Source: Circinella minor (Eukaryota > Mucoromycota > Mucoromycetes > Mucorales > Lichtheimiaceae). From it: 64,000 nucleotides of DNA. This document shows, one piece after another, positions 1 through 64,000 of this stretch (positions within the stretch are counted from its first letter, which is position 1; every line of letters starts with the position of its first letter). The translations under genes and the position numbers were made by a program. The stretch covers positions 124,001 to 188,000 of the forward strand of contig JAEPRB010000001.1 of NCBI GenBank assembly GCA_016758965.1. The letters run 5' to 3'. The notes under the pieces were generated by a model. That model was not told the origin of the DNA and ran no database searches. It was given only the letters and a program-made list of their open reading frames with translations.

Positions 1-86
1 GGGGTTAGTTATTTCCATGACAGATTTTTTTTTTGGGGGGGGAGAGCAGGAAATGAATTATTCTTATTGTTGTTATTAACATTAAA

Positions 87-112
87 AACAAACAAACAAA
101 CAAACAAACAAA
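87..112. repeat. (AAAC)n tetranucleotide repeat
   Basis: About six tandem copies of AAAC within the intron that precedes the first visible trehalase exon. Confidence 0.85.
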
Positions 113-129
113 CCTTTTAATTACCTTAG

Positions 130-2516
130 ATGATAAAAATAAAGCACGTAAATTTTTAATTGATGTTGAAGAAACACAACGTCTAATTCTTGAACAAGAA
201 GATACAGATGGTGATTACCAAATTACTATTAATGATTTGGGGCCTAAAACAATGCAACTGGGTACAGCTGATTCTGGTGGATACCGTAAAATCGATATTC
301 GGGGCACATATATGCTTTCAAATTTGCTCCAAGAACTTGCTTTGGCGCATGATTATGGTCGGAAACATATTGTACTTGATGAAGCACGATTAAATGAAAA
401 TCCGGTGGATCGTTTGTCACGTATGATTCGGTAAAATAAAAATTCTCATCTTCTAAGTCATAAATATATATATACATATATAGTGTCAACTAACAAAAAA
501 TATATTCATTTAGTCATCATTTTTGGGACGGACTTACTAGACGTATTGATGCAGATACTATTGAAATCATTTGTAGTGATCCTAAAAACAGAACTGTCAA
601 CCGTAATCCAAGAATCTATATTCCTTACAATGAAAGAGAAATTTATGAATATTACAAGTCTGTATCGGAACAACGATCTCATTTGAACCTGGAAGTCGTT
701 TATTTACCCAAGGATATTACACCTGAATATGTCAAAAGCATCAATGACGAACCCGGTCTTTTGACCTTGGATATGCGTCGCCAAGAAGATGCCAATGGAA
801 ATGTTATCTGGCGAGGTGTTCCCTTTGCTGTTCCTGGTGGACGTTTTAACGAAATGTATGGGTGGGATTCTTATTTTGTCGCTTTAGGACTTTTAATTGA
901 TGGAAGACGTGAGTTAGCTCAAGGCATGGTCGAGAATTTTGCCTATGAAATCAAGCATTATGGTAAAATATTAAACGCCAATCGATCGTACTATTTAACA
1001 AGATCACAGCCACCATTTTTAACAGATATGGCTTATCGTGTGTATGAACGTATGAATCCACAAGAAGAAAAAGAAAACAAGGCCTGGTTAAGAGAAATTT
1101 TAAAATCTGCCATCAAAGAATATCATGAAGTTTGGATGGCAGAACCGCGTTTAGATAAAAAGACGATGTTATCACGTTATAGACCGGATGGGCAAGGTAT
1201 TCCACCGGAAACTGAAGCTTCGCATTTCGCCCATATAATTGAACCTTATGCCAAAAAAAACAATGTCACTATCGAAGCCTTTGATAAACTTTATAATGAT
1301 GGTGAAATTGTTGAACCTGAGTTGGATGAATACTTTTTACACGACCGTGCTGTACGAGAATCAGGTCATGATACAACCTATCGGTTCGACAGAGTGTGTG
1401 CGAATTTGGCTACGATTGATTTAAACACATTGTTATACAAGTATGAAGTCGATTTGGCAAATATGATTAGTCATGTATTGGATAATGAATTGGAGGATTT
1501 CAATGGTGAAAAACAGTATGCTCATGTATGGGCCGAACGAGCCAAAAAACGAAAACAACGGATTGATCAATATTTGTGGAACGAAGAACAAAGTTTGTAT
1601 TTTGATTATAATACTGTAACTGAAAAGCAAGAAACGTATGAAACCGTAACAGCATTTTGGGCCATGTGGGCTGGTTGTGCTTCGGAACATCAAGCAAAAG
1701 CAATGGCCAAGAATTCATTGATTAAATTTGAAGTGCTAGGTGGCCTTGTGTCTGGAACAGAGAATTCGCGTGGTAATATATCGATCGATCGACCAAACCG
1801 GCAATGGGACTTTCCATTTGGATGGGCACCTCATCAAATTATGGCTTGGGAAGGATTCGAAAAATATGGTATGAAGGATCTTGCACGTCGTTTAGCTTAC
1901 CGTTGGTTATATACGTAAGTTTTTCAAACTTTTTAACAAAAAAAAGATGTTATCTCATATATTCATGCATATATTAATATGTATTTTATGCTTATATAGA
2001 ATTACAAAAAGTTTTGTTGATTTCAATGGAGTTGTTCCAGAAAAATTTGATGTGGTTGGGTTGTCACATAAAGTTGAAGTTGAATATGGTAACGTGGGTA
2101 TCGATTTCAAGTTTATACCCCGTGAAGGATTTGGATGGATGAATTCATCTTTTCAATTGGGACTTGGTTATTTGAATACTCAAATGAGAAGGGCATTAGG
2201 TACATGCACTGTACCCGATTTATTGTTTGAGAAGGCTTTGGCACGTGAACGTGCTGCACGTACACCAGACGAAGAAAAGGAGTGGTTAGAAAGACGACGC
2301 AGCTCGGTACTTATTGCACGTCATATCACACAAAATGGTAATGCTAATGCTGCCGTTACCCGTATTGGACCTACTTCACCAAGTGGATCTGAACATTTGA
2401 CGAGTCCAGGGTCTAGTCCATTACATAGTCCGCTTCATAGCCCACTCCATAGCCCACGAAATTTACAGCCTCCAACCACATCAAATGATCATTTAACTCC
2501 TCCACCCTACGTATAG
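130..2516 (+). CDS. NTH1: Neutral trehalase (GH37), 5'-truncated by window edge
   Basis: Hydrolyses cytosolic trehalose to two glucose molecules. Three exons are visible: 130-430, 514-1914 and 2000-2516, with phases matching across both introns. The first exon starts inside a codon after TTAG, so upstream exons lie outside the window; bases 4-129 look like the end of an intron. Visible motifs are the EF-hand-like calcium loop [12 protein letters not shown], typical of neutral and not acid trehalases; trehalase signature 1 ([15 protein letters not shown]); signature 2 ([12 protein letters not shown]); and EVEYGNVG followed by EGFGWMN, where the family's catalytic Glu lies. Beyond the catalytic core is a tail of roughly 90 residues rich in Ser/Pro with an HSPL tandem repeat. 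An AATAAA lies near 2600. Yeast neutral trehalase is activated by PKA and 14-3-3; the N-terminal phosphosites would be outside this window. Family assignment is very secure. Confidence 0.95.
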
Positions 2517-2718
2517 AACACACAAACATATATATACATTCACCTTCTATCCATTCCCTTTTCATATTTCTTTTTAAAGCCTTTCCTATTTAGACTTTCA
2601 ATAAATTCAAGAAAGATAATTTATATTATATATTTATGTGCATAAAAATACATTAGAGAACAAAATTAGAATGAAATTAAAACGATGAAAACAAGGGAAA
2701 TAGGGGATCTTAGAGAAA

Positions 2719-4217
2719 TTACAACTTGGCAATGAGCGACTTTTCGTTCAATAATTTGACAACACGTTGAGAGCAACCCCAGCTGGATTGGTAACCATGA
2801 GAGCTATGACCATAGTTATGAACAATAGTGACCTTTTTACCCGAAACAGCAGAAGCTCTCACTTCTTTTTCCAAACGAATACCTTGCTTACGACCAGGGC
2901 GGAATCCAACGTTGATAGATACAATCTTGAACTTATCAGCCCCTTGGCCATGAGTCAAATCAGGACAAGACTTGTAAGCATTTTCTAAAATTTTCTTTGT
3001 TAATTCAGGTTCGGCGTTCAAGTTTTTGTTGACAGTATCCAAGGTACCACCACAAATAACGGTACCGTCGCCACGAGGTATTATATATATAACTTTATCT
3101 TTGCCGTCACGATAAATTTGTTGACGAATATGAGGGGCTTCAACTAAAACGGTTTGACCACGAACAGTATACATGTTGGAGTCACGAACATCAGATAATT
3201 TGGCGGCACCCAATGCAGTACAGTTAATAAGAATGTCACATTGAGAACTCTCAATAACTTCTTGTAAACTGTCAATAGCATGAACGCGTTGAACTTTACC
3301 ACCAAGTTTAGTTACTTGCTCAACGAGCCATTTAAGATATTTCGGAACGGAAAGTGTATCTGTATAACCGCGGTTTGTTTTAAGCGAAAAGAAAAAAACG
3401 AGGCGTGAGAAACAATTCTCCGATATTCATATAGAAGGATCATTTCTTTTTTGTTTTGTGTATATGTTTTTCCGGGAACTTACAAGTCTCAAATGTATAT
3501 CCTTTACATGAACCTTCAGGCAACTTGTCCTTGGGAATCTCTGCAAACTATATAATGATAATAAAAATACCGAAGGGTTCTTAATATGTGAGTATCTATA
3601 TACCATTTTCCGGATCCAATGATCCTTCTTTAGCATTTTGTAGATAACTAACCTTGGGGTACAATTTGCGCACCCAGCAACTATCTTCGCCGTCTTGATC
3701 CTCTTCGTCACTCAATTGGACACCTGGACAATGAATTACACTAGATTCGGGTACATTCTCAGCAAGGTGTTTAAATACCTTATGAGCATCGGTATCAATT
3801 TCTTTAAAAATTCGTTAATAATATAAAATGTTATTATTTAGCATGTAATCCTTTTTTATTGCTTTTGCACTCTACATTCCTCTTTTCACAAAGGCCAGTT
3901 AAAACAATTTTTAATTTACCTTGTAAACGAACATCTTTGCTTGATGCAAAAGATAAAATTGAAGCACCAGCCCATGGAGAGGTATAACCAGCAGTCATAT
4001 CGCCAGGAATATATTGTCCAATAACTGTAACATCCTTATACCCGTTCTTCAAAAGATCGACTGCTGTTGTCAAACCGGTAACACCAGCACCTATCATTTT
4101 TTGTTTTCGATCCCTCTCTCAATTAATTTTTTTTTTCTCCTTTATAATAACATATTTAAATAAAACACATAATAAAAAAAAAATTAAAAAATTACCAACA
4201 ATAACAACTTTTGACAT
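2719..4217 (-). CDS. D-amino-acid oxidase, FAD-dependent, peroxisomal
   Basis: Oxidatively deaminates D-amino acids to 2-oxo acids, ammonia and H2O2. Five exons read on the minus strand, 4217-4196, 4090-3920, 3801-3604, 3540-3484 and 3359-2719, giving 362 codons in frame, the usual family length. The tiny first exon plus exon 2 gives MSKVVIVGAGVTG, a perfect FAD-binding GxGxxG at residues 8-13, and this decides the start. YTSPWAGAS follows, as in fungal enzymes. The C-terminal exon has the substrate and FAD signature RPGRKQGIRLE and the DAO motif HNYGHSSHGYQSSWGC. The protein ends in AKL, a PTS1-type signal, so a peroxisomal location is inferred. D-aspartate oxidase is a close paralogue and cannot be excluded. 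It converges on the trehalase gene with about 200 bp between stops. Confidence 0.93.
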
Positions 4218-5765
4218 TCTTTAAATAGACTAAACGAGAAAAAAAAGTTCAAAAAGTAACTGGAAAAAAGAGAAAAACAAAAAGAAGAGCAACAAAAAAT
4301 TATATATCAAAAAAAATAATAATGACAAGGTTCGCTTTAAGATTGGTCGGCGACTCAAAGTTTTTTTTATTTTAGTTTGGCTATCTTTTTTTTTGGAGAT
4401 CCATTATTGGTGAGTATGTGAGGTTTATATGGAAACGCTTGACACCCTGTTATAGGTAAATTATTCACTACTATAATGGATAAGGATATATATATACAAT
4501 ATACATTGATCGTGACACCATAAATAAACCTTCTGACTTTTGGACTTTTGACTCATATGTACCATGATAGGATAATCTATTTACTCCTTTAATTCCATTA
4601 TCATCATTCTCAAACTGAATATAATGTATCCGTTTTATTCGTTATACCATGAAACGATATCCATTTTTTCTTTATCAGTTTATTAACTGAATCCTATATC
4701 GTATTCTTCGCTTATAATTATAATTTAGTTTCTCTAGTTAAACTTTTCCTTACAAACAATCATGTCATATTTATAGAAGTTCACCCTGAGAGTTTTTATG
4801 CTATTGGCCTAATTTATCGTGTGAAATTTTGATCCAGTTGTTTTCACTGCTTTTTTTTTTTTTTGTAATAGAGTATAAACTTGATTCAACCCAGAAATTT
4901 AATAATTGGTTAAAGTTTAGATATTCCGGAAAGAAGTACAAAGTATTCATACGTAGACTATTGAAGATCAACGCTTATATTTTTTTTTTAACTTTTACAA
5001 AGTTAGAGAGGAAGAGAGAACAACATTTTTTGTAGATTTCTATAATACATAATTAGACACTTTCAGATGAACGATCTTCTCGCGTGATGGCAGATCGAAT
5101 TGATGCATCATAATAATCAAACGTGCCATGCTAATAATCACTCTTACCTGGATTTCACCAATCACTGTACGTAACAGAAGTTTTGAAAAAAAAAATTACA
5201 TGACAGCAAAGTGTTTATTATAGATATAATTAACTTGGAGAGCAAAATTGGAGTAGAAAACAAATTGACTACTTTTTTAATTTATGTCTATGTACAAGTA
5301 GAAGATAATACACTGGTATACTATGAATGATACATTGAATAATAAAAGCATGTATATATATATCAACATCATCTTTAGCGCTAGTATTATTGGTATGTGT
5401 GTGCTGCGTATCAATAATCCTTCTTGTATTCTTTTTCTTAAGCGCGTATATTTTGATACATGTATAGTATTAGTTTCACCTCTATATTAGTTGAAAAGAA
5501 TTAATTGAGATGAACAATGAAATCATCAGCTGTATAGCATATAGCATTTAGTATAATATAATTCACAGAAAAAAATAACATAAACAAAATGTACTATATA
5601 TATTATTATTATTAAAGCAGCCCAGTTGCTATGTATACTTTTTATTAAATGTGTATAATTAAAATAAAAAAAAGGAATGATTTGGTATAATATAAGTATT
5701 TTACTGATAGAAAAATTTATAATATTGAGTATAACATACTAATACAAAAAATTGTAATATTCTCT
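4218..5765. other. Intergenic, no gene seen
   Basis: This 1.5 kb lies between the 5' end of the D-amino-acid oxidase gene and the 3' end of the thaumatin-like gene. It is AT-rich with homopolymer runs and TATA-rich stretches. The open frames are short, T-rich and without family resemblance. The part next to 4217 must hold the oxidase promoter, but no distinct box could be assigned. Confidence 0.5.
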
Positions 5766-6518
5766 TTATGGACAAAAAGTCACAGTGTACTTGTCAGCTT
5801 GACACCCAAACGTACTCTTAGCATCATCATAAGCATAACTATACGCATCTGAACAACCAGACTTGAATTTATCAGCATACTCGCTTGCTTTACACTTGTC
5901 AGAAGAATTATATTCACCAGTACAACAATATTCCTCGGTACCAAAAGCAGCACAAGCACTTTTACATGCACCATCTTTCCCCTTTAATTCATCAGGACAC
6001 GATGGTAAGTTTGAACAGGTAGGTGTACCGCAATCAAAACCATTACCAGATTTATTTTCAGGTTCAATACTCATGGGTAAATTAAAGCCATCTACGAACG
6101 AGATATCATAAAAATCGCTTCCTTCATAACCCTTAAACAAGAATTCGGCAAGTGAAACAGCGGAACCATAGGAAACACAATCACCACCATCTTTACAACC
6201 CCAGAATCGACCAGACCAATCAGAACCAACTTGAAATTCATGAGATGTATCAGCAGAGACATCTTGAGATTCTTGATCACCACCATCGTTATTTAACTTG
6301 TAGATTTTGAGATTATTACTACAGCTGTTCTTGATAGTAATTGTGACGTTACTACCATCGGATGAAGTAGAATTGCTACTAGAAGAAGAAGCACAGCGGT
6401 CAGAGGTTGTAGAAGAAGATGAAGGGGATGAAGTTGAAGATGGTGAAGAACTGGTAGGAGCGCTCAAGCTAGCGCCGGTGAAAGCTAGGATAGCAGTGAT
6501 TTTAATAATGTTCAACAT
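5766..6518 (-). CDS. Thaumatin-like (PR-5 type) secreted protein
   Basis: A single exon encodes 250 residues. A signal peptide (MLNIIKITAILAFTGASLSA) is followed by a Ser/Thr/Pro-rich stretch to about residue 56 that is probably O-mannosylated, then a thaumatin-like domain. Supporting motifs are NVTITIKNSC, SGRFWGCKDGGDC, and the family core EFLFKGYEG..DFYDISFVDGFNLPMSIEP, with Asp residues in the places of the acidic cleft. I count 15 cysteines, 14 of them within the domain, against the usual 16, so one pair may be missing. Thaumatin-like proteins of fungi bind or hydrolyse beta-1,3-glucan or act at the wall; which applies here is not visible. The C-terminus (TVTFCP) has no hydrophobic GPI tail, so it is probably secreted or wall-trapped. 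A TATA box lies about 65 bp upstream. Confidence 0.9.
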   Translation of the reverse strand: MLNIIKITAILAFTGASLSAPTSSSPSSTSSPSSSSTTSDRCASSSSSNSTSSDGSNVTITIKNSCSNNLKIYKLNNDGGDQESQDVSADTSHEFQVGSDWSGRFWGCKDGGDCVSYGSAVSLAEFLFKGYEGSDFYDISFVDGFNLPMSIEPENKSGNGFDCGTPTCSNLPSCPDELKGKDGACKSACAAFGTEEYCCTGEYNSSDKCKASEYADKFKSGCSDAYSYAYDDAKSTFGCQADKYTVTFCP

Positions 6519-6580
6519 TTTTTTTTTATTTGGATATAAGGAATATTAATAAAAAGTCGAAACGTGCCCCTGAGTCGTCT

Positions 6581-6587
6581 TTTTATA
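6581..6587 (-). promoter_or_regulatory. TATA box of thaumatin-like gene
   Basis: TATAAAA on the minus strand, about 65 bp upstream of the ATG at 6518, the spacing expected for a compact fungal promoter with a short leader. Confidence 0.55.
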
Positions 6588-8948
6588 TCCTTTTTTTTTT
6601 TCGCTCTTGTGCCTGAAAATAATCGCAATAACCGATATACGAATTATATTGAATTTCCCTGAAAAGTAAACTTTATCTTATTTAATGGTTCGTAATGTAG
6701 CAATAACATTAGCTAAAAAAAATAGCATTCACAATTATACGTAATAAACAAAAATGACTTACTGTGCACATACACGTTTCTACGTAATAATTTCTTATTA
6801 TTCAATATGTTGAAAATAACCAATTCTGTTTCCATGTCTGTCTCCTACTGGACTTGTTCCTTTTTGAAATTAAATTTTCAAAGCAGGCTTATTTCTCAAA
6901 CACACAATCCCTGTAAAGCATCGACTTACCTGATAAATAAAAGAGAAAATCAAAAGACTGCGCAAGTTTAAGCGTCAAGTGGATAATGTATATCGAATCA
7001 ATAAAACAAATATGGTTTAACAGGGGGTTCTTCTTAAACTCCCTGATCTTTGTATAATTATTGACCTTGATACAGAAAGATTGTAAAGAGTTTGTATTTT
7101 ATATGATATACATAATAATGGAGCTACATATCAATTAATAAAAAAGAGATATGTTTCTCGTAGGTATTGCTATGAATATAAGATTATTGTAAAGTATCAA
7201 TAATGCAGAGCTTTAATTTATACTTAACAGAAATGTGAGACCGATATTAAGCTTTTATACAATAACTATCGATAACACAATAAACATTTAAAAGTAGTTC
7301 GTCGATACTGTGAACTTATAAGTGCTTTTTTTCTTTATGTGTTGCTGAATATTTAGTCTTATTACCTGTGTTATTCATTCCAAAGTTAATATTCATATAT
7401 ACTTCTTATTAACGTTACTCGATAAAAATAAGCCGTTTTGTATCATTGTCATCTAACATCCGTTATTCTCTTGAATCTAATGGTACTACGTACGTACTCA
7501 AAAAAACTTGTGAATCACTTTTATCTATCATAAAGAACCCCTACTAAATACATATATCATTCTTCTAATGATTTATAGAAAGCTCAGATATCTTTTTACA
7601 CCAATATTTCTAACATAACGTGCTTAATCTTATTAATTCAAAACCATGATACGTAAGCTATATGCACTATGTATTATCTTCATGCATAGATAGATCATTA
7701 CTATGTACTTTCAAAGTTGCATATTAATAATATTATAATGATAGCAGCTTTATATACCTAAACATACACATTTTATACCCCCATAATAATTCATTTCTTC
7801 CGTAACCCCTTTTTTTCCCCCAGAAAAATAGTCCTTTTACTTTCGAGTGTTCTTTCAACTTGTACAACCCATTAATGTAAAATTTTAAATGCTTCAAAAA
7901 AAAATCATATCAAATGCCACAGAAAGTAGCCTTTTGTCTAAAAACTTTCTTCTAGATATAACCAATAAAATACTATAATTCTCAACAAACTCATGAAAAA
8001 TATGTATACATATGATTTGATAATTGATTACATACATGGTTTATAATAATGAATTATAAGATTGCTTCTCAACTGATAATCCGTATCCTGCATGTAACCG
8101 ACGACCGTATATCAACTGATATTTGGTTAGCTTCAAAGTTTAAAAGTTTATGGGGTATCCATCTTAAGCATTATTCAAACTATTCTTTCTATCCATAGAG
8201 CAGACTTCCATCTATCCTATAATAGTATGTAGAAAGTTATTACGTATCTCACATAATGGCGATGCATATATGATAAGAATTGTTTTTACCTGTGGTTGAA
8301 TATAGTTTATAGATCAAGAAGGAAAGATTACTGAAGAATGATGAAAAGTACTACGTATATAATCTCGAAACTGTTCGTCAAAATCTTACGCGCTGAGCGT
8401 GCAGATCGAGTCTTCAATTGAATCAGATTTTAACATGTGGTAATTATACATTTCACACTACTTTTTATAGTCATTCAAGCCAATTTTTTTTATTACTATC
8501 TGCGGGTTCTGTAATATTATGCACACACACACGTACAAACTGTATATATATGTATATATATATATATATTAAAGTAATAAGTTATGTACGTAGTACGTAG
8601 ACTAGAATATATTTCTTTTATAAATTTTTTATTAGTGCGATGGTTTGTGAGAAAAATGAATCATAGTAATTGTTGAGCATATTATACATATATAATCAAA
8701 AAATCATATTATTTTTACAGTTGGTCTCTGCTTTTGTTTTTTAAAAAAAAATGCTGAAAACATAAAACTGCTTGAAGAAAAGCAAAGGTTAAAAAGCATC
8801 AGGGAGACAATACCCTTATGCAGCAAGTACTTTTGGGAATGGGGGGGGTTGAATAAAATAAGTAGGATATTAAAAAAAGTAGCAAGAAAAGAAAAAATAA
8901 GCGTAGATTGTATATTTACTCGTACTATTAGTAGCAGCATGAACTACA
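6588..8948. other. Long intergenic region, no gene seen
   Basis: About 2.4 kb of AT-rich DNA upstream of the thaumatin-like gene and downstream of the CBM14 gene. It has several TACGTA palindromes, including a TACGTACGTA near 7490, a TA microsatellite around 8543-8570 and a run of eight G at 8841-8848. No open frame shows codon bias, splice structure or a recognisable family. Confidence 0.5.
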
Positions 8949-9344
8949 TTATAATACAGTTTCTTCTGTAGTGTCTGTCATCATAACAATAACAATGGCA
9001 ATTACAAATATACAAAGCCATAAAAACGATAAGAGTAATCTATCTTCTAAAAGAGTTGATCCTTCGCTACAAAACGCAGGCTCATTGCCATCCAATTCGA
9101 TACATTTTCCCGTAATTGAATCATATTTTGTGAATAGTTTACATTCTTTGACAACAACTTCACCCTCATCGCACTGATAAAACTTGGTACATGAACCAAG
9201 AACTGGAGCAGTTTGTTTGGTATTTTTGTTTTTGGATGGTGAGCCACAAAGATCGGGTATACTTGCTGAAGATACAGTTATTATAAAACTCGAAAGGGTA
9301 ATGGTGAAGGTGAAAAAGACACCAATAATAGTAGTAAAATGCAT
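8949..9344 (-). CDS. Small CBM14 (peritrophin-A) chitin-binding protein with C-terminal membrane anchor
   Basis: A single exon encodes 131 residues. A hydrophobic N-terminus ending SSA is a clear signal peptide. A cysteine domain over about residues 33-92 follows with the pattern C-x(n)-C-x(5)-C-x(9)-C-x(n)-C-x(n)-C and the words CTKFYQCDEGEVVVKEC and YDSITGKC, matching the peritrophin-A/CBM14 consensus (six cysteines, aromatic residues before the third). A strongly hydrophobic segment (LLLSFLWLCIFVIAIVIVMM) comes next, then a short acidic tail. The order suggests a type I membrane protein displaying one chitin-binding module outside the cell; a GPI signal is less likely because a polar tail follows the hydrophobic stretch. 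A role in wall sensing or chitin shielding is inference. A TATATAAA lies about 100 bp upstream. Confidence 0.82.
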   Translation of the reverse strand: MHFTTIIGVFFTFTITLSSFIITVSSASIPDLCGSPSKNKNTKQTAPVLGSCTKFYQCDEGEVVVKECKLFTKYDSITGKCIELDGNEPAFCSEGSTLLEDRLLLSFLWLCIFVIAIVIVMMTDTTEETVL

Positions 9345-9846
9345 AATGATGATGGTATTTGTTGAAAATGAGTTGTGAATAAAAAAGGTGATGACACGAA
9401 TTTTATGATAAAAAAAAACAGCACACGTTAAAAAAGAGAATGTTTATATACACTCAAAATCTATTTGACCATCCACACCATTCGCTGTTACGAAGCGTCA
9501 AAACAAGTAAGAGTTAGTGTTTACAATAAAGAACAATGAATATTCTATAATAACATTTTCTTTTTGTATTTATATAGTTATTGACCACATGAGTCCTTCG
9601 CCCCTGGAGTAAAACAATGAAAATAAAGAATCGGGCCATATTACTAGCTCCTGAGCATAACAATTGCGTTGGCAACAAATTTTAATTTTGAAAAGTCCTT
9701 CTTTGATTGAATTTTCCACATAAAGAAAAGGCACTCTTAATCCATCATGAAAAGTAGTTCTAATTCTAAAATTTCACCGAAAATTATTCAAAAGCGGAGC
9801 ACCTGCAACCAAAGCATATTTTTTTTTTCTTTAACTAAATACAAAA
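9345..9846. other. Divergent promoter region CBM14 / ORC4
   Basis: About 500 bp between two divergently transcribed genes. Apart from the TATA box of the CBM14 gene and a T-run just before the ORC4 start, no clear element is visible. Confidence 0.45.
9443..9450 (-). promoter_or_regulatory. TATA box of CBM14 gene
   Basis: TATATAAA on the minus strand about 100 bp upstream of the ATG at 9344. Confidence 0.45.
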
Positions 9847-11869
9847 ATGTCAGAAACTTTTCAATGGGATGACTTCCACAAGTTTTTTCCAGCGTCACCT
9901 ACTAGAAAATCACCTCATCGACCAGTAAAACGTTCTGCACTCGATTCACCTACTAATAGACGCGTCCGTCCTTTTAAACCTACTGTAATTAATGACGTTA
10001 ACGATGATCCGTTTGCACCAATTACTACCACTAATAATTTTAACTCAAGTAGTACCAACAACAATAATAATAATGACACCTTAAAAGATCATGTCGAATT
10101 AGCCTCGTCACGACTCTTGGCCCGCATTTCTGAACAATCCGTACCAACACAACTTTATGGTCTTGATGAAGAATATGAAAAATTACATGATCTACTCGAT
10201 CAAACTGTATCTAAAGGTGAAAGTAACTCTTGTTTAATTATTGGCAATCGAGGTACAGGAAAAACAATGTTGGTTCGTCGTGTTTTGGACGACCTTGCAA
10301 GAGAACATAACACAAGTGATCAAGAAGAAGGCTTTTGTGTGATTCGACTTAATGGATTGATTCAGTCAACGGATCGTCTTGCCCTGAACGAAATTGCTCG
10401 GCAATTGTTTGAACGACAACAAGTAGATCAACAGCAGGAACAATCTTCTCGTCGTTTTGTAAGTTTATCTTTTTTTTTTTTTTTTGATTTATTGAGATAG
10501 AGAAAGCTTGATAATTAAAAACTTTTAATAATTATTATATAGACATCATTTGCCGCATCATTTGAATATTTATTATCCTTATTAAAATCTGGTGATAAAA
10601 CAACATTACCAGTTATTTTTATATTGGATGAATTCGATTTATTTGCACAGCAACCAAAGCAAGCGTTATTATATAATCTATTTGATGCTGCGCAAAGTGC
10701 ACAAAACCCAATGGCTGTGATTGGATTGACTTGTAGATTGGTAATAATTATTATCAAAAGAAATAGAAAAACAGAATGAAATTTTAATTAACTAAAAAAA
10801 AACTACATACAATTAATATTATTTAGGATGCGTTGTTACTGTTAGAAAAACGTGTCAAATCTCGATTTTCACATAGGCAAATATATTTGTTCCCGCCAAC
10901 TGAATTTGAACAATTTAAAGAACTTACAAAAAGGACACTTCAATTACGTACATTAATAACGGATACACCTGGTTACAGTTTATATACGGATCAATTCAAT
11001 GCATCTATTGAGGTAAATATATTCATATACATATATATTTATAAATACGAAAAAAGTACTGAACACAATATATCGAATTATTAGGAACTCTTTAAAGATA
11101 CGACAATTATTAGTATTATTAGGCGTATATATGATTTGACAAAAGATATCAGAATGTTTTACAAGATTTGTGTAAGTTATTAGTTCCCGTTTATATTCTA
11201 GTCTTATTTAATGTACTAAGAAAATGTATTGGGTTTGGGGGTAATATATAGTTTGAACCTATTTCACAACTTAGCGAAGAAAACCCTTTCTTATCAGTGA
11301 ATCAATTTCAAGAAACAAGCCTTGCCCAACGATCTGATTCAAAAACAGAAATTCTCAAAGGTAAGCTTTTCTTTTTTTCTAGTGCAGAATTGAAACGAAA
11401 GGAAGGAAATAGAGATAACTAATATATTTTATTCTTATTTATAGGTGTTTCGTTATTGGAATTAATTCTTATTGTTGCCATGAAAAAATTATTGGGAAAA
11501 GATATTAATACTTTCAACTTTGAAATGGTTTATGATGAGTACAAAGATTTTATGAATCAAACACAAGTTCGAGGCGCTGGATTCGGTGTGCGGTTATATA
11601 AGCGACCTGTCGCTTTGAAGGTAATAAATAAATATGTTAGATTGTATTTTTTTACTAGAGAAAAAAAAATTAATTCGATTACCCTGTTAATGAATTAGGC
11701 ATTCGAAAATTTACAAGGATTTGAACTCGTTTGTCCAGTAGAAGATATTGCAAAATGTCCGAAAGAATATCGGATGGCAAAACTTATGCTTGAACAGAAT
11801 CAAGTAACTGAAGCTGTACTTAAATATAAAGATTGTCCAACCACCATCAAGCGTTGGGTTACTGGATAG
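9847..11869 (+). CDS. ORC4: Origin recognition complex subunit 4
   Basis: An AAA+ subunit of the ORC that marks replication origins and loads MCM. Seven exons (9847-10458, 10543-10740, 10827-11012, 11085-11171, 11252-11360, 11445-11620, 11699-11869) join in frame to 512 codons. A disordered N-terminus with basic SPTRK and SPTNRR motifs resembles CDK-site-bearing leaders. The AAA+ core follows: Walker A GNRGTGKT at 133-140, the ORC4 word RLNG..Q.TDRLAL, and Walker [13 protein letters not shown] with LDEFD at about 232-236. KSRFSHRQI probably corresponds to the sensor-2/arginine region. The C-terminal winged-helix part has [11 protein letters not shown]. Every intron ends on a consistent phase, which supports the model. 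Identity as ORC4 rather than ORC1/Cdc6 rests on overall order and length. Confidence 0.93.
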
Positions 11870-12110
11870 AAAAGAAGAAAAAATAACTGAAGCCATTATT
11901 CATAGCACAGATCGTTTTTTTTTACATTTGTAAATATACCACCCCTTCCCTCTCATCATCATTCGTTTTTTCTTTCATTAATACGTATAAAGAATCTGTG
12001 TTGTAAATCATCTATTATCAGGATTGATAATGATATAATATCTGCATAATGCAATTAATCAATAGAAAATCATTACATATTATAAATTTATATATACTAG
12101 ACTTCTATTA

Positions 12111-14153
12111 TTATATTTGTAACCCTTCATCTGAACCGGGTGCAAGATCCAATTTATCAAATCTTGTACGATCAAAAAATTTGGCTGTAACTACTCGTCC
12201 CCCAAAATATCGACCATTCAAATCATTCAATGCTGATCTTGCTGCATCTACTGTTGTAAACTTTACAAATATACGTACAGCTTGATCATCTGGTACTTGA
12301 CCATTAGGCACTTCAAAAATCAAACATCTTTCTACTTGCCCATATTTTGCACATTCTTCTGCTGTTTCTTCTTGAAGCATATCATCCACTTCGCCTGGTC
12401 CAACCATATTTGTTAATAATACAACTCTTGATTCTACAATTTGCGGTTGCTGTTGTTGCTGTTGAGCAGGAACAAACGATTGTGAAGAAATAACACCGCT
12501 TCCTCTTCCTGTAGGTTGAACATGAAGCGCTTCTTTTATTCCATCTTCACCTCTTCCTAAGCCTAATAGTATAATTCAATTTCACACAAAAAAAATAGTT
12601 AGCATGTAAAATTAAAATCAATCTATTGATGAGTGTAAAAAAGAAGAGATATATATATTACCTTGCCCTTCTTGCCATCCATACTTAGACATAACTTTCT
12701 TTGCCATATCTTGCGGACCTGCTCCCAATCCTAACATAGGTCGTTCGACATCTTGATCATCTTCGTCCCTATTATTATGAGATTAATACATATGAACCAT
12801 CCTTATTTCCTTAAACTTAAGCAGAACCTATCTTATGCTTACATTGGGGTTGGGTGTGATGGTGGTGCTGCGACAGGTGCCGATCGTTGACTACTCATAC
12901 GAACACGTCGCATATAAGCTTCGTCAGCAGTCTCATTAAGATCAATACCCGATTTTGGAGGAGTGAAATGATGTGATGGTGATGGTGATCGTCCTCGATG
13001 AGATGGTGGCGATGGGGGAGAAGGCGATCGGTTACGCTCAGATGAATCGTACAAATTGGCAGGTGGTGCGAATGCGCCTATAAGTCATTTATATAAAAAA
13101 TTACACTATTAACCCTCCATCATTTTGAATTATAGTATTATTTCCATCATTTCTTTTTTTTAACTTACGTCCGCGATTTCTAGGACTTCCAGATCGTGAA
13201 CGTCGATCATCATCCGATGAATAATAAGGTGATATAGATCGTGATCGTGATCGTCGTCGTCGTCGCTGCTCTCGTTTTTGTCTTCTTATCTCTTCCTTCA
13301 TTTGTTTCCGTTCCTCTTTATATTGTTCATAATCATTTGGACGATGTGGATCATAATCTTCATTCATATCGAACGCAATAGGCTGTGCTTGCTGCTGTTG
13401 TTGTTGCTGTTTTCCTTTATTTTTTCCTTTTTTCTATAAAAATATTATTTTACGTTTATATTTTTGTTGTCGTATACAGGTCACAATCAAGACAACGGAT
13501 ATCCACCTCACATATGATTTTAGAAACACAAAGATAAATTACCTTATTCTGCAATGATGTTTTAAACCCATTTATATCATCATTGGCAGAAAAATATGGG
13601 ATATTAATATTGGCAGGACGTGGTAATGAAGTTATTGTTGCCGTTCTTTTGTCTTTGGAAATAACTGGTGGTGGTGGTGGTGGTGGTGGTAGCGAAGCTT
13701 CTTCTACGGAACTTTCTTTATTTACTGTAGTTGTTGAAACAATCGTAGCTCCAGCGGGTATCACAGGTCTATTGAGTTTAGGTTTGGCTTGGATTGTTGG
13801 TTTACGCATAACTGGCCGAAAATGACCATAAGCAGACCATCCTTTTTATTATTGGTTAGCCATGAATTATAATAAAAATAATAATAATAATAAAAAACAC
13901 ATGTGACGATGAATGATTATTGAATACCTGCTGGTTTTGATGTACTAGATTGTCCTGGTGAAGATGTACCATTATCGTTACTACTTGCTTGTGTTTTAGA
14001 TGGTCCTCCGATTTTTGATGATTCTTCACCTGATCCTGGTGCAGGTAAAGAAGAATAAAGTCCAGAAAAAGAGCTTTTGTTTTTTGAATTCGAATTACCC
14101 GATTCTTTCTCTTTAGAAGGTTCGGGAAGATCACCGTATAATGAGAATGGCAT
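12111..14153 (-). CDS. RBM17: Splicing factor SPF45 / RBM17 (G-patch plus C-terminal RRM)
   Basis: Functions in 3' splice-site choice as a U2-associated factor. Six exons on the minus strand (14153-13928, 13841-13543, 13433-13169, 13077-12843, 12768-12662, 12562-12111) give 527 residues. Visible landmarks in SPF45 order are N-terminal MPFSLYGDLPEP; GWSAYG across the first junction; a poly-Pro stretch; YDPHRPNDYEQYKEER (the conserved YDPxxPNDYE); an Arg/Ser-rich block; a G-patch (ERPMLGLGAG...YGWQEGQGLGRGEDG, about 350-385); and a UHM-type RRM from MVGPGEVDD to NGRYFGGRVV, ending near DKLDLAP. The UHM-like RRM lets the human protein bind ULM peptides of SF1, U2AF65 and SF3b155. The RS-like block is longer than in animals. 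It is convergent with ORC4, with only 241 bp between stops. Confidence 0.95.
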
Positions 14154-15952
14154 AGTTATTATTATTTGCCCCTGTTCGCCTGGGTGGTCAGTGAGTAATT
14201 ATTAATAAATGTTGTAACAGAAATCAATGCCGCCAATATGCGTTTATCCCGCATCACTGGACCAATAAGCCACCCGCCGCGGATTACTTGGTTTTGGTCC
14301 CCAACAAAGCATACGATATAAAATTATATAAATTGAGGTTGTTTCCCTATTTGTTAGCAATTAGTCTTTGGGATTTTCACAAGATATGATAAGATGCAGA
14401 TGATATGATAAGATACATCTGGAATGTGGTCCGGTCACCATAGTTACAAGGATAAATATTATAGTTCTCTTTTAAGTAACACATGTCAATATGTCATTTT
14501 TCTCTTTGAAAAATTGATTCTATCAACGTATCACAATGACATCTTTTTATGATATACAACTTGAAAGCAGAAGAAGAGACGATTATAGAGCTCTACTAAC
14601 TATAATTTGAATGTATAATATTGTCATTTCACATTTGATAATTGAAGAAAAAATAAAGATACATATAAGTATAATCATGCATTAAGCAGCAAAAATATTA
14701 AGTTGGGACTCTGGTAGACCCTTTTTAGCAAGAGAAATAAGAAAAATATTTATGTTTCACAGATTTCCCGCACCATTCTTCAACTATACCCAAGATTTCT
14801 TTCTTTATTGCATTAAGAAAGTTTCAGAGTTCTATTTTGTCTAGAAGGCTTACTTATAGTACTAGTACAATTAAGACGATCACTCTATTGATAATGTAGT
14901 GATTATTCCTTGCTTAAGAATGAAATGCAAAAAGACAATTGAAAAGATAAGAAGACATAATTCTTTATCTAAAAAACCCTCTTGGGTATAGTCCCAGCGA
15001 CGGACGGATTGAAAGCCGATAATAGTAATAACAGCGAGTGTATTATGCAATAATTCAACAACTCAGGCTAACGTCCATGAAATCACTAATAACTTAGTAA
15101 TTGCGGCCAATCATGGCTCTTTTCTTCATTGCTCCGCGGCCACTACTTACTTGCACCCATACTACTACTTAAAATAGACTGAGTCGGTTCTTTTTATTTT
15201 CAACATCATAAACGCCTTACCTCAAAGGTAAAAAATGACACTTAAAACTGTTGCCGACAAGATGTATGTAGCTTTTTTTGGTGCGGGGTAAATGCGGGTT
15301 TTATTTTATTTTTGTAATAATGTTGGGCCCAGGCCACCTTCTTGTTTCTACTTTACAGATGCCGCCAAGGGAAAGATGCGTTCCGCGGTATTTTGAAAGA
15401 AAAAAAAAGGGGATCGGAGGGTGGGGCGCGTGCACCGTCATGAAATTAGTTTTTCCACAAACAAGTAAATAAAAATTTCTCAGAATGAATTTCTTTCGGC
15501 TCGAATGAAACCTTTTTTTTTTGTGAATAAAAAGATAAGAGGCTGTTATCAAACAAATAAACTCAAACTAGTAAGCACGAAATAATTGTAATAATATATC
15601 AGAAATATATGTTCAATAAACCATAATAAAAAATAGTAACAATATGCCCCAGATCTTTAAAACGATATTTATCGTCTCATTATTATTTTCTTCTCTTGGC
15701 AATAAAAAAAATACTATGACGACAATTCGTGAAGAGAACACCGATTTTTTTTTTTGCACCCTTTATACGTTAACACATACATACATATGTATACACAGAA
15801 ACGGGTGATTTCCTTTTGAGAAATAGTGGGCAAAAAAAACGTTAAAGGGTGGGGAAAATTATCTTTGAACCTAATCTTGTACTTTTAAGTGAACATTGCA
15901 TCATTTTACTTTAGTATACTCCGATCAAAAATATTTTTTTCGCACGGCTCGG

Positions 15953-15957
15953 CCAAT
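15953..15957 (+). promoter_or_regulatory. CCAAT box upstream of NAD-GDH
   Basis: CCAAT in GGCCAATGAAAT, about 210 bp upstream of the GDH start and about 60 bp upstream of the TATA-like element, a usual HAP-complex placement in fungi. Confidence 0.4.
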
Positions 15958-16015
15958 GAAATAGTTTCAGAATGATGGGGGGGGGGACAATATGCGCTTG
16001 TTAAAGCCATGGTCA

Positions 16016-16023
16016 TATATAAA
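16016..16023 (+). promoter_or_regulatory. TATA box of NAD-GDH gene
   Basis: TATATAAA about 143 bp upstream of the ATG at 16166. Confidence 0.45.
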
Positions 16024-16165
16024 TGGGGTCAATGTGTTGCTTGAATTTGTTTTTTCCACCAAAGTTTTTCAAGAAAAATCAAGAATTTGAATTTTTCCCT
16101 TCTTTGATTACTTTCTATTATATTTCCTCTCTTTTTTTTTTATATAATTTATATACATATACATC

Positions 16166-19100
16166 ATGTCAACGGCATCACCTTTGGCACGAACTGCTAT
16201 TAACAATGATCATGAAGACCAATGTGATGATGGTTATGGTTATAGCACTAATGTGTTCGCTGGTAAACAAGATCAAATGGTTCAAGTATGTCAACATATC
16301 GAACAAACTGGTTTTATGCCAAAGGATTTAATCGAAAACGAAGTTGCTTGGTTCTATGGGTAAGTTTTTGGTTTTTGGGTTTGATGAGAGGTGGATGGTT
16401 TTAAATTTATTACTATACATATCCATGGCCTGATGTATAAATATATCTTTTTGAATTGAATTTTATTAGAAACTTGGGTATCGATGATTTTTATTTTGCT
16501 CTTGAACCTGTTGAAACTATTTCCAACCATGTTATGGCTTTATATGGTGCCAAGATGCTTGCATATACAAGAAACGAAAATGCCTTAGATATTAAATTAG
16601 ACAAGGAAGGAGAGGACTCTTCAGTATATATTCATTCATCACAACCTGGTGTCACAGATTTCAGTGGCCCACAAATTGAAAAGAAGTAAGTTATATAAAT
16701 CAAGCACAAAGAAAGGAATAAAAAAAAGTACATAATTTCATATTACGATACAGATAACCAACCGCATAATTACTTTGTTTTATTAAATTATAGGATCGAC
16801 GGAAAATATTTAGATGGATCCACCCCAGCCAAAGCATATCGTGTCGAGTCATACCGCTCCAGCGGTACAGCCAATGGTGTGACCTCCCAACTCCGATCTT
16901 ATTTTGTCACCAAGTGTCAATTTGTCAATCCTACTCCTTCCACGGAAGAACAGACTGATATCAGACAAGTTGCTGACAAGAGTTTCTTACGCAAAGCTAC
17001 TGATCATACTTTAAATGCTTACGAGCAGGTTATGCAAAGTGCTCTTCAGCGTAAGGGTCCTGTCATTGAAATGATTGAATCACAAGGCAAACGCGAACGC
17101 CGTTTGATTATTGGTTATCATCAACGCAGTACTGTTGGCTTCTTCTCTGCCATGTCTGATTTGTACCATTATTATAACTTGTTCTCTGCACGCAAATATG
17201 TTGGTAAGTCATTTTATTTTTTAATATGTATTTTTTTTAACTATTTTATTTGGTCATAATTCTAAAATCGAAATTATTTTTATATACAGAACAATTCTCT
17301 AATGGTATCACCATCATTGGTTTGTACCTTAGTCCCGTTCCCGGCTCCACTGCTTTGCCAATTGAGACCACCATCCATCAAGTTATGAAGGAAACATCTC
17401 TGATTTACTGTTTGCCATCCAGTCCATTACAATATCTTTTCCAACGCAACCAATTATCTGTTCAAGAATCCGTATATGGTTATGTCGCATGGATTTTTGC
17501 ACAACACTTTTTAAACCGTTTAGGCAAGGAATATTTGAGTTTGTCTAACATTTTGGATGCCCGCAATCCCGTCCATGAAGAAGTGCTCAATAAATTGAAG
17601 AAACGTTTACGTCAAGATACTTTTACCCGTGAATACATTTTAGACATCATCAAGCGTTACCCCGATTTGGTGAAGCTCTTATATGCCAACTTTGCTACTG
17701 TTCACTATGTTAACCAACGCGAGGCTTCCTTAGAACCCACCATTTCTTACCAACGTTTGACCACGGTTGAAAAATTGTCCAATGAAGAATTGAGCCATAA
17801 GATTAAGGTGTTAACTTCCAATGCTCATGAACAATTGGTATTTGAATCTTTCCTGACATTCAACAAAAATGTAGTTAAGACCAACTTTTTCCAAACTACC
17901 AAGGTTGCCTTGTCTTTCCGTTTGAGACCTGACTTTTTGCCCGAGATCGAATACCAAACTAAGTTGTATGGTATGTTCTTGGTCGTTGGTTCTGAATTCC
18001 GTGGTTTCCATTTACGTTTCCGTGATGTGGCTCGTGGTGGTATTCGTATCATTCGTTCGCGTAACCGAGAAGCTTATTCAATTAACCAGCGTACTGTGTT
18101 TGACGAAAATTATGCACTGGCTGCTACTCAGCAACGCAAGAACAAGGATATTCCTGAAGGTGGTTCCAAGGGTACTATTTTGTTGAACATTGATCAACAA
18201 GATAAGGCACGTGAAGCATTCGAAAAATATGTTGATTCGATTTTGGATTTGTTGATCGCTGGTAAGACTCCTGGTATCAAGGAAACATTGGTCGATTTGG
18301 ACAACAAGGAAGAAATTTTGTTCTTTGGTCCTGATGAAGGTACTGCTGATTATATGGACTGGGCTTCATTGCATGCTCGTACCCGTGGTGCTCCCTTCTG
18401 GAAGGCCTTCACTACCGGCAAGAGTCAATCAATGGGTGGTATTCCTCATGATACTTACGGTATGACTACTCGCTCTGTCCATCAATATGTCCTGGGCATT
18501 TACCGCACATTTGGCTTGAATGAAGAAGAATGCACCAAGTTACAAACCGGCGGTCCCGATGGTGATTTGGGTTCAAACGAAATTAAGATTTCCAAGGATA
18601 AGACCATTGCTATCGTTGATGGATCTGGTGTCTTATATGACCGCAAGGGTATTGATCGTACAGAGCTTGGCCGTTTGGCTAATGAACGCTTGATGATCAA
18701 CAACTTTGATGCTAGTTTATTATCTGACGAAGGTTTCCGCGTCCTGCTTGAAGATAACAATGTCACTTTGTACAATGGACAAGTAGTAGAAAATGGTTTC
18801 CAATTCCGTAACACCTTCCATACCAACCCACTTGCTCAAGCCACTGTCTTTGTTCCGTGTGGTGGCCGTCCTGAATCTGTCGATTTGGCTAACGTCCACA
18901 AGCTTGTTGACACCGATGGTACTCCTCTTTTCAAGTACATTGTTGAAGGTGCCAATTTGTTCTTCACTCAAGAAGCTCGTCTCCGTCTCGAAAAGCAAGG
19001 CATTGTTATCTTCAAAGATGCCTCTGCAAATAAGGGTGGTGTCACTTCCTCCTCTCTGGAAGTTTTGGCTGCTTTGGCATTTGATGATGCTGGATTTGCA

Positions 19101-19538
19101 AAGAATATGTGTGTCAAGGATGGTCATGTTCCTGATTTCTATCAACAATATGTTCAAGAAGTACAAAAAACTATCGAACGTAATGCTCGTGTTGAATTCG
19201 AAGCTTTGTGGCGTGAACACCAAAAGACCAAGCAACCTATTTCCATTCTTTCTGATGAACTTTCAGTCGCTATTGTTCAATTAACTGAACAACTTCAAGG
19301 TACATCCTTATGGGATAATATCAAATTACGTACTGATGTATTGAGTCGTGCATTCCCCAAATTGCTTTTGGAAGAAATTGGTCTTGAAACCCTTGTTCAA
19401 CGTATTCCTGAACCTTATGTTAAGGCTCTCTTTGGTGCTTATCTTGCTTCTCAATTCGTCTATCGTCATGGTGCTGAACCTGATCATTTCGCATTCTTTG
19501 AATTCATGCGTGAAAACTATTACAGCGACATCAACTAA
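16166..19538 (+). CDS. GDH2: NAD-specific glutamate dehydrogenase, large fungal type
   Basis: Catabolic enzyme: glutamate + NAD to 2-oxoglutarate + ammonium. Four exons (16166-16359, 16470-16685, 16794-17203, 17290-19538) join to 1022 residues, close to the roughly 115 kDa fungal class, about twice the size of the NADP enzyme. Visible motifs are FRDVARGGIRII (about residue 510), the glutamate-binding region IPEGGSKGT (about 560), the nucleotide-fold stretch TGGPDGDLGSNEI and VEGANLFFT. The long N-terminal regulatory part contains GLYLSPVPGS. No mitochondrial presequence is evident. Codons here end in C and use AAG, ACC and GTC more than neighbouring genes, suggesting high expression. The start is the first ATG of the exon, in a TCATGTC context. 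With D-amino-acid oxidase nearby it represents amino-acid nitrogen release, but the two are not an operon. Confidence 0.96.
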
Positions 19539-19750
19539 ATCATTTATATATTTAATTATTGCATATATTCTTAATCCCTTTCTTCGTGTATACACCTCTT
19601 TCTTCTTCTCATATTTTTTGATATAAAAAATCATATCCTTTATCTTTCCTCAATAACTGTATCATTCATTTTTTTTTCATTCAATTCATTCCCGGCTTTT
19701 TTTTATTATACAAATAATAAACAAAACAAAAAAAAAGATTTCTTTTTTAA

Positions 19751-20213
19751 TTAAGCGCTATTCTTGTCTTCTTCAGCTTTCTTTAACCTTTCTAATCGTT
19801 GACGATTACGCTTTAATAATATACGATTAACATTCGACTTCTCAATATCTGCCATTTCGTGCCAGTTATTAATACGACTTATGGATCCATCTTCATTAAC
19901 CACTATATACAAAATATATTCATTCATTAGATCTGAGAGTATATATATACCGTGTTACTGAAAATTAAAAATGATCAAAGGGAGAATATCAGAAAAACTT
20001 ACCAACAGGACCCAACTCTTTCAGTTTATATGTGTCATTGACGCCCACTTGAACAGTTTCCTCTGCCGTTGCAGGTAATGCTAAGATTTCTTTATTATTA
20101 TTATTAGTTGACATGGCGCGAATGTGCTGTTGTTGTCGAAATGCACGTAACGCAACTCCTCGAAACATGGATGAGACCGAAAAAGGGAAAGAGAGAAGTT
20201 TTTTTTTTGACAT
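19751..20213 (-). CDS. Small conserved fungal protein, probably mitochondrial, function unknown
   Basis: Two exons (20213-20003 and 19902-19751) give 120 residues. The N-terminus is basic and Ser/Phe-rich without acidic residues (MSKKKLLSFPF, then FRGVALRAFRQQQHIRAMS), as in a mitochondrial presequence. An internal ATG at 20168 would leave just such a presequence and could be the true start. The C-terminal half, LKELGPVVVNEDGSISRINNW followed by EMADIEKSNVNRILLKRN, looks like a small family I recall from many fungi (pattern LGPxVVNxDGxxSRIxNW...RxLxKRN) whose role is not established. The end is a charged helix (RQRLERLKKAEEDKNSA). It converges on GDH with about 210 bp between stops. Confidence 0.7.
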
Positions 20214-20387
20214 GCCACTGAGTTTTACATGTTATCATACTGACATGCCAGCTAAAATTGAAATCCTGTGATAATATATTCAATATAATCAGGTTAAACA
20301 CATCACCAATCCCGTCTCTTTTTCACATTTTCTTTTTAATTGTTGTTGAAATAAAGACAGCATTTATAAACTAGAAGTTTATCATTA

Positions 20388-23300
20388 ATGACGTTTTTGT
20401 CACAAGTACAAGTGCGTCAACGGCGTTTTGGATGGCCTACGCGATCATCTACTAGACAAGATAGATGTGATCCACTTTATCTGGATGATAAAATATGGAA
20501 AGCCGATCATCAACATAAACAACGTTTAGCAACAAAAATTGAATCTTTTACCAAGAATGAATATACTATAGTTATATGTTTAACTCTTTGGTCACTTTAT
20601 ATTCGATTATGGAAGATATCTCAACCTGGTTCTGTTGTGTAAGAAAAAATAAGTCGCTTTCAATTGATTTTTATTTTTTGACTGTGTAAATAGATAGTAG
20701 AGCACTTACTCTACAATTCTACATGATGTACACATTTTTTCTTCAGATTTGACGAGGTACATTTTGGTGGATTTGCAAGTAAATATATTAATATGAAGTT
20801 CTTCATCGATGTTCATCCACCACTGGCCAAGATGCTTATCGCGTTAGTTGGAAGGCTTGCTGGTCTGGATGGTTCATTTGATTTTAAAGAAATTGGACTG
20901 TAAGTGTGTGTGTGTGTGTGTGTGTGTGTAAATAAACAGAAAAAGAATTGCTGTGCTTATAACTCTATATACTATAAGGGACTATATTGAAAATGGTGTT
21001 CCTTATGTTGCTATCCGTGTGTTTTGTGGTACACTGGGTGCACTTGCTGTACCGATGGCGTACTTAACAATGAAAAAAGCAGGTCACTCTACAATGTCGG
21101 GAATCGTAGTATCACTTATGCTTTGCTATGGTAATAACACCCTTGAAGTAAAATATAGTATGCATATATGTCCCCTAAACAACAGGAGATTTTTTGGACT
21201 GATACAAGTTGCATAATTTATATAAATATTAGAGAATGGTCTTATCACAAATAATCGTCTTATTCTACTCGATCCAATTTTATTATTTTTTACATCTGCA
21301 TCAACTTTATCTTGGGTTAATTTTTGCGATCAAGACAAAAGCTCAAAGTATATAGAGTTTATAATATACATATTTAGGTCCACAACGCAACAAAGCAAAT
21401 CATTAAAAACGGTTCATCTCTCTTTTTTTTATTTATTTTAATATATAGAGTATTTAATCTACAATGGTATTTTTGGCTTACAATGACAGGGCTTTGTATG
21501 GGACTCACTGCAAGCTGTAAATGGGTTGGTTTATTTACCATTGGAACTGTTGGTATACGTACTATTAAATCATTATGGAATATCTTGGGGGATACTCAAG
21601 TATCAATGGTAATTTTTTTTCAAAACAAGCATAACAAACGGTTTTAATCAAAATGTATAAGATATTGGCTGATTCTTTTTATTTTATAGTTGACATTTTC
21701 ACATCATTTCTTTGTGAGAAGTATTTGTTTAATTGTACTCCCTGTTGCTATATATATGATTATGTTTGCAATTCATTTTCGTTCGTTACCCAACACTGGT
21801 GACGGTGATACGTTTATGAGTCCTGAATTTCAACAGACTTTGACTGGATCAAATACACATATGGCTGGCACACCCATTGGTAACGATAATATTTTTACAC
21901 CTCTAATTATACAAGGTTGTAGAAAGAATGGATTAAAATCAACTAAATTGTGGGGGGGGGGGAACAATATGATATATAGATATTGCATATGGCTCTAGAG
22001 TATGGATTAGACACGAAGGAACGCGTGGTGGTTATTTACATTCACATCCACATAAATATCTCACAGGAAGTGGCCGTAAGTAGTTTAGCCTATTTTAAAA
22101 GAAGCCGACAAAAAAAAAAGAATTTTATGCTAGATTGAATGATAATGGTGATGATAACAGATGGTATAATATTATTTTATTGTTATTGTCATAATTTTTA
22201 TTAATATTACTATGTTATGATGTCAAACGGATAAACTCATCTATAGAACAACAAATTACATTATATCCACACAAGGATGATAATAATTGGTGGATAATTG
22301 AAAAGCCACGAAATTCACCACGCCGAAAACGTCCTGATAATAAGTATGGGGTTCAGTATGTTAGAAATGGTGATAGAATCCGACTTGTACATGCTTTGTC
22401 ATCACAAAGACTTCATTCCCATGATGAAAAGCCACCTCTCGCAAATGACGAATACCATAAGGAAGTGAGGTAAGACAATAATTAGCAAAAATAGAAAATA
22501 GTGACATATTTTTTTTTGAACTTTTTGATAACTAAATACTAATCCTTTGACATATCCTGCATTCTATATAACATGTGGCGATATCTACGTATTATATAGC
22601 GCATATACAGATCTAGATATTCCTAATGATCCTGATAATGATTGGATTGTAGATATTGTAGCCTATGACGGAAAAGATTTAGAGTCAAAGGATAGAATGA
22701 GAACAATTCATTCCCGTTTTCGCTTATTGCATTATCGACAACAGTGTGTATTATTTTCGCATGAGAAAACATTACCTGAAGAATGGGGCTTTGGTCAGCA
22801 AGAGGTGACATGTATGCAAGATAGTAAATTACCTAAGACAATTTGGTATATAGAAGCAAACCAACATCCTAAATGTAAGTTTTTGCTTTTATTGTTTTAC
22901 AAATATTCCTAAAACTAAAAAATGCGGGGTAAAATAAAAGAGAACAATAAGGTTTGATATTAATACAGCAATTCTTTTTTAGTTGATGAGGATGTAGAGA
23001 TGGTAAGCTACAAGCATCCCGGATTTCTCACTAAATTCATCGAACTGAATAAAGTTATGTGGCATGTGAATAAAGGCTTGACAAAGAGCCATCCGTACGA
23101 TTCCAGACCACAGGTATGTTGTAGTACAAAACATGTTGAAGTTCGTACCTGCACTATGTAACACAGACTTTTTTTGGTTTGTTGTGTATCCAGGCATGGC
23201 CGTTTCTAAGACGAGGAATAAGTTTTTGGGTTAAAGATGGAAAACATATTTATTTACTTGGTAACCCAGTAGTCTTTTGGAGTTCCACAATTGCCGTTTC

Positions 23301-24217
23301 TGTGTATCTTGCTATATCATTCGTTATTGTATTGATGAAAAAACGTGGTTACAAAAGCAAATTTCATGGTAATTATTTTATTCCAGTTATGTGAAAATAT
23401 GTTATTTGAAGAGCGCAAAAAGAAAAAAAATTCAACGGAGATCAAGGATGTGGGTGTATATGGATGTACTAATATGGTATGGTTAATAAGAAGTTGTACA
23501 TGGTAGTTTAACTTTAAATTTGCAATGATAGAAATATTTAACCTGTACAATGAATCAGCTGGTTTTTTTATAACTGGCTGGTGCGCACATTACTTTCCAT
23601 TTTATCTAATGAATCGTCAATTATTTTTGCATCACTACATGCCAGCACTTTATTACGCCGTACTTCTGTTTGGTAGCATGTTTGATCTTTCTACTTCTTG
23701 CTTGACATCTAGAAAACGGACAATTCTAGTAACCATAGCGATAGTTTGTGTTATTTATACTTATCGCAGTTTTATTCCTATTACTTACGGTGAACCGTGG
23801 TCTCAGACATCATGTGAAAATGCAAAATGGACAAACAGTTGGGATTTTAATTGTGTTCGGTAAGTGATACATCAAAAGTAATAGCTTCGAATCGACATTT
23901 TAATATTATTATGTATTGTTTTCGCGCTACTTCCCGTCCATCTTCCCGTAAACGCATATCTCAAAGTGCTTCTCATGTTGGACGGATTATAGTGTTACGT
24001 ATTACTATAAACAAAACTTATTAACTATTGCTACTATAGATTCAATAACAACTCTGAAAAAGTTTATCAAGAAAAAGCATCTGGTGCGATACGTAATTTT
24101 GGAATAGAAAAACTTTATAGTTTTGTAAAAGACTATCTTGGAATAGGAGGAAGAGCTCAACATTTACTAGAAGATTCAGTGTTTGAAGGTACTGGAGATG
24201 AAAGAGCAATGGAATAA
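20388..24217 (+). CDS. Dolichyl-phosphate-mannose:protein O-mannosyltransferase (PMT family, probably Pmt4/POMT1-like)
   Basis: Transfers mannose from dolichyl phosphate to Ser/Thr of secretory proteins in the ER. Thirteen exons (20388-20638, 20747-20899, 20979-21130, 21233-21347, 21449-21608, 21690-21879, 21980-22075, 22247-22469, 22600-22874, 22983-23113, 23194-23368, 23532-23859, 24040-24217) join without a frame break to 808 residues. The catalytic loop 1 has [13 protein letters not shown] with the essential Asp-Glu pair at residues 86-87, followed by [10 protein letters not shown] luminal MIR region runs from [11 protein letters not shown] through [13 protein letters not shown] and [10 protein letters not shown]. 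The end carries [18 protein letters not shown] and multiple membrane spans. Subfamily is a judgement from HPPLAKM and RRGISFW; PMT1 cannot be excluded. A TG repeat (20904-20929) and an eleven-G run lie in introns. Confidence 0.92.
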
Positions 24218-24928
24218 GGTATAAAAATATGTTTTTTTTTTAAAAAAAAAACAGTGTACGTACATATCAAGGCTTATAGCTTTTATGGTAATACAAAAAT
24301 TGTTAATTACTTTCTTTTTTCTCATAATGATTTAGACCTGTGAGAATACCAAATCAAAAAAGGATATATAATGACTGACCTTTCAATAAGAAATTCGACC
24401 CATCAAATATCATAATAATACCAGTTGACTTCAACAGCTCTAACAAAAAAGAACAATTCTTTACCCCATCTTTCCATTATTTTTCGGTTTTTGGCTTTTT
24501 AAACTTTGCATTAAAAGCTTATACTACAAAATATTACAATAAAAAATTGGTACACACATACACAACACCACAAAGAAGAATGGGACACATGGGAGCAATT
24601 GGGAGCAGTTGGGAGTTAGTTTTTAATATTTATCTTCAACTTGTACCCAACTGGTTCCAAGTGGTTCCAGCTTTTTTCTGTGGTGTAACAACAGTATTTA
24701 ATCCTGCCCTGGTTGTTTTGTGTTTCGACTTCAGACAATTTTCCTCTTCTTTAACTTTTAAACAAAACATAAGAAAGGTAAAACTTTATTGTCTCTTTTG
24801 ACTTTTCTTATTGTTTATTGTCACAAAAGGAAACGATAGTAACAACAACAAAACCAGCAATCTGTATATAAACAAAACAAAAAAGATATTGAAAACGACG
24901 ACGGCGATAAATAATAACAATAACAACG
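24218..24928. promoter_or_regulatory. Upstream region of Frizzled-like receptor with phased repeats
   Basis: About 700 bp between the PMT stop and the receptor ATG. At 24582-24615 GGGA words recur at 9-10 bp spacing (starts 24582, 24591, 24601, 24611). At 24653-24669 GGTTCCA occurs twice, 10 bp apart. A regulatory role is inferred from the helical phasing and position; no binding factor is known. Confidence 0.4.
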
Positions 24929-27625
24929 ATGGCAGTCGTTTCCGTATATCAAATTCTTTTAGTATTTATATTTTTACCATTTTCTCAGTCACAAGTTACA
25001 GATATCACCTCTTCTGGTATGTCACTTTTTCCTTCAGATAGAGTCACTTTCTCTCTATTATAGTATATAATAATTTTTGTTCAAGTCGAGTTATCTTAAC
25101 CTCTAAAAAAACAATTGCTCGTATATATACATAGGTGCTCAATGTGTTCCATATCCTGGCGGTGTATGTTCTGTAGGTATCACCAAATTATACATAGAAA
25201 TAAAAAAGAAAGCTCAATTATCTGGGCACCAATGAATCCCACGCTCATTACCACTCAATCGTTAATTCAGGATTACGTAGATTATAACGTGTATCTTCCG
25301 GATGGAATAACGTTTGGAGCAATTGAACAAAAATTAACCTTATTAAACAACCTAACAGATTGGTTAGGCGAAATTTACTATCCTTGCGTCGAAGCATACT
25401 ATCAATATTCTTGTTCATTTGAGTTTCCACGATGTAGTACATCTATAGTAAATAACACTGAAAGTAAATTAACATATGTATATAAGACAAACAGTTTAAA
25501 TTACTATTAATATAGATCATAATTATCAAGCAAGTATTCATTCTACCTGTTAAATTTTAGTCCCAACTGTCTTAGGAGCATGTCAATCTGCTTGTCAAAA
25601 TACTATTGATACCTGTAAAACTATATTCCGTATAACTGGGCATACAGATAATCTACCAGACTGTACTGCTAATTCACCACTTACAAATATACCAGCTCAA
25701 CCTGATAACCATTGTAATGCCGTAGCTCAAAAAAGTAAGAAGAATCATTATTTCTTTTACTTTTCTTTCTTTTTTTCTCAATACCCAATAATCTTGTTAT
25801 CGCAAAAATCGTAGATCCAGAAAAATATGCACAAGGGTTCAATATATCGGGCATTCCAGTCGGATATGTACTTTCTGAATGTACAGCACCTTTTATAAAA
25901 GATCCTCTTGCAAAAATGGGTTCTCATGATACTTTAGATCCTGTCCATTGTAAGTTTGGCTGTTGCATCCCATGTCCAGCTCAAAATTATGTAAGTTGAA
26001 ATATATTTTTTTATGTCTTTTCATCACATGAGGAAGTGAGAAAACTCCACATTATTTAAATTAATTTTACAAATCCCAATTTCTTTTTATAGTTCTTTAA
26101 GGAAGGCTATCCTGAAAAGGGTTTCCTTGCTACAGATATCATTCGAATTGTCTCTGCTGTATTGTCATTTTTTGTATTTATAAGCTACTTAGTCTTACCT
26201 GACAAGAAAAGGTGATACTGCTAGAATAATATTTGTTTTTCTTCTTCAATTAGTTATGTAGTTTCAAGAGGATGGAAAAAAGGATATATACTAATCATTA
26301 TCCCACGGCCTGTTATATTGTATATTATTTAGACATCCAACCATTATCATTTTATTTATCTCAGGATGTCTACTCGTATTTAATGCTGTTGCATTTTTCT
26401 CGATCAGTGACCCTAAGCGACTTCAATGTGCATCAGATGGAATAAGGCAAAGTACTCAAGATAATAATGTATTATGTGCGGTACAAGGTAACAAAATAAC
26501 TTTGCTATTTTTTTTTTTACTTCCATTTAGAAAACGACGTGCCTTTAGATACGTTTTATTAACACAAACAGGGGTTTGATTTATTAACAGGTGCACTCTT
26601 GCTATTCTCATCTATGGGGAGTACTATGTGGTGCACAGTGATGATTCTTAACCTTCATCTTCATACTGTGTGGAACAATAACTTTTTGATGGATAAATAT
26701 ATTATTCTCAATGTGCTCTGTTGGGGTACCGCTGGCATTATAATGGGTGTTTCTCTCGGACTTCATGCGATCAAATTCGAATTTGCCAATCTCTGTTTAC
26801 TTGAAGTAGACCTTATTATGAAGGCATTTTTCTATCCTATGGCTGCTATTGCTATGCCAGGATTTATTATTCATTTTGGAACATTTATCTATATTGGTCG
26901 CGTATGTATATAGTAGTAGTATTACTTACGTTTTGATTTTTATGACAATAACACAATGAATCTAGTACTCATTTTATCAACAAATTTTATTAGGTTGCTA
27001 TGAGATCAGGTATGGAAGCAGACATGGCACAATCTTTGTCAGCATCTGGGGGAACGGGTTCAACGAATTCTCAACAAACAAAATCACATATTCGACGACA
27101 TCGTCATGCTGTTGCAGCTGTCAAAATTCAATGGCGCCCGTTGATGTTAGCTTCACTGATGGTTATTTCAGTTGTATTTTATTGGGTAGGCTCTTTGTCA
27201 TTATTATTACGTACTATATTATGATTGCACGTGGTTATCTTTGTAAGCTATACCTTTTTTCTTGAAATCTGACTATATTATAAACTTTTATCATATATCC
27301 ATTATAGCTCTTTTATATGATTCAGATCAACAAAATGATGGGACTTAAACGTGAACCAATGGCCATGTATGATTGGATTGGATGTATGATGGATCCTGAC
27401 ACTCATCAAAATGATTGTACACATATTTTGGAAGATTATTTACCACCTTTTCCATTAATGATAACGGCCGAAGTACTTGTAAGTATTCTTGGCATTACAT
27501 TATTTTTGAATTTCGTTAAACGTTCTTTATTGCAAGAATGGAACGACTTAATTTATAATATACGCGTTAATATTGGACGCGGACGCCACGTTCAAAAAAA
27601 TGGCGACCAATTCTATGTTCTGTAA
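24929..27625 (+). CDS. Frizzled/Smoothened-like seven-transmembrane receptor with cysteine-rich domain
   Basis: Ten exons (24929-25016, 25135-25172, 25271-25463, 25561-25734, 25815-25990, 26093-26211, 26333-26487, 26591-26901, 26994-27185, 27308-27625) give 587 residues. A signal peptide (about 1-20) precedes a Frizzled-type CRD: CVPYPGGVCSDYVDYNVYLP, then YYPCVEAYYQYSC..FPRC, CQSACQNTIDTC and further Cys up to CKFGCCIPC. Seven hydrophobic spans follow from about residue 236, starting IIRIVSAVLSFFVF, with IILFISGCLLVFNA, LLFSSMGSTMWC, ILNVLCWGTAGIIMG, FYPMAAIAMPGFII, LASLMVISVVFYW and MITAEVLVSILGIT. This is class F architecture as described for fungal and amoebal Fsl proteins. A canonical KTxxxW after TM7 is absent; KRSLLQEW stands there. 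Ligand and coupling are unknown. The exon 2/3 junction (phase 0, TTCAG acceptor) was chosen because it restores CSDYVDY. Confidence 0.88.
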
Positions 27626-28852
27626 CATATTCTCTACTTGTATTTTTCTTATAATTATTATTATCTTAATATTACCACTACTCATTTTTGTATTTATATC
27701 ATTATAATTCACCAATTGCTTCGTTTAAAATATGATTCATTGAACATTTACTTTTTACTTATACTTTTAAGATATGTTTTTTTTTATTAAACATCCTTTC
27801 CATTTTCTTATCTTCTATAAATTTGTACCTTTTTTTGATAAATCATCATTTCAAAAGACCTTTACTTTATTTGCTATCCAGTATAAAATAATAAACACTA
27901 TATATACTTAAATTTTCAATGTTCCAAGAAGTGACCATGGTGTTCTTATCGGACGTATTTGACCGGTACAAGGTATTGGGAGGGGAGGGAGAAGGTCTGA
28001 AGACCTTAAGCGTATGGATAGGGAAAAGATAGAGAATAATATTGAAAAGAGAATCAGGATTATTGTATATACAGTGGACCTCCTATGATTTCGCACCGGT
28101 CAGTTTTCAACCCTCGATGACTTCACAGCTTTTCAGTCCATGAAATAAGGCCAATATACTAAGGGAACTTTAGTAAAAGAAGTTTCGTTAACTTTTACGT
28201 ACACCCGTTTATTTTCACACCGTACAATGATAAATTATCGCATGTCGCCAATAAAGGTACCATTTGAACTTTGTGTGTTTGAGGTAATATCTACTATGTA
28301 GTCGTTAATAGACATATTTTTTGGGATGGGCATCCTTTTTCACTTCCTTAAATGGCTAGGATAAAGCCTGATACATACTTAGTTCTCTTGTCATATCTAT
28401 ATATCTTTATAATAATACTTTTACTATTAGGATTTCTTTTTTAAGATAATGTATTTAAGACGAGAAAAAGATAAGCAAAAAGGAACATAAGTGATAAATG
28501 CCGATGATTTAACTAAATGATAGTGTTAAAAATTTTTCTACACAAATTTGTTTTCGCAAACTGGCGCACAATATATTCATTACTTATTACAATATTCTCA
28601 ATTATACTTTGACATCACAAAAAAAACTAAGTAATATCGTTTAACAAAACCCAGCATTTTGAATATAATATTAAATGAATAGAATGCGGCCTATAAACAC
28701 TGAGCTATTCTATAAAATACTTTTTCCTCTCATTCTCCTATCCCATCACCAAACAAACAACAAACAGTACATGTCTTTCTTTTCTTTGGGTTCCAACAAG
28801 TTGCTAGGGTTATTTATTATTTTAATCAAGTAGAACAAAAATGATGATAGAT
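27626..28852. other. Intergenic between convergent genes
   Basis: About 1.2 kb between the stops of the Frizzled-like gene and the uS4 gene. It contains an inverted TGACCGGT / ACCGGTCA pair at 27960-27967 and 28095-28102, enclosing a perfect AAGGTCT-GA-AGACCTT palindrome (27992-28007) and a CAGTGGACCTCC word at 28072 that resembles a transposon end. No coding frame was accepted. Confidence 0.45.
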
Positions 28853-29530
28853 TTACTCTTCATCTTCTTCGTCATCACCACCACCAGCAGCAGCGGCTCT
28901 CTTTCTCTTGACACGACCAGCACGGCCACCACCATAGGGAGAGGTCAAGGCAAAGTCAATGTGCTTTTGGGAGTCCTATTGTAAATCAAATCCAAAACAG
29001 AAAGGAAAAAAGAGTCAGTAAATCATATATATATACAAAAAAAAACCAGGCACAATAATAAAAGCAGCAGAAATACATACCAAACGAACAATGAACGAGG
29101 GGACGTTCACAATTTGCTTGCCAACACGAATGTGACGTTGACGGATCAAGACACGAGCGTGATGAATGGACTTGGCCAAACCAGACTTGAAAACTTGGGT
29201 TTGCAAGCGACGTTCCAAAAAGTCTTCAATCTTCAAAGACAAAACGAAATCGAGCTTCATGCGGCTTTCGTCCAATACACCAATGCGGACCAAACGGCGA
29301 ATCAAGGCATTACCTTCAAAAAGACGACGGGGGTCCTTTTCGTCCAAAGTGAGCAATTCACGGGCAGCACGACGAATCTTGGAAAGAGTCAATCCAACAC
29401 GCCAGACTTCCTTCTTGTTCTTCAAACCGTATTCACCGACCAACTTCAATTCTTGGTCGAGACGAGCAGACTCGTAGGGACGCTTGGGGACCTTGTAGGT
29501 CTTGCTGTAGGTTCTGTATGCACCAGTCAT
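28853..29530 (-). CDS. RPS9: 40S ribosomal protein uS4 (S9e)
   Basis: Two exons, 29530-29081 and 28975-28853, give 190 residues. The protein reads through the eukaryotic uS4 landmarks: [57 protein letters not shown], the S4 RNA-binding domain around [30 protein letters not shown], and, from exon 2, [11 protein letters not shown] plus a basic then acidic tail (DDEEDEE). It sits in the small-subunit body near the mRNA entry. The start is the ATG giving [12 protein letters not shown]; the family usually starts slightly shorter (MxxRxYSKT). The exon favours C-ending codons and AAG, as expected for abundant ribosomal proteins. Confidence 0.97.
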
Positions 29531-30923
29531 GCTGTATGGACAGTAAAAAAGGAAGAAACAACAATTTGCTGCCTTTGATCGTACTTTTACACACTCGTTT
29601 CCTGTTCTCCGTCGACGAAAAAAAAAATTGTTTTATGTAATCTGATTGGATGAAAATACAAGCCTCATTTTTTCTTTTTCTTGAAGGAGAAGGAGTTGGT
29701 ATTCAACTTCAATCATGTCAAAACTTCCGTCGTCCCGCGCTAACATTCATCTGTAGGATACTATTTATCCAAACTATATGAATAAGAACGTTGTATAGCC
29801 TTTAATTTAAATTCTTCAATAATAAAGGTTATTAATATTATAGTAGATAGCATATTTTACGCTGTATGTTAAATGTGCTTAAGTGTTTCTACGATCGATT
29901 ATGCATGAATTTATCATATTTCATGTATCTTGACAAATTATAACACAAGGTTATCAGCCCACTTGACTAAGCTTCCCTAACATTCACCAAATACAACTAT
30001 GCCTACTTTATCGCTGCTATGTTAATTAATGTTGAGAGCATTGAATACTGGTTTTTCTCAAGTTATAAATTTCCTATATTTTGAAATACACGAGGTAACC
30101 ATTCGATAGGCAAGTTGAGTGGCTTAATCATATATCTGTTGCAGCCTCATAATTTGACTTAGTTGAATACTTTTCATTGTAGAGAACATCAATCAAGAGT
30201 AATTGGTGGACGTAAGCTTTGAAAACACTCAATGATTTTAAAGTTATTATAGTAACCTTAGCGACCATAGTAACCAATTTAAAGAGTAAATTGTAGTAGC
30301 CATGATTTCTAGCAACAGTTAATTTGCGTTGCCGTGGAAAATCTCTGGATTATTTCTTGAACAGAACTACCACTATCTTTTACTAGTCAATTGTTTACAT
30401 AACATACCGTTCCAAAGGGACTTTGGTATCACTATTCATCTATAGTAATACCATCCAAAACTAGAAGCCATTATAGGAATGATATAGTACAATTTAATAT
30501 TAAATAAACAATCCAAACATTCTATAACCATTATATAATGTAAAACTAAATAAATGTGTATGTATTAGATATATGAAATGTAATTTAACTTTCTACAGTA
30601 TTTTTGCACACCATAGTTGACAGATCAAGAACAATTTGAAGCATAGAAAAAAACGTGACTGTTCGTGCCTTGGCGGCTTGAACAAATTTTTCCAAGTTAT
30701 ACAGTATTTGCTCCTTCTTTCTTTTTCGAACTTAATCCGTTGACAGGTAACTTGACGCGATCAACGTGGGGAATGCAGCTACTTGTACTTTGTTGTTGTA
30801 TACTACAGGATGCATTTTTGTTTGTTCATGGGTGTAATTATATATTTATTTAAAAAATCGTTTGATTTACTCATCTAAAACTTTGTTTTTTTTTTTTTCA
30901 AAAATAAAATAAAATTTTATAGA
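29531..30923. other. Divergent intergenic region between ribosomal protein genes uS4 and eL21
   Basis: About 1.4 kb separating two divergent ribosomal-protein genes. The first 200 bp next to uS4 is GC-richer and should hold its promoter. A T-run and AT-rich tract precede the eL21 ATG directly. The remainder is AT-rich with no accepted frame, and no shared motif could be fixed by eye. Confidence 0.45.
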
Positions 30924-31772
30924 ATGCCTCACTCCTTCGGTCGTAAGTATTATAAAAATAAATAGCACTCTAAAAAAAATTGGATATTGAAAATAAAGAT
31001 ATATGACGAAAAAAACTGTTGACAAGGATATAACTTTTTATCTTTTGTTTTAACAATTATATAGTTCGCGCTCGCACCCGCCACATGTTCTCGCGTCAAT
31101 TCCGCGACCATGGCGCCATTCCTCTTTCGACCTACTTGAAGACCTACAAGACTGGTGATATTGTCGACATTAAGGCTAATGCTGCTGTCCAAAAGGGTAT
31201 GCCCCACAAGTTCTACCACGGGTAAGTTTTTTTTAAAAAAATAATAGTAATGAAGATAGATAGCAAGAAATATACTACTTGTATGTAAGCGAATCGTATG
31301 AGTGATTTGATTATAATAAACTATAATTATTGTTATTACTATAGCCGTACTGGTGTCGTCTATAACGTCACCAAGTCTGCTGTTGGTGTTATCATCCACA
31401 AGAAGGTCGGTGGTCGTTACATGGAAAAGCGTGTCAACCTCCGTATTGAACACGTCAAGCACTCTAAGTGCCGTCAAGAATTCTTGGACCGTGTCAAGGA
31501 AAACCGTGCCAAGAAGGCCGCTGCTAAGGAATCCGGCTGTAAGATATTGTTTATTATATTATTATGTGATTTAGATGTGAAAAGATTTTAGGATATTATT
31601 ATGAAATAGATTGAAGATAATGAATTCTCATACATATATTAATTTAAATATTTTAACAGCCAAGGTCTTCTTGAAGCGTCTTCCTGCTCAACCTCGTGAA
31701 GCCCGTTACGTCAAGGCCAAGAAGAACATTCCTCAAACCATCGCTCCCGTCCCTTACGAAACCCTTTTGTAA
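30924..31772 (+). CDS. RPL21: 60S ribosomal protein eL21
   Basis: Four exons (30924-30942, 31065-31221, 31345-31538, 31660-31772) give exactly 160 residues, the family length. The 19-nt first coding exon encodes MPHSFG; exon 2 continues [17 protein letters not shown], the conserved start of eL21. [26 protein letters not shown] spans the next junction, then [31 protein letters not shown], the basic linker [11 protein letters not shown] and the end [25 protein letters not shown]. An AATAAA lies about 27 bp after the stop. No snoRNA boxes (C/D or H/ACA) were evident in the three introns. Confidence 0.97.
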
Positions 31773-32080
31773 AATGGTATTTGTTGTGGATCTGTTACAA
31801 TAAAACTTCTTTCGGCATTCTACTTGTTCGATAATTATTTTTGTTTTAATGCATTTGTCTGTGTGACGAAATACTAAGAGATATGAAATTGTTGGTACAG
31901 TTGAAGACCAAAGAAAATTGGTCAGATAACTTGAGCTTTTGTATATGTCCTAATATTAGATACACTGTGTATAAGAGAAGCAGGGAAAAGATGTTTTGAT
32001 TCAGTCACTGAAGTTAATTGCTATCAAAAGACAGTATTGAAAGGTTCTTATATCGTGTTTCTTGCATTATGTGCTTATCA

Positions 32081-32200
32081 ATGGTTATTTTAAACCATAT
32101 ATACGAGCGCTGAACCTGTGAAAACAGGTTATGTTTGATATTACTACGACCTTCCGTCTGAACCGACGCTGTTCAACTGTAAAGTCCTCAGCGTGACATT
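32081..32200 (+). ncRNA. Possible structured RNA (three consecutive hairpins)
   Basis: Three local inverted repeats follow each other: ATGGTT/AACCAT; AACCTGT closed by GAAA and ACAGGTT; and ACGCTG (32166-32171) / CAGCGT (32189-32194), which is followed by GACATT. The last hairpin followed by an ACA trinucleotide faintly recalls an H/ACA RNA 3' end. The patch is GC-richer than its surroundings. No known RNA family was recognised and no Pol III boxes are clear, so this is a weak candidate. Confidence 0.2.
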
Positions 32201-34300
32201 AATAAATGAATGGCGTATGTTCTGATGGAAACTTTTCAAATTATAGGTAATGTTTGTCTACCGAAACATTATATTTCTTATTATCAACTGAAAATTTACA
32301 ATTTCCTTGAATTACCTACTGTACAAGAGAATTACACTGCTATTATTAGTATACAACCCAACGCACATCAGTTGATCTTATTTTGATTGTTTTGCATTAA
32401 ATATTTAACACCTTTCACATTTATTAGTTGAGGCACTTCAACGTATAATGATATGCTTGTTATACTTTTCAATGGTATAGTTAACATTTAATGTCATGTA
32501 CACGATAATTTTAATTCTATATATAATTCTAACTTTGTTTTTATTTACAAGGAATATTGTTATGGAAAGTTCGTTACCATATTTCATCAGCAACTCCACG
32601 TGTGCTTAATTTTCATTTTGTTGAATAGGGAGAACAAAATTAAGATTTCAAATCTGAATACTTTCTTTGTGCCAGCTAGTATATTTTCTTCTCATTTAAC
32701 ACTACTTATACGTATACGTAATCCATGCCTCGTTCTCACTTTGATAGATATTAAGACCTTGAAAGAACACTATACTATCTCTTGATTTTCATTTTTATTC
32801 GTTAATGTTATGTGAGGCGCTCAATATATATGCTATGCTACTAAAGTGTGGTGTCAAAAAGCAAACACTGACTATTATTTTATAAGTGCTTCCTATAGTA
32901 TATACTGTATACATGCTCCACAATGATTTATACTACAATGAATTCGAAAGTACGTACGTATTGTACTTTTACCGTGTATATATAAAACCTCTCCTTCTAC
33001 ATACAATCCATACAGAATTAATGATATGCTCCTTCTATTATCACAAAATTCAAAGCTTCTCATTTCAACAAAGATAGTTTTTTTAATAAGGAAGAAGAAG
33101 GAACAATTTAATTATATGGCCTAGACTTTTTGGTAAGAGAAAGAAAAGAATTGTTTTGCGTTTCTATTTAAAACATGAAAACCAGAGGTTGGTAAATATA
33201 GTACAGTTTAATCGTCAGAATTCTAACTATAAGACAGACTGTTGGGTGGCGTTGCCAATGTTATTATTAATAGCTCCAGAAGAGTAGCTTATCACGATTT
33301 ACAGTTTGAAAATGATGAACAACATGCATAATGATAGGAATTTTTTTATTGACCAAAAATAACTCCACGTATAAGCTCTATCTTGATCAGCTTGTTGTGT
33401 CGACAAAGAAAATGGTACATTTTCAATATTTATTGTATTTGATATAGTCTATGAATTAATACTCTACTACCAACAGTTCTACCTGTAAATATAACAATCA
33501 CTGACGCTGGTATCTTTTCAGGGAAGCGCTGAAGTGGCAATTAAGGGGAATCGAGAAATAATAAAAATAAAATCTTATTTTTTTTGTCTCCCCCTTCTCC
33601 TCCCCCTTTCTTTTTGTAAGAATTCACATTGAGCGGCCTGTAGAGCGTACATCTGCAAGCAGCTCTACTATAACTTTTCCCAACGACAGCAACACCGCCA
33701 GCAAAATAATTCCTCAACGGTAATTTTTTTTGTAACGAAGGACTCCATTTTTGTGGTTTTCTCATAATCGTACGTTAACAGATAAAAAGCAATCCTTACA
33801 ACTTTGATCTTCATTTGAAAGTTTTGCTTTGGAAGGCAACACTACTGTCCAACTTAAGAAATCATGTCAGGGGAAAAATGAAAATGTGTACAACAATCTT
33901 TATCACACGTTTAGGCGATAAGGTAGCACAAGAAAAAACTGTTAAAAAATGCATTATCTTGTTGCTATGCATAACATGCTAGTCTTCATAAGACTGTAGT
34001 TTTTATTCTGATACGTACCTTTTTTTTTTTTGGAAGCTTCTAAATATCTACAAAGTAATAGAATCAATGACAATAATCAGAAAAAGATATTGTAATACTA
34101 CTATCTATTATCAATAGCAAGAAATGAGAATATACCATGTTAAGAACAAAATGCCCTACGTAGATTCATTTAAAGATATTTTAATCTTATAAAATTCAAA
34201 ATAATCTAGAATAACTATCGTTAAGGAGGTGAAAAAAAATTAAATGGGCCTGAACTCATAAATACACATTTTCGAGTCAATTGAAGATTGAATTTCGTTC

Positions 34301-34325
34301 TTTTTTTTTTTTTTTTTTTTTTTTT
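34301..34325. repeat. T25 homopolymer
   Basis: An uninterrupted run of 25 T, between eL21 and the deacetylase gene. A run of 24 T also lies at 58784-58807 in ARPC3 intron 2. Exact length is probably uncertain in the assembly. Confidence 0.8.
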
Positions 34326-35094
34326 GTAACGTGCCTTTTTTCCGAAACTTAATTTGATGGGCAGCAACAACACTAACACAAGTAAAACCGTATAAAGTAA
34401 GGAAAAGAAGGAGGTTTTGTTTTTCTTTTTACTATGTAGGCTGAAAGAAATGTGGCGGAAAGTTTAATTATCTGTTCACAAATAATTTTTTTGGTTTTTC
34501 CAGAAAAGGTAGACGGAGATTTTCTTATTTTGGGCAAAAGGTTCCTAATCTGGAGGAGAGGAATTTGTTTGGTGAGCGTTTTCCCTAAAAAAGAAAGACC
34601 CTCTCTACCTTTTCCTTTTTCCGGAAAAGACGAGGACCCATTGCTAAAAACTGCAAAAAGAAGTTGTCCGTTTAAATGCACAATCCGAAAATGATATACT
34701 TTTACACAAGAAGGTTATTCAGTGAATATGTTATTTCCTTAAATCTCTAGATGCTAGTGCAAAAATATGTGTAAAGTAATACAAGATGCCATGTTTGTTA
34801 CTGCATATTAGCATACTGGTGCATACAAAAATGTGCATTTTTTTGTTCTCTTTTTGTAGGATCACGAAGGGAGTTGAAGAAGAGTAAGGGGGTTAAAGAA
34901 ATTGATACAGACGTTGTGACAATAGTGACCGAGTATCAACTTTTTTACTGGATTTTTATTCTTGTTGCAGCATATTACGGTTTAAAAGGGGTAAAGTTTG
35001 TCTCCAATAAATAAATAATGCATGTTGTTAGGAGGTGTAGTAATACGCGCGCACACACGCAATTTACAGAGAGTGTTACAATTAAAAGATTTGC

Positions 35095-35101
35095 TATAAA
35101 A
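35095..35101 (+). promoter_or_regulatory. TATA box (distal) of chitin deacetylase gene
   Basis: TATAAAA in GCTATAAAAGCCC, about 144 bp upstream of the ATG at 35245. A second TATAAAA lies at 35177-35183, about 62 bp upstream of the ATG, so two transcription starts are possible. Confidence 0.5.
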
Positions 35102-35244
35102 GCCCTCCAAAAATACGGATTACTTTTAATTTATTCCTTACTCACTCTTTTATTATTCATTAACATCTTTTCCTCTTATAAAACCTCCGGATTTTCGTAA
35201 TTGATATCCTTCATAACAGAAACATACATACACATTTTATTACT

Positions 35245-36474
35245 ATGAAATTTTCTTTGACTCTTGTAACTGCCGCTTTTGTTGGACTTTTTTCTGCCCT
35301 AACCAGTGATGCACTTCCATTAGAACGACGGGCGCCTGCCGCCATCCTTACTAAATGCGGTAGTAGCAAAAAATTGGCATTAACCTTTGACGATGGGCCT
35401 CATATATTCACCTACGACTTGGCTAATGAGCTTTCCAAGAATGGTGTAAAAGCTACCTTTTTTATCAATGGCGACAATTACCAGTAAAGTATCCACAAAA
35501 AAATTACTGTTCCATAACTACTCTATTTTTTGTACCTTACAGGTAGTAACTAACCTCACCATTGTTGTCCTTTTTTTGCGTAGCAAATTAACAGACCCTG
35601 CTCCAAATGGAGGCACCTATGGAGATGTAGTGAAGCATTCCTATAGTCTTGGTCATCAAATTGCTAGCCATACCTACTCGCATAAAAATTTGGATAAGCT
35701 TACTGAAAGCCAAGTGAGAAGCGAAATGACAAAGAATTCGGATGCAATCTACAAAGCCATTGGCAAGAGGTAAAATTAATCCACATTTTTATTTTAAGTA
35801 ACATAAATATATACACTTTAATAATTAATAGCATAGAATAATAACGAACTAATGATTATGTATAATAATATTTATATATACCTATAGACCTGCCTGTATG
35901 TTCTATCATAAATATTTATATTTAAAACTTTAAATATATAAAGATAATGTGAATAATGTGGAATATTAATATCTCTTTTTCTTTATTTCTACAATAACAG
36001 TTATGCGTCCTCCAGAAGGTGCTTACAAGGATGAAACACGTCGCATATTAGGTGAACTTGGTTACACGTATGTATCTCTTATTTTATGAATGGAACAACA
36101 AAGAATATATATTAATATACTTGTTTCTTGTTTATATGGATTAGTATGGTGATGTGGGATATTGATGTATTAGATTGGAGTAGTAATGGTCTTTCTGCTC
36201 AGCAAAAAATTTATAAAGACGCTCTTGCATCTGGTGGTGGTCATATTGCACTTCAGCACGATGTAATTACCATTTTTATTATTATTACACGCTCTATAAA
36301 TTTATTGTACTGATATATAGCTAATTGTTTGTCATTAACACCAATAATATGAATATATAGGTTTACGAAACCACTGCTAAAAAATTAGCACCATGGATTG
36401 TAAAATATGCCAAGGAACAAGGATATAAATTCGTCACAGTTGCTGAATGTGCTGGTACATCCGCATATCGTTAA
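35245..36474 (+). CDS. Chitin deacetylase (polysaccharide deacetylase, CE4)
   Basis: Removes N-acetyl groups from chitin to make chitosan, a major wall polymer of Mucoromycota. Six exons (35245-35483, 35584-35769, 35888-35895, 36001-36067, 36145-36262, 36361-36474) give 243 residues. Signal peptide MKFSLTLVTAAFVGLFSAL is followed by an ERR that could be a pro-peptide cleavage site. CE4 motifs: TFDDGP with catalytic and metal Asp at 49-50; metal-binding SHTYSH (His 109 and 113); RPPEG at 147-151; a late motif with HIALQHD carrying the catalytic His. Exon 3 is only 8 nt; it is needed both for phase and to create PAFMRPP. There is no chitin-binding module or GPI tail, so the enzyme is predicted to be secreted. 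Two TATA boxes precede it. Confidence 0.93.
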
Positions 36475-39443
36475 CTGTGTAAATAACGGGATGGTTGAAC
36501 TTGTTTTTGGTTTTTTTTTTCATTTTTATTCTATACTACGATGTAACTATTACAGAACTTCTCTCTTTTTATTTTAATTAACCCCTACATCTTTTTTCAT
36601 ACACTCTTTTCACTACTTAATCGATTCCACCCTTCCCTCCAACAAAGTTGATAAGCCCTGTTGTATTTTGCTATTAAAACAGACTGTATTAAAATAAAGA
36701 GCACGTTACCAACTTCAAAGTTGGTTTTTTTTTCATTATAACTAGTGGCATAGCTTTCTATCCTTTTTAGTTCTTTTGCTTTAACTAAAAGTGTCCTTTC
36801 AAACGGTTCAAAATATTATTACATATATAAACTACTACTGAAAAGTTATATTCCCATGTAAAACAGTCCTTTGAAGCTTGTTGGAGTATGAAAGTTCATC
36901 ATTAACAGAGCAATACAATCAATCAAACGTTATAGTTCATAGACTTTTATCGATTAAATGTAAACATGAATATAATATTTATAAAGTTCACGGGATTTTA
37001 TAGCATCAATTAGTTTTATAGATATCGATGGAATTTCATATGGCTGGGATGACTCACTGTAAGCTTAGCATCTCCATTGTTTATTAATATATATGTAAAT
37101 TACGTAATAACAGCTTTACTATTGCTGTTTCTAATATCAATTTTATTGCGTATTAGTATGTTCATAGAGTAATGTGGGACCCTTTTTTTGAGCACTTAGT
37201 TGTACATAAAAATTAAAAAAAAGTACCAAAAAGAGGATTAAGCATTACTTTTAGTAGCATAACTAAAGGTTAGTCAAGAAACTTTAAGCTGTATACTTAC
37301 TCATTTTCTTGTATATATATATATGCTTCCTCATTATTTCATAGATATTCACAGAGCTACAATTACAAATCCACCATCTATTGTTATACGCTCCATAGAT
37401 TCATAGTCATACATTGTAAATCATACAGCTTATATAACTGTCGTTTATAAATCTTCATGGATCATAGGGAGCCATAATATTTTAATACACAGAATATATA
37501 TATATATATTCGTAGTTACTTCTTATAATTTTTCATGCATATTCATGCATATCCTGCAGTACGTAAGTATACTTTTGTAAATTATGATATTCATTGCTTC
37601 ACTTAGAATTGATCGACTGTTTCATAGATATTTATGGTACTGCATATTTTTCAGTGGTGCATATAGTAACATTACTACAGAAAGTCCGCTTTCACATAGC
37701 AGCGACCCGTTCATCTTATAATGTATTTGAGGCGTATCTGAACAAATAAATTGGACCATGGATAGTGCGGGATCATGTCATCAGATATAAATAAAAGTCT
37801 ATGTATGTATTTTGGGCTAATATTTGAGATGCAGTGCGCTTTTTTTTATACTTAGCAAACGGCAAAAAATATATATATAGCAGTACCTGAGTCCACGCAG
37901 ACATACTGCAACAAGGAAATTAAACAATCAGTATAATGTCTTTACTCCATTTTTCCAACTGAATTAAGTATATATCATATGTACTATTTTTTTTTCATGC
38001 CTCGCAGATGTTCTAAAACTTTGTAGCATTCAATTACATAAGAAAAAAGAGCGTGAAAGAAATTATATTATAGGGATGAACTTACTACGTTGGATACGAC
38101 AGGATATGCTGATGTTGTTCTCAAATGTTTTAGCCTCTTTTTTTATTTGTATTGGAAACCAATTGTCTAAAGATTTAACATGAATGTACTTATAAACAAT
38201 GGCTATATCTATTTTTTTATTGCTTTACTAATTAACTACGTAGGCGATGTCAAGTACTACGTACGTGCTGACTATCTTCATATAATCTCATTTTGAAAGA
38301 AAACTTCTCTGACTTCCGTTGTACTTTTTGTTACAAAATTTGTTAATAATTATGCTTAAGCGAATTGAATCAAAAGACAATATTTTTATGATACGTACCT
38401 GGAAATGGTGCAAAAGAAAAAATTTTCATAGCTTATTCTTTCTTATCCAATGTGTACCATAAAAGGGGTAAAATATAGAATGTTATGCTTTTTTGCTTTA
38501 ATTCACATCCATCCCTGCATATGATATACGTATGTAATAGAAAAAAATATAATATTTATATTTTCATATCACTGGTAGTAAATATTAAGTACGTAATATT
38601 CTTGAGTGCCGAAAAATAATCTGATTTATCGGTAACTTGTTGGGTAGTATATGCTTCTATATTAATTCAATTATGTAGAAGCAACAAGCATTTGTCTGTT
38701 ACGTATTGACATCACTGTTATACCTCATATATACCTTAATATAATTATACTAAACAGTTCAAATATATTGAGTTTGATAAAGAGCTCTATACTCGTACGT
38801 ATGTGATTCGTAAAATGACTTATATTCACCAACTCATAATCATTCGCTAGCTGATTCAAAAACATACTAGTCCGTTATACTTTAGTACATATCGTACGGA
38901 GATTTTTTCTCTTTTTTGATAACGATTTCGTAGAAAGGTAGAAATAAGAAGATTTATTACTACCGAATGGTTAGGAACACTTTTTTATTCAATACATGAT
39001 TGATAGATTTGAAGCTACAAAATATTCATAATACTGGTGATTTGATTTATGTCGTGTCATCATCATGTTAGAATATGAAGTAGCGTTGTTTATTGCGTAA
39101 AAAAGGGTGAATTATCTTATTTACATTAATTGTATCATGTTTGAGAAAGTTTTATGATTCATATAATTAATAATAATTATATGACGCAATTCGTATAGTA
39201 TCAACCATAAATAGAAAAATCACTTCATAATATTATAGTATATTATAGTTACTACGTAACAATTATTGATGCTCGTTTCCCCCCTTAAGTGACTCAAAAC
39301 TAAATGACCAGAGTTCCGATTTAAGTTTCCCGAAACCCGGCGTCGGAAGGATTACAGATTTGATATTTTTTTTGAACTTCGGTTATCACAGCAGAAAAAA
39401 TTGCTTTTCTCCTGAAAAAAGTTCGCCTTTGACATTCTTCACC
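36475..39443. other. Long intergenic region, no gene seen
   Basis: Nearly 3 kb of AT-rich DNA. A hairpin followed by a T-run lies at 36708-36733. TACGTA palindromes are frequent between 38230 and 39255, with GTACTACGTACGTG near 38265. A GC-richer patch around 39290-39350 next to the LETM1 gene probably belongs to its promoter. No frame with homology was found. Confidence 0.5.
36708..36733 (+). terminator. Hairpin plus T-run downstream of chitin deacetylase
   Basis: ACCAACTT-CA-AAGTTGGT is a perfect 8-bp inverted repeat followed directly by a run of T to 36733, about 235 bp after the deacetylase stop. It looks like an intrinsic or Pol III-type terminator; whether it acts in this eukaryote is unknown. 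Confidence 0.3.
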
Positions 39444-41291
39444 ATGACGACAATAGCGAAGAGACAAGTACTTCCACTTCTTAGGTATTTTTTAAAAAGC
39501 CATTTTGTTTTGCAATCTGAAGCGCATAAAAATTAATCAAGCTTTAATCATATGTCAATCGTATTAAAAAAAAAGACAGGGGAGAATTGCACCCATTACT
39601 GCATTTTCATCGTCACGTTATTATTCTTCATCGGCATGTTTGAATTTGCGACGATCTTCCTTCATGGGTCTTACCAACACAGTTGGACACAACAATATAT
39701 TCATGAATTCATCAAAAGCCGAAATACCTATTATTGGTCATCAAACAATAGTTCTGACAACAACAACAGCACGACGATCATATGCTACTTTACCTGGTAC
39801 AACTGACAACCAACAACCACAGAATCAACAAGTACAACAAAGTGAAGTACCTGCCAAGAAGCAATCGAAGATAGTAGAACTATTTCAAAAGTCCAAAGCA
39901 TTAGTTGTATTTTATAAAAATGGATTAAAAGAATTATGGGCAAATAAAAAAGCTGCAAAAGCTTTGATACAACAAGTTGAACAACAAGGTTACCAGTTAA
40001 CTCGATCTGATTATCAACTTGTATGAAGGTTTTTTTTATGAGAAAGACAAGAGGAAAGTAACAATGATTTAATAATTTCTTTTTTTCTATGTAGATTCAC
40101 AAGTCAAAGAAGGATATGATCAAGTTAGCACCTTTTGGTTTGATTTTCCTTGTTCTTCCTGAATCTGTAAGTATGACCAAATTCAGGAGCAATTTTATTT
40201 TAATCTGATAAAAAATCTGTTAAAGAAAAAAACTCACTGAAAATTTATGATAGATTCCATTATTTGTTATTTTTGCACCTGGAATCATACCTAGTACTTG
40301 CGTTACTGAAAGTCAAGTGGTATGTGAAATAATTTAAAATATTGGACTCCGGAGGGGACAGAAAAAATAATAATAACCAATATTATGCGCTTATTATTTA
40401 TTATAGCTGAAGCAACGTCAAAAGTTGGATGAAGCTCGACAACGCATGTCTTCAAATGTTATTACAGCATCTCATCAAATTGGTCGTGTAAGTTTATAAT
40501 ACATAGTTTAACCTTTTAAATAATGAAGATCGATAATTCATTAACAAACTGTTATTCATACTCTCTTTTTTTTTAATATTATTATCACTGTTGTTATTAT
40601 TTTGATTCAGATTACACCTGAAGATTTCTTATCATTACGCAAATTCCTCAAGATTGCAAAAGGATATCAGTATGACTTTGAATTACCGCAAATCAGCAAG
40701 GATAACTTGGGTGCTTATTGCCGGTAAGCACAAGAAAGAAGGAAAATGTGATATCATTTAATTATTAATTACTGACCTTTCAAAATATGTATATAATAAT
40801 GTATTTAGATTCATGGGTTTGAAAAGTTGGGGAACCAAGGGGATGTTAGAAAAAAGATTGAATAAGCATTTGGATTATTTATTGGAAGATGACAAGGTAA
40901 ATAAAGAATAATTAAGTTACTTGATATGCCTGTTATCTTTATGTTTCCAGAAGGAACTAACAACTTTTTTTCTTTCTATGTAATAGTTGATTGCTAAAGA
41001 AGGTGTACAGAGCCTTAGTACACCAGATTTGCAACAGGCAGTGGAAGAGCGTGGGATGTAAGTTGATAAACGTACATTATCAAAAGTAACATTAATAAAA
41101 TGGATAACTAACTACTAATATTATCAACTTTTTTTTCGCTACTCAGGCGATCTGTCAATGTTGATGAAGAACAACTTCAGCAAAGCTTGGATTATTGGAT
41201 TTCTGTACATTTGAACGAACAAGAATCGATTCCTCGTGGATTACTAGTGTTCAGTAGAATGTTTTTGCTCAATGCCAATTATAGCAAATAG
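39444..41291 (+). CDS. LETM1-domain mitochondrial inner-membrane protein (Mdm38/LETM1-like)
   Basis: Nine exons (39444-39484, 39585-40020, 40095-40166, 40254-40319, 40407-40487, 40611-40723, 40809-40896, 40987-41057, 41147-41291) give 370 residues. The N-terminus is rich in Ser, Arg and Thr with few acids (MTTIAKRQVLPLLR, then SSSRYYSSSACLNLRRSSF and ARRSYATLPG), a strong mitochondrial presequence. One membrane segment, LAPFGLIFLVLP and onward (about 170-195), precedes the LETM1 ribosome-binding-like domain: LGAYCRFMGLKSWGTKGMLEKRL, DDKLIAKEGVQSLS, ERGMRSVNVDEEQLQQSL and IPRGLLVFSRMFLL. The family acts in K+/H+ exchange and in anchoring mitoribosomes. At 370 residues it is shorter than Mdm38 and lacks the C-terminal coiled coil. 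The exon 2 acceptor (GGAG/A) is weak and was chosen by phase. Confidence 0.88.
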
Positions 41292-41398
41292 AGAATGAAT
41301 AAATAATTAGATTTTTAGAGAATATATTACGGATCAACACCATTATTCGTGTTGCTAATAGATAATACTGTGAAGTAACAAAAAAAAGCAAAACATTC

Positions 41399-43870
41399 TT
41401 AATATTCAATTTTTTGTTGGCGTTTTATTCGTAATCTTAAAATCAACATGATAACTGAACTAAGGATTGGTAAAACCCCACTAAATATTTTATGAGGAAG
41501 GAATTGTTCACAATCCAATGCACCATCCACTGCAGAAATAAGTGATGGACCTAATATAGCTGGACTCGTCAAAACCATTAATACGGATAACCCAGTAGTA
41601 TATTTCTGTCTACCAAGGATTTGTAATAATGTGGGAGGCACTATAAAAATATAGACGACGCTCATTCTGTATTAGTTCCAAAAAATCTCTATATACTGAT
41701 TTTGATGAAAGAGCAAATATACATTGTCTTCAATATTTTGTTGTTATTACATACTTAGAATGTAATAAGTGTCAAAAGAGAACCCAATTATGATCGCTAA
41801 TACTACCAACATGGGATAACTGTACGCGAACATCCAAATTACTAAAGATGAGAGTCCAGTAATAATACTAAATATTGCACCTATATATAAATTTCCTATC
41901 CTGTCTGCAAGCACCCTTTATACATACATACATATATAATAATAGTCAATAGAAATGAATAAATACGACGGCGAACGTTGTTAACAAAAGTAATTTTCAT
42001 AGCTGTATTATTGTATACTATACCCAACAACAATTCTTCCCCCAAAGCTTGCAGCGCATGCTATAGAAATTAAACTTGTTCCTTGAGTTGCATTCAATCC
42101 AACAAATGTTGCATATGCTATAAATATTAATTGAAGCACGAAATAAAAAAGTATATCATGCAATTAATAACCATTTCTTTCTTAATACGTATCATTTTTC
42201 CAGTGTAGTGCATTATATAAAAGCATTTTACATGGAAGAAAAAAGAATGGCACATTTCGTGATAAAACTTGTAAAAATGCTGCTCCAGTAAAAGTTAAAA
42301 AGTTGATATCCACTAAAAGTTCCTTCACTATACTTTTGGAAAGTTTAAGTTGCTCTTCTGTTTTCTTGTTTTCTCCAATTACTGATGAAGTATTATACAG
42401 CGAGCTGATACTGCTTCCAGCATCTTCTTTTTTGTTCTTATTATCAAAGGGAAATCCTTCTTTATTAGCTACCAAGGTTGCATTACTACTAGTGTTGGTA
42501 ATGCCTTTAGTAAGTTCATTTTTACTTTTCTCTTTGATTAATGCACAGGAAAGTATATTTGCTCCAAAATAAACTATACCCAATATCCAAAATGTCCTGT
42601 ATGTTGGTTATATATAATAAATAATTTTATACTTGAAGACACTTTTATATATATCATCACTGCGCTTGTTATTAATATTAATATTATAATTAAAATGTAA
42701 AATTATATTTTACCAAGATCCACCAAGTTTAGAATTTGAGGTATACATAATAATTGGAATGACCAGACCAGCAAGCCCAATGCTACTCAAACTAATAGCA
42801 GTAGCTGTGCTACATCTTTGAGGAAACCATTGCGGGATAACTGTCATGATGGCCTGGTAATAGGGAGAAAGTAACCGTAGAAGAAGGTACAACATATCAT
42901 ATATTGGTTAAATAAATGGTTTGGGTGCGTTAGAAAAAACACATTTGAATAATTAAAATTTTATGAATTGCTAGGATATATAACTCCATTATTACAAATA
43001 TCTTTTAATAAACGTACCAAATAGATCATGGATATACCAACACCATAACAGATACCTTGTGAAATATACAAATGCCATACCTATTATTATAGTGATACAA
43101 CAGGGCAATGATAAATAATTTATAAACACTTCTTAACTTTCTGCTAGGAATAACAATAATAATATTATTATTACGTACCGTTGTGGCAAATCCGGATGTT
43201 ACTAGTCCTGTGCTAATCATGATAGTTCCAATTAACAATGTGATTCGAACACCAGCACATTCTAAGACTATTTGTACCAATGGTGTAACAATCTCTGAAA
43301 CAAAATAACAAATAGTGCCAACAAAACTAACAAGAAACTGTGCTTGTTTGGAGTTATCAAACATTTCAGTTACGAGATAATCTTGCATAATACCTGTGAT
43401 ATTATCAAATAGCGATAAAAAATAAGTTTAGTAATGTAATTATTTTCATTCAACCAGGAATAGAATTTTAGAGATGATACACTGACAGGTATAAGTAAAC
43501 GTGTATAGCTAAAAAAAAAAAGTGTTTCGAGAAATAATATTTTACCCCTAGAACAACGATATAAATTATCTGATTAGTTTGTTTGAAAGAATAATAACGT
43601 TATCATTATTTACCAACTTTGCATGGTACTGAATGCAGTAAACGCTGAAAGAGAAGCAGCAAAAACAATGACCCAGCCATAACCGCCATCTTTTTGTTCC
43701 AACTGTTCATCTTCTTTATCCGCAACGATCGTATTGTCACATTCGCTTAAACTTCTTTCTGTGTTTTCATCTTCATTCAATGTCGTAATGACTTCGACTC
43801 TATCTACCGTCAACATCTTCCCATCATGTTGAAAATGTTTCTCTGTTTCGTCCGAGGATTTTGTGTGCAT
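41399..43870 (-). CDS. Monocarboxylate-transporter-like MFS permease (SLC16/MCH type)
   Basis: Exons on the minus strand: 43870-43614, (2-nt candidate 43547-43546), 43393-43179, 43080-43018, 42853-42714, 42596-42232, 42117-42024, 41915-41751, 41666-41399, giving 522 residues. The family signature DGGYGWVIVFAASL opens TM1. Further spans carry GTIMISTGLVTSGFAT, GICYGVGISMIYL, AIMTVIPQWFPQRCSTATAI with SSIGLAGLVIP, a long polar central loop, then FTGAAFLQVLS, SFGGRIVVGGVLADRIGN and C-terminal spans. The acidic N-terminal leader is cytosolic. MCTs carry carboxylates or related solutes with H+; the substrate here is unknown. Exons 1 and 43393-43179 do not join in phase; inserting GG from a CTAG-GG-GTAAAA site restores SWGIMQDY. 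If that is wrong, the gene is frameshifted. It converges on the LETM1 gene, 107 bp apart. Confidence 0.85.
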
Positions 43871-46082
43871 TTTTTAGTATTATTTTCGTATGGTGATTGG
43901 CGCCGCTTTTATGTAATAGTAATAGTAATAATATAATATAGGTTATAAACGGATTGTTGTGTTCTTGATATGTAAATTTAAGCTAGTGATAGTATGATTA
44001 CTCCTACTAACTGACAGTGTGAATGTATAAAATATGTTCTTTCTTCTTCCTTTATGATTATGATTTATACGCTTTCGATATTACTTCCAATTGAAATATT
44101 AGATATAATAAAATATGAATGTTACTATACAAAAGGAAAATATGTGAGCTTGTAACGAATAACTTTTTTCATATGTGTTATATGGCAGAAATGTGCTCGA
44201 TGATACTGCTATTCATAAGCTTAATAAGTACCTTACGTAAAAAATATATATAAAATAACAAGTAGAAAAATAAACGTAATAGTTGAATATCTTATATTGT
44301 CTTTCTTTTTTATACGTATTGCTAACAAAGAAGGTGTTGTTCGGTAGATACAAATGGCATATAAAAAACTATCTCCTTTTTTTAATTGAAGCTTATTCTT
44401 TCATATAGTGAGTATGTATTGATGTAATAACTTGTGGCGTAAAAGACTCTGGACCAGGACTATCGACAGGAGAACCCAGCTAAAAACAACTCCTTTTTAT
44501 AGTAATATTCTGCATTTAATTTTCTCAACGCTATATTTATTCATAATATCTTATAAGTAAAAGCAACATGGATCCGATGATAGCATAAAGATAATAACAC
44601 TGATATATAATCAGATTTTTTCTTTTGCGTAACACACTCTTTTTTCAGAAATGCTTTTCAAATAGACTACTCTGATAAAATTAACAATTATATGTTGCGT
44701 CGTCTTAAAATAAAAAGGGGACAACTAGGGAGATAGTTTATGTGTGATGAATTAAAGAAGACAGAAAACCTTTTTAAATATATGTATATAAAGAGCTCGT
44801 ACACAACTTAGATCATCATTAGGCTGAACATTTGCTGAAAAGAATAATAGCATGTAAACACTGTCACCACATTACCATTTTCAGGTGTACCGATTTACTG
44901 ATACAAATATGTCGTCGATCATTGGTTGTCTAATGAAACGAATAAAAAACTTATTGATGTTTTCATTTAATGCTTACTTTTAGACAAATTGGTCTTTTAT
45001 TATCAAAAAAAATATAATCCTCATCATCATTCTCAATTGTTTATTTTCAACTGGACCACTAGTAGATAAATACATATTAAAAACGTATGTAGTAATTTTA
45101 TGTAAACGAAAAAAAAATTGAATTGCATTGAAGAAAGAGGTGTTTTTTTCTTTTGAATACAACCTTTAAAAAAATCCGTAAGAATATTGCAAGGACAACA
45201 AACAATATATAAGCTACCTAGGATACAAAAGAGCTTTTATATTTCTTTTTCAGTGGATGCATTTGTTCTCTTGTATATTATTAATTGATATTGATAGAAC
45301 TATATGTTGAGAATCGAGTCAATTACCACACTATATAGTAATTAACCCCTTTTATTTTAAAAGAATTAATTTTTAGCACAGAAATATCAATTATGCAACA
45401 AATTGTAGGTGAAAGACATTTAAGTTCAGATCATGCGTACGTACCAAAATAGTATAGTTGAAAGTAGTGAATTGTTTTCTAATAGACATAAATTAACGAT
45501 GCATAACCTAGTCAGTGCAACTGCATAACTCAATCTTATTGTGATTTGTTCATCGCTTTACTTAAATAGGGAACGTCGATATTACAATATGTTAACTTAT
45601 TTACTGGTTTCCAATAAAAAATATTTATTTCGATAGCAAAAAAATAAACGTACTACGTACTACGTATTATACATTATCACTATTAAATTATTATTCTTTG
45701 AGATTACCATTTTTTTACAGAATAAAACTTAAAAATATTATAAAATACTTGAAAAAAAGGCGTTATGATCATAAAAAAATTGTAATAATAGTATAAACAG
45801 GTTGAGAGAGTATTATAGAATATACGTACGTATATATATATATATATATAATATAAACGCATCATGTAGAAAAAAAATAAAGGTTTGAAAGTATTTAAGG
45901 GGAAGAGGAGAAGTGTAAGTTAGTGAAAAAATATTACTAGTAAAATAATAATAATAGTAATAGTAGTAATAATAATAATTATATAGTAATAATAATATAA
46001 TAGGGAATCATATAGTGCCGAGAATTGGGGAGAATATAAAGGGTTGAAATATTTTATAGATCAAGCTATTTTTTTTTCTTTT
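43871..46082. other. Intergenic region, no gene seen
   Basis: About 2.2 kb. It is AT-rich with a TA microsatellite at about 45833-45850, a TACGTACGTA just before it, ACGTACTACGTACTACGTA near 45650 and trinucleotide-like AAT/AGT repeats at 45940-46000. No coding frame was accepted. Confidence 0.5.
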
Positions 46083-48937
46083 TTACCATCTGGTATTATT
46101 TTCGCTCCTTTGGGTATCCATCATTACGTCTATAGATCTTCTTGTTGTAGGATGTTGTTCTATAGCTGTTGTTGAATTATTGGAATGCTTTATGGAAAAA
46201 AGATTTTGTTGTTGTTGTTGTTGTTGCTTTTCAGGTATTAATGAAGTTGCCGAAGTAGAAGAAGGAAGCATCCATGATTTTGGTCTCTTTTTCATGTATT
46301 CCACGCTATGGCTATTATTATAATGATAATGTGTTCGTTCAATAGATTGATCAGGGTAGTGATGCATCGACTTGCTTGTCAACTCCGAAGAAGAGACGAC
46401 AGGTTGTGCATAATAAGCACGAGGTGGTGGTGGTGGTGCTTGATGCGGAGGAGTGTGAGGAATAATGAGAGGAGCTGCGCCCCCAACAACAACTGGCATC
46501 GGTGGAACAGCAGGGGCAACAATCGGAGGTGGGGTCGCACCATTATTTATTATGGATGATGATGACGGAGAAGCATGAACAAACGCGGGCGGTGGTGATG
46601 GATAGTTGTTATTAGCACTATTGTTCGTATTATTTAGTGAAGAAGATATCATTTGATGTGGGTAATTATAATTATAATGATGTTGTTGATGATGAATCTG
46701 TGCTGGTTTACTATTTTGAACAAAATGCTGATGTTGATCCAAAGTGGAAATTCTTCGATCCAATATAGAAGATGCTGATGGTGATCTCGCACGATTTGTT
46801 GAAGGATGTGACAGTGATTGTTTAGGTTGTTCATTTATACTAATTCTTCGTAGTGAGCGTTGAAGATCGGCTAAACTCATGTTTTCATCTTCATCTTCTT
46901 GCTGTTCGGGATTTGTAATATGCCGTAATAGTGCTGGACTACTACTACGTTTTGCATGATCAATATGTTGTTGGAGAATATCCGTGCTTTCTGCTTTGGC
47001 TAATGTTTGTAATGGGGATATACCATAGATTTGATCATCTGCTATGACGGATGCACGATGGCTAATAATTTTAGTAGGTGATAAAGCAACTGCTTGATTA
47101 TCATTCTGTTGTTGTTGATCTTCTTCTTCAACCAATCGAGCATTCCGTCCACGAATGGATGAATGATATCGAATGGATTTATCATTTAGTTGATCTCCAT
47201 CTCCATCTAAAATCGTTCTAGCGTCTTGGAAAAAGTTAATCTCAGGTGCTATTTTGTTATTGTATACATGTCTGTCAGCAAAACGAAAGAAAAAAAAATA
47301 GAAAGATAATATTTTCAATAACATATTATATTATTCTTACTTGGTACTAATACTGGGGAAGTAGGATTATTACTATTAGACGTATTATTTGATATCCAGT
47401 TTTTAACTTCATCGGAACGTTTTTTCTTCAAGGAGGTACTCGGTCGATCATCCAAGGGGAATTCTTGCGGTAAAATATCAGCAGATGATGCAGCGGCTGG
47501 TGCGATACTATTTGATTTGGGTGTTATTGTTGTATTATTATCATAGCCATTATTATTTCGTTTAATGGCACTGGCAACAGATCGAATGGATCGTTTAGAT
47601 TTTTTACGTCGTGGAGTAGGTGCCACAGTGCTTTGCTGTGCTTTTCTTGCTGCTGTAGATTTTTCACGCAAACTAATGCTCGTAAGCCCACTTATGGAAC
47701 TCATATTATCATCATCTGGAATGGGTTCAATGGGTGGTGGTAATGATGTATCATAAGCTGCTAATTCAGCTAATGACTCTCTCCATTGATCAATCCAATG
47801 TAGTTTTTCTGTTGACAACATGGGTGGTTTGTATCTGTTGTCATACGGTAAAGAAGAGGAAGGTATTGATCTGCTACCCTTGTTTATATTATTATTATTA
47901 TTATTGGTGTTGTTGTTATTACTAGGTGGGGGTGGTTGATGAAATGGTGGTGGTGGAACCAAATTTCGCATCATCATTGTATTATTCACATCTACTACGG
48001 GACGATGCATGTTTTCGGGTGGTGATTCCCAAATTTGTTTACTACTGAGGCGATAAGAAGAAGGGGAACGTTGTGATAACTGTACAAGTGATGGTTGTTG
48101 TTGTGGTTGATGAGGGTAATGATGATGTTGCTGTGGTTGTTGATGTAATAAAAGAGAAGAAGAAGAAGTCGTCATTAATTGTTGTTGTTGTTGTTGAATA
48201 AGTTGATTTCGTATGGTTTGAGCATATCTCCACATCTTCGTGAGAACGAAAAGCCAACGTTCCAAATCTTTATGTTTTTGAGCTTTCATAATATAGCATT
48301 CACCGTCAAATGTGCGGACACAAAAACATTTCGATTTAGAACCGTTCGAAGATGTAGAAAAAGGAGACCTTTTTTTAGTGGATTGCTGTTTTAATACGGA
48401 AATTGCAGAAATGTTAGATATATCTACGGTCCATTTAGGTAATTGATAATAGCTGGCCATGACTACCGTTTCTTCATTATTATTTGGTGGTACTGTTGTT
48501 TGTTGTTGTTGTTGTTTGTCAGTAGTTTGAAGATCAGGCATACTATTAGCCAATGAAATAAGACGCAAAGTTTTATCTTTGGGTGTTGCTAATAGAGGTG
48601 ATGTATGTGATGTATTAAAGGAAGGCGAAGTATTCAATTGAGTATTGTTTAAATTTTGTTGTGTTGATCGTGATGCCAATAATGTTTCTTGTCTCATAAT
48701 TGCAGAATCAACAGGTGTATCTTTGGGTAATTTGATCTTTCGCGTTGATAAGCATGTAAAAGAGGTTCCGTCAAAACGAAATAATCGCCACTGCCAACGA
48801 CTTTTCTTTTCTGGATGCTGTAAATAAAGATGTCCCTCGAATATAGGTGCTGTTGCAGGTACTTCTTCAGTACCTTTTATTAATACTCCTCGATCAAGTG
48901 CATCCCGTTCCGGTTGTTGTTGTTGATGATGTGGCAT
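46083..48937 (-). CDS. PH-domain protein with long low-complexity (Q/N/P/S) regions
   Basis: Two exons, 48937-47341 and 47248-46083, give 920 residues. An N-terminal PH-like domain runs from about residue 30: APIFEGHLYLQHPEKKSRWQWRLFRFDG, CLSTRKIKLPKD, a disordered insert, PKWTVDISNISAISVL, KCFCVRTFDGECYIMKAQ and ended by KDLERWLFVLTKMWRYAQT, where the Trp is the conserved PH C-helix residue. The rest is disordered, with poly-Q, poly-N, poly-P and basic patches (PRRKKSKRSIRS), and recalls fungal PH scaffolds at the cortex, but no specific orthologue is claimed. The exon 2 acceptor AAATAG was chosen over the nearer TGACAG because only it restores phase, and GCTGAC then serves as a branch site. 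The sense-strand leader before the ATG is markedly pyrimidine-rich. Confidence 0.8.
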
Positions 48938-49776
48938 TGCGAAAAAATAAAATAAATGGCGGTGTCAGCTGTTTTATGTAGTGATTTGCTTTGGTTGGTT
49001 TTTTTCGTTGTTTGCGATTTAAAAATTTAAAACAGGTTGAGTATTTTTCTTTTCTCTTTTCAAAATAGAAAAAAAGAAGAGAAGGTAAAAAATAGAAAAG
49101 AGGGGAAAAAGAGAGAAAGAGTGAGAAAAAGGAAAAGGAAAAGGAAAAAGAAGAATAACAAGAATAAGAACAAGAAATCAGTGTAAAAAAAAGCGGTTCA
49201 AAAAGGAGTTTTGGGGGGAAGAAGGGGGGAGGGAGAAATATTGAGCATAGCACACACGCACTTGTCTTTTTTGAGAAGTTGCTTTTTTTATATTCGTTCT
49301 CTTTGTCCTCGGCAGATGATTACCTTACTGGGTTCATAATTATATACCAGCAGTTGTTTTTTTCGGTTCTCCCTCTTGAATATATACAATCATTCATTGA
49401 ATACAATCCTGTAATTTGTTTATATGCTTCTTCTCAAAAATAATCTATTACGATATTAATATGTTACGATAACACAATATTGCTGGTAAATGTCATTATT
49501 AGAAACTATTAGTTAATCCTTTTTTTCCCATCGCTTATCTTCCTTTCTATTTCCTTCTTTCTTCCTCTCCCCCAAAGTCCTCCTTTTTAAACTATCTTTT
49601 TTGTTCCACCGTTCTTTCTTCTTTTTGGCATTGCGCCACGGATGATGGAAAAATGTATTTATGTGCATGTTTTTGTGTGATAATAACAACAACAAAAACA
49701 AAAACAATATTCAACAATCTCCTGATAGGATAGGATAGATATATGTATTTATATTTATATTTATATTTATTTATGC

Positions 49777-49799
49777 ATATATATATATATATATATATA
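49777..49799. repeat. (AT)n microsatellite
   Basis: Uninterrupted AT dinucleotide run of about 23 bases, preceded by TTTATA repeats. Confidence 0.9.
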
Positions 49800-50972
49800 C
49801 AAGTGAACAAAATGTTTCGGTATGACATGCGTAGTTGTCTTTAAGAGTAATATTTTTTACATATATCGATGTACAAGTAATAATTGACTTTTATATTGAT
49901 ACGTACATATTTATAAACTTTTTTTTTATCAAAGTACAATTATGCAGAATTGTCGGGTGGTATGCAACATGTTAATCACTGATTAAATAGTTGCCTAGAC
50001 GACCATAAAAAACTAAAGTGGGGTTTTCTTTGGGAGAGAAGCAAGAAATATAAAAGAGGGGGAACGCGAGAGAATAATAAATTTGTGAATGCCCGCCCTT
50101 AACCTTATGTATGTATAAACGTGACATCTTTAATTTTATAGGAACAACATTATCATCATCGTGATCATCGTCGCTATTTTTCATCAAAAGTGAATATCGT
50201 TATTAAATACGATTGATCAACGATAATAATTTGGGGAGCTGTATAGTTTCTTATTTTCTTGCTGTTTCCATGACATTTCTTTTTTTTTTTGTTGCTTCTT
50301 ATGATGATGTGTGAAGAATTCATCACACCACATGTTAAATCTGCGTAATTCAACACATGTTGTCTTTCCTTGAAAACCATTTTAAGAGTGATCGGTCTGT
50401 GAAACGCTACACAGAATGTAAAAAAATAACTTTTTTTTTCTCTTTCTTTCTATAGATAATAATAGCAGTTAGTGACCTTATATTTTTACTCGGTGGTATG
50501 TAATTGGTGTATGTGGATGTTTATCTACCTGTGTAAAATAAGAAACAAAGTTGATTTAAACGAAAAATGCTATATTAAAAAAAGACCATCATAAAAGGAG
50601 GTTAGGTATTTTTTTTAAAACACATATTACGGGGCATCACTTTTTGATGGATAGGGATTATATGAAAAACTTTGTTAGTGTGAGTCTGGATCATCATCAT
50701 TGTCAACAACCCCTAATGTATATCTTTTTTTTTCATATTCTTTTTATTACATCTATACTTTCATAAAAATGAAAATTGATAAATAGCTATTGATTTTAGG
50801 CCGCAGTAAGCTTAAAGTTCATATCCTTACTAATGATTATCATAAACCTAAAATACGCCAACAACATTCACTCTTATTGTTTCAAGTATATTATCGTCGA
50901 TCTTTATTATGTCAAACATAAATACAACACCAAACAAAACACATTGCAGTAACTGAAAAAAACCAGCAGGTC

Positions 50973-50996
50973 TGTGTGTGTGTGTGTGTGTGTGTG
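50973..50996. repeat. (TG)12 microsatellite
   Basis: Uninterrupted TG dinucleotide run in the intergenic region; a similar one lies in the second PMT intron (20904-20929). Confidence 0.9.
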
Positions 50997-53209
50997 AAGT
51001 TCTTTTTATAATTACTCTATGCTTTCTTTCTTTGGCTCGCTATCACTCTAATACAATTATTATTGTTCTTCTTCTTTTTTTTTAGAAAAAAAATAATCAA
51101 TTTTTAATGTACGAATATTATAGATGATAAAAATAAAATAACAATAAGAACCATTCTTCTTTCTCTTTTTCACGCTTTATATGTATATCTGTAATAACCA
51201 TAATGTGTATGAAGTAAGTTTGGATCGTTAAATGATGATTTATAATATATAAGATGATCACTCCCAGATACGTATTTTCAATTTGGATTCCCTAAAAATA
51301 AAATTATTACTTGGCGCCCTAAACAAGGATTGTCAGTATCATTACTATCATTCAGTGCGTATCGATTATAAATCATCTTGTGAATACTAGTATTATTATA
51401 TAGAACAAGGTATTATTATAATGAGTACATTTGTTGCCTGTCAGCTTTGTACAACAACAATAATATCAAAGAAGCTTTATCCCCCCGCATGATATGTATC
51501 ACTTTTCTTTTTACTAATAATAGTTCTTTTTGATTATACGGTAATCACAAATTAATATGAATGTTGCTGAGCAGCATATGTCATATTTTGATATTTTTTT
51601 GCTAGTGTTATATACGACAACAAGCTCAAAAACGATATTGATATCCACAGTTTAATATATTCTTTTGCCAAGAAGAATAGTTCATCATTCGGGTATTACA
51701 GTATCTTATTTATCCCTAACCCCCTTTTTTGTGTGTGTTACGACGAGTAAACACAAACAAAAAGCTTATTTTAAGTGCATTACGCTACTTGCTGAGCCCA
51801 CATGTTGAAAAAGTAAGCATAAGCAATAATATAATCATGATCTTCAACAATAATATATAAACATATTTGTATATTATCATACGTATGCATATTAGATTAT
51901 AAGATCTTTCAAAGAGGTAAGATAGATACATGTATATTTAACAAGATAAATGATTTGATGCCTACACTTTACAATGTGAAATGCAAATATAATTATTATA
52001 GGCATATATATATATATATATAGCAACGATCCGAATTACTACCATATAAGGGCATACGTCAAATGTATAACTTGTTGAATTGATTTTTGTTTTGTTGTGT
52101 AATGGTGTTATTATTATCTAAAATGGTTTACTTGCGCCACTCCAGTTCCATCTTTTATCTGCTTCTATACGTAAAGAAACTCTCACTAAATTGCATACGT
52201 GTTGTGCAATGTTGTATTATAGCGGGCTCATACAATTTGCTTCACCATTTGCTAAAAAAGAATGAGACTGATTAAATTGACTTTTTTATTAGCAACCAAC
52301 GCAACTTTATTGTATTTGTAATTCAACGACACAAGTAAATACATTGATGTCATGTTCTTCTTGTCATACATACCTGTAGTCTGCTACGGCACACAAAGCT
52401 GAAGTTCAATTACATTTTAAAAATCAAAAGAATTCCTTTAATCAAGACAATCCGTCAGACGGAAGAAGAAAAAAGTGGATGAAACATACAGAGCTCAACT
52501 GTGCAAGCATGTTATCCCAAAATACTTAACAAAAATTAATATTAGTACTCTATCATGTTTTTTACTCCCCACAAGCAAAGAGCTACATTTATAATATCAT
52601 ATATATAGGGACTACATTCGTTTATTAAATGGATGATTTCTATTATATCCAAGCAAAAGTGTGCCATGTTTTTATGCTGCAATGACCAGAACTTTTTGAC
52701 GAACTAATACCGCCTTTAGCCACATACAATACCATGCGATATGCAGGAAATGAGGTGTACTCCCTTGAGAAAAGTAATAATATTCCTTATATAAACATAT
52801 ATAATATATATATAACTGTGATCAGATCTAGTTTTTTTTTCTCTATCCAAGTCTCGTATTGAAGCTTAGCAACAGTTTTTTTTTTCTTTTTTAAAAAAAG
52901 GAATGGGCTGGTCAATAATGTTTCTATCTTTACAATTTAACTAATAAATACATGCCAAAATTCTGCTTTCCTTGGCGTTACTTATATCGCGGAGTGAGGC
53001 TATGTTTTTTGTGTTACGTTCTCATGCAGCAATGTTACAAACACTTTTCCGCCACTTGCAGCTTTTTCTTCTTCTATACTGTTCTTTCAAAGTCCAAATT
53101 TTTCTCTTTTTTTTTTGCGTCTACTCTATTGTTTTCAACTGTTTATTCGGTAGCAATAGTTACACCCAAATATACATATACACTTATTATTAGACATATA
53201 TAACAAGAA

Positions 53210-54409
53210 ATGACCTATTCCAATGCAGTATTAAATGAAGCTAATCGAGATGCTCATCTTCAAGATCCACGAACCCATGTCGTAAGTGCTGTTGGTGCTG
53301 TAGGTACTGGTAAATCAAGTTTACTTAATGCCATGGCAGGTGAACGTATTTTTCGTACTGGTGAAGCTTATGTAAGCAAAGTCAAAGCAAAAAATGAAAA
53401 CAAAATCAGGGACTTGTATTATAATACAGTAATATAATAATAATAATAACGCGTAACATCACTATATCTGGATGTATGATAGGCAACAACTTTAGAAATT
53501 GAAAGTCAAGTTAGACCATGGAAGTATGCACCTACAACGAAATATGTTCATATGATTGATACCCCTGGTTTGTGTGATACCTCTGCAAGAGATCGACAAA
53601 ATGTACAAGAAATGGTGCGCTATTTTAAAAGTCTTGCCTTTGGTGTCAGTGCATTTTTGCTTGTTTTTGATATTAAAGATATTCGGTAGGTAATTAATAA
53701 TAACAATAATAGTATTTACATTAGTAGTAGTGGTAATAGTATGTTCTATTTCTGTACTTAAGGTGGGTTACGACAACTAATATGGGGGTTTATTATTATT
53801 ATTGTTACTGTTGGTGGTGATAATGAAGATTGGATGCATATACCCAAGACATGCTTAATTTATTTCAACAATTATTGGGTAAAGACTTTTGGAATTTTGT
53901 GGTAATCATATTTACACATGTGGATGAAGAAGTACGTGATGAACTAGATGATGCTATTGAAGCTGTTTTAGATCCAACAGGTAAATAAATAAAGAAAGGA
54001 GGTGTGTGGGGTTCATGTTTTATGTATAGAAATACATGTATAATATCATACCAAATGAATGAGAAACAAGATTCATCTATTCATGTCATTTTTTTTTCTT
54101 ATTGATTTAGATGGTTTTGTGGCCGAATTAACACGTATTTTCAAGTTATCCCCAAAAACATTCGTACCAAATCTTATTTTTACTACGACACAAAATGTAC
54201 GTATGAGTAGTTATGGACAACGACAAATTCGAGAATTATATAATTCCGTTGTACGGTGTGAAGCACGTAACGATCATCGACGATTTAATTGTACGTGGTT
54301 AAGACAAATTTTAGCACATCAAACAGAAGATGAAAAAGATGATTTTATTGTGGGTAGTATTATGGGTGCTTGGTCTTCAATGGCTACCAATGTTTGTCGT
54401 TTACAATAG
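53210..54409 (+). CDS. AIG1/GIMAP-like GTPase
   Basis: Four exons (53210-53371, 53483-53685, 53829-53980, 54111-54409) give 271 residues. G1/P-loop AVGAVGTGKSSLLNAMAGE lies at residues 27-45, then MIDTPGLCDTSARD (G3, DTPG at 80-83), a region FLLVFDIKDIRLDAYTQDML followed by a VVIIFTHVDEE that takes the AIG1 G4 place (FTHxD instead of NKxD), and FTTTQNVRMSSYG. This arrangement (G3 DTPGLxDT, LLV, then FTRxDDL-like) is that of the AIG1 family known from plants, vertebrates and protists and less often reported from fungi. There is no obvious membrane anchor or coiled coil. A distant relation to septin/dynamin GTPases is possible. The next gene starts about 230 bp downstream on the same strand. 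Confidence 0.8.
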
Positions 54410-54638
54410 TAATTGTATAATAAACAAGGGGTTTCTCTTTGTCCCTAAAAAGTAATTTACCTGTCAAATCAAAAAAATTTCCCTTGCAACCTTTTTTTTT
54501 TGTTTTTTGTTTTTGTTTTCTCTCATTTATTTTTTTCATTTCATTCTTTCTTTATCTATCAATATATCATTATCATACACTGCATTTGTTTTTCTTTCAG
54601 AAAAAAATAACTTTTTTAATATACCATTCTAGAGATAA

Positions 54639-57600
54639 ATGAAGTTTGCTCACACCCTTATCTTGAATGCTGTTCCGGAGTGGGTTGATCAATATGTAGA
54701 GTAAGTTTACTAAATAATAAATTAACAAACATCAATTATAAAAAATTGATTATTTGTTTCTTCTATTTTTTTTTGTTTGCTTAGTTATGATCATTTAAAA
54801 AAACTAGCTTATCGAATCGAAAGAGTGAATGTCCAGCGAATGCTGGATCGTCAACCTAGTATGAATCATACTATGGAAGAAGGAAGTGTTGAAAAGCCAC
54901 TGATTGTCCCGTCCTCAATAGCAGCAGGACAAAATCAGCAACAACAATATTTTTCTCGACGTGTATCCATCGCACCCACTTTTAGTACAGCGCTTGAAGA
55001 AGAAGAACAAGGGGAAAGACATAATGCGGATGATCAACAATTTATTGAAGAATGTGATAAACAATTGGATAAAGTGTGTAAATTTTATGAACAAAAAGAA
55101 ACCGAAGTATTTGAAGAAGCAAAAACACTTCGGGCTCAATTCGATGAATTTAATGTTTCATTACCTGATGAAACATTGAATCATGAATTAACTTGGAGCA
55201 GTGCTAATTCTGAGCATAAATTGGAAAAATTGGATACGCTTTTAGCCGGATATACAACAGCACCATTGGAACTATTACCGTCGAGTAGTATGACAAGTGT
55301 AACCAAAGTCAATGGTATTAGCAAAGAGATGGAGGAGAATGATAGTAACGAAAAGTATCAGCATTTTAATGAGCCCACGTCACGTTTATCAGCAGCCAAT
55401 ATAGCATCACCATCAGCCTCCTCTCGTACGAGTAGTTCACCACCACCAGGGGTACCACATCGTCGTCATTCAACATCAAATATACAAAGTGGCAGTCAAT
55501 CAGAGAATGAAATTCCTTTTGTTTTTAGTTCTACGGAGACTCAGCCAGGTGGTAGTTACATACCAGTAGATAACAATTTGGGACGACGGAATACAGTGGC
55601 AGCACCTACTTTCACCCATGGTTACGAACAACATGATTCTAACTGGCTACGTGGTTTACGTTTCTTACGACGTACTGGTTCCAACGCTGAACTCACACGA
55701 AGAATGACTGAAGTCAAAGAGTTCAACAAATATTATAATTTTCGTGCTCGGTGTACTTCAATTTATATTTTGTTATCAGAACTCAAGTCATATATACATT
55801 TGAACCACGAAGCGTTTCAAAAAATTACCAAGAAATGGGATAAGGTTGCAGGATCCAATTTACGTACTGTCTACTGCCATAATGTGGTGGATAAGGCACA
55901 CCCTTTTCAACCAGCTAGGATACAAGAAATTGAGACAGCCATGAAGTTAATTGAGTATATGTATGCAGCTGTATTTACGGGAAATGATATTACAAGCGCT
56001 GTCAGTGAGCTCAAGTTACATATGCGTGATCACATTCATTATGAACGAAATACAGTGTGGAAGGATATGGTGGGAAAGGAACGTGAGGCGTACGATGCTC
56101 ATGCTGTAGAACCTCAACCTGGTTATAATATTCCTTATATCAATATTTTTTTAAGTCGAACAAATTTGAGGCGCATCATTACTCTATTGTTTAGTGTAAT
56201 TGTATATGCTCTCTTGATGAGTTTTGATACAATGAATGATAAATCAGCAAGCAAATGTCTTGCACTTTTGATTTTTGCTGCTTTGATGTGGGCATTTGAA
56301 GTAAGACATCATTTTACTATTGTAACTTTTTTTAAAGGTGTGTGACGAAATGATTTTGTTCTCTACAATTTAATGGACTCATGACTTTATATATATATTA
56401 GACTTTACCGCTTTTTGCAACCGCTTATCTGATCGCTCTACTTATTGTACCCATGGATATAATTAAAGAGACTGATGGCAATAATTTGATGAGTGCAAAA
56501 GATGCCTCAAAAGCAGTATTTTCAAGTATGTTTAATGGTACAATTTCTGTGCTTCTTGGTGGTTTTGCTATTGCAGCTGCACTTAGTAGACATGGTGTTA
56601 CAAAGGCATTTGCTGGTGCTATATTAAGTAAAGCTGGAACTCGACCTCATTGGGTTATCCTCGTCAATATGTATCTTGCTGCCTTTTTATGTATGTGGAT
56701 CAGTAATGTCGCTACACCCGTCCTTTGTTTTTCTTTGGTGCAGGTAAAAAATATATATCAAATATATCAAGTGCTGTATGTGTATAGATAGATGCGTTAC
56801 TAAAAGAATCCCTCTCTATAACAACAACAACAACAAAATAAGCCTATATTACGAACACTGCCACCAAATTCCAAAGTTGGGCCATGTCTTATTATGGGTA
56901 TTGCATTGGCAAGTTGTATTGGTGGCCTCTCATCTCCTATTGCATCCCCCCAAAACATCATTGCCATTCAATTACTGGAACCGAACCCTGGTTGGGGTAT
57001 TTGGTTTGCGGTTGCTCTACCTTTAACAATCATTTGTATTATGACCACTTGGGGGATGCTATTAATTTATTTTCGACCCACCCGTTCTACACCTCGAATT
57101 AATGCAATCAAAAACACAGGATTTGCTCGTCCAAGTTATTCACAAATTTGGGTAGTGTTTGTTTGTTTACTTACCATTGCTTTATGGTGTGGTGAAACAG
57201 CTATGGAATCCTTTTGGGGAGATAATGGTGTTATTGCACTTATACCCTTTGTTCTTCTTTTTGGAACAAATATGCTAAGTAAGACAGATTTAAATAACTT
57301 TTTATGGACTGTTGTAACATTAGGTAAGGAAGGATGGATATCATGTGGACCCACACACACAGTTTTTCATAATCGAATATGGCGGTGGGATTACCAATTT
57401 TACTAAGCAGCAGACAACCACCAACATTTTTCTAAATATAGCTCAAGGTGGAATGGCATTAGGATTTGCAGTGAATAGTTCTGGGTTATTGGACATTATT
57501 GGACATCGAATTGCAGATGGAGTGGAAGAAATGTCTGTCTTGGCCATTTTGTTTATATTTGGTATTTTAGTATTGGTGTTTGCAACGTTTGTAAGTCATA

Positions 57601-58043
57601 CAGTGGCTGCACTTATTATTTTACCTATTGTAAAACAAGTCGGCGAACACCTTCCAGTACCTCATCCAGATCTTTTAATTATAGTAAGTTTAATAATAAT
57701 AGCTCTTTTTGTTTCAAAATTACACAAAAAAGAGAAACAAAAAAAAAAAAACTAAGTTCTAATTATTAGGTTACGTGTTTGACTGCATCGATTGCTATGG
57801 GTTTGCCAGTTTCTGGGTAAGATAACAGTGTCATCTACTAAGGATTTAATAATAAAAGTATTTAATAACCTATATTTATTATATAGTTTTCCAAATATGA
57901 ATGCCATTATGCAAGAAGACCCTACTGGTAAACCTTATCTTTCTATGAAAGATTTCGTTCTTTGCGGCGTTCCAGCATCCATCATCGCTGGGCTTATTAC
58001 AATCCTTCTGGGTTATGGTATACTTAGTGGTGTTGGATATTAG
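54639..58043 (+). CDS. SPX-domain low-affinity phosphate transporter (Pho87/Pho90/Pho91 type)
   Basis: Seven exons (54639-54700, 54785-56300, 56402-56743, 56843-57323, 57442-57683, 57770-57816, 57887-58043) give 948 residues. It starts MKFAHTLILNAVPEWVDQYVDYDHLKK, the SPX N-terminal helix with the basic residues that bind inositol pyrophosphates. The SPX part continues with FIEECDKQLDKVCKFYEQKE and, after a Ser/Pro-rich disordered insert, FNKYYNFRARCTSIYILLSELKSYIHLNHEAFQKITKKWDK (split here for length only). From about residue 470 a DASS/SLC13-type permease begins, LPLFATAYLIALLIVP, ASCIGGLSSPIASPQNIIA (first Na-binding SNT-like clamshell), GFAVNSSGLLDIIG, and a second SxT-like stretch, GLPVSGFPNMNA. 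Phosphate specificity is inferred from the SPX fusion. Vacuolar (Pho91-like) or plasma membrane location is not decided. Confidence 0.93.
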
Positions 58044-58219
58044 TTGTTCTTCCTTTCTATTTTTGTAAGCTTAAACATTCATTCTACCTTTTCTCTCTCC
58101 TTTACACATAGTCATAAAATACACATATGCAATAATAATATGTAACAGTATTTTTAATAATAATAATAATCATCATCATCATCGTTACCCATAAAAATAA
58201 CAACAACAAAAATGTCCTT

Positions 58220-59114
58220 CTAAAGACTCAAATTCATAAACTTTCTCTTTGAGAAACACATCCACCATTTGCTTGGTTTTCCATCCACATAAATTGTTTC
58301 TACTAATCGAGTAGCAAGTTCTTGGCGCAGCTGTTGTACATATTGTCGCATTTGATCTAATTCGTAAATACTTTTATATCAGCTACTGCTGTTTTACATG
58401 TGCATATGTATAAAAAAAGAAAAAAAAAAAGTAATAATGTTAAGTCTTACCAGCTTGGTATCTATCTGAAGGAGCAGCATACATGGCATTCAAAGGGAAG
58501 CCTGGATCACCAGGGATAGAAAAGCTAGAAACAGCCAATGTACTCAACTGTTTCAACGCGTCACCTTGTGGTGTATTCTTATTGATTTTACCGAGACACT
58601 CAGAAATGAAAAGGATCAAATAGATGAGGACGCGGTCTGCATTGCCTTTTATTTCAAAGTTTCGGAACAAGCAGTTAGCACGGAAAAGACTGATAGCTTC
58701 GTCAATAACATCTTCAGCATTTGGATCCGCTATAGAATATTTGCCAAGTTAATAGAGCATATATAGATACTTCCTTGGCGTTCTTTTTTTTTTTTTTTTT
58801 TTTTTTTGTTCGCTGCTTGATGCAACTGGGTTTATACAAGTATATTATGGATGTATTCTAAAAAAGAAAAGGAAAAAAATAAAAAGAGAGCTTACCCATA
58901 GGTGCATTGCCACGATAGCGTGTTTTCACTGGCAAAAGAAACATGTTGCCAACTGATTGATAATCGCCATCGTTAAATTGAGAGTGGTATGCCTAGCATA
59001 AAAAAGAAAGAAAAGGGTTTTTGTTCGTGTGTGTTAAAATATACACAATTCAATAATTTAGGCGCGACATGAAAAAAATAATAAAGAATACTATTAACAA
59101 ATGCTTACTGGCAT
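58220..59114 (-). CDS. ARPC3: Arp2/3 complex subunit 3 (p21-Arc)
   Basis: Part of the seven-subunit complex that nucleates branched actin. Four exons on the minus strand, 59114-59109, 58992-58896, 58729-58451 and 58356-58220, give 172 residues (family about 175-180). The first coding exon is only six bases (ATGCCA), and it joins exon 2 to give [19 protein letters not shown], an exact fit to the family start. Then come [27 protein letters not shown], the core [49 protein letters not shown], and the end [40 protein letters not shown]. Intron 2 contains a 24-base homopolymer. It converges on the SPX transporter with about 175 bp between stops. Confidence 0.97.
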
Positions 59115-60825
59115 TACTGTTTAATAAGAGATAAAATGACCAAGCCAAGTTAGTTTAATTAGAATTTTATAAACATGTAAAGTTATAGATGAAGTTAACA
59201 TACCGAGAAAAAAAAAGAATGTTAATGATGAACTTATAATAATCAACACCAAGCGTTAACAAGAAGAGCTGGACTTTCTTCGGTTGCTTATTCCACTAAA
59301 TGCAATTATTTTTGTTCTCAGCAAAATGGCAAAGGTTTAAGATATCTATTTTACCTTATGCAGTAGTGGTATTAGGACTATGACAACATTATTCTTCATT
59401 TAAACTCTCAGTCCTCATCTCGTTTTTTTGGTTTCCATGACGACAATAATTGATTGCATAAGATAATTTTACGTATAAGCGTCTTTATTGACTTTACATC
59501 CATCGTAATATATATATATATATATACCTATACTTAGAAAGTGACAGATTTTAATACATAAGCAACATATTATAATACACCTCTGGGTATAACTCAACTG
59601 CAAACAATACTATGTATTTATAGTGAAGTAAAAAAGAATTAGATAACGACCTTTCAATATTAAACTGTATATGAAAGTATCGACTGATAGATAAAAAAAT
59701 ATGGTAACATAATCAATAAGTTTGGCTTCCGAAATACAAATGAACCTTGGACTTTGAAAATGAGATACGTACGTATGATATGAAATGAGTGCAAAATCAA
59801 TTCAAAACCGAGTTTCAATTCCCAAACATTTACACTAGACAACCGTTGTCATATCTGGTGTACTATAAGCACAATTTCGAAAAAACAAATATCTACACCA
59901 AGAAAAAAAATTCCTTTTTGTTTTGCACTTTACTAGGTTTCTGTGCTTCATGTACAACACAGCAAAAGAGAACGCGTACTCTTATTCTAAAGTGGTATCG
60001 TGCAGTTAAAAAAAAGTTATATAAATTGATAATTGCTACCTTCAAAAACTTTTCGTTTATATAAACCATTAAATATTCATGGTTAATTATTATTATTATA
60101 ATCGCTGTTTCTGTTATCGCTCATTAAGTAATTATTTATTTTAAAATCTTTAAAGCTACCATGCTGTTTGATTCGGATATGAAGTATCTATGAAGCTTTT
60201 TTTGAAAAACAGCTTCCAAACAGCATGTCTTGATTATAGTGCTTTGCATTGCTATAGCAATAAAAAAAAACTCACATTTAATCTTTTCGATCGTTTACGT
60301 ATGAACTAAAGATTTCCTTTTTTTTTTCCTGCTTCTCTGAATTATAGAGAAGTAATCTGCGGATTTTATTAGTGTATTATACGTATCCACCAGCGATATC
60401 CAGTTAGCTCGAGATAAAAGGACAAATAAAATAGATAAAGATCGTATTCAAAGGCCCAGAAAAACTATCTTATATGTCGCCTAGATACATACTACCTCAT
60501 TTCGATTATAAAAAATGAAATAAAAAGAATAGTTATTCAGAATCAAACATATAAAATGAGAGTAGGATTTGAAACCATCTTAAAACGCAAGATAAATTGA
60601 CTTGTTAAAACAGGCGGGCCTACAATGACCCGTAGATTTTTCAGCCAATGATAATATAAAATTCTAATCGTCGTTTTATCTATCAAACAAAAGAAAAATC
60701 TCTTTCTTTTTTGGCAATCTCACTCTTCCCTACGATTCCCCCCCCTTCCCCTTGTTTTTTTTTATTCTTTTTTGTTTTGTTGGAGAAGAAAAAAAAAGAT
60801 CTAGATCTAGATCCCATATTACCAA
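59115..60825. other. Divergent intergenic region ARPC3 / F-box gene
   Basis: About 1.7 kb, AT-rich, with TA repeats at 59508-59526, a TACGTACGTA at 59766, and a pyrimidine-rich stretch with eight C (60738-60745) shortly before the F-box gene. Three overlapping GATCTA units lie at 60798-60814, just ahead of the ATG. No frame with homology was accepted. Confidence 0.5.
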
Positions 60826-62099
60826 ATGCCTTTTAACATTCTCGAACTCAATAATGAATTATTAACTTGCATTGCTGGTCATTTATCCATTGACGATCTT
60901 AAAACTTTTTCAATCGTATGTCATCGGTTTTGTATCATTGCTCATGACGATGCAACTTGGCGAGAAATGCTTCATAATGAATTTGGTGTGACATATAAAC
61001 TTCCTGATGATACATGGAAACAACAATACGAACGGAAGTGTACTGATCCAAAAGACAATCGTATTTGTCCTCACTTGGGTTTGGTGACAAGAAAATCGTT
61101 GGAACCTTATAAAGGCAATTATAATAACGTTATCAATCGTGCACCTCCACAACATAATTGTGTTATATGTGCCCAAAATCATTACGAATCCGGTCTTTGC
61201 TTATATATTTGTAAAGGCAACAATCGTATACGTAAGTAATTTATATATGATGGATAATGGATAATGCGTGTTTATGGGATGTAATATGTATATTGGATTG
61301 ATTAATAACTTTTATGTATTATGGATATAATAGGTTGTAAAGATTGTTCCTATAAATTTCATGCTATGCAAAAGGGGCGCCATGGTATTTTACTCCGTAT
61401 TCCAGTTTTACAAATGTATTGTTTTACATGTTCTCGGCAGGTAATTATATTATATCGAAGAAATTCTTTTAATATTATTAAATCATTTTCTCTAACATGT
61501 TGACAATATCGATAATAGTTGGGTGAAACGCGTGGTGATGAAAGTGAAGAATATTATGTCGATCAACTATTGGAAAACTTAACACATGATAGTGATAAAG
61601 GACGTGAACAACTTACGAAACGACGACAATGTTTATTTGAACGTGGATTACATATCACTGATTCAGATCGGAAATCCGTCTTGTCATCCACACCTTGTTT
61701 TTATTTTATCGATCGAATGTGGCTTTGGGCTTGGTTTTTGCGATTATGTGATGGAAAATTAGCAACAGAACCTATCACTAATAAAATATTAGAAGATGAA
61801 AAAGGGGAATTGAATCGTGATGCTCGACCTCGCGGTGGATCAACAGTAGCCTTTAGTATCGTCACTCCTCGTTTATGGAACTATTTGGTTAAAACTTATG
61901 GTCTTGTTGGAAAATCTTATCAATCAAGTAATTATGTTTTTGTTTTAGAGTGATATTATAGATTGGGAGCAGAATATATAAAAAAGAAGTTTACTAATCA
62001 TCATATTTATCTATTGCTATTTCAATTATAGACGAGTATCAGAGACGAGAAGAATATGCTGAATTATTTCAGTCAATTGATGATTGGAAACTCATATAG
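60826..62099 (+). CDS. F-box protein with UBP-type zinc finger and DUSP domain
   Basis: Four exons (60826-61231, 61334-61440, 61519-61927, 62032-62099) give 329 residues. Residues 3-50 form an F-box (ILELNNELLTCIAGHLSIDDL, FSIVCHRFC, DATWREML), which would bind Skp1 in an SCF ligase. Residues 81-168 have the order of a ZnF-UBP/BUZ finger: CPHL, CVIC, GLCLYIC, CKDC, FHAMQKGRH, then MYCFTC, which in other proteins binds the free C-terminus of ubiquitin. Residues 230-305 look like a DUSP domain: FYFIDRMWLWAWFLRL, ITNKIL, FSIVTPRLWNYLVKTYGLVG, otherwise found in deubiquitinases such as USP4/USP15. No peptidase domain follows. The combination suggests a substrate receptor that recognises ubiquitin-related ends, but this is inference. 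DUSP assignment is moderate, F-box strong. Confidence 0.8.
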
Positions 62100-62880
62100 A
62101 ACAACAAACAAAATGTCGATCATTGTTTGTCACATAAATATTTAAAATAGATAAATAAATAGAACGCATGTAGTAGATAGATAAATATATAAATATATAC
62201 CCCTTCCTTCCTTTTTTTTTCTACTCCTACTTTATTATCACCATCCCTTTTGTAGCATATTCACGCAGTATACTTCAAATTTCTCTCTCTTTTGTTCTCT
62301 TATTCTCTTGTTTTTTTCCCCGTTAACTCCTTATATATTTCATTGTCTTTCTTTTTCTTCTTCTTTTGATCGATTGATCTAATATGTACATGTGTATAAA
62401 AAAAATCCCACTTAGAAGGGTTTTTTTTCCTGTTTATTGTAATAATACGGGTATTTCCAGTATAAGAGATATTTATTTACTCCCATTAAGGTACGAAAAA
62501 AAAAGTTGAGCTGATAGTGATAATATTAACTCTTAAGTAGTGCTTTTATTCTATATATAAAAATATATGTACAGTACATGGATATGGCAGTAAATATCAA
62601 GGAGTTATATTTATCTAATGTACCTAGTACATTTAGTATTTTTTTTGTGGGGTCATATACCATGTCAATCATCTATACCTACAAAGGTAAAGGCTGTTTT
62701 TTTTTCTATCAATACTATTAAAAGGTCGATGCACATAATTAAGTATAAAAAAAAGAGGTGTATAACTTCTTATATTTGAAGAGCTCAATATGTACAAAAA
62801 AAAATTAAATCAAATAAAGAACAAGAAAAAATGAACCTATTAAAATAAAAATAAATAATTATACTAAAAATAACAAATAA
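62100..62880. other. Intergenic between convergent genes
   Basis: 780 bp between the stops of the F-box gene and the PB1 gene. It contains a symmetric A8-CCC / GGG-T8 hairpin near 62398-62428 that could serve 3' end formation in both directions. Otherwise it is AT-rich with T-runs. Confidence 0.5.
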
Positions 62881-64000
62881 TTATACTGCTGTTACTACTG
62901 CTTCTGTTGGTGTTGTTGAAATAAATAAATTAATTGCATCATCGGATCTTGGTGCCGAATCAAATGCCATAATAATATCCTCGTCACAGTGAATCGTTAT
63001 AAAATCACCATCATCATCACGATACTTAATAAAATCTCCCGCCAACCCTTTCATACGGGTTTTGCGTTCAGCCAGTGATCGCAAATCATGATAATTGATA
63101 TCTCTTGGTGCATAAAATACAAATGCACTTTGTCTACTGTAATAAAGTTTTACTTTGACAGTGGTTGCTTTACGGATAATATACTGTGTTGATGTCGTTG
63201 ATGGATAATAGTGTGGGTTACTAGTGTTGCTGTTATACGGACTTGTTCTATTATGAGTATGATTTGTTATACTAATATTAGGACTACTTTGAGATCTTCC
63301 ACGAGTAAGGGATGCTTGCTCCATAGCTTGTTGCTGTTGTTGGTGATCTGATGTTATACGACGTCGCTGTCTTTGTTCTTTTTGTTGTTCTTCACACCCG
63401 CCATTGGGGGAAATCTCGTATGCTGTTTGAACGCATGGTGAAGTTGGACTACTATCACTTTGTGGAGGGGAAGGCGGTACACATGTACTACTACTTCGAC
63501 TCCTACTATTACTGAATGGTGTTGAACATGAAGGTGAATGAGGTGACGGTAATGTTCTAGGTTGTTGGAGAAGATGCTGCGGTTGTTGTTGATAATGAGA
63601 ATTGTTGGAATAATATGGCTGATTATAATTGGCTACTGCTGTTTCTGTATTATTACTATTATTAGCATAATTATCACTGCTAGAATGTTGTTGTTGATGA
63701 TATTGATGATGTGGATCAGTATTATGCTGATTATGATTGTAACTGTATAAAGATGTATGTGTGGGAATGACATTATCAAGATAATTCTTATTATCGTTGT
63801 CGTAATTATCTTCCAGCAATTCTGGAATTTGATCATAATATCCACCTCGTACAGGAAGTTTGTTCATAAACGCATAAGATAAAAATGTAGGAGAAAGTGT
63901 TGCCATAGCCTCTTCTTGATCATGATAACTTTCAAGTCCACATGTAACTAAAGTTGATAACCGCTTTGTTCTCGTTTGTTGCCGAATAAGTTTACCAACA
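62881..64000 (-). CDS. PB1-domain protein, partial (5' part beyond window edge)
   Basis: The minus-strand frame is open from the window edge to the stop at 62881, so at least 372 codons are visible and no start can be chosen; the internal ATG at 63906 is probably not the real start because LIRQQTRTKRLSTLVTCGLE and ESYHDQEEAMATL read on from upstream. The middle is low-complexity (Q, N, H, S, P). At the C-terminus lies a PB1 domain: VKVKLYYSRQSAFVFYAP (with the basic Lys of type II surfaces), DLRSLAERKTRM, then the acidic OPCA loop FIKYRDDDGDFITIHCDED. PB1 domains pair with each other in polarity (Cdc24-Bem1) and NADPH-oxidase complexes; no family could be fixed from the part visible. Confidence 0.75.
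   Translation of the reverse strand, partial: VGKLIRQQTRTKRLSTLVTCGLESYHDQEEAMATLSPTFLSYAFMNKLPVRGGYYDQIPELLEDNYDNDNKNYLDNVIPTHTSLYSYNHNQHNTDPHHQYHQQQHSSSDNYANNSNNTETAVANYNQPYYSNNSHYQQQPQHLLQQPRTLPSPHSPSCSTPFSNSRSRSSSTCVPPSPPQSDSSPTSPCVQTAYEISPNGGCEEQQKEQRQRRRITSDHQQQQQAMEQASLTRGRSQSSPNISITNHTHNRTSPYNSNTSNPHYYPSTTSTQYIIRKATTVKVKLYYSRQSAFVFYAPRDINYHDLRSLAERKTRMKGLAGDFIKYRDDDGDFITIHCDEDIIMAFDSAPRSDDAINLFISTTPTEAVVTAV

What the first reader, a model, noticed from the sequence alone, without database searches (positions are those of the whole stretch)
24929..27625. Fungal Frizzled/Smoothened-like receptor with a full CRD
A signal peptide, Frizzled-type cysteine-rich domain (CSDYVDYNV, YYPCxxAYYQYSC, CQSACQNTIDTC) and seven membrane spans in one 587-residue protein. 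Class F receptors are central to Wnt/Hedgehog signalling in animals, but fungi have no Wnt or Hedgehog ligands, so ligand and output are open. The post-TM7 word KRSLLQEW stands where animal Frizzleds have KTxxxW, and a basic, Arg-rich loop lies between TM5 and TM6.
Basis: partly seen in the sequence, partly recalled or inferred. Interest (0 to 1): 0.75.

Follow-up and report, generated by a model that had tools for sequence, protein, structure and literature searches.

The report
Fungal Frizzled-type receptor gene
A mould gene codes for a membrane receptor built like the animal Frizzled and Smoothened receptors; this receptor class is already listed for fungi, but this branch lacks a residue that serves as a switch in the animal receptors, and its ligand and role are untested.

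Summary

The kind is known: fungal Frizzleds were reported in 2012; a 2025 survey proposed them as fungal GPCR class 17, with 187 sequences; a 2026 review lists the class as not functionalised.

Two details matter. KTxxxW is not present: only its Trp aligns. And the Trp of the class F switch (W7.55) is absent: Asn here, Trp in 0 of 50 aligned relatives. I infer a receptor for a lipid-type ligand that signals through heterotrimeric G proteins, not Dishevelled. A C-terminal QF[FYIL]x[LI] tail is conserved in 49 of 50 aligned relatives, function unknown. Ligand, coupling and biology are untested.

The parts
24929..25016 (+). exon 1: start codon and hydrophobic leader / probable signal peptide (residues 1-22 approx., 24929-24994)
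   Evidence: open frame, GT donor; hydropathy; cleavage site not computed
25135..25172 (+). exon 2: start of CRD, Cys33 and Cys41
   Evidence: AG/GT borders and frame; Cys list
25271..25463 (+). exon 3: CRD, Cys81, Cys90, Cys97
25561..25734 (+). exon 4: CRD, Cys114, Cys118, Cys125, Cys141, Cys158
25815..25990 (+). exon 5: cysteine-rich hinge (Cys187, 210, 214, 215, 218)
26093..26211 (+). exon 6: TM1
   Evidence: helix 229-257 in the model of P0001
26333..26487 (+). exon 7: TM2 and start of TM3
26591..26901 (+). exon 8: TM3, TM4, TM5
26994..27185 (+). exon 9: third intracellular loop with basic stretch (27090-27137), candidate Arg6.32 (Arg466) at 27135-27137, first half of TM6
   Evidence: Arg invariant in 50 of 50; 6.32 numbering inferred
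27308..27625 (+). exon 10: end of TM6, TM7, helix 8, C-terminal tail and stop codon
27509..27511 (+). Asn550 at the class F position 7.55 (Trp in animal members)
   Evidence: structural offsets of the orthologue model to SMO, FZD4, FZD5, FZD6, FZD7 with published residue numbers
27518..27541 (+). KRSLLQEW, site of the animal KTxxxW motif; only Trp560 aligns
27602..27622 (+). C-terminal GDQFYVL, member of a family-wide QF[FYIL]x[LI] C-terminus
   Evidence: 49 of 50 aligned relatives and 111 of 134 fetched proteins

Best explanation
The gene encodes a class F (Frizzled/Smoothened) receptor of the fungal class 17 kind. Shown: gene model, ten CRD cysteines, class F relationship by sequence and by the predicted structure of an orthologue, a family spread over Mucoromycota with groups that follow the taxa. 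Inferred: the protein sits in the plasma membrane with the CRD outside; the CRD binds a lipid or lipid-bearing ligand (as Frizzled and Smoothened CRDs do); binding moves TM6, and the receptor activates one or more heterotrimeric G proteins, of which this genome has many. It does not use Dishevelled: KT of KTxxxW is absent and so is Trp7.55, whose contact with Arg6.32 limits TM6 opening and is linked with preference for Dishevelled in animal Frizzleds. The conserved C-terminal QFFxL/I likely serves sorting or a scaffold contact; which one is unknown.
Confidence: 0.7

Rival explanations
1. The membrane region is not class F but a class B or cAMP-receptor (class E) 7TM that acquired a Frizzled CRD by fusion.
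For: 21 of 50 relatives match 7tm_2 and 10 of 50 Dicty_CAR at 1e-3, only 11 of 50 PF01534.
Against: This protein itself matches PF01534 over residues 239-564 above cut-off, and neither of the other two models was listed (weak matches above about 0.1 are mostly dropped by the filter). The family profile finds FZD3 at 2.4e-16, and SMO, but a class B adhesion receptor only at 0.4. Class F rows fill the first 33 places in the structural comparison. The Cys/Pro-rich hinge and CRD align with FZD3 and FZD6.
Confidence: 0.08
2. It is a class F receptor that works without G proteins, for example through a DEP-domain or PDZ-domain partner or by sensing membrane lipids in a Smoothened-like mode.
For: Animal Frizzleds prefer Dishevelled over G proteins (passages). 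This genome has 9 DEP matches, 5 of them over the cut-off, and 2 PDZ matches, and the tail ends in a hydrophobic residue like class II PDZ ligands (recalled).
Against: KTxxxW not met and W7.55 absent; DEP matches are not shown to be linked to this receptor; PDZ matches are few.
Confidence: 0.2
3. A misjoined or decayed gene: the CRD exons and 7TM exons are separate, or it is a pseudogene.
For: The annotated Circinella umbellata orthologue (389 aa) lacks the CRD, and 17 of 108 relatives have the 7TM with under 30% of the CRD.
Against: No stop or frame break in ten exons; 69 of 108 relatives carry both; the paralogue has the same exon order; several relatives of 563-574 aa come from contigs of only 1.8-2.6 kb (P0011, P0012, P0039, P0092), as expected of spliced transcripts (inference; the nature of that source was not checked).
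Confidence: 0.02

Closest known systems
Fungal GPCR class 17 / XVII (Frizzled-like; Liu, Salamov and Grigoriev 2025, PMC12842992; first fungal cases Krishnan et al. 2012, PMC3251606)
   Same: Frizzled/Fz Pfam match and seven helices; found mostly in early-diverging fungi; 187 sequences over 1357 species; no functional data according to the 2026 review PMC13308352 (passages)
   Different: Nothing at the level of kind. Loss of W7.55 and KT and the conserved C-terminus were not mentioned in the passages and sections read.
Animal Frizzled receptors (FZD1-10)
   Same: CRD with ten cysteines, Cys/Pro-rich hinge, 7TM fold, Trp of KTxxxW at helix 8
   Different: KT of KTxxxW absent, W7.55 absent. Wnt and Dishevelled carry a minus in the 'Eukaryote' column of a table in PMC2959043 (passages; footnotes not seen)
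Smoothened
   Same: Best full-length structural matches, CRD and 7TM together
   Different: No Trp at the W535 (7.55) position, whose mutation in SMO is the oncogenic SMOM2 (passages). The full-length alignments have high rmsd (about 12-14 A), so the CRD sits differently relative to the 7TM. Full-length structures with the CRD are mostly SMO in these lists, which may explain the rank.
Amoebal Fsl receptors
   Same: Non-animal class F; in D. discoideum only FslJ and FslK have KTxxxW (passages of PMC10445921)
   Different: Many dictyostelid members lack a recognisable CRD; no direct sequence comparison was made here

Membership tests
Class F (Frizzled/Smoothened) GPCR | Match to the Frizzled/Smoothened membrane region (PF01534) | tested here: met
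   38.8 bits against cut-off 22.3, E 8.8e-10
Class F (Frizzled/Smoothened) GPCR | Extracellular Fz CRD with ten cysteines (PF01392) | tested here: met
   ten Cys at 33, 41, 81, 90, 97, 114, 118, 125, 141, 158; E 1.1e-5 over residues 33-142, but 26.4 bits is below the curated 32.1; family profile matches ROR2, FZD3 and FZD10 CRD structures
Class F (Frizzled/Smoothened) GPCR | Class F fold | tested here: met
   on the 69%-identical orthologue P0001, not on the window protein: first 33 VIA rows all class F, the lowest tied with the next rows
Class F (Frizzled/Smoothened) GPCR | R/K6.32-W7.55 molecular switch, whose Trp is said to be in all class F members (PMC6368630, about animal receptors) | tested here: not met
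   Asn550 here; Trp in 0 of 50 aligned relatives. This limits the claim 'works like an animal Frizzled' more than the fold assignment
Animal-type Frizzled (Wnt/Dishevelled receptor) | KTxxxW Dishevelled-binding motif | tested here: not met
   SLLQEW at the site; K in 0 of 50, T in 2 of 50, W in 50 of 50 relatives
Animal-type Frizzled (Wnt/Dishevelled receptor) | Wnt ligand and Dishevelled in the same organism | tested here: inconclusive
   no match to wnt or DIX, but no control genome rang and the method missed PF01534 itself
Animal-type Frizzled (Wnt/Dishevelled receptor) | Binding of lipidated Wnt in a CRD groove | not testable with these tools
   no coordinates, no binding assay
Fungal GPCR class 17 | Frizzled/Fz Pfam match with p below 1e-5 (PMC12842992, section 2.2) | tested here: met
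   PF01534 E 8.8e-10; PF01392 E 1.1e-5, at the limit
Fungal GPCR class 17 | Seven helices by TMHMM, N-terminus outside, C-terminus inside | not tested
   TMHMM not available; seven long helices in the model of P0001 and hydropathy agree with it

The most novel reading that the evidence does not exclude
Mucoromycota Frizzleds are class F receptors that run without the Arg6.32-Trp7.55 latch and without a Dishevelled dock, carrying aliphatic or polar residues at the very position whose mutation (W535L) makes Smoothened oncogenic. They would show the ancestral, G-protein-only way in which class F receptors worked before animals added Dishevelled, with a Mucoromycota-specific C-terminal QFFxL/I signal.
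Probability: 0.4. Interest if true: 0.65.

Novelty: new member of a known kind. Interest (0 to 1): 0.42.

Why it matters
Frizzled and Smoothened are central to animal development, but what class F receptors did before Wnt, Hedgehog and Dishevelled is open. Fungal members with a complete CRD, missing the switch residue and the Dishevelled motif, give a natural comparison: they could show whether G-protein coupling is the older function and what ligand a CRD binds without Wnt. Relatives occur in moulds that can be grown and manipulated, so it can be tested.

Tried and rejected
Two-gene or pseudogene reading: rejected on the open frame and relatives. Fusion of a CRD with a class B or E 7TM: disfavoured. 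KTxxxW equivalence: rejected. A third Pfam row, Strabismus (E 0.13, below cut-off), was taken as chance. Horizontal transfer from animals: not supported; every row that carries an organism name is fungal (the 'lgn' rows carry none), and in the tree of 51 rows (window protein, paralogue, 49 fetched proteins) Mortierella relatives, Umbelopsis and Glomeromycotina form supported groups; but no animal or amoebal row was in it and the chytrid/blastoclad branches are long and unreliable. Attempts to reach animal or amoebal sequences with an alignment and with a chytrid query returned only fungal or unnamed proteins, so no tree with animal Frizzleds could be built; phmmer alignments to PDB chains stopped before TM6/TM7, so Arg6.32 could not be placed by sequence alignment. 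Own-genome family searches for Frizzled, wnt, DIX and Hedgehog gave nothing; since the first is a known false negative, no absence is claimed. In print or not: ten paper searches listed no title or abstract start on W7.55 or the C-terminus in fungal Frizzleds; several listings were cut (for example 12 of 674 papers), the library is open-access only, and supplements of PMC12842992 were not read.

Full report
1. The gene. From ATG 24929 to TAA 27625 on the + strand, ten exons (24929-25016, 25135-25172, 25271-25463, 25561-25734, 25815-25990, 26093-26211, 26333-26487, 26591-26901, 26994-27185, 27308-27625) join through nine GT-AG introns of 80-122 bases into an open frame of 587 residues.

2. What it encodes. 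Pfam gives Frizzled (PF01534, 38.8 bits, cut-off 22.3, E 8.8e-10, residues 239-564) and Fz (PF01392, 26.4 bits, E 1.1e-5, residues 33-142; below its curated cut-off of 32.1). Single-sequence comparison with the PDB finds Frizzled-3 (E 1.2e-8), other Frizzleds and, more weakly, Smoothened; a profile of 50 relatives reaches Frizzled-3 at 2.4e-16 and, through its CRD part, ROR2, FZD3 and FZD10 CRD structures. The CRD has ten cysteines at 33, 41, 81, 90, 97, 114, 118, 125, 141 and 158. In 50 aligned relatives the first and fifth are both present in 26, both absent in 20 and mixed in 4, three of the four having a gap at the first, as expected if they form a disulphide; that they pair in animal CRDs is recalled, from no call. 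The relatives are not uniform: at E 1e-3, 46 of 50 match Fz, 21 match 7tm_2, 11 match Frizzled and 10 match Dicty_CAR.

4. Position 7.55. In one search the alignment ends tie model residues 567 to FZD7 563 (9epo), 569 to SMO 553 (4n4w), 570 to FZD4 513 (8wm9), 567 to FZD5 536 (6ww2) and 552 to FZD6 494 (8jh7). If no gap lies between these ends and TM7, each offset puts model residue 551 on the published W7.55 of that receptor: W547 (passages of PMC11358414), W535 and W493 (PMC6368630), W494 and W520 (PMC7442489). Five receptors agree, and for FZD6 the alignment ends one residue away. Exceptions: 5v57 ends far in the tail with another offset, 8qw4 is one residue off the other FZD3 rows, and 7zi0 shows chimera numbering. 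Residue 551 of P0001 is Asn550 in the window protein. In the 50-row alignment it is Val 21, Ile 17, Met 5, Thr 3, Asn 2, Leu 2, Trp 0. An anchor count over all 134 fetched proteins and the window protein scored 120 of 135, with Trp in none; 107 of the 120 had the usual spacing, the other 13 may be misplaced. The Trp of KTxxxW is invariant (50 of 50), but at the K site there is no Lys and at the T site Thr in 2 of 50. An invariant Arg (466 here) before TM6 is the candidate for 6.32; this is inferred from the sequence pattern only.

5. Meaning, inferred. The passages read say that the 6.32-7.55 contact limits TM6 opening and is linked with preference for Dishevelled over G proteins, and that changing 6.32 impairs Dishevelled recruitment while raising G-protein recruitment or signalling. 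A family without the Trp and without KT is therefore expected to favour G proteins. This genome has G-alpha matches over the cut-off on 12 contigs; Mucor circinelloides has twelve G-alpha genes (passages of PMC6936849). Against this, an invariant Phe at 7.56, or Trp at 7.51 in 21 of 50 relatives, may stand in for W7.55.

6. C-terminus. The window protein ends GDQFYVL. QF[FYIL]x[LI] at the very end is found in 49 of 50 aligned relatives and 111 of 134 fetched proteins; many of the 23 misses are short or cut, two (P0074, P0100) end EFFVI, and the four chytrid and blastoclad proteins (P0125, P0127, P0133, P0134) lack it. It resembles a class II PDZ ligand or an export signal (recalled); the genome gave only 2 PDZ matches.

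7. Family and descent. The first search returned 108 proteins; the named ones are Mucorales, Mortierella relatives, Umbelopsis, Jimgerdemannia and Glomeromycotina. By alignment coverage 69 of 108 hold CRD and 7TM, 17 hold the 7TM with under 30% of the CRD, 22 lie between. The genome holds a second gene on contig C140, 38-63% identical in its matched stretches, read in ten pieces. In a tree of 51 rows, 32 of 48 inner branches well supported, the window protein is sister to C. umbellata P0002 and the paralogue to C. umbellata P0023, and each copy groups with Zychaea, Fennellomyces, Phascolomyces and Dichotomocladium copies, so the two predate the genus; Glomeromycotina, Mortierella relatives and Umbelopsis form supported groups. 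This agrees with vertical descent; no outside class was in the tree.

8. Already known. Krishnan et al. 2012 found two Frizzleds in Spizellomyces and none outside Chytridiomycota among fungi (passages). Liu, Salamov and Grigoriev 2025 list 187 fungal Frizzled sequences over 1357 species and propose class 17 (PMC12842992: abstract and outline, sections 2.2 and 3.2, passages). A 2026 review repeats this with the entry 'No, No, No' under functionalised, ligand and yeast (PMC13308352, passages). The present gene is a member of that class.

9. Surroundings. Upstream on + lie exons of a protein O-mannosyltransferase (MIR, PMT_4TMC); downstream on - a ribosomal S4/S9 gene; further off a trehalase, an NAD-glutamate dehydrogenase and an SPX protein (ten reading frames scanned). 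None suggests a pathway link. No tRNA was found and no Rfam family reached its gathering score in the window.

10. Verdict. Real, complete, ordinary in kind, with two family-wide features (loss of W7.55 and KT, conserved C-terminus) that could make the pre-animal function of class F receptors testable.

Noticed in passing
G000 contig C140:83013-85327 (-), locus L028: Second Frizzled-type gene in the same genome, ten exon pieces, 38-63% identical in matched stretches; it ends GDQFFAL.
   Followed up: yes
window 22532-23860 (+): Exons of a protein O-mannosyltransferase gene (MIR and PMT_4TMC domains) directly upstream.
   Followed up: partly
window 28853-29632 (-): Ribosomal S4/S9 gene downstream on the opposite strand; the frame at 28853-28978 reads like the C-terminal end of that ribosomal protein (recalled).
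   Followed up: partly
relatives P0046-P0082 (Mortierella group): CRD cysteines 1 and 5 are missing together in 20 of 50 rows of A1, all from the Mortierella group, which suggests loss of one disulphide.
   Followed up: partly
P0002, P0004, P0023 and 14 more: 17 of 108 relatives have the 7TM with under 30% of the CRD; for C. umbellata P0002 this is probably a truncated gene prediction, since the window has the CRD exons next to the 7TM exons.
   Followed up: partly
P0087 (Rhizopus delemar RA 99-880, RO3G_08284): A relative at E 2.3e-105 in a genome that, as R. oryzae (recalled synonym), the 2012 survey reported without Frizzleds (passages).
   Followed up: no
G000: G-alpha matches over the cut-off on 12 contigs, a large set, as reported for Mucor.
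   Followed up: no
A1 column 547 of P0001: 21 of 50 relatives have a Trp at 7.51, one helical turn from the missing W7.55; the window protein does not.
   Followed up: no
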